DNA of 64,000 nucleotides from Diphasiastrum complanatum (taxonomy: Eukaryota; Streptophyta; Lycopodiopsida; Lycopodiales; Lycopodiaceae), in NCBI GenBank assembly GCA_029204225.1, contig CM055107.1, positions 3,662,706 through 3,726,705 on the forward strand, written 5' to 3'. Both the position numbers and the translations under genes were made by a program. The stretch's first letter is position 1. Each line of letters starts with the position of its first letter. Of this stretch, positions 1 through 64,000 are shown piece after piece. Below the pieces are notes generated by a model. The model worked only from the letters and a program-made list of their open reading frames with translations, was not told the DNA's origin and ran no database searches.

Positions 1-419
1 CCTAATTTTGGCATTTTGAATCCATTTCTCAGGTCGACGAAGATTCATAATGAGAGTAAGGTGCTCAGCGAAGGTTTCCAAAGTGATAGGCTTCTGAGCT
101 CTCCCCTGGCTTCAAAATAGGTACTTACTGTGCAAACCAAACTCAATATAGGCGAATCTGAACTGGATGTATGATCTGGCAACTCGACGAAGTTTCATAA
201 GACTGTTTGTTCGAGATCTAACTAAAAAAGTGATTTTTTGAGTCATTTTCCATTAAAATTGGATTCTTGAAAATACTTTTCTTCCTATTTTTCTAATCTA
301 ATAACTTTCTTGACTTTTGCTCATCATTCTTTTTCTTCTCTTTTTCATTTTCAATTTCCTTTTCCAAAAAAGAATCAACAAGTAGTGAAAAACAACAAAA
401 GTAAAAAATGAGTAGATCT

Positions 420-1805
420 TCGATCATGTTGGTAGATCTGGCTGCCAATCAAAGGGATTAACCTTTGGTTTGCGTTTAGCTCTTTTGTGAAAAGATGAGA
501 ACCTCTTGGAATTCTAACTTGAAGAGTCGTCTTTGATTTTCCCTTTACCTTTATCCAATAAAGGCGGTACATCTTTTGGTTCAACTATTGAAACTGCATC
601 TTGTGATGAAGTTTTCCATTTCATAACCATGTTGTAATGTTGCTTAGCTTGCTTTTTCGCCATTGGTCATGTATTCTTTTCTTCCTTCAATATAACTACT
701 TTCGGTTGTTTTATTGTTAGTTCATCAAGAATATCACGAACTCCAAACTTGTAGGATCCATGTGATTTAAAATATGCTCATCAATAAATTCTGCATTTTC
801 ATCATAAGATAAGGCCTGACTGACATGAATGAGTTCATTTTCAATAGGATCTGAAATTGGATTGGTTGATATACATACTACATTCATCATATTTACTGGG
901 AATGTGATTGGTGTATCCAAAATTCAATTAGGCAAAAAAATCTCGCTCAACTCTGCATTGTCATCTCATTGACACATATATCCTGTTGTACAATCCACTA
1001 TTGCAAGAACTTGATTCCAATTAACAGTATCTGTTTGAGAGTCATAGTGCACTCTCAAAATTTTCACTTGTCGATCACAAGTATGATCCATTGTTGAGAA
1101 ATCATCATATCCTTTTTGGACTACTGGTTTGATTGTCCAAGTGATTGGATCAACTTTAATTGCATACTCATGATTCTCGAATGTAATTTTTTCGGTTCTC
1201 CAGTAATGAATCACTTGTGCAACTCGTAACCATGGATGTCCCGATAGAATACGATAAACAGATGGCGCATCTGGTAAGTTTATTACTACAAAAAAGTAAT
1301 GACAAACTGAACTCCGCCTATTTGTACAACCTAACATTTATGACCAAAGTATGACTCTAATCGACAGAATCCTCTTAACAAAAAAGTAAACATTAGCATT
1401 AATATCTATGAAGCGAAGGTTTTTCACAATACCTATCTGACAAAAAGCATTAGCCACATGATTAGTAACACCCTCAACGTATCAGATTTCATATTTCAAT
1501 TCTTACATCAATTCAACACATCTAGCATTTTGACTCTTCAAATCAAGTTGATTACAAAAGTACTTTAGAGGTTGATGACCAATACACACCATAAATATAG
1601 TGTCACCAATTTTGAAGTCCATGAATACCATATTTCTAGCTTCACTAACAACAAGGAGACATCCATCTCCGACTTGTGACTCGCACAATATCCCTTTCTT
1701 TGTAAAAGCACTATAGCTCCAAAGACATCTGGTTCTCACCAACATGGCTTTACATGAAGCGGGGTATGAGAGGCCCATTTGAGTGCTTTTTCTTATTTTC
1801 TGCAC
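420..1805 (-). mobile_element. Decayed Ty3/gypsy pol fragments
   Basis: Two minus-strand pieces look like gypsy pol. The block 1503-1805 ends in QLDLKSQNARCVELM, the conserved stretch of gypsy RNase H just before the chromodomain/integrase side. The block 966-1337 contains RILSGHPWLRVAQ, like the retropepsin C-terminal LLGRPWL motif, and reading continues toward 717 with stops between. On the minus strand RNase H comes before the protease-like piece, the reverse of the normal PR-RT-RH order, so the locus is rearranged or made of two insertions. No LTRs were recognised. All frames are broken, so this is a relic. Confidence 0.6.
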
Positions 1806-2172
1806 ACAAATCTACATAGAAAATTAGACCTAGCATTGGGTTTCAACGTCCTTATGATGAAAAGATATATATTAAAAGTGTAATTTCATCATTTGGTCAG
1901 AGTGATTGGGCTAATTGGCCTATAATTTTTGAAAGAGGAAGAGGAAGATGGCAGCTAGACATCAGATTTTTGAGGAAGTTGACTATCTTATATATTAGCC
2001 GCTACTGTGAATATTCATGATGATCAAAACGTTTCAAAGATGATTTGGTCTACATGACAACTATCACTTGATTTGCTATTCAGCTATAGATCCACCTCCC
2101 TGGTTGAAATGATTCTCTAGCGTCAGATGTTTTCGCACATGACTGCAAAATTGCAAACCGGAGAAATTTTTT

Positions 2173-3354
2173 TTAAGCGTGACTAAATGAAGCCAGGAGG
2201 TGGATCGTAAGTAAAAACCAGCAAAGCCAGAGATCGAGAAATCTTCCAAAAACCCCGTTGGCGGTTTGATTAGTGCTTTGGAAGGAGTCAGTACTGCCTT
2301 GGAAGCTTTGGCTAGCACCATAAAGTGATTGAGAACCCTGTATATCGTCATCAACTAGCTGCCGCTTCACTTCTCTTGGACTAAGACTGGGAAACATGAT
2401 TGCATTTTTGGCAGAAGAATGGCCTAGACCAATTAAGTGTCCTATCTCATGCACTGCTACAGACTCCAGATCCATAGCAAAGGGTGATTTTTCTGAAGTC
2501 ATATCAGCTGTCCAGTATTCAGCGTTATCGAGATGGAAACGTCCATCTTCTGGAGAGAATGAATGGGCGAGAATACCCAGCATTCCATCGAAGGGCTGCC
2601 CATCGCTGTGGTCTCCATCCGCGAACTCAATCTTAATGTCTGCGTCGTCGTAGCTGCTGATCTCTTTGAAGGTGAGAGGCACGACGGCGGACCACTGAGC
2701 GAAAGCCTCAGCGAAAGCAGTGGTTCTTGCAGCAGTGGAGACACGAGTGGTCTCGAGCGAGGGTGAGAAGGCGTAGGTGAGGCTACGCTTGCTTGTCCAA
2801 ACTGGGTTGCCAGGGAAGAAGGAGTAATGTTTGATTCCAGTTGTGATCTGTGTCTTCTTTCGGTCGTTGATATCAAAAAAGCTTTCCAGAACATCTGCGC
2901 GGCCACAGCGTGGCTGGATGAGCTGATACAGTGTGGGTAGATCTAATATTCCCGTGATGGGCAATCCAAACCACTGTTGGTAGAGCCTTATTGCTGCCTC
3001 AACGGCATCGTCGAAGTCTGCACTAGCAATCATCCCTTCGGGGAGATCCAGATAGCCAAACTGTGCAAAGTAAAGCTTCAGATGTGCTATGGCGTCGCTT
3101 GAATATCCCTTCGTGGCGTTGATAAGGGACTTGAAGTCGGACCATACTCCTGCTTCTAGATTCAGAAACTGCAAGGGGTCAAGATTAATCGGAAACATGA
3201 ATGATTTTGAAGCAGCTTGATCTGTAGATCCTTCAACACGCATTACTTGAAAGAAAAGAGCCTGAGCCATGAACCAATAAAGGCTCACAAAAACGAAGCC
3301 ACAGCTATAGATATGTTTTACACGACACCCCCGCATGATAAAATGTGACTTCAT
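2173..3354 (-). CDS. Matrix metalloproteinase (plant MMP, peptidase M10A)
   Basis: Single-exon ORF of 393 aa with an ATG start. A hydrophobic N-terminus (about residues 14-38) suggests a secretion signal. A peptidoglycan-binding-like prodomain (about 70-147) leads to the cysteine switch PRCGRADV (C150), whose cysteine holds the zymogen inactive by binding the zinc. The catalytic domain (about 165-345) has the zinc site HEIGHLIGLGH (H302, E303, H306, H312) and the Met-turn methionine M320. A hydrophobic C-terminus (about 368-393) after a Ser/Thr/Gln-rich linker fits a GPI-anchor signal, as in many plant MMPs. Length and lack of introns match the family. It is expected to cleave extracellular or cell-surface proteins. 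TATA-like TATATA stretches lie near 3658 and 3690 upstream. No frame damage is seen. It is the only complete unbroken host gene in the left half. Confidence 0.95.
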   Translation of the reverse strand: MKSHFIMRGCRVKHIYSCGFVFVSLYWFMAQALFFQVMRVEGSTDQAASKSFMFPINLDPLQFLNLEAGVWSDFKSLINATKGYSSDAIAHLKLYFAQFGYLDLPEGMIASADFDDAVEAAIRLYQQWFGLPITGILDLPTLYQLIQPRCGRADVLESFFDINDRKKTQITTGIKHYSFFPGNPVWTSKRSLTYAFSPSLETTRVSTAARTTAFAEAFAQWSAVVPLTFKEISSYDDADIKIEFADGDHSDGQPFDGMLGILAHSFSPEDGRFHLDNAEYWTADMTSEKSPFAMDLESVAVHEIGHLIGLGHSSAKNAIMFPSLSPREVKRQLVDDDIQGSQSLYGASQSFQGSTDSFQSTNQTANGVFGRFLDLWLCWFLLTIHLLASFSHA

Positions 3355-4000
3355 TACAAGCTATCATGAAAATTTTGTTAAGCAAGCAATGCAAATTGTG
3401 AACGTGTAAATCAGAATTTTTTGTACAATCGGATGAAAAGACACACGATCTTTTGTATCATCCAACAGTCAGCTCGTGGATAGCTGAGGTGCTGCGTGAG
3501 AAGATACAGACGTGAGTGAAACGCGTTGTGACTAGCTCCAAAGTAGGCTCAGTTTATTATACTATGGGCTTCTGAAAGCTCGCACAAAACAATCAAGCAA
3601 TAGGAGTTAGCTTTACCTACGGCAATGACAAAGCTAAAACGAGTAACTAGACTAGGTTATATAGTGAATATGGATATATGATGTACTATATACATAAAGT
3701 ACAAAGGAAGCGGGTTACTTGTTTGTGTGTGTGTGTGTGTGTGTGTTTGTTGTGTTGTGCTGTGGGAAGAGGTAACTTATCTGCTTAACAACCTAAGAAG
3801 AAACTGCACGTGATGGAGGTAAAAAAACTCTAGTGTTCTTGTGCTTGACTACAATTTGAGCTAGAAGCTTTGTAAGATTATTCCCTTAGATAAAGATAAG
3901 CTTAACTACTAGATTTATCAATAAGTATGCCTTATTCAATGCACCCAAATGTCATTTTCGAGTCATATTTACATTTTTGTTTTAGTCTACCTAGTTTTCA

Positions 4001-4053
4001 TATATATATCTCTCTCTCTCTCCCCCCCCCCCCCCCCCCCCCCCACCCCCCCC
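4001..4053. repeat. TA/TC microsatellite plus poly-C tract
   Basis: A short TA/TC run is followed by 23 consecutive C, one A and eight more C. Long poly-C is unusual in this AT-rich spacer and may be hard to sequence accurately. Confidence 0.9.
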
Positions 4054-5211
4054 ACTGAATAATTGACCACAACGACATTGCTTCCACCTATACATTCAAG
4101 ATTCTTTGCTAGCCATATTTACCTTCCTGCAGGATGATTTGGTTGGATTTGCAGTATGCCCAATACAAAGAAGGTGTTATGTTGTTCGATGATGTGACAT
4201 CAAATAATCACAACCTTTTTGTCATCAACATGTAATCATTTGAAAGATAAGGCTTGGAAGCAATTTACATTCTTAAAATTTAGAAAAATGCTTAGTTGAT
4301 TGAACCTCTAGTTCATCTATTTTCATCGAATTAATTGCTAATAGATTACCTAAGAGCAAATCATGACATAATTTTGAATATGGCCATTGATATATGCATT
4401 AAAACATGTATACAATAAACCATAAGAGGCATGATTAAGTAGAGTTCAATGTCCACATTCTTTGTGTGCAATGCAATATCTTGATATTCATATACAAGTC
4501 ATTCATGTAGGAGATGTGGAACCTATAAACTATCCTAGAATATCTTAAGGAAACTAATATCTTAAGGTTTGAATACAAATGGTGAAAATACAAGCACCTT
4601 TTCTAAGATCTTTCAAGAAGCAACAATGGAATGTCAACATAATATAACATAAATAACGTGTGCTAACAGTGGTCAATCCATAAGATCTCAAAGAGCTCAA
4701 GTGAATTGAACCAATTCTTCTGACAAGAATGTTGATAGGTGCAAAGGGTAGGAAGAGAAATTTGGATTGATCCCATATAAACTTCATGTGTTGAAAATCT
4801 CCCTTCAAATATTGGCCTAAATCTTGATAGTACCTAATTGTAACTATTTTCATGGCCTTATTGAAACCTGACTCTCTTTTTTGTTCTATTCTCTAAGTAG
4901 CACTAAGATTTGTGGTACTGATTAGTTTATCATAGCATCTACATGTTAAAACCTGTTGTAAGAAGCTAACTCTGGTAGTATATAGGAGAATTAGTCCCAG
5001 GAAATTATCAAATAGATGTTGATTTTTCAAGTAGAAACTTTGACACCAAGGTTCCATTGTGTTAATAGTTTCACTCGACTCTTTAGTTCCTGGTTTAAGT
5101 TTTGAGGCGATAAGGCTCATTATCTGTTTATAGACGCATAAGTAATAAAAAGGGTAATTTGGAAAACCACACTATAATACACGTGTTTGTTATTTGGAAT
5201 ATTGAATACTT

Positions 5212-5214
<3 letters not shown>

Positions 5215-5258
<44 letters not shown>
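5215..5258. repeat. (GT)n microsatellite
   Basis: About 22 uninterrupted GT units. It produces spurious histidine/threonine ORFs on the other strand. Confidence 0.95.
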
Positions 5259-5262
<4 letters not shown>

Positions 5263-5384
5263 ACTAATACGAAACAGTTCCGTTTTGTGGCAGGTTCCAT
5301 GGAGGTTTTGTGAAATTTTTTCACGGAACTGTACGGAACGGATATATTTTTAAAAAAAAAACAAAATGTTCTCCTTTCAAAGTT

Positions 5385-5561
5385 GATACCTCCTGTATAG
5401 CTCAAAACTGCAAAAAAAACTTGTCTAGGGCCCCAAAACTCAAGCCCTAATCTCAAAAAAAGGAATAAAAGTTCGTTTTACTCTCTTTTTTTGAGATTAG
5501 GGCTTGATTTTTGGGGCCCTAGACTACTTTTTTTGCAATTTTGAGCTATACAAGAGGTATC
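5385..5561. repeat. Near-perfect foldback (about 76-bp arms)
   Basis: The left arm 5385-5461 and right arm 5486-5561 are reverse complements apart from a few mismatches, separated by about 24 bp. The arms include GGGGCCC, the segment AAGCCCTAATCTCAAAAA and the outer end GATACCTC. A transcript would form one long hairpin. It could be a small inverted-repeat transposon or a young hairpin RNA locus; no target-site duplication was established. Confidence 0.85.
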
Positions 5562-6734
5562 TCTGCCATTATTGGCTTCCTCCCTCTCACATTCAAATAT
5601 TCTGCACATTTATTAGATCACATTAGAAGTATTTTAAAAAGAAATTATTTTTGCCATCCTTATTGATTATGTACAAGTTAAGAACTTTGGCCACTTTTGT
5701 GATGTTTTTGCTACCCCTCGGCTTTGACTTATTGCCGATTTTTGCACCACTATCATTTTGTCACAAAGTAGAAAATTTGCATTATAAAGATCATATGCAA
5801 GATATCTCTCTCGTCATTCCACCGCCATTCTGGCATGATCTATAACAGAAGTGCAATTGTGCTACCAAACACCAATAGTTATCAAGCACATACAAGTTGA
5901 TCAGAAAGACAGATTATTCAAAGCAACTAAATTTTTTTTTTCTTTCTTTCTACTGTCACTACTATATACGTGGTTCATGAGACAGTCTTGCTTGACAAGC
6001 CTGTCGTCGATAGGACCAGTCCCAACACCTACTCCACTATGCAAAGGACCATACGAAAACATGACAAGGACATGTGTACCTTGTCAAAAATAAAAAGTAA
6101 TGTAATGATGGATATCTACCATTCTAATAAACCTAAGCTTTCAATTCTAACATGAATAAGCTTCCATAATCAATGCATCCACTACATTTCCATCATAATA
6201 CAAAACATAATGCTTGTCAACATGATGACCAAAAAAAAGAGAAATGACATGGAGACCCAATTTTTTTTTTTAAATGTCAATATTTAGAATGCTTCGAAAA
6301 AAATATTGTAATACTAAAAAAAATATCGTATTTTGCAAGAAATTTTAATCATGCTAAATTTCTTTTGTTAATAGATTATGATTAATAATTGCAAATTAGC
6401 TTATATTAAATAATAATGCTATTTAAAATGAAATCATTAGTCACACCGCCACTAGAATAAGTAACAAAATTAGTTTTGCTTATTTAAAATAAAATTTCTA
6501 AACTTTTATTTTTTGGATTTTAAAAGCTTTTTAAATGACAATTCTTGTATTAAGAAAAATATTTCTAAAGTTATTACAAAAACTTTAATTAGTGTATTTT
6601 TAATTTTAATATTTTTTGAATCTTTACTTATTTTTCAAATACCTCTGTAAATTCATTGAATATTTAAACATTAAATGAATGCAAATGAAATTATTTTAAA
6701 GTAACCGAGATCATTACATGATTTGTGAAAAACG

Positions 6735-6847
<113 letters not shown>

Positions 6848-7158
6848 GTTGTCTCCAAAAAATTATTATAGAAACATGTCAAAAAATTAAAATATTAAAA
6901 ATTTAATCTAATCAAATCAAATAATATTTAGCATTTTTTTAATAATATGAATTTAACAATTTCATATATTCTAATAAATAAAAATCTCTATTCTATTTTA
7001 ACATTAATAACCATGATCAAAACTAAAATTGCAACAAACTATTAGGATTTCTTTATTACAAACAAATTGAAAAAAATTAAATCAATCAAAAACATCTCAA
7101 AACACAAAGTTTCAAAAAATATAAACACAACTTCTTTTTTAACATAAAAGAGAGTTCA

Positions 7159-7685
7159 TTACATCAAAAAATCATCAATGTCATTTACATCTTTCTCTTT
7201 CTCTAGAGGAGCCACTGTAGAGACAAGTGACACCTCTTCCAATACTTCATCGACAATTATTACATTGTAGTCTTGAACTAGAACATTAGCAAACTCTCCT
7301 ATATCATCCACCTTCCCGCTGGCAGGAGCTTGTGGTTCCTTGGACAAGAGAATTACTGAGTCCTCATTATCTAAACCCTTATCTACCTCAGCCAACTCAT
7401 CTGGTAAAATTGAAAGAGATTTCATTCTCATTTGACAAATTCAACTAAATTAGAATCTAAATCTACTGCAGCAACATGTATGTCTTTCTGAACAACACAT
7501 GCGCTGGTAGTGCCACTACCACTAAATAAATCCAAAACCCAAAGAGCTGGGTGAGAAAAACTATCAATTAGATGATTAATTGATTGTTGTGGCTTTTGGT
7601 AGGGAAAAGCCATGGAACCCGTCATAGGATTTTTGAGTTTCTCTATGACAATTGGATATTGGAACAAGTTTCCAAAACTTGTCAA
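7159..7685 (-). pseudogene. N4/N6-type DNA methyltransferase, C-terminal fragment
   Basis: Two overlapping frames, 7428-7685 and 7159-7431, read as one protein with a frameshift at about 7430. The first holds FPYQKPQQSINHLI and then VLDLFSGSGTT and VAAVDLD. This matches the C-terminal half of the DNA methylase N-4/N-6 family, where an HPxQKP-like segment precedes the SAM-binding motif I D-x-F-x-GSGTT. The catalytic DPPY/SPPY part would lie upstream (above 7690) and is missing. The tail after the frameshift is acidic and low-complexity. The enzyme would transfer a methyl group from SAM to N4 of cytosine or N6 of adenine in DNA. Such genes are rare in seed plants but known in liverworts. It may be a host relic or part of a mobile element; a copia fragment lies next to it. 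Confidence 0.65.
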
Positions 7686-7880
7686 CCTAGTGGTGTTATA
7701 ATGGTTTTCATAATTCGATAATCATTTTAATTAATATTAAAATAAACTGAATTTTAGTCCAACGTAACAATTTATGAAGAGCATGACATAAATGATGACC
7801 AAAGTATTTCATGACAAGCATAGTAGGAAAATTATCTGCCCACTACGAAAAGTAGGCTGAAAAAAAATTGTCGTATTTGG

Positions 7881-8336
7881 TTAGGCTCTGCATTCCATAT
7901 AAATTTCTTCTTCTAGATATCCGTTTAAAAATGCATTTGAGACATCTAGTTGAAAAACTTGCCATTTGAAAAAAGAAGCAATAGAAATGATGATTCTAAT
8001 TGATACCATCTTTGTAATTGGAGCAAAAGTCTCCTCATAATCAAGTCCATAAACTTGAGCAAAACCCTTTGCACAAAGTCTTGCCTTGTACTTGTTGATT
8101 GTGCCATCTTGATTATATTTAACTCGAAAAATCCATTTGCAACCAATAGTGTGCAATCTTTTTGCAATAGTGGCACTTACCCTTCTTCTTGGAGCCTTGA
8201 TCTTGAGCTTCCTTAGATTTTTGACAAGGACGGAAAAAACGAGTAGAGAAAGAAGTCTCGGGATACTTATGTTGTCATGTAGTAGCAAGTGATATAGCAT
8301 CAGAAAGTGCAAGAGGTCGAAAAGATGCAACATCAT
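7881..8336 (-). mobile_element. Ty1/copia reverse transcriptase fragment
   Basis: The minus-strand frame carries the start of copia RT: KWIFRVKYNQDGTINKYKAR, AKGFAQVYGLDYEETFAP and FQLDVSNAFLNGYLEEEIYME. The frame ends right after this and the upstream N-terminus is unrelated, so only the 5' portion of RT is left. The YVDD core is absent. Confidence 0.9.
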
Positions 8337-8639
8337 AGCATAGTGGACCCCGAAGTCCAGCGATATAGCGGAAAATAAGCCCAGTAGGCTGTAAATCCAT
8401 AAAGAGATAAGATAACTCCGTAAACTAATCTATGTAGAGAGCTAAATCACTAGTCTGAGTAAGGCTACCAAAAATATCGTGTTGACGACCCAACTACTGA
8501 GAATCAATCATAGCATAACAGAGGTCACGGCAAAAAGCAGTCCACACATGCATACCCTCTCACGAAAGACACGTCACTAAGTAGCAGCTCATGTAGGGCA
8601 GCTAACTGGATCTTCTGGACATCGATCTTTGGATACATT

Positions 8640-9358
8640 AGAAAGTATCTTAACAAGTATCTATGAGACTTTAAATGTGTCAACTTGTCTCTTCCTGAGA
8701 AAGAAAGTTCTTACACTCAAAATGAGCAAGGCACCTCAGTCAGTGACCATTTGAACAAGTTCAAGCAGTTGCTGAATCAACTTGATGCAATAGGTTCCCC
8801 TATTTCTGAAGAAGACTCAGCAATTTCTCTTATCGCCAATCTTCCATCCTCCTACGACAACCTAGTATTGCTCTTGAGCAATACTTCTGCTCTATCACTC
8901 CAAAAGCTGACAGCAAGCCTATTGCAAAAAAAGAAGTCAGGAGAAAAAGCTTATCCACAACGAGTACCAAGTCAGTGGCACTATACTCTAATAAGCAACA
9001 GTCCAATAAGAAGAATTTCAAGGACAAGAAAATGAAGGCAGCGGAGCAGCCAGATTCAACGCCACAACAACAACAACAGCATAGACAACAACAAACTCTT
9101 ATGTAGATTCTGCAAAAGATCTACTCACGACATCGAGGATTGTCGCATTCGCAAGCACAACGCAACGAGGAAAAGATGCAGTAGCACCAAGAAGGAGGTT
9201 CTGACTCTGTCAGAAATTTCCAAGAAGATGAGAAGGCACTGATGGTACAAGACCAACCAAGCAAAGATACCTGTGAATGGTCTCTCGATTCAGGTGCTTC
9301 ATAGCACATGATACCATGTAAGAACCTATTTTCTACTCTTACAGCAACGGAATCAAAG
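8640..9358 (+). mobile_element. Copia family 1: gag-protease, left half
   Basis: The gag frame (8685-9035; DHLNKFKQLLNQLDAIG and IANLPSSYDNLV) shifts into a nucleocapsid knuckle CRFCKRSTHDIEDC near 9110 and then the protease active-site region WSLDSGAS, followed by a TAG and HMIPCKNLF. Reading stops abruptly at 9358, where the TIR element begins. It continues in frame at 18651. Related copies lie at 20.3-21.0 kb and 43.1-44.9 kb. Confidence 0.85.
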
Positions 9359-9393
9359 CATTAGAGGAGTTCTCAATATCAAAAAGACCCTTT
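9359..9393 (+). repeat. Left terminal inverted repeat (35 bp)
   Basis: Begins CATTAGAGGAGTTCTC and ends in CCCTTT. It is the exact reverse complement of 18616-18650. Confidence 0.97.
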
Positions 9394-9782
9394 GTAAAGA
9401 TACTTTTATATTTTTTCTTTAGTTTCGACCGTCACCAGGCCCAATCAAAATGCACAGATTTGAAATATACGTAACGTAGTTCAAATTAACTAAAAAATAA
9501 AAATGCACTATAGAAAACTTTGAAATTTGTGTCCGGGCAGCATGGACGTATCCCATTGGTTTCTTCTTCCTGTCCGACACGTGCTAATCTGTCCGACGTC
9601 AATACCTCAAGTTAAATTTACTTTACTATGCTGGTTAGAATAATGAAATTTTCTAACTATACTAGTTATAGTTATAGAAACATAGTATATACAATTACAT
9701 AAAATATGGTATACGTAGTGACTGTGACTATGTTAAATTAAAATTAAAAAAACATATCAGAGAGATTTTTGGCGCCCAAGCT

Positions 9783-11132
9783 TTGAAAATAGCAATGGCA
9801 AGGAGACCCAGATCGACAATCGATTCTGTGATTCTTTACAATGAGAAAGATGAAGCTGATAACTGGAAGCCAACAAAATATACGAAAAACTCATGGGTAT
9901 TGCTGCATCCATCATCAAAGGGCAATTTTCGACAAAAGAACAGAACAAAAATGACTTACAAATCTTATTAGAAAGCAAAAAATTTGGAGTTTAAGACTAC
10001 CCCGGGAAGTCAATCGATATCAGAAGTCTTAGTGCAACATGTATATATACATTCAAAAATCAAAGTACATGATATCAATCCTCATGATCATCAAAAATGT
10101 AATTGTCAGTATATCAAAACATATGCACTCTACAACAATTGTAGGTGATTTCCTTTATTGATGCTCTTCAGATTATGATTTAAATGCTTCAACATTGTTT
10201 TTTTCTTTCAGATTTATATCCATCATGCATAAGTGAATGGGAGCCCGGACAATCACTTGTAGGAATATTAGACGTGATTCACTCTGATGTTGGAAAGCTG
10301 CAATACACTTGCAGATTGTGGTATCTATTTTTATGAATCTTTATATGCGCCACAAACAGATGGAGGTTTTGGCAAGCTCGAAGCAATTCCATTGCCTAGT
10401 TTTCAAAGTGATGAGTGGCCTGCTCCTGACAACATTGTTTATGAATCCTTGAGATGCAAGCTACTCATTGATATTAAAAATGCTATGAAGATAAGCACAG
10501 GCTCGAAAATTGTTCACCTAAGTTGGTTTATCTCATTGCATACATTTGTTGATTTTTTCTCGAGTGCTAGTGTTCGTAGGACACCAACTTTATTTGTTTG
10601 CAAGGATTTGTCAGATCTCATGGATCAAGGCTGGGATAGTAAAACAAATAATGACATAGAATGCACGATTAAAAAGACCTCAATGATCTTTCGTTATCAT
10701 ATCGAAAAGCAAATGCTCAGTCTCACATTTAGCTACAAGAGATACAAGAAAAATGAAGGTACATGGCTACCACTGGATCAAGACTTTGAACTAAATGGTC
10801 ACACAAACCGAATGGAGATAAGCATTATCTACAATGAGGAATATTTGATTATGGTTGAGGTGGAAGAGCACTGGAAGCTTGATTTTATCAGAACAGAGCT
10901 CATGTTATTACAAACCAATCTACCAACATATTTCAGATTTATCATCAACGGAAGACTCGTAAGTACTTTATGTTTATTGCCATTTCAAAATAGAACAAAA
11001 TAATAGAAAATGTCATCATTTACAATTGCACATTCACTGATATTTGCCATGTCACAGATGCGAAAAAGACAGGAGCTGATAACGTGCTGCAAAGATCTAC
11101 CTACAACAATCACCATTGTGGGAGAACAATAG
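9783..11132 (+). pseudogene. Element gene A: protein with C-terminal ubiquitin-like fold
   Basis: Three exons: 9783-10140, 10212-10958, 11058-11132. Exon 1 (first ATG 9783, another at 9795) includes NSWVLLHPSSKGNFRQK and a CxC motif, KCNCQYI. A TAG at 9969-9971 stands where the second copy (58.4-59.0 kb) has tryptophan. Exon 2 has LVGILDVIHSDVGKLQY; then, relative to that copy, 20 bases are missing at about 10307, shifting the frame into LADCGIYFYESLYAP. From about 10812 the protein looks ubiquitin-like: MEISIIY, YLIMVEVEE, a helix KLDFIRTELMLLQ, FRFIINGRLM and TITIVG, in the order and spacing of a beta-grasp fold. It ends VGEQ, not a Gly-Gly processing site. The middle is unrecognised. The family is real (two diverged copies), but this copy is broken. 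Confidence 0.65.
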
Positions 11133-11327
11133 TTTCAAATAAACTTTAGTAAAAATCTGTGTATACACTCTTTCATTCAGTAAATGAAAGCCCAAGTTGG
11201 ACATCTATACATGTATTTTGTGCTCCCAACTTCATAAACTGGAGCAGCATTTGATATATCAATGTATATTTTTCTATGAAGTCTATACATGTATTTTTGT
11301 TCTATGCTATCTATATTTTTTCTGATC

Positions 11328-13031
11328 TTAATTTAGTACAACAACATCATCCTTTGCACCATCATCAATAACAGGAGGCTGAAGCCTTGCCCTAACCAGT
11401 ATACTCAAGATAATTTCTTGTCTAAATCTTTACACCTGGCTTGATGTGTACTCAGGAAGTGTAAACTGCAAAATAGAACATTCATGCATTAGTAATGGCC
11501 AATAACAACACCAGAATAGAAAACTAATCATGATTCCAAAATAAGAATAAGAAAGATGAACCACTCAAAAAAACAACTTGGCATTGTACAATGTGTACCA
11601 CCCACAGCTGAATGAATCATTTTGCTGGGGTGACTGCAAAATAATTCAGCACACAAGAAATCAATTATGAAACAGAATGAATTAGATTGAAAATATTTCA
11701 TTAGAATACTTATTTCAAAATGCTATTAAGAAAGACAGAGTTTACTTCCAAGCTGACGATCTGCCAGTCCACGGAATGGGGAACGTCTGTAGGAATATAT
11801 TTACTTAGATATGGAATGTATATATCTACATCCTTATGCGTATTTCTCGCCGAATTCATCTTGATACAAAAACATTTAATAATATTGTTTACAGATCTCT
11901 TAATAGAGATCAGGTTTAAACTCCAGTGGTCACTGCAAAATAAGATTGAAATTTCTTTAGTTGCAATTCTGAGAACTATTTTCATTGACAATGCCAATGT
12001 TAAAGCATAAAACAGCAAGAAGCATTTGATATAACTTAATTCGTATGATAAGGTATGAGCAGATACTTTGTTGCTGGTGTGAATCCACTTGTCAGACACT
12101 GTGACAATGTGTCATTGTTCTCCTTGAAGGCCTGAACCAGGAAGTTACTCTACACCAGCAACTCATTTGATGAATCTCTTGCAATGTCATATTGCAAGAG
12201 TGTAAGCCCGGACTCTATCACAGGATCACTGATAGAAGCCCGTCTGTCTTTGAGATCCAGGCAATCTAGAACTCTAAAATTAATACTAAAATCAAGTTCA
12301 TCTAGTCTAAAACAAAAAGGAGTACCAATTGTATCTATAGCATCCAATATGTCTTTCTCAAATTTAAGATAATCATCCGAATCTATATATGTATAAAAAT
12401 TGGGAGGAGGAGGAGGTGGTGGATGTGTAGTATCTACAACAATTATAGGAGTATCCAAAACAGAGGTAGCTATATTTACAGCATTATCTACAATGGATTC
12501 TGGGATAGGCTTCACTGAATCTGAAGGGTTAGGCTTCGCTTTCTTAGGAGCACACTTGGGGGTTGTCTGCTTCCTAGGACGCTTCGTAGGAAGATTAGTC
12601 CTATCTACAGGAGTTGGTCTAGGAGTAGCAGGCTGAGATACATGTAACCTACAGTACCTATCCCTCATTCTCATCAGAAGCTGAGAATCCTTGGGCATTA
12701 TGGTAACCCTCTTGGTATGGATGGCAAGCAAAAAAGAATCCTCAAAAAAAAGGCAAATATAATCTTCAGCAGCCTCCTGAAGGCACTGAAGAGCACTCGG
12801 TGTGAATCTAACGTGTTGTCTGAGATCATTTCTTGTTATGTTCCAGACAGCACGATAGAATGGAGCTCTTGGGATCAACAGAGTTGTTGACCTCTGATAC
12901 TTGCGTATCTTATAGAGCCACTTGCTGCGGTTGTGCGTTCTAGGTCTAACAGGTGGTGTGATGGCAACCGCAGGAGATGAGGATGAGCCAAGAGAGAAGA
13001 AGTCCCTCCTTGTCTGCATTCTCCTATCCAT
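11328..13031 (-). pseudogene. Element gene B: H3-like histone fold fused to ULP1/C48 protease
   Basis: Exons 13031-12067, 11932-11746, 11633-11562 and 11465-11328; reading phases agree at every junction. Residues 38-125 are an H3 fold: IRKYQRSTTLLI (alphaN), FTPSALQCLQEAAEDY (alpha2) and AIHTKRVTIMPKDSQL (alpha3). Loop 1 is one residue longer than canonical H3, as in CENH3, and the N-tail lacks ARTKQTARKS. A basic KRPRK/PKKAK segment (150-165) and a poly-Pro run follow. After a TAG (12150-12152) the frame stays coding (NFLVQAFKENNDTL) into exon 2 with NDHWSLNLISIKR and YIPYLSKYIP, and exon 3 with SPQQNDSFSCGWYTLYNAK. These give the His, Gln and Cys of ULP1-type SUMO proteases; the catalytic Asp is not evident. 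TGA in exon 3 and TAA in exon 4 also interrupt. Roughly 470 aa. Confidence 0.82.
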
Positions 13032-13339
13032 GGGCGTGAACTATGTGATAGCGGACTTGTGCGTGAAGGTTAGGATGAGAAGGGAGGGATGATAAAGAAC
13101 TCGCAGAGGACCGCTATGTACGGACACAATGTATGGTATATCGGACCTATGCGAGCTGAATATCAGAGAGAACGATTAGATTTGAGGAAAGACGCACAAG
13201 CGTGATATGGGGTGACACGTAGGCAGACGTATCAGACCTGTGCGCATGGAAGGCAGTAGGAGGAATTTCAATTGTGAAGGGTGCACACAAATGCGAAAAA
13301 AAAGTGAAAAAAAATTCATCAAATTTGTGATTTTATATC

Positions 13340-13625
13340 GGGGTTCGCACGTGTGAAAGAACGTCCTGTCACGCGTGTGGGAGTTGTACGGACAAATGCG
13401 AGAGTGACATGTGTCACCCTGTCACATTACACGTGTGGAATTTGTACGATCGAATGCGAGAGCGACACGTGTTTATGAGCAATCGAATAAACACGTGACA
13501 TGTGTCCAGGTGTCATTTCACACGTGTGCAGGTGTCATCTCACACGTGTCTGCGCTGTTGTCCAATTGAAAGTAGACACGTGTCCTAAGTCCATTGACCA
13601 CACGTGCAAAAATTTAGTATAAATG
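13340..13625. promoter_or_regulatory. Divergent promoter with eight CACGTG boxes
   Basis: CACGTG hexamers start at about 13348, 13430, 13466, 13492, 13521, 13543, 13577 and 13601, mostly extended to CACGTGT or ACACGTG. In plants this G-box/ABRE core is bound by bZIP and bHLH factors. A TATAAA at 13618-13623 points toward gene C, and gene B starts at 13031 on the other side. The cluster is the only such one I see in the window. Confidence 0.75.
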
Positions 13626-13850
13626 GCACAAAAACCAAATAATTTTTTACCTTTTCCGTTCTTGAAATTCGCGACATATCGTTTTTGTGCACGCTCATTG
13701 CTGTCTGTTTGCTTGCAACTATACCTACTCGTGCACAAGTGCAATATTCTGTATCTGTTTGCCGTACATATCCATCTTCTGCGCCATTTTGATAGTTAGT
13801 TTTGGTTCAGTTCTCCCGCACGCACAAGTGTGATATTCACGTTACTGCCA

Positions 13851-15361
13851 TGGCCTCTTCCTCATCATCCTCACGAGAATCAGGCTTGAATTCATTTTTG
13901 AGTGAATTTGGGATTACTGAAAACCTAGACTACTTCCACAGTCTATTCAGGCCATATCTACATGTTTTCAGGACTGCACATCCAAATTCTGACATATTTT
14001 ATGAACATTATGTCTGATTCAGAGATATAATTAGAAAGCATGTTTTCTCCATAGGTCCACTCCAGTAAATGCATTGTACTGATCTTGTTCGTTTCTTCCC
14101 AGCTTTTAGACATAGACTGGATAGAATGTTCACCAAATTGTTTGATCTTTTCAAAAGTAGTTCTATGTGTCCGTATTGCAACAAGAAATGTCGATTGGTT
14201 GAATATCAGAGTGGTTTCATACTTTTTCTGTTAGTTCAGATCCCAAATGATGATGAAGTTCCTATTGCTGACCCTTCTTTTGCACCCTCCTCTGTTTAGT
14301 CAGCCATTAAGGATATCAGTCACTTTCTTATACTCTTGATAAAGAAAGTGACTTCATTGATGTAAATACTGATGTTCTGCGGGATTCTTTCATTGGCCAA
14401 AATACATCTGATGATGAATCCAAATCTATGGAGGATTTGAAATGTCTTTTCAATTTTTCTATATACTATATTAATGACGATGTATATTTTACTACTGCTG
14501 ATTTATGTAAATTTTTTTACTATCGTGAGGACGAGGTTCTATGTTTATTATCCGGCACAATTTCCAAATTCTCCGACTTTTAGATTTTGAGACAGATGAC
14601 CTTGTTGCTAGTATTGATTTTGATGATGAGGAGGGTCTTATGACCGGTGAAAAATGCCTGAATAAGACTTTATCAAATATAGTTGAGAATGGGAGAGGCA
14701 GACCATCCGATGAAGAATTCACGGCATTTCAATCCTAGATGGGCTTCCCTCGTCCATCATTAATGCACTTCACTAATGATTCCACTTCAGTACGTGGTCA
14801 TTATATTGATCATCCTGATCTGGTTGCTGCTGATGATGAAGAATGTGTAAGTATTTAATCTTCCTTGCATTTGAATATTTTCAATCACTGAATGTGTTTT
14901 TGCTAACATATTTCCTATTGTAGGATGCTCTCATAATAGATGATTTTGCTGCGAGACGAGGTGGTTTCAGACAACACGCATCCTCGTTCCAGAGGGACAG
15001 TGGACTGGGCCACTATCTTAGGCATGTCTTGAAGAATGAGATCTGTATTGCTCATTCCAAGCTGAGCCCAGTCGGGGAGAGTCTTATAATGGCAGTTAAA
15101 GCTTTATCATTTTATCTAGGAGGACATAAATTTGTTAAGACAAATAAGATCATTTTTGTCAAAAGATCTTATGTGTTGAACATTTTAGGCTTTACTGATG
15201 GGAATGTTCCTTTAAGGAGCTCCCATTATTTATTGCATTCCACTTATATTGAGCTTAGTGGAAATAAGGATAATGCACATCTATTAGATGCATACGCTAG
15301 CAGAGAATTTCTTCATGACAATACTACCATAGAATCTGATACAAGATCTGATGATGAATAG
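13851..15361 (+). pseudogene. Element gene C: unknown protein with CxxC..C motif
   Basis: The probable start ATG at 13851 gives a Ser-rich N-terminus (MASSSSSSRESGLNSFLSEF). The frame stays coding-like through TGA and TAA stops near 14015 and 14066 to a possible zinc motif CPYCNKKC (about 14168). After a TAG near 14298, coding moves to another frame (about 14308-14580, acidic, LDKESDFIDVNTDVL) and again at about 14585 (DFETDDLVASIDFDDEEG), with a TAG at about 14736. Exon 1 ends at 14846 (GT donor). Exon 2 (14924-15361) is clean: DALIIDDFAARRGGF, SPVGESLIMAVKALSFYLGG, and an acidic C-terminus ending RSDDE. I do not recognise a family. It lies between the divergent promoter and the convergent 3' end of gene D. 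Several stops are C-to-T explainable (CGA, CAA, CAG); the frame moves are real indels or unseen introns. Confidence 0.6.
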
Positions 15362-15481
15362 TTGACACTTTGTATTTTGGTATAATACAATCAATACATT
15401 TACATTGGGTATTTCTCCTCTCTTGTTCAATGAATTTGCAAAGCAATTTTAAACATGTCATGATGATCTTCTACTCAGCAA

Positions 15482-18126
15482 TCATCTAATTTTCTCTTCC
15501 TGTATGAACTTGCATGCTTTTCTAAACTTGTTGTTTTGTGTGGACTTTGTTATATGTCGAATCTGAACTCTGCAGTAGAACCACTGAAACAATTGACAAA
15601 TGTAGTTTCGTTTTTCATTGGTTCCTCCATGTTGTGTATTTCTATGAAATGATGCTCGTGCTTGCCAGTGTGACTTCTCCATCCCTTGTGATGACCATAC
15701 ACTCAAGCTTCCATATGTATTTGCAAAAAATGTTGTATGATCTCTTAGTATGTGCTGCATATGTCAAAATCGTAATGTTAGTCTTATGTTTGGATCTAAA
15801 TATATATGAAAATTTGAAAGCATTTTGAAAATTTTATACTAACCATGTAATGAGTGATGTGATCTTCTCCCCATGATTTTGATATTGCATTAACAAACTC
15901 GACACAAGTCCTTTGGACAGCTTTCTTATCAATATCAGAGTATTTTTCTTTTCTTAAAATAGCAATCATACTATCAAGCTTTTTCCATACAACAACTTTT
16001 AGTACTCTGGTTTTGTCGTCTTTCTCGAAGTCCTGAGTGGCAGCAATAATATCTGTCCAGACTGAGTGTTGAATATTAGAAGCCTTACCAGTATGATTTG
16101 ATAGAAAACGACGTGCTTTTGCTCCTCCTATGCTTGGCTTAGTTGGCATGTTCCCATTCTATCTTGAAAGCTTTTCATCTTTTTGAATTTTGATATGTCC
16201 TTTATGGAGTCTAGCTTTTGATAAAACATCTTCTAATCGAGAGATAGTTTCCTTTGCTAATGATGTTGGCTTAGTATTCCAAGCAAAAACTATATGAAGA
16301 TAAATGATCTTTTCTATTAATCTAACTTCTGCATGAAGAGTGCAAACATGCACATTTTTTAAGGGGGTAGGCAGCACAGGCTTCCAGTTTGGATCTGCAT
16401 ATTCTCTAGTAATTCCTGTACTCCTAATTACATCTTTTGCCATTTTCATGTAGTACAAACAAGGGTGTTTTGATGTAGCACCGTGAGAGACATTATACAT
16501 ACATTTCAATGTTTTCAAATCATCTACTAAGTGCCATTTAACATTGAAGTCTCCAACTCTTGGAACGTTGAGAAGTCCTCCATCCATATGGTCCTTGATG
16601 ATCCTAGGATAAGATGTCCTTGAGAATATCCATGATAATATATCATGATCCTCTTTCAGCACCTGTCCAAAGAATTAATTAGACTTAGTTTACAATGTAT
16701 TAACACTATTCAATAAATGTAATGTAATAATGAGGCTAATGACCTGAAACGCTGCCAACCACCATATATCATTTTCTGACTGGACATTGAATTTGAAATC
16801 TTCTTGGTTCTCTGTTTGTGATAGAGCGCCATTCATGAGAGTTATACTAACCCTTTCCATCTTCTGTCCTTTCACAATTTCTGACTCATCTAACTTAAGT
16901 ACTATGATTATTTTGCCATTCACCTTTTCATAGGTTATATCATAGAATGTGACGATGTATCTCAGCAAGTAATTTAGATCAACAAATAAATTGTTTGATG
17001 AATTATAGGATATCGATCTTCCATCAGTTTCATACACCTCCTCAATATGAAATGGAGTTCTAGTGATCTTATGCATACCTATGTTTAATGTATCCCTCTC
17101 TTTCTTCAAGTGATATGTCCTAGGGATTGGGACTTTTCTAATTTGAACTTGCTTAAAAGCTTCTCTAATTAGTTTAAATATTGTTGTATATGCTTCCCTA
17201 CTAATACCTGCAAAATCACAAGCACCCTGAACTATAGTCTTATCTAAAATATTTTGAATGTCCACCATCAAAGACTCTGCTATTTTACACTTTACATTTG
17301 AAATCCTATTGTTCATCATGATATGCTCAGTGGATTTGCAAGTCAATATTGTGCCCAATGACATTCCTAGTGAAGCATTGTCTTTAATATTCCGAGGAGC
17401 TACTAATGCAGATCTGCAAAAAAAATAGATAGTTAACAGAATATCACCATAGCTGAAATTAAATCCAAATGTCATTGAAAAACTTACAAAATTCAAAATA
17501 TGCTTACTTGAATGCACGGATCCTTCTATTTCGATAACCTTTTTTTGAAAGCGTTTGAATATCCTTGCAACTTTGTTGCTTTCGCTTCTTACTTTTAGCC
17601 TTCTTCTTTACCAAATCCACATCCTTCAATAATTGTAAGTTTTTAATACGAATAGACTATAAGACTGATTGCATTTGCTCTAGTTCTGATTTGATATTGA
17701 TTGTTATCTTCTGTAATGATTCATTTTTTTTTTAAGTTGTTCATTTTCTTCTAACGTCTTTTGGAGATGACAATCTCTATTCTGACAATAAGAGGATATC
17801 CGAACTAACTCACCTTCTAAAAAGTGAACTTTATTCATATAAAGTTGTTTTCCATGGTTTTGCAATCTTTCATAATATCCTAGTAATCCATTGTGCCCAT
17901 TGCATATCCATGTAACTAAATGAGTTATTGAAGAGAATGTGGGATGTGTCCAAGTGCTTGGATCTTGTGGATATAATGTTCCATCTGTCCACAAATTCAC
18001 GTTTTTCTTTCCTTCTGCCCTGTAACGAGAACGATCTTCAACAGATATTTGAACTCCTTTGCCTCCTCTTCGCTGCAAAGGTGCCAAATCAATAGGGATA
18101 TCCACATGTAGATGATATAATGTCAT
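15482..18126 (-). pseudogene. Element gene D: probable RNase H-fold transposase
   Basis: Four exons: 18126-17508, 17413-16744, 16662-15844 and 15754-15482, with GT-AG borders and matching phases, about 790 aa. The N-terminal part has NVNLWTDGTLYPQDPSTW, then a coiled coil (LEENEQLKKK) and a basic stretch. The middle holds IIIVLKLDESEIVKG (about 16880), then HLVDDLKTLKC (about 16510), SKHPCLYY (about 16460) and TLHAEVRLIEK (about 16330); the end has SVWSSQGMEKSH. This order (acidic residue, D-L-K segment, C-x2-type knuckle, later acidic residue, QGxEK) resembles large uncharacterised transposon proteins of other eukaryotes. The DDE reading is inference. Faults: one indel in a 10-base A run (17724-17733) and TAG stops at 17657-17659 and 16159-16161. 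It is the least damaged of the element genes. Confidence 0.6.
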
Positions 18127-18615
18127 TATCAAAAAAATAATAGAGTAATCAATTGCATCAAAGTACTACGACCAGATTCTATGAAGCAGAACAAAATACT
18201 CATCTTTGATTATATTATATACTATGTATGATCAATCCAATCTCCATGCTTGTATGCTTGATTCAAATTTGGAAATTCCGCTCATTTTTTCATTCCAATA
18301 GGTAGTTGGCGCTCATATTTCCATTCTCATGGAAGGAATGCATATGTAAACATTTTGCAATTTCTCCTGATTCGAATTTGGGGATGGCGGTCATATTCTA
18401 GATCCAGTGAAAATATTGCCCTTTTCGTAACCAATGGAGGGAATATTTTTGAATTTAGTCAAGTTATATTGCGAACCGTTAACAGTTCTTAACTGTGACT
18501 ATAGACGGTTAGATCATTAGGAGTTGGGGAGGCCTTGGGAGTGGTGTGGGCAAGCAAATAAACAATATTGTTTTATTTATTTTGATATTTTTGTATATCC
18601 TACATGGCATTCCTT

Positions 18616-18650
18616 AAAGGGTCTTTTTGATATTGAGAACTCCTCTAATG
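18616..18650 (-). repeat. Right terminal inverted repeat (35 bp)
   Basis: Exact reverse complement of 9359-9393, ending CTCCTCTAATG. Copia coding sequence resumes at 18651. Confidence 0.97.
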
Positions 18651-19165
18651 TACATTTTCTTCAGAGACTCAAGCACACACAAAGTCAAATCCCAAGGTTT
18701 CATTTGGCTACAATTCCCTGATGGCATCACTGGATAGTTAGATGGTGTACTTTACGCACCCAAATTAACAAAGAATTTTCTGTCTATAAGCAAGATCACT
18801 AATCATGGCTATAGAGCTCTGTTTATTGCTAGCCGATGTACTATTATTGATGGAAATTTTAATGAAATCCTCTCTGCACACAGAGAAGGAAATTTGTATA
18901 TCTTGAGTCATGATTATGCACTTTCTGTGAGTAATTCTGGTGCTCATGTTTGGCATCAAAGATTAGGTCAGCTAAACATGAGGTCTATCTTGTACATGCA
19001 TCACAATAGTAGGGTCAGGACATGAGTATTAACGTTGTCCCCACAGCAAAACAGATTGTCTATGAAACGTGCTTACTAGGGAAACAACCTAGAACAAAAC
19101 TTCCAAAAGGACAAGCCAAAAGAGCGAAGTCCATTCTTTCACTAATTCACAGTGACTTTATTTAG
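18651..19165 (+). mobile_element. Copia family 1: protease end and GAG-pre-integrase, right half
   Basis: Continues the 9358 frame: YIFFRDSSTHKVKSQG, then LDGVLYAPKLTKNFLSISKI, then VWHQRLGQLNMRSILYMHH (GAG-pre-integrase) and GKQPRTKLPKGQAKRAKSI. TAG and frameshift damage is present. The element ends at about 19165, before an LTR of a different copy. Confidence 0.85.
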
Positions 19166-19192
19166 AAATAGTAAGCTCAACTGTGATTGTAT

Positions 19193-19530
19193 TGTTAGTG
19201 TAGTTTACAGTTGTTATGAATTGTTTCAGTTTGGTAGGTAGGCTTTAGTTAAAAAGCCAGCCTGGGGGCTTGTCCTGAGCCGATAACGAGATTATACCTA
19301 TTTATAGGCTAAAATGCCACGTAGAGGCCAACAGTGAAATTCATGCATTTATTAGGCTTATGCCACGTGGCGTCTCCATGCTAAAGGGGACCTTTGCTTG
19401 TATATGTATCACTTTCTTTGTATTAAATATGCTTTTGCTTTGCTCCTCCATCACTCTGTTACTTGTGGATGTTGTTTATGATTTTGATGGTTGGCAACCA
19501 CTAGATCAGAATTTTCGCATAGAATGTTAA
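19193..19530 (+). mobile_element. Copia LTR and primer-binding site
   Basis: The LTR begins TGTTAGTGTAG and runs to about 19530. It is followed at 19533 by TGGTATCAGAGCC, the initiator-tRNA-Met primer-binding site typical of plant copia elements. Its 3' part is repeated in reverse at about 45632-45760. Degenerate internal sequence follows. Confidence 0.75.
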
Positions 19531-20315
19531 CTTGGTATCAGAGCCTTTAGGTTGTGGAGGAACGTACACGATCGAAGCTCTTGGAAGAGTGATTCCATCG
19601 ACGGTAGCATCAAAATCGGGCAACGATAAGGACGTCGTACGGGGTATAGGATGGTCCGGGGTGATCAGAGATGCAAAGCCCTTCGATTCAGTGCATACAA
19701 AATTGATTCGTAGAATCCAAATTAAAGAAATTTCATAGCAGGCAGGCTATGAGGCAGTAGTTGACAAAAAAGAGCTCATAACGATATCAATTCTCAATGA
19801 ATTGTGGAGTAGTTTGTTGCAAACAAGAATTGGGACAGGTCGCTGGGACAACCGGGGTAGCTGGGGTGATTTGATTTCAGAAATCGAATGAAAAGCGGTT
19901 TTGAGATCGTGCAACAAAACTGGTGTTTTGTTAGCTGGGGTTTACAGTAAAAAAGTGACGGATTTTTGGCTGTAGGAGATCAATTTTGGATATGTAAAAC
20001 CCTGGTGAGGTAGAAAGAGTGCCAAAAGGCATGCTCAGAAGAGGTGAAGGCATGACTTGCAGTCTTCTGAGGAAACTATATTCATGGACAACTAGGGTTT
20101 AAAGATAGAAAATCTCTGATATTCCTCTATAGGAGATGATTTTCTGATTTGTGAAGCTATAGAGAATAGCGCCGGTGCAAGCCGACCCTGCCTGCAGCTA
20201 GCCGTGGAAGGCCGTGGAAGGCTTGAAGAGTAGGATCAGACTGAGAACGCGCATGTTTGTACTCTGATCCAACTCTCCATAACAAAAAACAACAAGAGAA
20301 TACATGTGAGGAGAT

Positions 20316-21000
20316 GTGGATGAGATGGGCACAGGAAGTCAGGGCGCAACATTGACATGCACTACCAGATTAAGAGGTTGTTGGCAAGCAGGTTTCAAAC
20401 AGGGCATAGACGACCCCACCCCACAGATGGATGGTGCAATCACCATTTGTAGGCAACAGTTGGTAGGCCAGGCACTCCATAGTTGGTATGCCAAGCACTC
20501 CACAGTAGTCGGCTGGTTTATACGAAACGACAAATGTCATGACTCATCTCTTTTTGAAAAAGAAATTTCAATTGCTCAAGATGAGTGAAGCTAAGGAACT
20601 TCAATCAGTGATCATCTAAATCAAACAGCTACTTAATTAGCTAGTTGTAGTAGGTTTGCTAGTATCGGATGAAGATGCCACCATGCCGCTTCTCACCAAT
20701 CTTCCTCCCTCTTATGACAGTGTAGTATTGCCCTTGAGCAATACTCCTAGGCTATCTCTCTAGAAGCTGACAACAAATTTTTGCAGGAAGAAGTAAAAAG
20801 GAAAAATTTATCCTCCTCGCACAACAAGACGGTTGCCTTGTATTCGAACAAGCAACATTTCAAGAAGAAGAATTCTAATGACAGGAAGACAAAGGCTAAG
20901 CAAACTAATTTGAACCAACAACAATAGCACGATCAACAACAACAGAAGGTCCAAGACCAAACTCTTCAAACTTTGAACTCTTTGGAAATTTACAGCAACC
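20316..21000 (+). mobile_element. Copia family 1 gag remnant
   Basis: Frame pieces EKEISIAQDE, GTSISDHLN and YSNKQHFKKKNSNDRK parallel the gag at 8.7-9.0 kb, with many stops. It ends where the minus-strand copia family 2 sequence begins, near 21.0 kb. Confidence 0.7.
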
Positions 21001-21434
21001 GAACAATAAATGTGAGTGATGACCATTTGCTTGCTTGTCTCCTCCAACTTTGTCCTTTCTTGATATGTCTCCACCATAAAACTCCATGAATGAGCCTCCA
21101 TCTCCATCTTGCCACAAGATATCATCAACACTTGATGAATTGGCCATGAATGAGTGACATAATGAACCTCCAATAGCTTCATTTCCATCAGCAAAACCAG
21201 CCAAGAATGCTAGTACAACTCCAACAATAAGATATTGCAAGACAATGTAGCTAGTTTGTCCATATCTTGACAATTTGCATACATCCACATGAAATAGCTC
21301 AAACATGAGATAGAACAAGTAAAGTAAACTTGAACAATACTTCCTTGCTGCTCTTTTGAACTTACTTGGTCCAATAAGCTGCAAAAATAGATCCATAACA
21401 TAACTTCCAAATAACCTTCCTTTGATGCTCTTGA

Positions 21435-22340
21435 CTAGCTCCAAATTGCCACCTTTCCTTTTGTTTGTTGAAGCCCTTTGAAACCAACCTCTTGATCATC
21501 AACTTGACCATCAAAGTCATTGAACAGAATTTGTTTTCCAGATCCATTACTTGATTTTCCAGTATGAAAACCATGAGAACCAATATCCACTTGCATAGCA
21601 TCATCTACACAAGAAAATTCTCCAAAACATGTGAGTAAAGCAAAATGAGTCGCTTCCACTTGCTTACCTTTCTCTTGATCATCAAAGATATCAAAGATAT
21701 GAATATCTTCAGACCTGGACCTCTGGAAATGCTCCCTCTCAAACATATGATCAAGATCCAACAAGATCTCATCAATGCTTGATCTCGAATTTCCACAAAG
21801 GTTAGTGAAAACAATGTCACCAATGTCACCATCATAAATCAAAAGATAGATTCCAAACTTTCCATCCAACATGAAGTAGAGTAGGTGAAGATGAGTATCA
21901 AACCTAATAAATCCAGCCTTCTGGAGTCCATAAAATCCCTCAATAAGCTCACCAATGAGATCTCCCTTGCCTTGAAGAAATTGTCTTTTGATTTGCTCCA
22001 TGTAGTCTTCTCCAACCAACCTTTTGCCATCTTGAGTGATCAATTCGCAATCATAGAGTCCTTTGAGTTGATGAAGAGATGTGAGATCCATGCCTTGGAT
22101 CCTCCCAAGAACCAATCTTCCATTGCTCTTTCCTTCATAAGACTCCCTCTTAATGATTGCATCATAAGAAGTATAAATCTCAAAAACATTAGAAGCCATG
22201 AGAAAAATGATTAGTACCTTCAACATAAGGATGATTGAAGTACTCTCTTTTTTCAAACAAAAACATCTACTCAATGTTTTAGGTAATAACTCATATGATA
22301 ATGATTCTTCCTCACTATCATTCACAATGACATCATTCAA
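21435..22340 (-). CDS. Long ORF inside copia family 2 in place of pol
   Basis: 301-aa open frame downstream of the gag-protease ORF. Its C-terminal part, EKGKQVEATHFALLTCFGEF plus SCVDDAM, aligns with the integrase-RT linker of the family at 52.12 kb (DKGKQVEGNPSSSFALISSF, SCVEDAL). The preceding 200 residues (RLVLGRIQGMDLTSLHQLKG, GDLIGELIEGFYGLQKAG) show no integrase or RT motifs. I do not recognise them. This suggests a non-autonomous derivative whose pol was replaced by other sequence, possibly captured or regulatory. Confidence 0.5.
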   Translation of the reverse strand: MNDVIVNDSEEESLSYELLPKTLSRCFCLKKESTSIILMLKVLIIFLMASNVFEIYTSYDAIIKRESYEGKSNGRLVLGRIQGMDLTSLHQLKGLYDCELITQDGKRLVGEDYMEQIKRQFLQGKGDLIGELIEGFYGLQKAGFIRFDTHLHLLYFMLDGKFGIYLLIYDGDIGDIVFTNLCGNSRSSIDEILLDLDHMFEREHFQRSRSEDIHIFDIFDDQEKGKQVEATHFALLTCFGEFSCVDDAMQVDIGSHGFHTGKSSNGSGKQILFNDFDGQVDDQEVGFKGLQQTKGKVAIWS

Positions 22341-22520
22341 AGTACATCCTACTTTGAACTCTTCACATACTTCTCTTCTTCTTGACTTGTGACTATCTTC
22401 CTTGCCAAGTCTCTTGATAGAACCATTTGATCTACTCTCTTTATGAAGACATGTGACACCACTTGCTGGAAAAATGACTTTCTTGGAATCATAACAAAAG
22501 AATGTAGAAGAACCACCTCC

Positions 22521-23738
22521 TTAATGCATGCACCTAGCAACATCATTTTCCATATGATCAAAGAAATCATTAACAACAATCTTTTCCAAGGAAGAACCTT
22601 CACCTCCATTGATGAAGTTAGCTCTTTCCTTACCTTTTGCATGCTTGCACTTGACATCAAGTCTTGCTTTCCTATTAGTAGAGAGACAAATAGGAATTGA
22701 ACCAATACCTTCAATCACACACTCACCACCATTGGCCATTTGAATTGCTTTCTTGGCTCCATCATAAGTGACCAAAGAAGTAAAAAACTTCTTGTGACTA
22801 GTCATGTGTGAACTAGCTCCACTATCAATCCACCATGAATCTTTGTCACCTACACTTGATATTAGACTTGAAGAACACATCAAAAGAGAATCACCACCAC
22901 CTAGATCCTCATCATTAGTAGTAAAGTTGATTTGCTTGCTACCTTCATCTCTTTGCTTCTTCAAACATTCATTTGCAAAATGCCCTTTGATTCCACAATA
23001 GAAGCATTTTAACTTAGACTTATCTTTCTTTTTGCCAAAAGAAGAAGTCTCACCTTGATCTTGTCCTTTAGACCACTTGCCTTTTCCTTTGCCCTTGAAC
23101 TTGCCTTTGATGAACATAGCCTCCTCTTCATAATGAGATGTCGATGTAGATCCACCTCTTCTTGATTGAAGACTATACTCCTCATTCACCAAGATCTCTT
23201 GCAAATCCACAATACTTGGCAAAGTTTTTTGAATAGCAAAACTTTGAACAAGATTAGCATGATCATCCAACAAGCCATTAAGTATAACTTGAACAAGTTC
23301 TACCTCCTTAATGCTTTCATCAATACATGCTAACTCATCATTGAATGCCTTAACCCTCAAAACAAAAGCATGAGTATTCTCTTCCTTCTTTTGAAAATTT
23401 TGAAAGATTTGCCTCCTAAGAGTAAGCACTCTTGATGTAGACTTGGATTCATAAAGCTTCTTCAAAGCTTCCCAAGCCTCCAAAGATGATGTGCACTTAC
23501 CAACTTCCTTGAGAAGTTCATTGGTAACATTCATCTTAATCATGTGTAGAGCTTTCTTTGCTCTCTTGTCATACCTCACTTTATCTTGAGGTGCTTGAGG
23601 CCTCTCCTCCACACCTGCAACAATCTCCATCAACTCATTCATCTCCAATAAGGACTCCATCCTCACCTTCCAAGTACAATAGTTGATTGAGGTAAGCCTA
23701 TCATTGCTCTCCAGCATGAATCCACCACTTGTAGCCAT
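22521..23738 (-). CDS. Copia family 2 Gag-protease ORF
   Basis: Uninterrupted 405-aa ORF from ATG. It has the copia gag opening (NYCTWKVRMESLL), the conserved gag core (EAWEALKKLYESKS, LNGLLDDHANLVQSFA), a basic Gly/Lys stretch, a CCHC knuckle CFYCGIKGHFANEC and the protease motif WWIDSGASSHM. Protease is expected to cut the polyprotein inside the particle. The C-terminal 60 residues leave the copia pattern, and no integrase follows. The unbroken frame suggests a young insertion. Confidence 0.9.
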   Translation of the reverse strand: MATSGGFMLESNDRLTSINYCTWKVRMESLLEMNELMEIVAGVEERPQAPQDKVRYDKRAKKALHMIKMNVTNELLKEVGKCTSSLEAWEALKKLYESKSTSRVLTLRRQIFQNFQKKEENTHAFVLRVKAFNDELACIDESIKEVELVQVILNGLLDDHANLVQSFAIQKTLPSIVDLQEILVNEEYSLQSRRGGSTSTSHYEEEAMFIKGKFKGKGKGKWSKGQDQGETSSFGKKKDKSKLKCFYCGIKGHFANECLKKQRDEGSKQINFTTNDEDLGGGDSLLMCSSSLISSVGDKDSWWIDSGASSHMTSHKKFFTSLVTYDGAKKAIQMANGGECVIEGIGSIPICLSTNRKARLDVKCKHAKGKERANFINGGEGSSLEKIVVNDFFDHMENDVARCMH

Positions 23739-24029
23739 GTTGGAGTGACCTGATCTTCTCTTTCAACCTGTTCCAATGCACAAAGCACTCTCTTGAATGT
23801 CAACAAATGAACTCAAGAAGATATCACAAAGATATGGAACCTCTCACATCTCTTCTGGCACTTCTAACTAGAAAATCAACACATAGAATAGTGAAATCTT
23901 GATCAACCTATAATCTATCCTCAATCTAATGATTCTTCCCACTTCCTAAGATTGAAACACACTCAAATGAAGTTCAGCAACCTCACAAACTAGAGATCCA
24001 ATCAAAAGTCTTGGGATCGTAAAGCTATC

Positions 24030-25060
24030 ATGCTTTGAGAGGGAGCTGAAGAAATGAAATGTTTCTAACTACAGAGCCTTGTTAGCTTTCAGCCCTCAAC
24101 TTGACAAAGATGTTCGCGAACTCGAAAATTTGGAGACACGAAACATGAAGAGTTTCGCGAACATGAAAGTCAAAGAAAACGAGGACGAACGATTCACGAA
24201 CATGAAAGTCAACGAAGACAAAGACGAATGGTTCGCAAACACGAAAGATCCACGAACGAGATTCCTTCGCGGTCTAGTATGAGAGAAAGGCATACGAGCA
24301 AAATGCGAAACCCGTTTTTTCCTCACACTCCCAAGAGTACTAGCAAGATCACGCAAGTACCCATAAGTACAAAGATTTGATCTGATGGCATGATGTCAGC
24401 ATATACTTCCTAGGTCGTGGCTAATCTGCCACTCTTGTAACTCCCTGATTAGTTGCTTAATCACTCTAATCTTAGATTTACAAGAGTGACTGTACTCACT
24501 GGAACATACTTGACATATAGATCAACAGAATATACATATTGCAAAAGCAAGAGAAGAAGTCTGATGCTAGTAAGCAATCAAGACAAAATACAGATAGCAA
24601 CTCTGCCTGCGTGCGGGATGAGCTCTATGATCAGGATCCATAGAAATCCAAGAGTCCGCTAGTAAGCGAGATATACATCTGTGAGAGAAGTGTTTCTCTC
24701 ACGCCAACGCACTGTGTGGATTTGCATGCAGTACTTGAAAAAATCAGAGAAAGATCAATATAGATGACCTTCTTGTTGCGTATGATCTTGAATGTGAATG
24801 CATATGCTGTTTACTTTGTATGTCTGAGTTTTTCTTGTACATGTGAATTCCACACTTTGGTTGAAGTTATGATGAATGTTGTATTAAATTTATGAACGTA
24901 GATCAGCAGTGACTGACTACACTCTGGAGGATTGTAGGAGTGACTCAACTGGCAGTGTCCAGCGGTCGCATCTGAACTCCATCTGAACTGAAGAGAGTCA
25001 TGATTGATTCGCCTTTGCAAAAGTTTCGCGAATCCGACAAATTTCTCATCCCTGATACAC
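24030..25060 (+). mobile_element. Copia family 4 LTR copy 1
   Basis: Starts after the polypurine-like GAGAGGGAGCTGAAGAA (about 24037), also present on the minus strand at 48.2 kb next to copia pol. Its 3' part (GTAAGCGAGATATACATCTG and CACTCTGGAGGATTGTAGGA) recurs in the copies at 25.1-26.8 kb. It includes a 39-bp tandem repeat (24154-24240). Confidence 0.7.
24154..24245 (+). repeat. 39-bp tandem repeat with TTCNNGAA palindromes
   Basis: Units begin at 24154, 24193 and 24232 (the last partial), each with TTCRCGAACATGAAAGTCAA or a variant. TTCGCGAA or TTCACGAA occurs at 24113, 24154 and 24193, the inverted-GAA core of heat-shock elements. Confidence 0.8.
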
Positions 25061-25061
25061 T

Positions 25062-26783
25062 ATTGAGAATAATCAAACAGAAGTTTAGATGGAATTCAAT
25101 TTTGTCTGCTAGCTACTGCTTGCTAGATCAGATCTACAATCCTCCAAAGTGTGGGCAGACACTGTTGACCTACGTTATAATTTGTTTTGGCATTCCACAG
25201 GGTAAAACCAGTGTGTGAAATAAAGAATAAACAGCTACTAACGAACATATAACAATTAGACATCAAAGCACTCAAGATTATACAACATGTGCATTAGAGC
25301 TACTATATTATCAATGATCTCTTTCTCATAGAGAGAGCGCTGCATGACAGACCCACACAGTGTGTTGGCATGAAAGAATCTATGTCTTTCGTGAAATCAA
25401 AACCATCTCGCTTACTGTGGACTTCTTGGACATCGGCTAGCAACACAGTGCTTAGCTCAGATTGGTATACTACCAAAGAAAAAATTCATACATTTTCTCT
25501 GATACTTAATCTCTCAATTTCAATCTACATGTATTAGATGGAGTGAGGACACGTTTATGCTAATCAAGGATTACAAAAACGACGGATTAGACACACTCCA
25601 ATGATATCCAGATTGTCTGTGGAGGATGATGTCCTCCTGGTACTTTCCTGATCTCTCTTGTACTTTGGTCGTGAAGATCCATTGCCTTTCAGCCTTGTGT
25701 CTTCTTCGTTGAGCTTCTTTGGGTCCACGAACATTTTACCTTCATGTTCGGGTGTCCTTCAGTCCACAAATCTTTTACATTCGCCTTCGGGTATCCTTCA
25801 GTCCTCAAAACTTTGGTCTTCATGCTCGGAGAACTCTCTTGCGTTTCCGCAGACTTGAGCTCGAAAGCTAGCAAAGCTTTGTGGCTCAAAACATTTTGTT
25901 TCTTCAAGGGAACTGAAGAAACAAAATGTTTCACGCCACAAAGCTTTGCTAGCTTTCAACCTCCTGTCTGAAGAAATACAAAGAATCTGCCCACATGCAG
26001 AAAACCACCTCATGTCACAACTGCCACATAACCGTTTCAGCCGAACAAGACATGAAGGCAAATACCTCGAAGGTCAAATGTTCGAAGACCAAAGGAGCTC
26101 AAAGTCAAAGTCGAAAGTTGAACGAGACACGAAGGCGAAGAAGACTGGAAGACCGAAAGGCGGCAGATCTTCACGCTCCAAGTACAACCAAGATCAAGCA
26201 AAGTACCAGGAGGACAACCACCTCCACGGACGATGTTGACATGTTCAGAGCACCATTAGAACGTGCCTAACCAGCCATTCTTGTAATCTCAGATTAGATT
26301 AAACCCTTTCTCTCTCCATCTATATAATTAGATTGAAGATAAGAGAATTGGTTGGATTGTCAATTGGTTGAGTGTCAACCTGAGCTAAGCATAGTGTTGC
26401 TGAGTAGACGTCCAAGAAGTCTGCTAGTAAGTGAGACAATCTAACATTATTCATGAGAGACATAGCTTCTCTTGTGCCGATGCATTGTGTGGGTTTGTTA
26501 GAACAACGCTCTTACAAAATGGATCATTGATAATACAGTAGCTTAAATGCACATGTAGTTTCAACTTGAATGATCTCGAATGCTTGGATGTTTGATTGTT
26601 GTCTATGCATGTTCAGTTGTTTATTCTTTATTCCGCACACTAGTTCATCTTTGTCTAATGCCTAAACGAATTATAACGTAGGTCAACAATGTTTGTCTAC
26701 ACTCTGGAGGATTGTAGATCTAATCTAGCAGGCAGTAGCCGGCATTCAGAATCGAACTCCATCCGGGTTCTCAATAATGGTAT
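25062..26783. repeat. Two family 4 LTRs head to head (long inverted repeat)
   Basis: A minus-oriented LTR (about 25062-25908) abuts a plus-oriented LTR (about 25910-26783). At the centre, GCTAGCAAAGCTTTGTGG (about 25868) is mirrored by CCACAAAGCTTTGCTAGC (about 25937). The outer ends both hold the GGAGGATTGTAGATC-type segment. The plus arm is followed by TGGTATCAAAAGAGC, a variant copia primer-binding site. Confidence 0.75.
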
Positions 26784-26789
26784 CAAAAG

Positions 26790-28390
26790 AGCGACTGAAA
26801 TTCATGTCACATCAAACCGCTCTATTTTTCTATTTTCTCAATAGAAGAACATTTCTAATAGGATCTTGAAGGAAATTCACATAGTAGTTTAAACATTTTA
26901 TACACTTGAATTTTGTCTTTGGAATCAGTTCCAAAAGTTGTTGATTAAATCATTGTATAGGTCCAGTTTGTTTGAGATATTCAAATGATTTCATGTAAAA
27001 TCTTGTAACATTATCAATATATGCAATCTTTGTGAATTAATATGCATGAGTGTCCCACCATGCTTGAATGTGTCTTTGAAATCACAATAAAGCAAAGTGG
27101 ATTTTATCCCTGTACTGCGATGGTATCTTGGTGTTTCGTCTGAAAAGTGTCATCAAAAATATTCTCAGAATCATGGACTTGCTCGAATCCTATTTCGGGG
27201 GATTGAAATTCAAAGGGCGCTTTTTACAAGTAGAGGTGAGAAAGTCCTCCAAATCCAAGGTAGAGACTCCAAATGTCCTCCAGGCAATTTGCAAGCTCCA
27301 AGATGCTCCCCAACTCCAAGCTAGGATGCCTCCACCTGGAAGTAAGGATCTGCAAGCCTCCAAGGATCTCTCCTCCACCTATGTCCCTACTCTTAAACAC
27401 AAAGATAGATAACAAGTTGGCCTCAAGTATTCACCACCCAACCATAGCTAGATCTAGGCTCCAAGCAAGACCTATCTAGCACCCCCTTGCTAACCATAAA
27501 CAAATCACAAGCATACCACAACAGACTATAGCATTCTCAAGACCCAAACCCTACTTATGTCCCATACATAAGCAAGATCCAAACCCTAAGCATACTACAC
27601 ACAAGAAAGTACTCTACACACTAGTAGCAACACTAGTGCATAAGCAAAGCAAGCAAGAGAAATCTCTCCTCTCCCCAATGGGCGCCCTACTACCATCATA
27701 TAGATGGCCCATGGACCCCTCCAGTGCACTATGGAGTTCCATGCCCATCCAATGAGAGAGAGAGAAGCCTAGGGGAGTTAAAGAACCTCCAAGAACCTCC
27801 ATAGGCTTATGGAAAGTCAAGAGACTCATTCCATAACCTATGACTCTTTGAATGCCTTTCTTGTGGGAGTTGGGAACTCACTGGACCCATTGGAAGTGCG
27901 CCCTCCTACTAGGTCCCAATGCCCAAGTTGTGCATATAGACTTTGGTCCTAGACCATTAAAGTGATATGGTTCAAGGTTGAGGCCCAAGGTTTAGAAAAA
28001 TAGTCATCCAATGACTTTCTAACACCTCTCTAGGTTCCATACCTCCATCCAAGGCATAGACACCTACCTGCCCTTTACCAAGGACAATAGTACCTTAATC
28101 TAAGACACCTACTCTTAATCCTAAGGGTACCCCTTATCCAAGGGTCACGTGACTCCATACCTCCGACCAAGGTATAGTCACTTGCCTGTCCTTATCCAAA
28201 GGCACATACCCTTATCCTAAGGGTAACTTTCCATTTAGCCCCCAACACTAAATGGACCAATAGGGGTCTGAAGTCCTGCTAGTTACATAGGTATGTAACA
28301 ACGCTGGACTTTGGGCCATGTCAAAAACTTCTGAGGTCCCAAGGGAGTCAGAATCATCGAACATGTCCATAAACTGTTTTGAGAGACAGT
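26790..28390. other. No gene recognised
   Basis: Low-complexity, CTCCAAG-rich and CCAAGG-rich sequence without a convincing frame. Short frames at 27.1-27.5 and 27.6-27.8 kb show no motif. Confidence 0.6.
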
Positions 28391-28399
28391 CTCTCCATT

Positions 28400-28565
28400 T
28401 TCAAGAGTTTATACTCGTCTTGATTCTTCAGAAATGAGCACACTTTGGAGTGCTTCCAAACTTGGTAGCTCCTCTTTAATGACATAACTCTGAACAAGGT
28501 TGTCATATTCCTCCTTTAACCCATTAAGTATGACTTGAAAAAGTTCATTTTGGTTGATGGAGTCT
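28400..28565 (-). mobile_element. Copia gag fragment
   Basis: The minus-strand translation resembles the copia gag segment with the pattern SINQNELFQVILNGLKEEYDN. It is only about 50 codons long and is cut by the next ORF. Confidence 0.55.
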
Positions 28566-28566
28566 C

Positions 28567-29337
28567 CTATGCATGACAACGTACACGGCGACGACTATGA
28601 AGATGCCTAGTGAGAGAAGACTCTACCGGTGCTTCTTCATAGATTGACATCACGGTATGGGCATTGAACCCACGAAGCCTGTCCTCCACGTAAGAGGTGG
28701 ATAATAGCGAGAGAAGAGGCCCAACCGCAAATTGCTGCTCGGTGTTACCCTTAATTGCCCTCTTCAACTCTCCAAAAACCGTCTTATACCAGTTATAAGA
28801 CTCGAGGGGACCAGATCCTATCTTGTAGTTGGAGTCGACAATACGGTGCAGGATCTGTGAGGAAATATGTTCATTCCATCAGGAAGTTGTTCAGGAGCTG
28901 GGCTGGATGATGGAATCTTGGATGGAATCTAGGAGATACCCGTCATGAGTCCAGTAGTACTCGATGGAGATGTCTACAAACGGCTTGATCACGTTCTTGG
29001 CATGCTTATGGTTTGGAGATGGCTCCTTACCAGATGTGATTCATATGGCTGCAAGGGCGGCTTCAGTAACACGCATCTTGTGTGTGGTAGTCTGGAAAGT
29101 AATATAAAAATTAGACTTGGCCTCAGTCCAAGTGCTAAAGGCCATGGTAATGAAATGCATATTTATTTTCTAGAGAAGGCTCGCTCATAGATTTCCATTG
29201 TCGTGAGCAAAGGCCCGGCAAGGGTCATCCACTGAGCAACCATGCTCGCGCTAGGAAGCAACATGTTGTCCGTGGCAGTTGGAACATCACGATAGAAAGA
29301 GTATCGCGGAGGCTGAGAGGTATCGATAGAAGACATG
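28567..29337 (-). pseudogene. Broken ORF of unknown family
   Basis: Coding-like minus-strand pieces: RYSFYRDVPTATDNMLLPSA (near 29.3 kb), IKPFVDISIEYYWTHDGYLL (near 28.97 kb) and SYNWYKTVFGELKRAIKGN (near 28.78 kb), ending SLTRHLHSRRR. They are separated by stops and a frame change. It could be a retroelement gag or a captured gene; I do not recognise it. Confidence 0.4.
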
Positions 29338-29689
29338 ATGACTAGAAGTGAGTGTGAGTGCATATCAGAAGGCAGGAAAAAGTTGGTAGAAAGTTTTGGT
29401 CACGAAATTTTTTTGCAAGAGCTCCGCTAGTGCAAGTGACAAATGAATCGAATTCAACCTACTTATAGGTGAATTTGGAGGGTCCATTAGACAGAGTACT
29501 AGTTTGGGTGATCAATTCTGGACAAAAATTTGCAGGCTTGCTCAGTATTGTGAAAATAGCTTCCAAAATTCTCAACAAAGGTTTTAGTCAAAAATAGCAG
29601 TCTGGCGAAGGTCAACATTCGTTTAAAGCCATGTTTTGCCTGAAATTACAGTAATCTGAAGGGCCTCCCACCAACAGTAATCCAACACA

Positions 29690-30713
29690 CCATACCCTTG
29701 GTGATGGAGCAGTCCCCAAGGTGAGTCGTTATTACCGCTGCAACCCAAACTATACAGAGCTGATCAAGCAAGAGTTGCAGAAGCTGTTAAATGTTGATTT
29801 CATTTATGAAATCTAGCAAACTGAATGGGTATCACCGATAGTTATAGTACCCAAGAAGAACGACAAAATGCGAATTTGTGTGAATCTTAAGGCACTAAAC
29901 GCAGTCACCAAAAAGGATCATTTTCCTTTACCCTTTACAACAAGTGTTCTTGTTAGGGTAGCTGGAGCCGAAGCCTACAGTTTTCTGGACGGCTTCAGCG
30001 GGTACAATCAAGTGAAGATAGCACCTCAAGACCAGCATAAGACAGCATTTGCCATGGAATGGAGAACCTATGCCTATAAGGTGATGCCATTCGGACTTTG
30101 CAATGCCCCAAGCACTTTCCAGCAAGTCATGTAGGCGGCATTCAAAGAGTATTTGCAGAAATTTTCGGAAATTTTCTTGGACGATCTGTGCGTGCATGGA
30201 CCAAACTCTGAACACTTATCCAATCTGGAGAAGGTGCTACAAAAATGCTGCGAATTCCAAGTCTCCTTGAATCCAAAAAAATGTCAATTTTGGGTTACAT
30301 ATGGCTTGATTCTTGGCCATATAGTGTCTAGACACGGGATCACCACAGACCTATCGAAAATCAGGATCATTGTTGATCTACCACCACCAGGAACGATCCG
30401 TGAGGTCTACATCTTTATGGATCACGCTAACTATTACATGATTTTCATCCTAGATTTTGCGGAGTTAGCATGACCAATTTACAAACTCACAACGGATCCA
30501 CATTGGAATGAGAAAGCCCTAAAGGCTTTCCAAAAGCTTAAAGATGCCTTGGTCTCAGCACCAATCTTACTTCCGCCCAATTGGTCCATTGGGTTTTATG
30601 TGCATACAGACGCATCGAAGTATGCAATAGGAGCAGTCTTAAACTAGCCAGGAGAACACAAAAAAGATTTTTCGATACGATTTGCAAGCCGACATGCAAG
30701 ATAATATCCAATG
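29690..30713 (+). mobile_element. Ty3/gypsy RT-RNase H fragment
   Basis: Reads SRYYRCNPNYTELIKQELQK, RICVNLKALNAVTKKDHFPL, YSFLDGFSGYNQV, MPFGLCNAPSTFQQVM, then the catalytic box IFLDDLCVHG and GFYVHTDASKYAIGAVL (RNase H). TAG stops occur near 29816, 30132 and 30646. The frame breaks off at about 30713, where an LTR begins. Confidence 0.92.
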
Positions 30714-31222
30714 TAGGCTTTGTAGGTTTAGAAGGAGCTATTAGCCTTAAGAACAAGGCGGTTCTCCTCTTTAGGCCCTCCAAAGTAACTAATAAGGATA
30801 ATAGGCCGATAAGGGCCCCATGTAGTCTAGATAACACTTAACAAGGGCTAACTATCCCTCAAGATAGTTAATTTAAGTTAAGTGAGAGCATTGTCTATAA
30901 CCAAGCAAGAGACATCAATTTGTGAATCTTTTGGCTCATTTGCAAGTGAGAGCTTCTTGCTTCCTCCTTGTGAATGTGAGCCATAGGAATCTCCATTGCT
31001 AGGTCTCATGTGCCCTATTTACATGAACTCATGCTCCTATTACCATTCATTGTACTCTCTATATCATTGCTAATGTAATTCCATTGTGATCTCCATGTTT
31101 CTAGCTTTCTATTGATATGTTATCATGATTGTCTTGTACTTTTCTTGCTTCTAGCTTTACTATCATTGTTATTGCTATGAGTTTGAGATTTGGCACATGA
31201 CATTTCTTGATATCAGAGCATA
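30714..31222 (+). mobile_element. Probable copia LTR with primer-binding site
   Basis: Sequence from TGTAGGCTTTG (about 30714) ends near ACATTTCTTGATATCAGAGCA (31202-31222), where TGATATCAGAGC matches the tRNA-Met site with one change. It interrupts the gypsy RNase H. The left border is approximate. Confidence 0.55.
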
Positions 31223-32960
31223 GATCCTAAATTTATGATGATTCTATGTGAATTTCATTAGATTTGATAAGTTTATTGCATTTGTAGCTTTCTTTTGATT
31301 AATTTCATTTGTCCATCTATAGATTTTGAAACTTCTATAGAGCCCTAGAAGTTGATTGGCTATTAACCTACACTCACATAATTGAAATAGATTGGGATCG
31401 ATCTTAGTGTATGAAATTTCTTCAAGACATGATTGTGCTTATCATCTATAGTTTAGAAGGTGTGAATCTATGTTGTATGAGTCTCTAGAATGGTGGTACA
31501 TTTAATAGATGAATATTCAATTGAATGGGTTCGATGAGATGAGCATTCTAAAATAGTTGGGCATGGACAGTTATAAATAGGTATGCCATTGTTCTAGTTG
31601 TAAATTGTAGCGATTGTCCAAATTATTTTTTGTGACAACAATAGTTTACTCATTTTTTGTTGACACCTTGTAACATATTAATGGTACTAGAATTTGTAAT
31701 CTACAAAAATATACATTGTACAATGGAAAATCGGATGAGGCTAAATGGGAGCTCCAGGCTCCAATATGTCAACAAGACGTATAAGGTGGGGTTTAAGTAT
31801 GCATCATAGTTGTTGTAGTTCAACCTTGTTGGTCATTTTGTTCAACTAACTTCATTATGTACATTTTACGGCCCAAGAATACACAATCTAAACTTGAATT
31901 TGCACCTACATAGGCACAACACTAACTCTTACCTATTACTGGATCTATTTTACCTAGTGATTTACATCAGGCAGTTGGTTTTGAGTAATTAGTTTAATAA
32001 TTAATTTCTGACTTACATCGGGTATTTGGTTTTAAGTAATCAGCTTACTATTCTAAGTTCTACTTAGCTTTTAGATAGCTTTATTCATTTCTGCCGTTTT
32101 ACGGTATTTTATTTTAAATACTTTAATCTTCTTGTTTGATCATGGGTTTTCCCATCATTTTTAATAAAATCAGGGTTAATTATTATTCTTACCAAACTCG
32201 ACGACCATAGAAAGTATTAGACACATTTATTTTATTTTGTCCAAAGATGTGTAGCATGTTGAATAGAACCCGACATGTGTCATCAAAGGAATTTAACAAA
32301 AAATGGATCAATGGGACAGTAGGGATTCAAACTCTTGCAACAATCCATTTTAACACTTACCACCCAAGCGTGAAAAAAAGGGATGGTCCGTTGCCCATTA
32401 TTTCACTTGTCAAGGCTTACAAAATGGATGGCAAGATAAAGGGAGCAGGACTAGTGGAATACAACCCTTCAGGGGTGGTGTTTACTTCTTTTATGTTCCA
32501 AACCATATCTAGTTGCCAAAATTTGCTCTCAAACTTGGCATATTATGAAATATAGATACAATCGATGTAGATATGCAATGGAAGCATCATCAATTGTAGA
32601 TTGGCTGATCTGAAGAAAAACATTGGACTAGACTTGAAGAAGAAAGCCACTGAGATTTATTTCACAATATCTCTACACTGATCCTTCGACCTGTACATTG
32701 GTATTAGAAATCCAAGACACTTCTGTCAACCAAAAAAAAGAACATAAATCTGACTAGTTTGGCACAGGCAGACAGGTATCCAAAAAGTGTCTAGTATACA
32801 CGGAAAGCAGTCTCAGAAGAAATTTTAGTCTTAAATATATATGTTGATAGCAGCCATTTTCCTAGTCTAGACTCAGAGTGCATTTACCAATAGATTACGG
32901 GACCAAGAGGACTTGATAGAGCAAGGGAGTCGTCATTTTTTACAACACTTTACAGTTTTA
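31223..32960. other. No gene recognised
   Basis: Probably retroelement leader and unclassified sequence. One 102-codon open frame (32247-32555) has no recognisable motif. Confidence 0.5.
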
Positions 32961-32964
32961 GACT

Positions 32965-34997
32965 TCATGCAGAAGGAGCAGGAGCTGTCTGAGGTTTTGG
33001 ATCAGAAACTGCAGCTTCCTCAATTTTGGGAGCATCTTTTGATTCATAAGCAGGTGCAGCATCAGGCACCTTATCTGCGGTTGCTATTGCTGTAGGAACT
33101 GCAGCAGCAGAACCAGTCTGAGGTGTTGGATACGAGACTGGTTTTTTCTCAGGTTCAAGAACATCTTTTAATTTATCTGCTTTTGAAATAGGTGCAGCCT
33201 CGGGCGCTTTTTCGGGGGTTGCTCTTTCGGGAGGAAGTGCAGCTGCAAATTTTGTCTCAGATGTTAAATTCGAAACTGGTTTTTCAACTTTAGGAGCTTC
33301 GCTTGATTCATCTGCTTTTGAAACAGGTGCAGCATCAGGGACATTTTCTGGTCTTGCAGGAGTCACAACTGTGGCAGGTTCTGAAGTGGAAGGTGCTGCT
33401 ACTGCTGCTTCTGTTAGTGCTTTGCTTTTCACTGATTCTTCGGTGGTGACAGTCTTCTCCTCGGGTGCGGCTGGGGACTCAGTTGGCTCCCCGGTATCTT
33501 CAGCAGGTTTTGGTTCGATTAGGACTTCCTTTTCTGCAATAACTGGTGGCTTTTCGACTTCTTCTACAGGAAGCTCCCTCTTCTTCTCATCTACAGCTGC
33601 TTCAACTGGAACTTCTATAACCGGCTCTGGTTCATCTATGACGAAAACGGAAGCTTTAAGCAGCAAAAAAGTACTAGGTCCAGGCAATGCTGCAGCACCA
33701 TATCTGGCCAAAGACTCGCTCAATATGGAAGCACCTGGAAAACCTGCAGATAAAGATTAATCATTAAAAGAAAGATCGGACAGAAGACATGGACTTATTG
33801 CAGAACTTCCCTCATAATAGCAGGCGCCTCTAGCATAATTTTCAATCTTTAATAATTTACATCTGATAAGACTGATCACAAGAACTCAGACAATGCCTTC
33901 AGAAATTACAGAGACGGAGAGAGTACGGATCTCAGTTAGGCGCAATCTGAAATAAGGTCCAAGGGAAGACCTGCTTTAGCAAGATCTTGTATAAGATTCA
34001 GCGTGTGCAAAGCATGCTCTTCGACAATTGAGTCATCTGGCTTCTTCATCAATATCTGTGAAAGTGTAGTTTACAGAAATCAGTTGTTACCGTAATTGTT
34101 TAACTCTGACAAAGTTTACCATCACTTCTCTAACCCTTTCGTAAGTTTTCCGTATGATCACATCCTTTCTTATAAGCCTTACAATTAAATCCATCTGTTC
34201 AAAAGTGCTGCCAGCAAGTTCGATATATATAAACAAAAGGGCCCAATTATTTACATATTGTAAAAGGATGGTCATTTCAAAATACATATTTGTCAGAAAA
34301 TTCGTTCATCCGCATTCATAAATGTAAACCGGATACCTGTAAAGGAGATTTCAATATATATCTAAACCTTTGAAAGCTAAAAAATATCACGATATACCTG
34401 AGTTTTTGTTTCGGAGGTCTTGTACAGCAAAGACACTTTTTCTTTAAATTCGCCCTTCTTTTCCTCTAGTTCCTTAGAGATCATTTCCTGCAAATATCAA
34501 CATTATAATATATGAGATCGTATACGGCATAAAATCTGATTTGTAAAGCTCAAATCCAGCCATTGAATCTAAAACATAAGACATCCAAGCCAACAAATTA
34601 AGTCAATATATTTCTGATCTTATGATCAGAACCTGGTTGGAGCTATCGCCAATAGGAAAGCTATTCGACTCATCTGCCATATTATCATTATAGCTATTCG
34701 AAACAGCAGGCTGAATGTACGATTGCAACTACGGGCAGTAGGAGCACAATTTTGGTAAAAAATCCAAAGAAACATGACATATTTAACTGATTTTTGACAA
34801 ACATAACAATAGAAAGAGTATCTGACAAGGATAATTAAATTTGCAAGTCTGTTGCTCAGCTGAGTTATAAAAGAGTGTCAATAAGTAGAAACAGTCACCT
34901 TTGATTCGTCAAACTCTCTGATAACATCAGAAGCACCTTTCTTCTTCGGTTTCTTCTCAAAAAGCCTCTTCGTAAGTTTCTTCCAGTAAGAAGTCAT
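32965..34997 (-). CDS. Six-exon host gene, unknown function, Pro/Ala/Glu-rich tail
   Basis: Exons 34997-34899, 34728-34633, 34487-34398, 34194-34120, 34055-33971 and 33743-32965 join in phase to about 407 aa from the ATG at 34995-34997. An upstream exon with a targeting peptide is possible, as a TGA closes the frame just above 35084. The N-half is charged and helical (KKLTKRLFEKKPKKKG, EMISKELEEKKGEFKEK, LIRKDVIIRKTYERVREVM). Exons 5-6 make a short hydrophobic segment (SESLARYGAAALPGPSTFLL, then LKASVFVI). The last 200 residues are rich in Pro, Ala, Glu and Val with three imperfect repeats starting PDAAPVSKAD, PEAAPISKAD and PDAAPAYESK. No premature stop exists, so it looks like a living host gene. 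It may be a plastid or membrane-associated protein; I cannot name the family. Confidence 0.75.
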
Positions 34998-36371
34998 GCC
35001 GACAGAGTATCCGATGTACTCAAAAGAAAATGGTTGCCGAGTGCAAACTCTTGTCTTCAAACCGCGATTGCTTTTAAAGAACACGCATCAAACAGGTCCG
35101 AATAGCTCTTCCTAGGCAAGGTCTGGATCAATGACGTTATCACTTTGAATAAGGAGGACGACAGACAGCAGTTTATCTTCAGGCTCTGATTCAAAATTGT
35201 ATGCTCCTTGCAAAAGGAAAAGCTGCAGCAAAACTGAGCCTCTTCAGCCAACAAAGGGTAATGACTCTAGATCTGCAATATTCCTCGTAAGCCTCAACGA
35301 ACAGAATCCCAGCTAGGCGATTGCTGAAAGTGAAGCCAAAGACTGTCTCTGAAACGTGATAATCAGAATTATTGCTCTTAACTTCAAAACGCAAAACAGA
35401 AAAAAGCTTAAAAGGAACAAGGCTGATCCTTATCGAGAAATTTCTTCAAAAATAGGAGCGCACTTTTCACAAGTGGACGATTGGAGGCTCTGAGCACGAA
35501 CTCATGTAATTTCAGTAAGAAAAGAGTCGAGATTATGCCGCTAATCTTCCAAGCAGACAAAGGAAAAACAAAACTGCAGCAACTGCAGATCATCAAAATA
35601 GTTCCACCGAATCACGAAGCAATAGAAGATAACAGAAACAAATAAGGAAGGGGATTGAAAGGGCCAACCTCACTCGACAACAAGAATGGCTTAGCCCTTT
35701 ATACAGTGCCACCTCAGCACCAACATCTCAGATTTCCAGAAATATCCTGGAGCTTTGGACTTCGTCCTCGTGATTACATCGAACATGGACCACTTCGACC
35801 TGCCCCTTCTTTCCAATTCACCATCTCTCTCTCTTTCTTTTTCATTTTCGAAAAACGAGCCGACGATCCAAAAATTGAAAGAAAACGAAAAGGAGCCGAC
35901 GACGTGCGCGGAGTGTATGGTTTCTAAATATAAAACATAAACATGGAAACTACTCGAATACGTACTACTTCCCTCCATGTTTTTTTTTTCTTTTTATTAA
36001 AGATCTAGAGAAGCCCTTATTTGTTTTGAAGCTATTTAGATCTAAAACAAAATTCACGTCATCTACATGAATCAAATTATTAATGTGAAAAGGTTTTCAA
36101 AGGGTCTCAACTACTCTCTCCCTCTCTTTTTAGAGGGAGCCATTGTCAAGAGCAATAACTAGATGTTCCTGCCTCCTTCTCTTGTCTTCGTTGCGTGGGC
36201 GTGAAGCATTGATCCATCTCTATTGAGGGCTGGGTCGGGATTGTTGTTCCTCTCGTCTTGTGTTTCAACGCATGGATTTTTTATGGGTTTTCTTGACATT
36301 TTTTATGCCAGTTTTCTTTTTCGCGAACTATTGCAATATGCGCTTTAAATCCTTATTCTATTTGTTTTATA

Positions 36372-36516
36372 TTTAGCACATAAGTAGTATGCATTCCCTA
36401 GGAGGAACCCTGCTACCGCCTATAGTAGGGCTGAGTCTAGAGCATATTTACTTCACTTTTTTTTTTTTGAGCATTTAGCACATAAGTACTATGTGATCTT
36501 TAGAAGGAAGCTTGCT
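36372..36516 (+). repeat. Short direct repeat (about 44 bp, twice)
   Basis: TTTAGCACATAAGTAGTATG...GGAGGAACCCTGCTA (from about 36372) recurs as TTTAGCACATAAGTACTATG...GAAGGAAGCTTGCTA (from about 36474). Confidence 0.6.
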
Positions 36517-36541
36517 ATATACATTGACTTTTAAAACAGAG

Positions 36542-36655
36542 CATGATCGACTTCGACATACCCGACTCCAACTCCATCGACATCGACACAAGGGCAAATA
36601 GTCGACTTGACTCATTCGACACCCTCGACATCTATCGACTGTCACCACTCAATAG
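36542..36655 (+). repeat. Family 1 LTR fragment, also at 45.02-45.15 kb
   Basis: GACATCGACACAAGGGCAAA and CATTCGACACCCTCGACATC occur here and at 45018-45150, inside the 3' LTR of a family 1 copia. The LTR block 36655-37077 interrupts the match right after CACTCAATAG. Confidence 0.8.
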
Positions 36656-37208
36656 GAAAGCTCTTCCTACAAGGAGATCCTGCTTACAGGACAAACACAA
36701 TGGAAAACACACTACGGAGAAACCACGCAACCAAGTAGAAGCGACCAATCAACTCTAGAAGCTTCACCCCCAAGCCAAGGAATAGGAGGCATGAAAGTAG
36801 AGTGAGAGCCTGACAATGAATCAACCATAAAGTGAAGTAGTAGAGCGAGTTTGGCCTTCTTATATAGAGCCTAGAACCACCTGTGCAACTTAGTCATGCA
36901 AGGTCCCAACTCCCCTATACATAGATTCATTTAGAATAGAGTCTCTATGCATGGATCCTCTATTCATAGAAATGCTTTTGATAACTCTACACATGCACAT
37001 ACGGTCCCAAACCTTGTACTAACTCCATTTAGTGTATTCTGGGCCTCACAAGGATATTAGTTACTGTCGGGTCACATCCAGTATGATGTGGCATAACTAA
37101 CAGCTTGTTTCACTGGAGTAACGTGTATCCAAGACTAGGAGTAATATACTGAATCCTATGTACTGGTCATAAACATAACATTCTTCTCCTCTTAACCTGG
37201 TTTTGTCC

Positions 37209-38305
37209 TCAAAACATGAAAGGATTACAAGAACAGTTCCGTTGACTTTCTTTAATAACTTTAAGAATCATTATCCTTAGTATGACTTTCTTATCAAACA
37301 AGTACTCAGAGTTAAATTGGGTTTTTGGACCTAGAGCTCTCCTTTCGAGATCAAATCTCGAATGTGATGGTACTTCAGAGGTATGTGTTTTGTCTTTGAA
37401 TGGAAGACAGGATCCTGGGACAAATAGATGGCACTCTGAGAGTCCATCAACATCGTGCTTGGCCCTTCTTGTGGTATCTCGATTGCCTCCAGCATTATTT
37501 GCAGCCACACTACCTCATTCACCACCTTTGAAGCTACGACGTATTCAGCTTTGCAAGAGGATTGAGCCACCAAGGTTTGCTTTTTGCACATCTAGCTGAT
37601 TGCAGCTCCGCACACTATTGTACATCCTCCAGTTATGGACTTGCTGTCATCTTTGCAGCTTGCCCAGCTCGCATCACTGTAGTAGTGCAGCTCGAATCCT
37701 TTTTCTTCGTTTTCAGCTCTGTAGGTTAATCCCATATTCTGGGTACCCTTTAGATACTGTAGGATTCGTTTTGCCATTTGCCAATGTGCCATGCCAGGAT
37801 TGGAAGAGAATTGACTCAAGGCGTAAACATAGAAAGCTAGATCGAGTCTGGTACAAATTGTAAGGTACATCATACTACCGATTAAGTTTTGGTAGGGTAT
37901 ACCTGCCATCTTCTGCTCTTCCCCTTCTATTTTTGGGCAATCCTACTTCGTGATCTTGTCTCCAGCTATCATTAGTGTGGCCTTTTCTTTGCAGTCCATC
38001 ATGTGGTACTGCTTGAGCACCTTTCTGGCGTATTCTAACTGACTCAAGTGCATTTCACCCTTTGTTCGATCCCTTCTTATCTCCAGCCCTAGGCATTTTA
38101 TCACTTCTCCAAGATCTGTGATTTCGTAGCTTTCAGAAATTTGACTCTTCATGTCTTTGATCAGCATCAAGGAATTTCCTATCATTAGGGAATCATCCAT
38201 GAAGATAGTCAGTATCACAAAATCTTTTCCTACTCTTTTACTGTAGACATTGTAGTCTGGTTGTGTAGGATTGAAGTCTAGAGACTTCAGAATCATTATA
38301 CATGG
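37209..38305 (-). mobile_element. Copia RT-RNase H fragment
   Basis: Minus-strand pieces: LDFNPTQPDYNVYSKRVGKD, TIFMDDSLMIGN (the YVDD box changed to FMDD), ITDLGEVIKCLGLEI, AHWQMAKRILQYLKGTQNMG, YSDASWASCKDDSKSITG (RNase H) and KHIPLKYHHIRDLI. Stops separate them. A purine-rich AAGAGGAGAAGAA precedes TGTTATG at about 37181. Confidence 0.9.
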
Positions 38306-38309
38306 TTCT

Positions 38310-38640
38310 CTTTGGGTTCTACTACTCATTGGTGCACTCTCTTGATGATATCTTGCAATCTTGTGTGTAGAATGCTCATATTTTGTTATTTTCGGTTCCA
38401 CACGTGTGAAATACAGTAGGGTACTGTAATTGTATGGACAACAAACATATTTTATGTTTTGGTTCATGTTTGATTAGTATCTCTTAGAGTTTGCATCTCA
38501 TTTTGTATGTAGATGCTGATTTTTTCTACATTGGCAGGATTGTTGGTTTGCTCCTTATTGTAACCAAAGATCAGGGACATGGATTGGATCTTGAATGATC
38601 TGAAATCCTTCACAGATATCAGTAGTGATAACCTGTGTGC
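38310..38640 (-). repeat. Retroelement leader block, also at 53.75-54.07 kb
   Basis: Shares long stretches with 53750-54070 in the same orientation, for example TTTTGTATGTAGATGCTGA and TCTACATTGGCA. It reads ISIYIQNEMQTLRDTNQT here and LSIYIQNRMLTLIELDQT there. It lies just inside the primer-binding site at 38640-38653. Confidence 0.75.
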
Positions 38641-38652
38641 TCTGATACCATG

Positions 38653-39593
<941 letters not shown>

Positions 39594-39599
39594 AAATTA

Positions 39600-42330
39600 C
39601 TGACTTCTCATACCTCCAACCCTTCCTTCCAGAAAATCCTTAACCACCTTATCTGATATTCTAGAGATCCACTGATCCATACCTGATCATGTGATTTAAA
39701 CAGAAGAATTAACATGGTTTAGATAAGCTTCGAATCCCTATGGATCCAAGAGCATTAACTCTAGGGACAAGCTTCTATCAACTAACAGATCCAATGTAAT
39801 CCATGTATCAGATTCCACTTCTAACATCACAATTGACATTTAAAACTGCAGATAGCTCCATGCTCACAAAGATATCAGTTATGAATTCAACTAAATGAAT
39901 TCAATCCAAAAAATTAATATCCAATATTAAACAATTATTCCCAAGGATTACCAAAATTCTAACTACAAAATACATTTTCCCGATCACGCTTACTACCTCT
40001 GATGTCCACTCTTCTTCCCCCCTTAAAATTTTCAATCCCTTGAAAATATGTTTTAGCTAAGATACAACAAAGTATAAAGACATTAGTAAATGTTAAAAAA
40101 TAAATTACTGTAGGAAAAACTCCTGAAACAATTTCATTTCTAGTTTATACCTGGGTTGAATCACCGATATACAAAAATCATCCACTAGTATGAAAAACAG
40201 TACTAGTCTGATCTTTTGCATACAATTCACCATAGGAATTAACCAAGAAATGAAATTAGTTTTTTACTTTTGATCAATTCCTATCAATTACAATTTTTTC
40301 AATAAAATTGGACTATTTTTTCTTTTTATTGACTAATTTGGCATTACTCTGTTAATATTAACAAAAACTATCCAAACTCATAATACGAAATTACATGAAT
40401 GAAAATCCTACCAATAGAATTTCAGTAACTCTTAATCTGTATCCAATAGGATTTTATTGTTTGGATAAAGAATTCTGTCACCACTCATTTTGTTTGGTCA
40501 TTTCGTATTGTTTGACGGTTTTAAATTCAATTTTGACGAGTATCTTGCACAAACGTTTACTTGACCCATTTCTAACGATCAATACCGATTAGAAATATAT
40601 TCTAATCAGACAAGTAACCGATTTTAAATTTTAACCAAATATGAAATTTGACAAAATAGAAAAAAATTCAATTTTAACTTTCAATCTGGGAGTACCCTAC
40701 TCCAAAAGTTAAAATAACATACAGTAAAAACTGCCGGCAAATTCGTTGCAGTTCCTTCTGTCAATTATCTATTATTGAAAATAATTTAGCCTTAGTGAAA
40801 CCACTGTGAGTAATTCTAACTGAAAACTCAATATAATCAATTTACCAATCTAAACTCATTCCATAGATAACAAATGACTGAAATTTTGATTTTTCCAAAA
40901 AAATAATAATAATTCAATTTCTGGTTCATTTTACGTAATTCAAAAAAATTCTAACACAAACATTGTTAGTACAAAAGGCAATCGAAATCGAAAAAATTGA
41001 AATATTGTTCGATTGTTAATGTCACTAAAACAATGTCCAACTGGCATGCAAAGCACACTACATCAGTCACAAAACGTCATTACGAAATTTTTTTGCGTAA
41101 ACTTCAGTTTTACAAAATTTGTCAGCCAACATCCCAGATTTGTAATCCCACCGTCAGAGCACATGCGTATGACCACTCAAATCGACTGTAAATCCCTCAT
41201 GCATGTCAGAATCACACTAAGAATCAACATGGAATCAATCCATGCAAGCACAATACCACAATTTAGGGAAAAGACTGGCATGTGATCAGAACAATTACAA
41301 ATTTTGCAAATTTTGCTCACAAAACTGCCAAAATTTCAAACGGCCATAACTTTGGCTACAGTGCACCAAATTAGGCATCGTAAAGCACAGTATAGAGGGA
41401 GATAAAGTGACCGAGATGCTTGCCACATCAGCCTGCCACCTAGGCTTCACACATGTCACAAAAGAGCAGTCATAATTCTGTAGTAGGGCGTACTTCCACA
41501 AGGTATTATGTTGTAAAAATGTGCAAACACCCATCCTCGCCCAAAAGTGATGTTACTAATAGTCTTAAATAGTCTATTAGACTTCTATTTCATATAGTTT
41601 CTAAGAAGCGGTATAGGCTGAGAACAAAGATTTCTAGGTTTGTAGAAGTCAAAATAGCTTCAAACTTGATGGAGATGAAGCATAAGCCACCGACCATCAA
41701 TTTACAGGTCAGATAGCTTGATGGGAAGGTTAAAAGAAATGCTAATCATGTTGTAAAAATTTCCAGCATGATATTCTTATGGATTGAGAGCAATCCATCT
41801 CCCAAAAACCACAAAAATAAGCTATTTTTTGGTCTTTTTTTACCTTCTACCAGCCCAATTCGTGGAATTCTTGGCTCTAACTTCAAGAACAGCTTCAAAA
41901 GGCTTTGGTTCAAATATTTACAAGCTATAAATGGTGTTTTACAGACATCCACTATCCAACTTTATGAAAAAAAAAAAAAACAAGCAAAAATGATGGTTTT
42001 TGGCTATTTTCTAGTTTTTTCTTCACAATAAAGTGGAAATTCATGACATGCAACTCTTTCTCTAGCACATGAAAACCGATTTATAGAATTATAGCTATCT
42101 AATTGATCTGATCTTGTTGGGTTTATGTTCTTACTATCAATTTTGAGTCAAAAAGCATGAAAAAAACAGGCAATTTTGACCATAACATCGACTAGAACTG
42201 TAAATCATGGAAAGATCCGACATGCGTCATTAATGATCCCTAAAATGAAAGTACACTTGCTAGAAAATTCAGATCTACACAAGATTTGAGCTACACAAGA
42301 AAAAGTTCCAAAAAAGCCTTTCAAATTGGC
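39600..42330. other. AT-rich retroelement interior, no gene recognised
   Basis: No convincing frame. 41325-41470 matches 46400-46535 in inverted orientation (GGCCATAACTTT, TAAAGCACA, CCACCTAGGCTTCAC). Confidence 0.6.
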
Positions 42331-43079
42331 TTTCTAGGACAATTCTCCATAAAAACTCCAAAAATTTTCAAGAGAAATGGATCTTGGCACATGCAAATGG
42401 AAACCGGGTGCCATCTTGCTATCCACTTGGAAGAGAATTCCAATTGATCCAATCCGAAATTTCGACGAAAAGTAGCACTTCTCCAAGTTATCCAATCTTC
42501 GTAAGTCTTGCTCTGATACCACTATAAGGGAAAGCTCCTCAAGATCCTGCCTACAAGACAAACACAATGGAAAACACACTATGCAGAAACCACCCAACCA
42601 AGTAGAAGCAACCAATCAACTCTAGAAGCCTCATCCCCAAGCCAAGGAATAGGAGGCATGAAAGTAGAGTGAGAGCCTATTGGCAATGAATCAACCATAA
42701 GGTGAAGTAGTAGGGCGAGTTTGGCCTTCTTATATAGAGCCTAGAACCACCTATGCACTTACTCATGCAAGGTCCCAACTCCCCTATACATAGATTCATC
42801 TATAATAGAGTCTCTATGCATGGATCGCCTATTCATAGAATTGCTATTGATAACTCTACACATGCACATACGATCCCAAACCTTGTTCTAACTCCATTTA
42901 TTGTGTTTTGGGCCTCACAAGGATATTAGTTACTTTCGGGTCACAACCACAATTGATGTATATTAGTACACAAAAAATCAGTTGATCAATATATATACAA
43001 TAACAAGAATTTGAGAAGAGAAGAGTCGAAGATCAATCAGAGATTAGCGGAAGCGTGAATCAGAGTTCCTCCATGAAGC

Positions 43080-45150
43080 AATAGTCCCAGAAGAAGAGAA
43101 CTTCAAAGGACAAGAAGACTAAAACTGAACAAACTGATTCAAACCGGCAACTACAACAACACGATCGACAACATCAAAAGCCGAAAACCAAACTCTTCTA
43201 CAAGTATTGCAAGAGAACCAAACATGACATCATGGACTGTTGAGCTAGAGATGCTCTGCTATGGTATCTCAATCTCGGTGCTTCTCACTCCATGTAAATT
43301 CCTATTTGAAGAACTCACAGTAGCATATTCGAAGTACATTTAGCTCGATGACTCAAGTACACATCAAATTGAAAGCCAAGGAAAGAATTTATTGTCTTTC
43401 AGCAAGATCATGTACATCTTGAGTCATGAGTATGCACTTTCCATCAATGTGAGCACTTCAAAATCTCAGTTATGGCATCAAAGACTAGGACATTTAAATA
43501 TGAGATCAATCTTGTATATGCATCACAATAGCATGGTAAAGAAGTTAAACATGAATGTTGTCTCCACTGACATTCGACATGTCTGTGAGATGTGCTTCAA
43601 TTCTTAATGGGACAAGCCACTAGAGCTAAGTCCATTCTAGAATTGATACATAGTGATCTGTGCAGCCCTATGAGTACTCTCTCTCAGGGTTCAACACTAT
43701 ATTTTATCACTTTTATCAATGGCGAGATTCACCAGTATTATGTTCATCAAGAATAAGTTTGAGGCATTTAATTTCTTCAAAGAATTCAAGCAGTTTACTA
43801 AGACACAAACTGGTCAAAAGCTCAAGGCCCTTCATACAAATAGTGGGGGAGAATATCTCAAGCACAGAGGCCCAAGCTATTTTTTAATAGCTCTATATGT
43901 TGATGACTATTCAATCATCAGCAAATCGAATCAGTTACTACAAGAGACAAAGTATCTATTGTCGAAGGAATTTGAAATGATCGATTCAGGCCTAGTGCAT
44001 TACCTCCTCGGGATCGCAATAACTAGAGACAGAGCAAACAAAAGGATCGTGATAAGCCAAGAAAGGTATCTAACTAGTGTACTTTATAGTTATGGCATGG
44101 ACGACTGCAAGTCGACTGACTCACCTATGGATCCAAGATTTGAGCTATCAAAAGACATGTGTCCGAAGATTGAAGCAGAGAAGGAGATGTGCAAATACCC
44201 CTAGGGACCAGTCAATAGTCAGATCGATCACATATGCCATGGTCTGCACTTGATCCGATCTTGCCTACACAGTCAGCACACAGTCACAACATATGACGAA
44301 TCTTGACTTCACTGGAAAGCTCTATTGAGAGCATTAAGATACATTCAAGCCACAAGCACTATACTCTGTGCTATAATGGAAATACAAAGAATGCTCTAAC
44401 TCTTAATGTTTATTCTTGACTAGACTGGAGATGTGGACACACGAAAATTAACTTCTGGCTACTTATGCTTTCTAGCAGGAGGACCCATCTCATGGAACAG
44501 TTGAAAATAGAAATGCATTTCTTTGTCTTCCACAAAGTTCAAATACATTGCACCACCTCCGTAATAAAGGAGATTATTTGGCTTAGAAGATTGTTGCTTT
44601 AGGATTTAATGTTCTCTCAATTTACACCAACTATACTTTATTTCGACAATTAGAGTCGCATTGCTCTATCTCTGAACCCACGAACTCACTCTAGAACTAA
44701 ACACATTGAAGTTCAATTTCTTTTCTTAGAGAGAAAGTTCTGAACAAAGATGTCAAATTAAGCTACTATCATACTGATAGTATGTTGGCTGATATTTTGA
44801 AAAAACCTCTGTCAAGGGAGAAGCATGTTGTCTTATGCAACCTTATTAAACTTCATTCAGGATCCTAAGAGCTAAGCTCAAGGGGGAGTGATGAAGTTAA
44901 TCTTTACTCCTACTCACCTGAATTCATCTCTTGAGTACTCCTATATAATGCAAATATTCACTCTCTATAACAGCTTGCAGCCTTACTCGCATTACTCGAA
45001 TAGGCTGCATATACATCGACGTTTGAAACAGAGCAGAATCAACTTCGACATACCCAACTCCGAAAGAATTGACATCGACACAAGGGCAAACAGTCGACTC
45101 GACTCATTCGACACCCTCGACATCTGTCAATGATCACCACTCAATAGGAA
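43080..45150 (+). mobile_element. Copia family 1 deletion derivative with 3' LTR
   Basis: In order: nucleocapsid (LFYKYCKRTKHDIMDC), protease remnant (NLGASHSM), the region holding the empty insertion site (about 43331), GAG-pre-integrase (LWHQRLGHLNMRSILYMHH, 43392-43607), an in-frame integrase-RT fusion (43719-44204: LHTNSGGEYLKHRG directly followed by LIALYVDDYSIIS), RNase H remains (RTKHIEVQFLF, DSMLADILKKPLSREKH) and a polypurine tract AAGGGGGAGTG (about 44880). The 3' LTR begins TGATGAAGTTAATC at about 44889. Most of integrase and RT is deleted. Confidence 0.88.
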
Positions 45151-47100
45151 GCTCTCCCTTTGTTCTATCCAATACAGACTATGTCACCGTTCACTATCCA
45201 ATAACTACACCACTTCACGATTGTTACCTACACAATTCACACTAAACACTACTATTATGTCCATGTCCAGTATGAGGGATTCGGAATAATTCTTGACATG
45301 GATAGTCGGTTTCTCCAAGTACATGGTTATTAGTTCTACCTCATCATTTCAGACTTGGTCGGTAAAGTAATTAATAATCATATGAGGGCTCAGACCTATA
45401 ATTGGACATAGGAGCACTTGCATGGTGTTTGACTGCTGTAATGCAAAAATAGGAGGTCAATTGCTTATTCAGGTTGCATGGGGATCCTAAGAGAAATATT
45501 CTCTCCTCATGGGAGAGAATATATACTATGGAAAATTGCCCATCTCCCTATTGAAATTTTTGATTCTATGAGCTAGGATCTCCTCCTCTCTTGTATTCAT
45601 TCACCTTGGCTTGGGGGTGAAGTGGTTAGGGTATTAATTAACATTCTATGCAGAAATTTGGATCTAGTAGAGAGTACAGATCAGAGATGCAATCACAAAC
45701 TGATTGCCAACCATCGAAACCATAAACATCTTCCACAAGTAACAGAGTGACTATCATTTGATCAGCTAGCCTTATGGCAAAAGTGGTAGGCTTCATCTTT
45801 GTAAGTTCCCATTTTGCAACCAGACCCGCGACGTCTCTCTCTTTCTTTCTTCTGATTTATGCTTCTCTTGCAAGTTCTTTCCAGCTATGGTTTCATATGC
45901 TGATCGATCCAGCAGATTCAATCCTCCATGGCCAGTTGTGGCCCCTTGGAAACTAGCTTGCACTGCCAGGGCGCCCAGCTCTGTGACTTGATAGCACTAA
46001 AAATTGTTTTCAATGGAGAGAAATTCAGGGTCTTTTTATCTTATAAACCCTAGCTGTGTTTTGGCTATATGATAGAACTGCCAATTGTTGCTCCATCCTT
46101 CCATGGCTCATCATGCTCTTGTAGACATCACCTAGCTGCTCCAGCGCCCTACTGTAGCTTCTTTTAGTAGGAAAAAAAACCACCTCCTATAGTGCAAGAT
46201 CCACTTGTTTCTTTACTGAAATCCTGATTGACAATTTTCAACCAATCCTTGCATGTTGTTTAAGTTGTTTCTATGCCTCTCTAATGAATGTTAGAAGAGT
46301 GCTTGTAACCTCTGATTGGATGCATATTGGGCTGGATAGAGATTTTTGGTGAAACCATCTTGGAAAGTGCACCCTCCTACCTGAATTTTGATCATTTACT
46401 GGTCGCACGCGTGAAGCCTAGGTGGTATGGTGACATGGTAGGTGTCTTGTAAACCTAGTCTCCCTCTTTTTGTGCTTTACGGTGACCAATTTGGTGTCTT
46501 GTAGAGAAAGTTATGGCCATCGGAAGTTTGACAGTTTTTTAACTAAAAATTTGAAAAAAAATTCGTAATGTTCTGATGCATGCATGTATGTAACTTAGTT
46601 TACTGATTTTCTGTTATTGAAAATGTATGGATAGAACTTTATGCATGTTTGGATGCATGGTACATGAGTGTTCAGTAGATTAATCAGAGAAATTTCATGC
46701 ATGATGCTAATTTTGGCAATTCTAGTTCAAAAAGCTGATTTCCCAATGGTTAGACTATTTATAGGAATTTTTTGATCTTTCAGAAAACATCAGTGCATGT
46801 TAAGCTTGATGCATGCATGATGTTTTGAAATGAGTTCGAAATGTGATGGTACCTGTGAAACTGATAGATCGATCACTTTAATTGATTTTCGTAGATTTCG
46901 AAAATCCCAGTTTTTCGTAAATTTTTCGTGTGGTCCTTCAAAGTTGTTATTGTTCAAAATCGATCTGATATTGATTAAATGGGAATTTCTTCATGAAGTG
47001 AAAGACCTTGCTGAAATTATATCAGCCAGTTTGAAAGTCTAGTACTTTTCACTTTCTAGTTGAGAATTTCGGATCAGTCGACTAATTAAGTTAATTTTTT
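45151..47100. other. Retroelement-derived, no gene recognised
   Basis: Contains a reversed fragment of the 19.2-19.5 kb LTR (45632-45760; TTAACATTCTATGC, CCACAAGTAACAGAGTGA) and the inverted partner (46400-46535) of 41325-41470. Confidence 0.6.
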
Positions 47101-47345
47101 TGTTTCAAGAAATCAATATGGCATATTATAATGTAGGTCTGGATGGTCAGGTGCCTATGCCTACCTATTTGTAGATTTGCCAACAATTAATCAGCCACAA
47201 CCAGTTTCAAGAGAGAAGAAAGAGAAGAAGCTAGAGGTGGTAGATGACTGGTTAACCAAGTGGACCGGTTATTTTAATCTACATGCAATTCCTGAAGAGA
47301 AAAAGATTGAATTCAATCTTGAACCAGAATTTGATCTAATTTGCA
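47101..47345 (+). mobile_element. Gag-like fragment
   Basis: Frame with VVDDWLTKWTGYFNLHAIPE, resembling retroviral-type gag of gypsy elements (WL..W..YF..H.IPE). Short and isolated. Confidence 0.45.
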
Positions 47346-47439
47346 TGTTGCTTTTCTTGTAAGTATAACCTAACTTTGTAGATCTCTTGGATTTAAGCTT
47401 CTGATTTTTCAAATATAGAGCTTGAGGATCCGATCCTGA

Positions 47440-47760
47440 GCCTGAGGAGGATGCAGATCTTCTAATCTCCTCTTGTAGAGGTAGCGAAATTACTCTTGAC
47501 AGAGTGAGGTGCTCCTAGGTCGAATTTTTGTAGGCTTCATGTAGACTCATTAATAGAGTCATGAGAGCATCAGAATCTTCTATGACTGAGCCAATTGCAA
47601 TCATTTGCTCCATAAGATTTTTGAAAGTGTTGAGGTGACCGAAACACTCCCTACGTCAGCCATTCTCAGGGTGAGGAATTTCTTCCTCAAGTGTAGCTTG
47701 GAAGTCACATCCCTGATATCGTAGAGGGTTGCTAGGATGTCCCATGCATCCTTAGCAGTA
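47440..47760 (-). mobile_element. Copia gag fragment
   Basis: The minus strand reads AKDAWDILATLYDIRDVTSK and LHLRKKFLTLRM, a copia gag core. It abuts an LTR. Confidence 0.7.
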
Positions 47761-48225
47761 TGAGCAGCACGTATGTGGCTGATCTGAGTATACCGGCAGA
47801 CTTCTATTCTGTATATTGTCTATCTGTTACAGTTTGATGCATCTAGCAATTGCATATATTCAGAGTAGCATATCTGATTAGATAGATTAAACAATCTATA
47901 ACTAATCATAGATTACAAGAGTGGTGAGTTAGGCATGTCCTAACGCTCTTCTGCTAACATCATCATATCATATCAAAAATTGTAATTCATGGTACTTGTT
48001 TGATCTTCCTGATCCTTTGGAGCGTGAAGGGTTTTGTGTCGCGAAGATTTTTGTGTCGCTTCGAGTCGTTTGACCTTCTCCTTTTTCATGTCGTTTGACC
48101 TTCTCATATTGTGTCGCGAACATTTTTCTTTCGCGAACATGTTGCTTCGTGTCTTTTCGTCAGATTGGGAGTTGAGAGCTAGCAGGGCTTTGTTTCTTCA
48201 GCTCCCTCTCAAAGCGTGATAGCTT
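47761..48225 (-). mobile_element. Copia family 4 LTR copy (3' LTR)
   Basis: Lies just beyond the end of the pol at 48.24 kb and after the polypurine-like GAGAGGGAGCTGAAGAA (minus strand, about 48200-48216). Shared with the 24-26.8 kb LTRs. Contains TTCGCGAA at 48130-48137. Confidence 0.7.
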
Positions 48226-51200
48226 GATGACTCCAAGACTGCTCCTCTATTTCTTGAACAGACCTTTGTCTAAGGCCTTTGTGAAAATGTCAGCAACCAT
48301 CTCCTTCATTCCAATGAAAGTAGTATGCAGCTTCTTCTTCTCGATCAGATCCCTTATCAAGTGGTACTTGATTGCAACGTGTTTCGTCCTTGAGTGAAAC
48401 ACGGGATCCTTCTTCAGGTGTATTGTGGATGTATTATCCATCTACAAAATCAGAGGTTCATTCCTTGTTTTGCCCAGTTTGTCAAGGAACTGTTTGAGCC
48501 AAGTGATTTCATTGGCCATCTTTGCTGCTACTACGTACTCTGCTTCGCAAGATGATTGAGCCACGATGGCCCATTTTTTGTTGACCTAGAGAATTGCTGC
48601 TCCTGATGTGATGGTACATCCTCTTGAGACACTTTTAAAGTCGTCCTTGAGAGATGTCCAGCTAGCATCACTGTAGGAAAGCAGCTGGAACCCTGCATCA
48701 CGAGAATAATACAATCCAAAATCCTTCGTTAATTGAAGGTATTGCAAGATTCGTTTCGCAATCTTCCAATGAGTTGAGCCTGGATTCGTACTGAAATGGC
48801 TCATCCTGAACACGGCATATGCAATGTCAGGGCATGTGTTACTTGCAAGATACATTAGTGACCCGATCAGCTTCTTGTATGGTGTATGCTCCATCAATTC
48901 TTTTTCTTCTTCAGTCTTCGAACAATCCTCATTCATCAGGATTGTTCCTGCAAGCATTGGAGTATTTGCTCATTTGCAATTCACCATCCTGAAATCTTCT
49001 AGGATTTTTTAGGTATATCTGGACTGATGAAGGTACAATTTTCTTTCGTCATAGTCTCTGTCAATCTGTAAGCCAAGATAACATCTCGCTTCTCCTAGGT
49101 CTGCAATCTCGCAATGTTTCGAGATGTCATACTTCACCTCAGCAATAAGTTCTTCACTTTTGCAGAGTATCAGGGGGCCATCCGCATATACAACTACAAT
49201 GATGATCTTCCCATTTGTAATTCTTACATAAACGTTGGAATCAACTATTAGTGGCTTAAATCCCAAGGATTTTAGGGCTTGATCTTTCTTCTTATACCAT
49301 TGTTTCACTAATTGCTTTCAGACCGTAGATACTCCTGTGCATTCTACATTGATAAGTAGGAAGTGAATTCGAAATGTAGCCTGGAGGTTGATCCATGTAG
49401 ACCTCTTCATCTAGCTCACCATGTAAAAAGGCTGTCATTTCATCCACGATGTGAATCCTGAGATCATAAGCGGCTGCATATGCAAACAGTAGGCGTAGGG
49501 ACAAATATTTCATGACAAGAGAGAAAGTCTCAACATAGTCGATACCATATCTCTGAGAAAAACCTTTCGCTACAAGTCTGGCCTTATACTTTGAAATATT
49601 TCCATTCGGTCCATACTTCAGCTTGTATACCCACTTGCATTGTACAGTCTTTCAGTTATATGGTAATGGCTGCAACGTCCATACCTCATTCTTCTTCATA
49701 GATTCCATCTCCTCATTCATGGCTTGGATCGATTTGTCCTTTTCTGGAAATTCAATTGCTTCCTCGAATGTTTGTGGTTCTTCAGTGAATCTACAAAACT
49801 CTTCCGATGTAGAAGTTGCACTGCCTGGTACAAATCTTGTTGGCGCTCTTCGTTCTCTTGTCGATATTCTAGGAGATCCTTTTGGTACCACAATGCTCTT
49901 GCCTTTATCTGTTCTGCTAGATTCGGAACCATTTCGATTTACAGGTGTTGTAGCAGTAGGCTGGCTTGCAAATCTTTCTTCGTCTGATTCGTCGCTCGAA
50001 TGAGGTGCGACTCGAACATCTTCATCTGAGTGTTCGTCCTATGCTCCCTTTGTCACAGTTGGTAGGTCATAGTATTATCTTCCAAGGACTTCATAACTAA
50101 TAGGATCATTATTGGCCATTGTTCTGCTCTCATCGAATTTGACGTCTCTGACTGTCTTCATTGTGTTTGTCTCTGGCATATAGACTTTGTAGTATGACGA
50201 ACGATTGTCATATCCTACAAGATATCCTTGTTCTGCTTTCTCATCAAGCTTCTTTCGAATCTTGTCAAGAACATGTGCATATGCTGCACAGCCAAAAATT
50301 CGAATATGAGTCGGATTGGGTTTTCTACCCCACCATAATTTGTGTGGTGTTGTATGAGGAACACCAGATTTTCCTGTCCTATTCTGAATGTAAGCAGCTA
50401 TAGCTACTGCTTCAGCCCACAGCACTCTTGGAGCCTTCGAATAGGCCATCATGCATCTGGCGGCTTCTATGAGAGTCATGTTCTTTCTTTCTACAACACC
50501 GTTGTGTTGCGGTGTATAAGATGCAGTCCTTTTGTGAATGATTTCTTGATCATTGCAGAAATTAATGAATCGGTTTGAGATCTATTCTCCACCCCGATCT
50601 GTTCTGATCTGCTTCACCTTGTTTCCTGTGTATCTTTCTGCCCAGTTCACATACTCTATGAATTTGTGAAATGCATTTGATTTATTGTGAATGAAGTAGA
50701 CTCTAGAAAACCTATTATAATCATCAATAAAGGTGATATAATATTTTGAGCCTCCTATTGAGATCACGTTGAAAGGTCCATAGATGTCTGAATGTACTAG
50801 CTCCAGAATCTTTGTTGTTCTTTAGGAGTCCTTTACAAAAGGAGTACGTGACATCTTACCTTTTATACATGCATCACAGGTCATCGAATTGGTTGCATTC
50901 GAGATGCTCACCCCTGTGATTGCTCCATGATGGCTTGTTTGATACAGTTCCATTGAATTCATATGGCATAGTCTCCTGTGCCATAGAATATCTAACGAAT
51001 CATCATAAGTCTGATGTACTTGATCTGTAGATAGGCGTACCCTCAGGTGATACATGTTGCCTTTTCTTCTACCTTGTGTAATTAGTGTATTGGTGCTTGC
51101 ATCAACAACATTGCATGCTTCATCCGAGAACGTGACACACATCCCTGCATTAGCTATTCTTGCCACTGATAGCAAGTCCTGCTGCAGTGTAGGCACGAAC

Positions 51201-51307
51201 AAAATGTCTTCGAGTTGTCTGTCTTTGCCGTTTGTGTTGATCCGGAGTGTGCTGGCCCGGAGTAGCGCCCTGGTCGCGAGTAGTGGCTGAAACATCGAGT
51301 TGGGCAT
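48226..51307 (-). mobile_element. Copia family 4 polyprotein, nearly full-length, broken
   Basis: From right to left: protease end and GAG-pre-integrase (LEDILFVPTLQQDLLSVARI, DILWHRRLCHMNSMELY, CDACIKGKMSRTPF); integrase (YITFIDDYNRFSRVYFI, IRTDRGGE, YTPQHNGVVERKNMTLIEAA); linker; RT (KWVYKLKYGPNGNISKYKAR, GIDYVETFS, VYADGPLILC at the YVDD position); RNase H (YSDASWTSLKDDFKSVSRG, SSCEAEYVVAAKMANEITWL); and the end KHVAIKYHLIRDLI with ADIFTKALDKGLF. Multiple stops and shifts, and YADG in place of YVDD, indicate a dead copy. The gag side is replaced at about 51.4 kb by another element. Confidence 0.93.
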
Positions 51308-51399
51308 CGAGCTGGGACAGCGGCCCAGAGTGTGCTGGCCCAGGATGTATTAGGGAAGCGGCGGCCATGCAGGAGGGGTGGGGGGGTATTCTTACTTTC

Positions 51400-53420
51400 A
51401 TCTAAAGCACAAGTATTTGAAAGCTCTCTTAAGTTCAAAGAATTTGTTGAGAAGTATCTTGATCACAAGCTCAAAACTTTTAAAGGGATAATGGTGGAGA
51501 ATATATCTCCAATGCATTTAAAGATTTTTGTGATCAAGAAGAAATTAAAAAAGAATTATCTTGTCCCTTCACCCCTCAACAAAATGGGGTAGCCGAGAGG
51601 AGGAATAGGACATTGTGTGAATGTTCTAAAGCCTTAAGGATTGATGCATGTTTACCAAAATCTCTTTGGGGATAAGCTCTCACTTGTGCTAACCATTTGC
51701 TGAATAGAATTCCATGTAGCTCTATTGAAGGCAAAACACCCTTTGAAGTCTTGTATGGGAGGAAGCCAAATCTCAAGGACTTAAAGGTGTTTGGATGCAT
51801 TTGCTATGTGCATACACCTTTGGAGAAAAGGACCAAGGAAGATCCATCATCAATCAAATGTATTATGCGCGGGTATGGCAAAGCAAGATATAAGGTATAC
51901 ATTCCATCTTCAAACAAGTTTGTGGTTTCTAGAGATATCATTTTTGATGAGGATAATATGCATAAACTTATTGATGGCTCAATCAAATCACCTATCAAGA
52001 GGGAGGTGGTCGAGGATCAAGATGTCATAGATCTTGAGGTGGAGCTAGAGCCAAGTGAATCAATCACTCCAAGAAGATCATCAAGGGTAAGAATGCAGCC
52101 ATTGAGGCTCACATACCAAGACAAGGGGAAGCAAGTCGAGGGTAATCCATCTTCATCCTTTGCACTCATTTCAAGTTTTGAAGAACCTTCATGTGTAGAA
52201 GATGCATTGAGTTCAAAGGAATGGTTTCAAGCTATGATAGATGAATATAATGCTTTGATGGAGAATGGCACATGGATCCTTGTTGATATACTCTTAAGAA
52301 TGTGATTGGATGGCTCAAGCAAAGGGCATAGATTTTGAAGAAACTTTTGCACCCCTGGCCAAGATGGTCACAATAAGGTTACTTCTTGCACTTGCTTCAC
52401 ATTTTGGTTGGATGCTCTTTCATATGGATGTTTCTAATGCATTATTAAATGGTTATTTGGAAGAAGACATCTTCGTGGAGTAGCCCCAAGGCTTCATCAA
52501 GCTCGGGATGGAAGGTAAAGTATGTCATCTTCAAAGGAGCTTATATGGTTTGAAGCAAGCATCAAGATCTTGGAATTCAAGACTTCATGATTTCTTAGTT
52601 TCTATTGAATTCACTCAAAGTGAATATGATCCAGATTTTTACATAATGTATGATGTAAATGGCATTGTACTTTTATTGATTTATGTAGATGACATCATCC
52701 TTAGTGGTGATAACGTTGATGGTATTGAGAAGACCAAGAAAAATCTATCACTAGAATTTAAGATGGTAGATCTTGGTCAACTTCACTTTATATTGGGCAT
52801 AGAAGTACTTAGGGGTTCAGATTTCATCTCTATTAGTCAAACTAAGTATGCTCAAAGTTTTCTCAATAGATTCAAGATGCAAGATTGCAAGCATGTAGAA
52901 ATACCAATGGAGCAAGATGTAAAACTGCCCAATAAAAGTCATGAAGCATCACTTATGGACATCACTCTTTATAGGCAATTTATATGCTCCTTAATGTGGA
53001 TCACCATAACTAGGCCTGATCTATGCTTTAGTGTGTGTAGGCTAAGTCAATATGCAAGATCCATTAGTGATATATTGGAAAAATGCTAAAAGGATCTTAA
53101 GATACATCTCGGGTACTCTAGATCATGGAATTCTCTATAGAGGAGATGTCATTGATTATTTTCCAGAGAATTCAAAGTTGATAGCATAGGGAAATCATCT
53201 CATTTACATTCTATGTGATTCTTCATGTCATATGTAGGTGCAATATCACTTTGTGAGGAAGCAAGTCATGGCAAAGGAGGTGGAGCTTCAACATGTGTCC
53301 TCAAGGGAATGTGTAGCTGATATCTTCACCAAAGCATTGGTAAAGGACTTGTTCATGAAGCATAGGACATCACTTGGAGTGTTATCAAAGTCTATGCTAA
53401 AACTAGTTGAAGAGGGAGTG
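51400..53420 (+). mobile_element. Copia family 2 integrase-RT-RNase H, 5'-truncated
   Basis: Starts inside integrase (FKEFVEKYLDHKLKTF). Integrase then reads PQQNGVAERRNRTL across frames and continues in 51697-52305 (NRIPCSSIEGKTPFEVLYGR, YKVYIPSSNKFVVSRDIIF). RT has FEETFAPLAKMVTIRLLLA, HMDVSNALLNGYLEEDIFVE with TAG for the next Gln, LYGLKQASRSWNSRLHDFL and LLIYVDDIILSGDN (intact YVDD). RNase H ends with HFVRKQVMAKEVELQHVSSR and ADIFTKALVKDLF. It ends in polypurine GAAGAGGGAGTG, then the LTR. Confidence 0.92.
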
Positions 53421-53750
53421 TGAGAAATTCAACTAGTCTAATCATATTTGCTACATTTGTTTATTTGGCAAATTGAGGCCAACATTATATTAGACTTAGA
53501 GTTTGACTTTTCAAAGTTATATTAGTCTAAATTTCATGTGAATAAACACTTTTGGAAAGTGTGGGAAAGTTAGAAGTCGAGTTTGAGTAGATTCAAATTT
53601 AAATGTTGGGTACATTGAATCTAGTCCCAAAAATAGTAGGATTTACATTTTGGAGGGAAAGCCAAGTGGCCAAATAGGGTTTGGACCTGTTATAAAAGAA
53701 TGTAACTCATGGAGAAGCGGATCTTCTCTCTTATCTATCTCATTTCATGC
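53421..53750 (+). mobile_element. Copia family 2 3' LTR (part)
   Basis: Begins TGTGAGAAATTCAACTAG directly after the polypurine tract. It has a TATAAAAG box at about 53693. It is replaced near 53750 by the leader block shared with 38.3 kb. Confidence 0.65.
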
Positions 53751-54238
53751 TTATACATGGTTCTCTTGGGTTCTACTATCCACTATACTTGTGATTGCTT
53801 GCAATTCTATGTGTAGAATGATCTATATCTGCTATTTTCAGGTTCACATGTGTGAAATACAATAGCTTGTTGGATTTGTATGGACAGCAATAGTACTTTA
53901 TGTTTTGATACATGTTTGATCAAGTTCTATTAGAGTTAGCATTCTATTTTGTATGTAGATGCTGAGTTTTCTACATTGGCAAGATTGGCGGAGTATCTTG
54001 TTTTGTAACCTAAGATCTTTAGATGATTTGGATCTGAATTGATCCCAAATATTTCGCAGTAGGTTAGGGGTGTGCGGAAGGTTCAAAGTTGATGAAATCA
54101 GCTAGGGATCGAGGGTGACCACGTGGTCGTACCCATTATAGGTGACGGTGAAATGGTCGGCATCGAAGGTGAAAAAGGACTGGTCCTGGATGAGTGGGAC
54201 TTCCATATTGGCCAATCGTCAGAACCGCAAGGCAGCCA

Positions 54239-55116
54239 TCAGTGCGAAAAGTAGCTATCTCTTGTTCTGTGAGTAGTGGAAGGATGGTAAATTGTGAGGG
54301 TGCATGGGCGGCACTGCCAAGCGGGTCGGCGGGTAGATCGGGGAAAAGTCTCTCCCTCCTCTCGGCTAGGCGATGTCGACATGGATGGGGACGAATATAC
54401 GGTCTGCTGAGATGCGGATGGTGAGGTGCATGATGACATTGTGGGCCTCAAGGAGCGGCTGGGGCTTGATGATGGAGCTACACTAGTGAGTCGGGCTCTT
54501 TGTCTAGAGGGAGTAGCGACGTCAGAAAGGCGACGTTTCGGTGCCATGGGGTCAATTTGGGAAGTACGGGATTGGAAGAAGGGAATGGAAGCTGTATGGT
54601 AGTTCGGGCTCTGATGGCGAGTCAAAGGGTTCGGCAAGTCAGCGGCGAGACAAGGTTGGCGAGTCAAGGATAGTGATGGAAAATCTCTGATGGCGAGTCA
54701 AGGAATCACAAAAAGTCTGATGGCGAGCCAGGAGATAACAATAAAGTGTCAAAAATCGAGGGTGCGAGTCAGGCAATTTGGCGAGTCAGCGGCGAGTCAG
54801 GCATTTTGACTCGCCGACTTCCAGAATGATGGCTCTGAGGCTGCTGGTCACTCTGTGTAAATGGCGAGTCAAATGGACAAGTAAAAATGAAAAAAAAATT
54901 AGGTACGCGACTCAGGACGTGAGTCAGAGATTTGACTCACCGAGGTCTCAGAACAAAGCTTATTGTTTGCTCAGCTCATTGGAAAAGTGGCAAGTCATGA
55001 AGGTAAGACAAAGGTGGAAAAAAACCTATAGGGGAGTGAAAAACCTATAAAAAATGCAAACAAAACCCAACTAGGTGTAGCTTAGTACCGTCTCCCCGGC
55101 AATGGCGCCAAAAAAA
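54239..55116 (-). mobile_element. Gypsy leader with repeated GGCGAGTCA units and short ORF
   Basis: Just inside the primer-binding-like TTTGGCGCCATTGCCGGGG (complement at about 55092-55114), typical of Athila/Tat-type gypsy elements. The leader 54610-54930 has about eight GCGAGTCA units (some with CTGATGGCGAGTCA). A minus-strand frame (start MAPKRRLSDVATPSRQRARL) may be gag; it is low-complexity and unassigned. Confidence 0.6.
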
Positions 55117-56266
55117 TGTTAGACTCTTTCCATGCCTCCCTAATCGTCGCGATCAAGAGGGCAAAGTCGGGGTTTGGATTTCCAACCAGGTGAGTATCGA
55201 TGTAGTACGGGCTTCGATCCAATGGGGAGGGGATTAAGCTACAGATCTAAACGGGATCTAAACCTACCAAGGGTGTCAATCTTGGCATAAGATCTAGATG
55301 TGGAATGGCTTAGATGAGGGGTGAGGTTCTTGACGATCTTCTTGGCTCCTTTTGGGTTTTGATTTTGTGGTGATCCTCTTCTTGGTTCTTGGCTTTTTGG
55401 TAAATCCGGGTTTCTTGAGCTCTAGATCTTCTCCTCTTGAGGCTTATCTTCTCAAGGGAGGGGAACAATGAAAGTAAACCTACCCAATGGATCCTATTGA
55501 TCACTCCAAATGGTTTTCTAGCACCTACTTCACAAATGTATGGTTTTGTGGATTGATGGATAAAAACATGAGCTAATGATCATTCTATTATGTGATAGCA
55601 TGAATATGAAACAACAATCAAGCATTCATTCATCCACAAGCAAGCATACAATGACAAAATAAGAGGGCTTCACAAAGTAAGAAAATGTAGGAGGAGGCTT
55701 AGCTTCTCTCTATCAATCTCTATTTTTAGAATTCAAAAGCGATTACAAAACGGTATCACATCCCTACTTATAGGCAAAGCTAGGGTTAGGGTATGAGGTT
55801 CACCCAAAAACCATGTGCCATAACAAGTTGACTATCTTAAAAAAGTTATAACCCAAAATGCATTTAAAAACTACTTGGGTCCTTTCTTATTTTTGGCCCA
55901 TTGGAGTTTAGATCTATTTCTACTTCTCGCGCCTTTGGCTTACAAGTACAATGCACCTTCTAAGGGAGTCTGACGTTATATTACATATAGATCTAAATCT
56001 TTATGCCGACTCGACCATGCTTTTATTCTCGTCACCGTAAAATATGGGCAGGCGTTGGGCTTTGTTTTCGCTCATAGGCCGGTCCGCAACTCGTCGACCT
56101 TCTGAAATTGGCATTCTCGGTAAATCTAGATTCTGAAACTCCTTCTCAGTTATCCGTTGATGCTCCGAAATGTAGTTTGGCAGCTCGATTCCTTCATTTG
56201 ATATCCATCAGGATCTTTTTGGCATCTAAAATCCGTTAGAAGAATCTTCACCAAAATCTCCTAACA
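55117..56266 (-). mobile_element. Gypsy LTR (about 1.15 kb)
   Basis: Plus-strand ends are TGTTAGACTC (55117) and CTCCTAACA (56266), a TG...CA pair with TGTTAG/CTAACA termini. The inner end touches the gypsy primer-binding region. No second LTR was found, so it may be truncated elsewhere. Confidence 0.6.
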
Positions 56267-56476
56267 CTCTTCTCGCGAGCCTCCCTCTCACCATCACTTC
56301 AGGCTTGAGGTTGCCACATATTGCAAATTCTAGCTCGATCGCTCTTTGCTCCCTAATTCCTGAGATATGATATGATGCTGCATTTTCAGCAACCTGGATT
56401 GAAAGACGTTCTCTCTCACGTTGATAGATCATTGCAATAGCACTTGCTCAGTTTGAATGCTTTGAATACATGTCAT

Positions 56477-57592
<1,116 letters not shown>

Positions 57593-57705
57593 AACTCCGG
57601 AGAATACTTCTTGGTTTCCAAGGGGAGGTTCGAACCTGGGACCAAAGAAACTTTGGATGCCAAGCTAACCAGTTGAGCCAACCCCGTTGGGTAACTCCGG
57701 AGAAT
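57593..57705 (-). mobile_element. tRNA-like retroposed sequence (SINE head) with 13-bp duplications
   Basis: An 87-bp insert (57606-57692) is flanked by perfect copies of AACTCCGGAGAAT (57593-57605 and 57693-57705). On the minus strand it has an A-box-like TGGCTCAACTGG (57669-57680) and a B-box GGTTCGAACC (57627-57636), the internal promoter of a tRNA. The T-stem cannot pair (CCAGG against CTCCC), so it is not a working tRNA. Confidence 0.8.
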
Positions 57706-57781
57706 GAAACGATTCCAGGATGAAAGGCAAGATTAAACCGTAGTTGACAAGCTAAGAAAAGAGCTTTACATTCATATAGAG

Positions 57782-58275
57782 GTGAAGTTGTTTCAGAAGT
57801 TGGCACCAATGACACCATTGGAGCATTCACTACCCCCAGAACATGTGCATACAAACCAATTGTACATGACTCCAGATCTTGAAAGCAAGTCCGAGAAGAC
57901 ACGTAGGTTAAATCGAAGACGAATGGCAAAGAGAAGAAATTTAGCTTTGCAATTCTCTTTGGTTGAGCCTACTGTTACGTTTGGATGCAACGACACAATT
58001 TCTATACGGGAGTCGCACAAAATAGTAAATGAAAATTTGACATGCATACCAAGTGTTTGTAATATTATGACACCAGTTCCATTTATGCCAAGCATACGGG
58101 ATCAACCTATTGATATGCAAGTTGTTTCTGTTCCATCTAACAGAAACAAACATACATCATTTTCATTTTTAAAATAGCATGGTGAGAAAATACCTTCCTA
58201 TCATGATGCGGGTTTGATGGAACATAAGTGTGTTCATTGTGAAGTTTTGAGATAGAAGCAGCAGTGCATTTTCAA
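57782..58275 (+). pseudogene. Helitron-like protein, N-terminal fragment
   Basis: The frame 57782-58177 has a basic stretch RRLNRRRMAKRRN. The same frame beyond its stop reads SYHDAGLMEHKCVHCEVLR and then a TAG (Trp position). This resembles the H-x2-G-x-M..C-x2-C-x-A-x-x-W segment before the Rep/helicase part of Helitron proteins. No Rep HUH motif or helicase is seen nearby. Alternative: an unrelated zinc-finger gene. Confidence 0.4.
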
Positions 58276-58379
58276 CAGAATGGAGCTATAATCACTCTCT
58301 TACATTTGCTTTCCTGGGTGTAAAATTAGATAAGTCTAATGCTAATACGTTTGTGCCATCAAATAAGTGGATTGCTTCT

Positions 58380-59035
58380 TACGAATGAGCCTACGTTCTC
58401 ACAAATATATATATTGGATGCAGATGATTTGCAACTAGAAAGAAGGTTGAGTGCAGGTGCGCACAAATCCCACTCTAGTTTTTCTGTTCCTCCATTTAAG
58501 TCTGGAATATACATAGCATCATAGAAAAATATTCCAAAATCTGCAAGTTCTTTTGTCGTTCGTCCTTTGTATTGCAATTTGCCAATTTCTGAATGGATGA
58601 CATCTATAATACCTGAAAGAAAGATTACAGGTTCTCATTCATGTATATTTCATGGACATAAATCTGCAATACAATATTATAATAAGTTCCCACTCATAAA
58701 TACAATTACATATTCAAAAATGACAAGCAATCCAAAAGATTAAGATACTTACAATAACATTTTCGAAAATCATGTTGATTAACAGCATTCAATTTAAGTT
58801 CTATACATGTACAAGCACCTCTGAAATGGTTTGTCCTCTTGGAGATACTTTGAAATCAATAATCCGACCTTTCCAATAAGATCTATATGTATACTTGGCC
58901 TTTTTCTTTTGGTGAAAAGCCCCTCTCGTCGATAGATGCATCAGTACCCAAGAAGCCTTATGTTCTTCATACACTTACTTGTGGATACTTTTCACTAGTC
59001 CTACATTCAATATGCAACAAGCAGCTACCACTCGA
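58380..59035 (-). pseudogene. Second copy of element gene A (5' exons)
   Basis: Exon 1 (about 59035-58753) reads ASWVLMHLSTRGAFHQKKKA, TYRSYWKGRIIDFKVSPRG and QTISEVLVHV, then after a stop and shift NQHDFRKCYCKYL. Exon 2 (from 58612) reads GIIDVIHSEIGKLQYKGRTT, then LADFGIFFYDAMYIPDLNGG. Both match gene A at 9.8-10.4 kb, with the same phase-1 intron position and a GT-AG intron. Similarity ends after TEKLE (about 58490). The rest of gene A is missing, and no matching TIR lies nearby. It shows that gene A belongs to a dispersed, diverged family. Confidence 0.75.
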
Positions 59036-59659
59036 CTTGGGAAGGGACATGCTTCCCTTGTTTAGTAAGAGAGGTTTTGTTTCAGGAAGTCCATCTGAGA
59101 TGCTTGGAGTAAGTGTAGACTTTTTATACCATTGTCACCCCCACATCCTTATGTAGCATAGACATGTTGTATCAATCTTTCGTCCCCACATTGGGTCAGT
59201 ATCTCGAGATTACAGACTACCATGTTAACTCGTATGATTTGGGCAAAGCCCTCTATTCCACACGAGATCCTCCTTGTCGAGTTTGCTATCTATACAAGTC
59301 GATACAGCTTTATATTCAAAAAGTTCAGGCACTTCTAGATGCAAAGGGGAGATATACATAGATAGCTTTTACTTCTTTGGAGATATCTTCATGAGCTCCC
59401 ATTGATACCACACTTGACATATAGATTTACTAGTCTTACATGCCTTATAGTGGCCGCACAAGCCAGCCTATAGTAAGCTTACAATCTACTAGACCAGTAA
59501 TTCAAATCTTCCAAATATGAATTGTGTTTTCCGGGTCATGCGAATTATGCTACATAAAAACCATTATGTCAAGAATTGATTAGGCCACACGGACATAGCG
59601 GGGGGGGGGAACACATCTTGACAAACGGCCCTTCTAACTACGGGAACTTCTCTAATGTG

Positions 59660-59996
59660 GGGAGGGGCGGACTACTACAAGTGCAACAAGTAATGCAATA
59701 TGGTTACGAAGGATTCTACATTATCTACAGATGGTACAAGATTCACCTACGATACTTCAGTGCAACAATCAGAGTTGAATTAAATTGGCAAAAAATCCAA
59801 TTTTTCACAGCATGACAAAGCACATTGAAGTACGACACTTCATCAGAGAGAACATTCAAAGTGGTGAAGTGGAGCTTATCTATTGTCCTACGAAAGAGCG
59901 AGTTGCAAATATCTTTACCAAAGGACTTGGCAAAGAAAAATTTCAAAAGTTTAGAGAACTTCCAAGAATAATAGATAACACCAACAATTTGTAGGC
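59660..59996 (+). mobile_element. Copia RNase H C-terminus
   Basis: Reads AKNPIFHSMTKHIEVRHFIR, SGEVELIYCPTKERVANIFT and KGLGKEKFQKFRE, the usual end of copia RNase H. Confidence 0.9.
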
Positions 59997-59999
59997 TTG

Positions 60000-60340
60000 A
60001 TTCCAGCTCAACGATCTGCCTATCGGTCTTCTTCCAACGAACTACCATCAGTCCAAGCGCAACTCCTCCAATGATCTTCTTGCAACTCTGCAAAAGCTAA
60101 CTCTCTCTGTCACAAGCCTGCTCTGATACCATGCCAAAATCTGATCCACAAATCGAAATGGAATTAACTAATCGTATTAGCACTCACACACACCAAGACC
60201 AGCATAAGAGATTAAGAGAGCTTAGTATATAGAGAGTGAGTAAAGCTCTATAGAATGGAATTAATCTATAATGGGGCGCCAGCCTACCTAAATAATTTCT
60301 CTATAGCTTGTGAAAAGCCAAAAGCCAAAAGCTAAAGCTA
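60000..60340 (-). mobile_element. Copia leader, primer-binding site and LTR end
   Basis: GCTCTGATACCATG (60121-60134) is the complement of the copia primer-binding site. The adjoining LTR (minus strand) ends TTTTGGCA. To its left, a minus leader reads DRQIVELESSLQ. The outer LTR border is not defined. Confidence 0.6.
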
Positions 60341-62113
60341 AAGGCAAAAAGCTGATTGCTATTATTGATACCTATTTTGGGTAAAGAGCCATAATGATTT
60401 ACCAAATAATAAAACCAAATTCTATTCTAAAACTAGTGCACCCACCTATATGCATGGATAACTATATTGACTCCAAATTTTACTATAAATAAAATTTTGG
60501 CTTGCCATTACACCTTTCTCGGCTTGCCAAGTCCCCGCATGTTCAAATTAGGATGTATTAGACATTGGCCAAAAGTAGGAGCACTATGCTAGTTAGATTT
60601 TGGCTTCAATTAAGACATTGGGCACTATGCCTATTTAAACAAATGGCCTCCCTACGTGGTGTGCTAAAAATAGAAATGGCATTTAAAGCCCATGTCTATG
60701 CATATAAGTGTAGGCTTGTCCATAATCACTAGTACACCATAGCAAGTCTCCAAGATTTTAAGCAAAGTGCCAAGTGGCATGAATATGACAAGCCAAAGCT
60801 TTTCATTACTTGTAAAGCAACTAGAACTTTGATATGTTAACCACTAGGCCTAAAAAATTTTGAGTAAAAAAACTTCTGAAACATATTATGCTCAAGCGCA
60901 ATGGGAGTGTAGTTGTCTCCTAACTCCAACAATACCAATTGAATGCAAAGGATTCAGAGCAACACAATGGACCTAGAACTAAAGCCCTTCTCATAGTTAC
61001 AACGGTTACCAATTGAATGCAAAGTATTGACAACCATAATGGACCTAGAACTTTTTTATGTTCTAGGTTCAAATAAAACACAACCCTGCATCAACCTTCA
61101 TGTTGCAAAATGTTTCTCCATATGGTACCAAAAAGGATGTGCTTTACCACTGAAGTAGATGCTTTTGAATCTATGTATTGCTCTATGGCAGATAAAACCA
61201 CCCATTTACTAACAAAGAAATCCAGTGCATCAATTAATGCCAAAGTAATCTAGAGAATCAACTTCCCAAGTCATAAGAATGTTCTCCCATAAATATTTGC
61301 TTTGAAACTAGGTACGTGCTCTGTATCCGGATATTGTTCTTTCCGATAACTTAAACCCAATCATTGTCAAAAAAATCTAGTGCATCAATTTCCTATGTTG
61401 CATAACTGTTGTCCATACGGCACCACAAAGTCATACTTCACAACTAGGGCATGTGGTTTTGAAGCTAGGTATGAGTTTTTTCTATCCCTATTCATGACAT
61501 TAAATTTTCTTTGTATTGCAACGTATTTCTGGTGCACTCTTGGATAAAGTGATTTGTTTTGGCTACTGTCAGTTTTTGATATTTGCTTGCATATCTTGCA
61601 ATGCTTAAAGAAATAATTTGCCTATGCTATGCTACTCAACTTACCCTGCTACTAAAAGTATTCCACATTGATCACACCTAAAGTTTCATTGAATAAACAC
61701 CCTATCCTGATGTTTACCAGGTTTTTGCACCCAACTCCTTCATGAGTTGCAGCATCTCCTCCTTATGGAATGCATTATTCACAATTTTGGCTCTCATTCA
61801 ACTCCACATGTACAAAAGAATTCCTACCGCACAATGTCACTATACTAATGCCAAGAGAACAAGCGGCATTCCATAGAGAGAGGGTCCTATTGCCATGAGA
61901 TAACTCAGCACAGTGAGCTTCAATACATCCCTATAGGTGAAAGGCAAATTGAAAATGAGCCACCAAGGAGTCTAAGTTGTAAAAGGAGATCAAGGTAGAA
62001 ACAATTTGGAATGTGGGTTACTGCAGTCTCTACAAACATTTTCATTTGAATTCAAACACCTTAGCACAGCCAAGCTTGTGCATAACCAGACTTGTGACAG
62101 CTTGTAGATGAGA
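60341..62113. other. No gene recognised downstream of GCN5
   Basis: Contains a small local duplication: ACCAATTGAATGCAAAG...ATGGACCTAGAACT at about 60935-60980 and again at about 61008-61050. Otherwise nothing supportable. Confidence 0.6.
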
Positions 62114-63606
62114 TTATCCATGTTGAGGACGACTGCTGGCTTGAATGCCTGCCTGCAGCTTGTTCATAAAAACTGATTCCAATCTGCATGCATCAGAAGA
62201 AAGCAATCAAAATAATTGCCAAGCACATAACCCACAAAGAGAACCAATTCACCCCAATGGCAAAAATGGGTGTCCAATTTCTCTCACCTATTTGCACACT
62301 TGTAATATATAGTCTCAGGTGAATTATAAACCCGAGCATTAGCAAACATTCTTCGCATATCAGCTACAAACATCTCCAAAGTGAGGAAGTACTGCTCGCT
62401 GTCAAGCCGTTTAGATATTGTTCTCAAATCTGAAAATATCAAACCAACAACCTGTTAATAGCATAGGAATGTCAATGGCAACATCAAAGTAGAACAAATG
62501 TAGTACAACCTAGTTGAAAGAGCCAATTTAAGCAACTTTCTGCCGTAAGCCTCTTCTATCCTATGCTGCAAAAAGAATTAGGAACTAAAGAAGAAAAGGA
62601 AATTGCATGCCTATAGGATCTTTGATGATATCGTAGTAATCGGGCACTTCCCGTCCATCTACTGGTTCTTTAAAGGGCCAAGAGTCAATGTGTTCTGTTA
62701 CCACCTTTATGCAAAAACCAAAGAACAAGATAAGCATCAACAACTTGCATAAAGAACAAAAGAACAGCACAAACTGGGAGAGAAATTACCAGAAATAGAG
62801 ACTAAGCACATCAGAAAAAAAATTAAAATATAGCAATCACCTCCAAAGCATAATTGCCAGAAAACGTCCATAGTCCAAGGAACATTTGGACACCCCAACA
62901 CAGGATCGTCTCTTGAGTCCAGGGATGAAATGTCATGACGGTTGTTTTCTAACTAAAATTGAAAACTGCCTACCAAGTCTTAGTTTGATTTCCAATCCAG
63001 AGCTACCCTAAACCCTAAACTCGACAAACTTATCACACAAGGCAACAATCTTTGCGAAGAGGCCTCGTAATAAAAGAGTAATACGTCCTCATAAAGATTA
63101 GGTCCTCAAGATCCAGGTCTTCATAAACCAATGAGGAATGCCTAGGAGAATTTCCCACACAACGTGAATATTGATGTGTGATATATTCTTAAAATGTCAA
63201 CTGCCCATATGCTTCAGAAGAACAGGAAGTCTTGCCCGTCAGCAATAGCACCAATAGTTCTGCACCTTTATTACACAAGCTAATTTCTACAAGCATTGTA
63301 AGGCTAATGGTTCATGGTTTTGCAAGCATTTGCGCCTAAGACCTTAAGCAGGTATAAGTCCAACATCGATGACTGTTCATAGCCACTTTTAAAGTGTCAT
63401 CTCTCCAGCAGCATCATAACAAGAACACCTGGATGGGGACTTCGACCTTGTGGATCTAATGTTTCAGAAATGGGCACAAAGTCATACCTTCAGCAAAGAC
63501 CGCATGAAATTATTCAGTGATTGCCTTGTAGGGGGACCTTCCGAAGTTGCATTAACAAGACGAATTCGGGTATAGCCAAATTGATCTGGAGCCCAACCAG
63601 CTTCTT
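62114..63606 (-). CDS. GCN5: GCN5-type histone acetyltransferase, bromodomain end (partial)
   Basis: Last four exons: 63606-63488, 62704-62611, 62429-62288 and 62183-62114. Reading: [18 protein letters not shown] and [10 protein letters not shown]; then [20 protein letters not shown] and [11 protein letters not shown]; then [37 protein letters not shown]; then [20 protein letters not shown]. This follows the C-terminus of plant GCN5/HAG1: the short linker after the acetyltransferase domain and the whole bromodomain, with YYDIIKDPI (ZA loop) and the YNSP asparagine that binds acetyl-lysine. GCN5 is the SAGA catalytic subunit that acetylates H3 in the nucleus. The acetyltransferase exons lie beyond 64000. 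The second intron begins with GC instead of GT (62609-62610), and the phase fits only that splice. No damage is seen, so it is probably active. Confidence 0.92.
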
Positions 63607-64000
63607 CTGCATTTAGTTCAATACGAAGTGTTCAATTTGAGAGCTACCAGAAAATAGTACTGGCATTGCTACGTAAAGCCTGGACAAGCATGGCTTCAAG
63701 AATTACTGACATACAAGATCTTGAATGCTAGAATAACAAAGAAACAGCCGTATACCAATTGTTTTTGCAGATCATGTAAAGAAACAAGTACAATAAAGTG
63801 GGTTATCCTTTCACCTATGTCACACTCAAAAGAGGGGCTAACTGTGCTCTTATCTTAAACGAGTCTTTGGCCCAGTTATCATGCATGGGTAGGGAATCAA
63901 CCCTAGGGGGTAAGCACCACCCAAGCATGTTACATGAACTACACCGCAAATGGACCGATTAAAAAATTACAGAAACTATAAAGGGCTTGCTTGATAAACC

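Follow-up and report, generated by a model that had tools for sequence, protein, structure and literature searches.

A predicted histone H3–ULP1 fusion gene in a many-copy DNA transposon of Diphasiastrum complanatum

The H3–ULP1 fusion gene

A gene whose predicted protein joins a histone H3 domain, a linker and a C48/ULP1-type protease domain was found in a DNA transposon of Diphasiastrum complanatum, and this four-exon arrangement, read from 17 aligned copies of the same genome, was conserved. The gene lies in the window, i.e., the whole 64,000-nucleotide stretch of DNA that was analyzed. The original prediction of an H3–ULP1 fusion was upheld, as the frame and splice sites were conserved among sibling copies, both domains are under purifying selection, and a second, diverged family followed the same plan. 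Chance was excluded because of the E-values, the at least 134 scored places of the H3 open reading frame (ORF) in the genome, window included (a lower bound from 9735 first-look candidates), and the second diverged family. Table 1 summarizes the features of the window copy.

Table 1. Positions of the transposon and its features in the window
Feature	Position	Strand	Description
Whole transposon copy	9359..18650		9292 bp; bounded by inverted repeat
TIR arm 1	9359..9393	+	35 nt, 100% complementary to arm 2
Gene Y	9678..11003	+	Convergent to the H3–ULP1 gene; ORFs preserved in several of the 6 copies read
Exon 4	11328..11465	-	ULP1 C-terminus; in-frame stop in window copy
Exon 3 remnant	11567..11633	-	ULP1 Gln/Cys motif QQNDSFSCG
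Exon 2	11746..11932	-	ULP1 His motif (DHW); conserved C.KMNS
Exon 1	12040..13031	-	H3-like tail, H3 core, linker, start of ULP1
H3 core	12657..12926	-	Residues 36-125; helices alphaN, alpha1, alpha2, alpha3; Pfam Histone
N-terminal tail	12927..13031	-	Residues 1-35; usual family form MDRRKQTRRDFF
CACGTGT array	13348..13606		Between the H3–ULP1 gene and divergent gene X
Gene X	13850..15361	+	Divergent; several exons; ORFs
Transposase gene	15480..18165	-	Decayed; contains introns and a stop; motifs KLDE, DLKTLKCM and H....H
TIR arm 2	18616..18650	-	35 nt, perfect inverted repeat with arm 1

Transposon carrying the gene

The H3–ULP1 gene sits in a many-copy DNA transposon. Its placement in a mobile element had been proposed before, and the terminal inverted repeats (TIRs), the transposase and the many copies bore this out. 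On comparing copies, the TIR was found to form the outer edge of homology between the window element and the others. The repeat starts with CATTAGAG (CATTAG), and its exact 35-nt form occurred 1084 times in the 1.74 Gb genome (544 and 540 by strand), while the reversed pattern, used as a control in the same genome, gave 0 copies. A 5-nt target-site duplication was found at none of eight end pairs, four of which were read from printed flanks (the window, L010/L022, L018/L027 and a MITE in L019) and four by script, each of the latter being presumed from its 8–12 kb spacing to bound a single element. One scripted pair had 3 nt common to both flanks, and L017/L026 was excluded from this count because a flank was duplicated inside the locus. 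The MITE-like element in L019 (4197–4561) was 365 bp long and carried diverged copies of the transposon's TIR.

The CACGTGT array contained 13 of the 18 matches in the window, at 8 sites, when 2.3 were expected in the whole window (both strands counted, so that palindromic sites count twice), and it was kept in L009, L010 and L011. Genes X and Y gave no Pfam match above the cut-off for the pieces scanned. Elsewhere, the window contained an open matrixin (M10) ORF with a peptidoglycan-binding-like domain on the minus strand (2173–3360), a DREPP-like ORF, copia-type gag/pol fragments (8667–9035, 22521–23762 and 50822–51349), and long runs of the TC dinucleotide, perfect or nearly so (6737–6844, 38990–39146 and 56477–56590).

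Exon structure and state of the copies

Eighteen copies were compared, including that of the window, and 17 entered the codon alignment; L020 was left out because its ULP1 exons were missing or replaced. As the window copy carries in-frame stops at two places, no longer has the splice donor at the end of exon 1 (TT, where the siblings have GT) and has a damaged exon 3, frameshifted with a 1-nt insertion and with the 3' part gone, it is a decayed pseudogene, and open copies exist in the same family. The original reading of the frame through one TAG was correct for that codon (12152–12150) but had missed the second in-frame stop, in exon 4. Similarly, the boundaries at 11932, 11746 and 11633 were retained, whereas the first junction, placed at 12067, was moved to 12040, since the siblings showed that YLLIPYHT is coding and that exon 1 ends there.

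The length of exon 1 was equal modulo 3 in 17/17 copies. Neither a stop nor a frameshift was present in six copies (L009, L013, L015, L017, L018 and L019), all with GT–AG at the three introns; the other 11 of the 17, window included, were broken. Among the six, the catalytic Cys is gone from L015, and L017 has no final stop at the usual place. Most of exon 4 was absent from L016, the N-terminus of L008 was unrelated to those of the other copies, and L011 and L012 were near-identical with matching flanks (99.8% over 1401 nt). The spliced protein predicted from L009 has 479 aa, in which Pfam recognized Histone (8e-22) and Peptidase_C48 (3e-9), with a Pro-rich linker between the two domains.

Histone H3 part

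The minus-strand ORF at 13031–12150 matched Pfam Histone at 1.5e-26 and H3 of the PDB at 1.8e-21, in agreement with the earlier assignment of residues 38–125 to the H3 alphaN–alpha3 pattern. Structure prediction also returned the H3 order of helices (33–48, 55–69, 78–105 and 113–130), in an AlphaFold model of low confidence (mean pLDDT 49), and Foldseek placed nucleosome H3 entries at the top for this low-confidence model (best E 9.9e-6). The H3 identity rests on the sequence matches and not on the structure model.

In the tails of the window's family (family 1), T6 and R8 were kept in 17/17 copies, Q5 in 16/17, R2 in 15/17 and K4 in 14/17, the window copy having M at the K4 position. The K9 position was D in 17/17 family 1 copies and L in family 2. 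No Lys was aligned at K27 in L009 or L049, the alignment of the tail being loose. From the set of modifiable tail lysines, K4, K9 and K27, the family has thus mostly kept K4 and lost K9.

An origin of the H3 part from CENH3 was considered because of LLIP, EAAED and KDF, and was rejected on the pairwise scores, which were higher for canonical H3 (references H3.1 and HTR12). The H3 tree gave no resolution between placement with canonical H3 and with CENH3, and no host CENH3 was among the opened matches, which were H3.1-like or H3.3-like genes or repeats. Origin from an endogenous virus was also rejected, as viral contigs held no related transposase and gave just two matches in the H3 search, each 28% identical.

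ULP1-like part and active site

The ULP1 domain begins within exon 1. The spliced L009 sequence scored 37.5 bits against Peptidase_C48 (E 3e-9; curated cut-off 20.7), and the three best Ulp1/SENP2 chains of the PDB matched its ULP1 part at 1.7e-4 to 7.7e-4. The catalytic His was kept in 17/17 copies, and the Gln and the Cys in 16/17 each. The usual C48 catalytic Asp was not recognizable, and two PDB alignments placed its position differently; therefore, protease activity cannot be assumed, and the predicted ULP1-like protease may be altered or dead. Within C.KMNS, the Cys and the Asn were invariant in 17/17 copies, and both were also present in family 2.

Selection on the two domains

Selection was estimated by the Nei–Gojobori method from the codon alignment of the 17 copies. 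Over all pairs, which are not independent (L011 and L012 being an example), dN/dS was 0.60 for the tail, 0.41 for the H3 core, 0.89 for the linker and 0.28 for ULP1 exons 2–4. On comparing L017, the most diverged family 1 copy, with the others, the corresponding values were 0.36, 0.13, 0.44 and 0.20. As most copies are decayed, the values should be pulled up. The codon comparison thus indicates purifying selection on both the H3 and the ULP1 domain.

Second family and other relatives

The second family was reached through a genome search with a CENH3 core, in which 150 of 5059 candidates were scored; the opened matches also included host H3.1- and H3.3-like genes. The two copies L049 and L050, starting MARTKQTVRL and MARMKQTTRL, respectively, have an H3 core, a linker and a ULP1-like part. 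In L049, read over exons 1–3 plus the third donor, which follows exon 3, introns 1 and 2 stand at places matching those of family 1. Compared with L009, its H3 was identical at 55/135 residues (41%; shuffle z 38) and its ULP1 part at 61/211 (29%; shuffle z 46). Pfam recognized the Histone domain of L049 (2e-23), and its ULP1 part on its own gave no match in Pfam or in the PDB search. One locus of this family, L055/L049, was read widely. Upstream of the gene and oriented alike, it carries a transposase of the kind found in family 1 (1e-72, 2e-36 and 9e-31), and the 1200 nt that precede the ATG contain, by raw count, 11 CACGTG.

A third H3-like repeat family (L042, L039, L051 and L047) was also observed, and the stretch that was read showed no ULP1 in it. 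An exon starting MARTKQ[TM]ARD.. accompanies a separate H3 core ORF in L042 and L039, and in L047 the H3-like repeat is joined in frame to a transposase N-terminus. No H3–ULP1 protein from other sources was found, the search giving 1 match at E<=0.1 among 4444 candidates. This match, P0007, is a protein of 391 aa with the tail MARTKQTMRK, an H3 core and a long C-terminus; it was rejected as an orthologous fusion because ULP1 was not recognizable beside its H3 part.

Transposase

Of 7237 candidates, 38 were homologues of the transposase at E<=0.1, and a profile of 28 of them gave two matches in the window (4e-86 and 1e-107, the E-values being for 24 translated frames). The C(2)C motif was nearly invariant in the alignment, H....H was present in P0008 and P0009, and the second Cys of C..C was Y in the window copy. 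A transposase of the same type lies upstream of the H3–ULP1 gene in the window, L010 and L011. It had no Pfam match, and a MULE transposase as in Kaonashi/MULE elements was not recognized; no bacterial relatives were found. The sole Pfam domain among the matches listed was DUF7794, joined to a transposase fragment in P0045 of the fern Adiantum nelumboides.

For the model of the homologue P0009 (pLDDT 69), all 12 Foldseek hits at E<=0.001 were RAG1, BbRAGL or HzTransib, and the next hit had an E of 0.27. As TM by query was low (0.23–0.37) and rmsd high (9.5–18.4) against the RAG1-like structures, the likeness is one of overall fold, and the transposase is predicted to have a RAG1-like fold. A profile search of PDB sequences with the transposase gave no RAG1 at E<=10, and no RAG2-like partner was recognized, the scanned pieces of genes X and Y giving no Pfam match above the cut-off. 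Since no CACTA structure was among the Foldseek hits of the P0009 model, the element is placed, by predicted fold and motifs, near the CMCT group (CACTA-Mirage-Chapaev-Transib) and not as Transib.

Proposed function and alternative explanations

The fusion protein is tentatively interpreted, at somewhat below an even chance, as a transposon-encoded anti-silencing factor that would work through nucleosomes and deSUMOylation. The H3 part would pair with host H4 and bring the fusion protein into nucleosomes, most likely those on or near the element, where the ULP1-like part might strip silencing proteins of SUMO or a related tag. A tail with the K4 region kept and K9 missing could not carry H3K9 methylation, and the upstream CACGTG array is a candidate control region or binding site. 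The overall effect would be anti-silencing, as in plant VANDAL elements with VANC, but by way of nucleosomes. A further-reaching proposal, possible although rather doubtful, is an element-made nucleosome in which an H3 variant proof against the K9 mark takes a SUMO protease into chromatin and maintains the element in an open state, so that at least two old lineages of RAG1-fold transposons would make a chromatin domain of their own.

It is less likely that the H3 part serves as a chromatin tether, by which the element or the transposase complex would be held on nucleosomes and integration guided or permitted, while the ULP1 part matures or stabilizes the complex by deSUMOylating the transposase. 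The transposases upstream of the gene in the three family 1 loci and in the one family 2 locus read that far agree with such a role, but no link between the fusion protein and the transposase was seen, and the flanks of the eight end pairs differ, with no shared target among them. Comparably unlikely is that the ULP1 part is a SUMO-binding module and not a working protease, so that the protein would be either a histone variant guided by SUMO or a decoy binding sumoylated silencing proteins. The unrecognizable Asp and the invariant Cys and Asn of C.KMNS would fit this role; however, the retention of His, Gln and Cys is as expected under selected catalysis, and the Asn may stand in for the Asp.

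That the H3 and ULP1 pieces are passengers without function, captured by a transposon, is very improbable: the capture of genes by transposons is well documented in plants (PMC13317346), and 11 of the 17 copies are broken, but dN/dS is below 1 in both domains, the frame of exon 1 is kept throughout, and the same fusion recurs in a second family at 29–41% identity. It is equally hard to credit that H3 and ULP1 are two adjacent genes or transcripts, because, although 7/17 copies have some Met between the H3 end and the catalytic His, these lie at differing places and 10/17 copies (3/6 of the open ones) have none, the linker frame is open across copies with in-frame length changes only, the beginning of the ULP1 part lies within exon 1, and family 2 has the same junctions.

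Transposon-encoded anti-silencing factors are already known; the combination of H3 with ULP1 did not appear in the papers searched. If the anti-silencing interpretation is true, a histone variant would have evolved inside a mobile element, and the H3–ULP1 protein might let the transposon interfere with the host's silencing of the element.

Comparison with known systems

Among the systems considered, H3 variants, including CENH3, share the H3 core and the KQT.R start of the tail with the present protein, which differs by its C-terminal ULP1 fusion and the loss of K9. Viral histones, as described in PMC9145170, likewise place a core histone on a selfish element, but the viral-contig matches to the present H3 were just 28% identical.

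The transposase resembles those of the CMCT group and RAG1 in predicted fold, C(2)C and H....H; C(2)C and H(3-4)H motifs are described as common to EnSpm, Mirage, Chapaev, Transib and RAG1 (PMC12730594). It differs from them in that a sequence profile gave no RAG1 match and a RAG2-like partner was not recognizable. Transib-like proteins, 39 in number, have already been reported in plants according to PMC9435367. Transib is described as making a 5-bp target-site duplication (PMC7204232), whereas the present element had one at 0/8 end pairs, and its TIR, starting with CATTAG, did not match the CAC-heptamer-like ends of Transib.

VANC proteins are described as binding the tandem-repeat noncoding regions of VANDAL elements and inducing loss of silent marks (PMC10398659). 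Compared by such described features, the present system would be alike in that a transposon-encoded protein acts on noncoding tandem repeats of its own family, here with a CACGTG array beside the gene, and would differ in its proposed route, namely, nucleosome entry and deSUMOylation.

ULP1-carrying transposons are known in plants (PMC13317346, PMC2528002), and Vandals carrying the Kaonashi-type ULP1 (KIU) are said to escape silencing (PMC13317346). The KIU of VANDAL/MULE elements and the CACTA-ULP of grape and rice are like the present element as plant DNA transposons with a C48/ULP1 domain, but their transposases are different, and here the ULP1 is fused to H3. The word histone is absent from the main texts of the KIU and CACTA-ULP papers (PMC13317346, PMC2528002), and no histone–ULP1 transposon was found in the open-licence literature searched. 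PMC13317346 describes the role that ULP1 plays in the transposons of plants as unknown; as the core histone fused to it here points to a definite place, namely, the nucleosome, the question of this role becomes testable.
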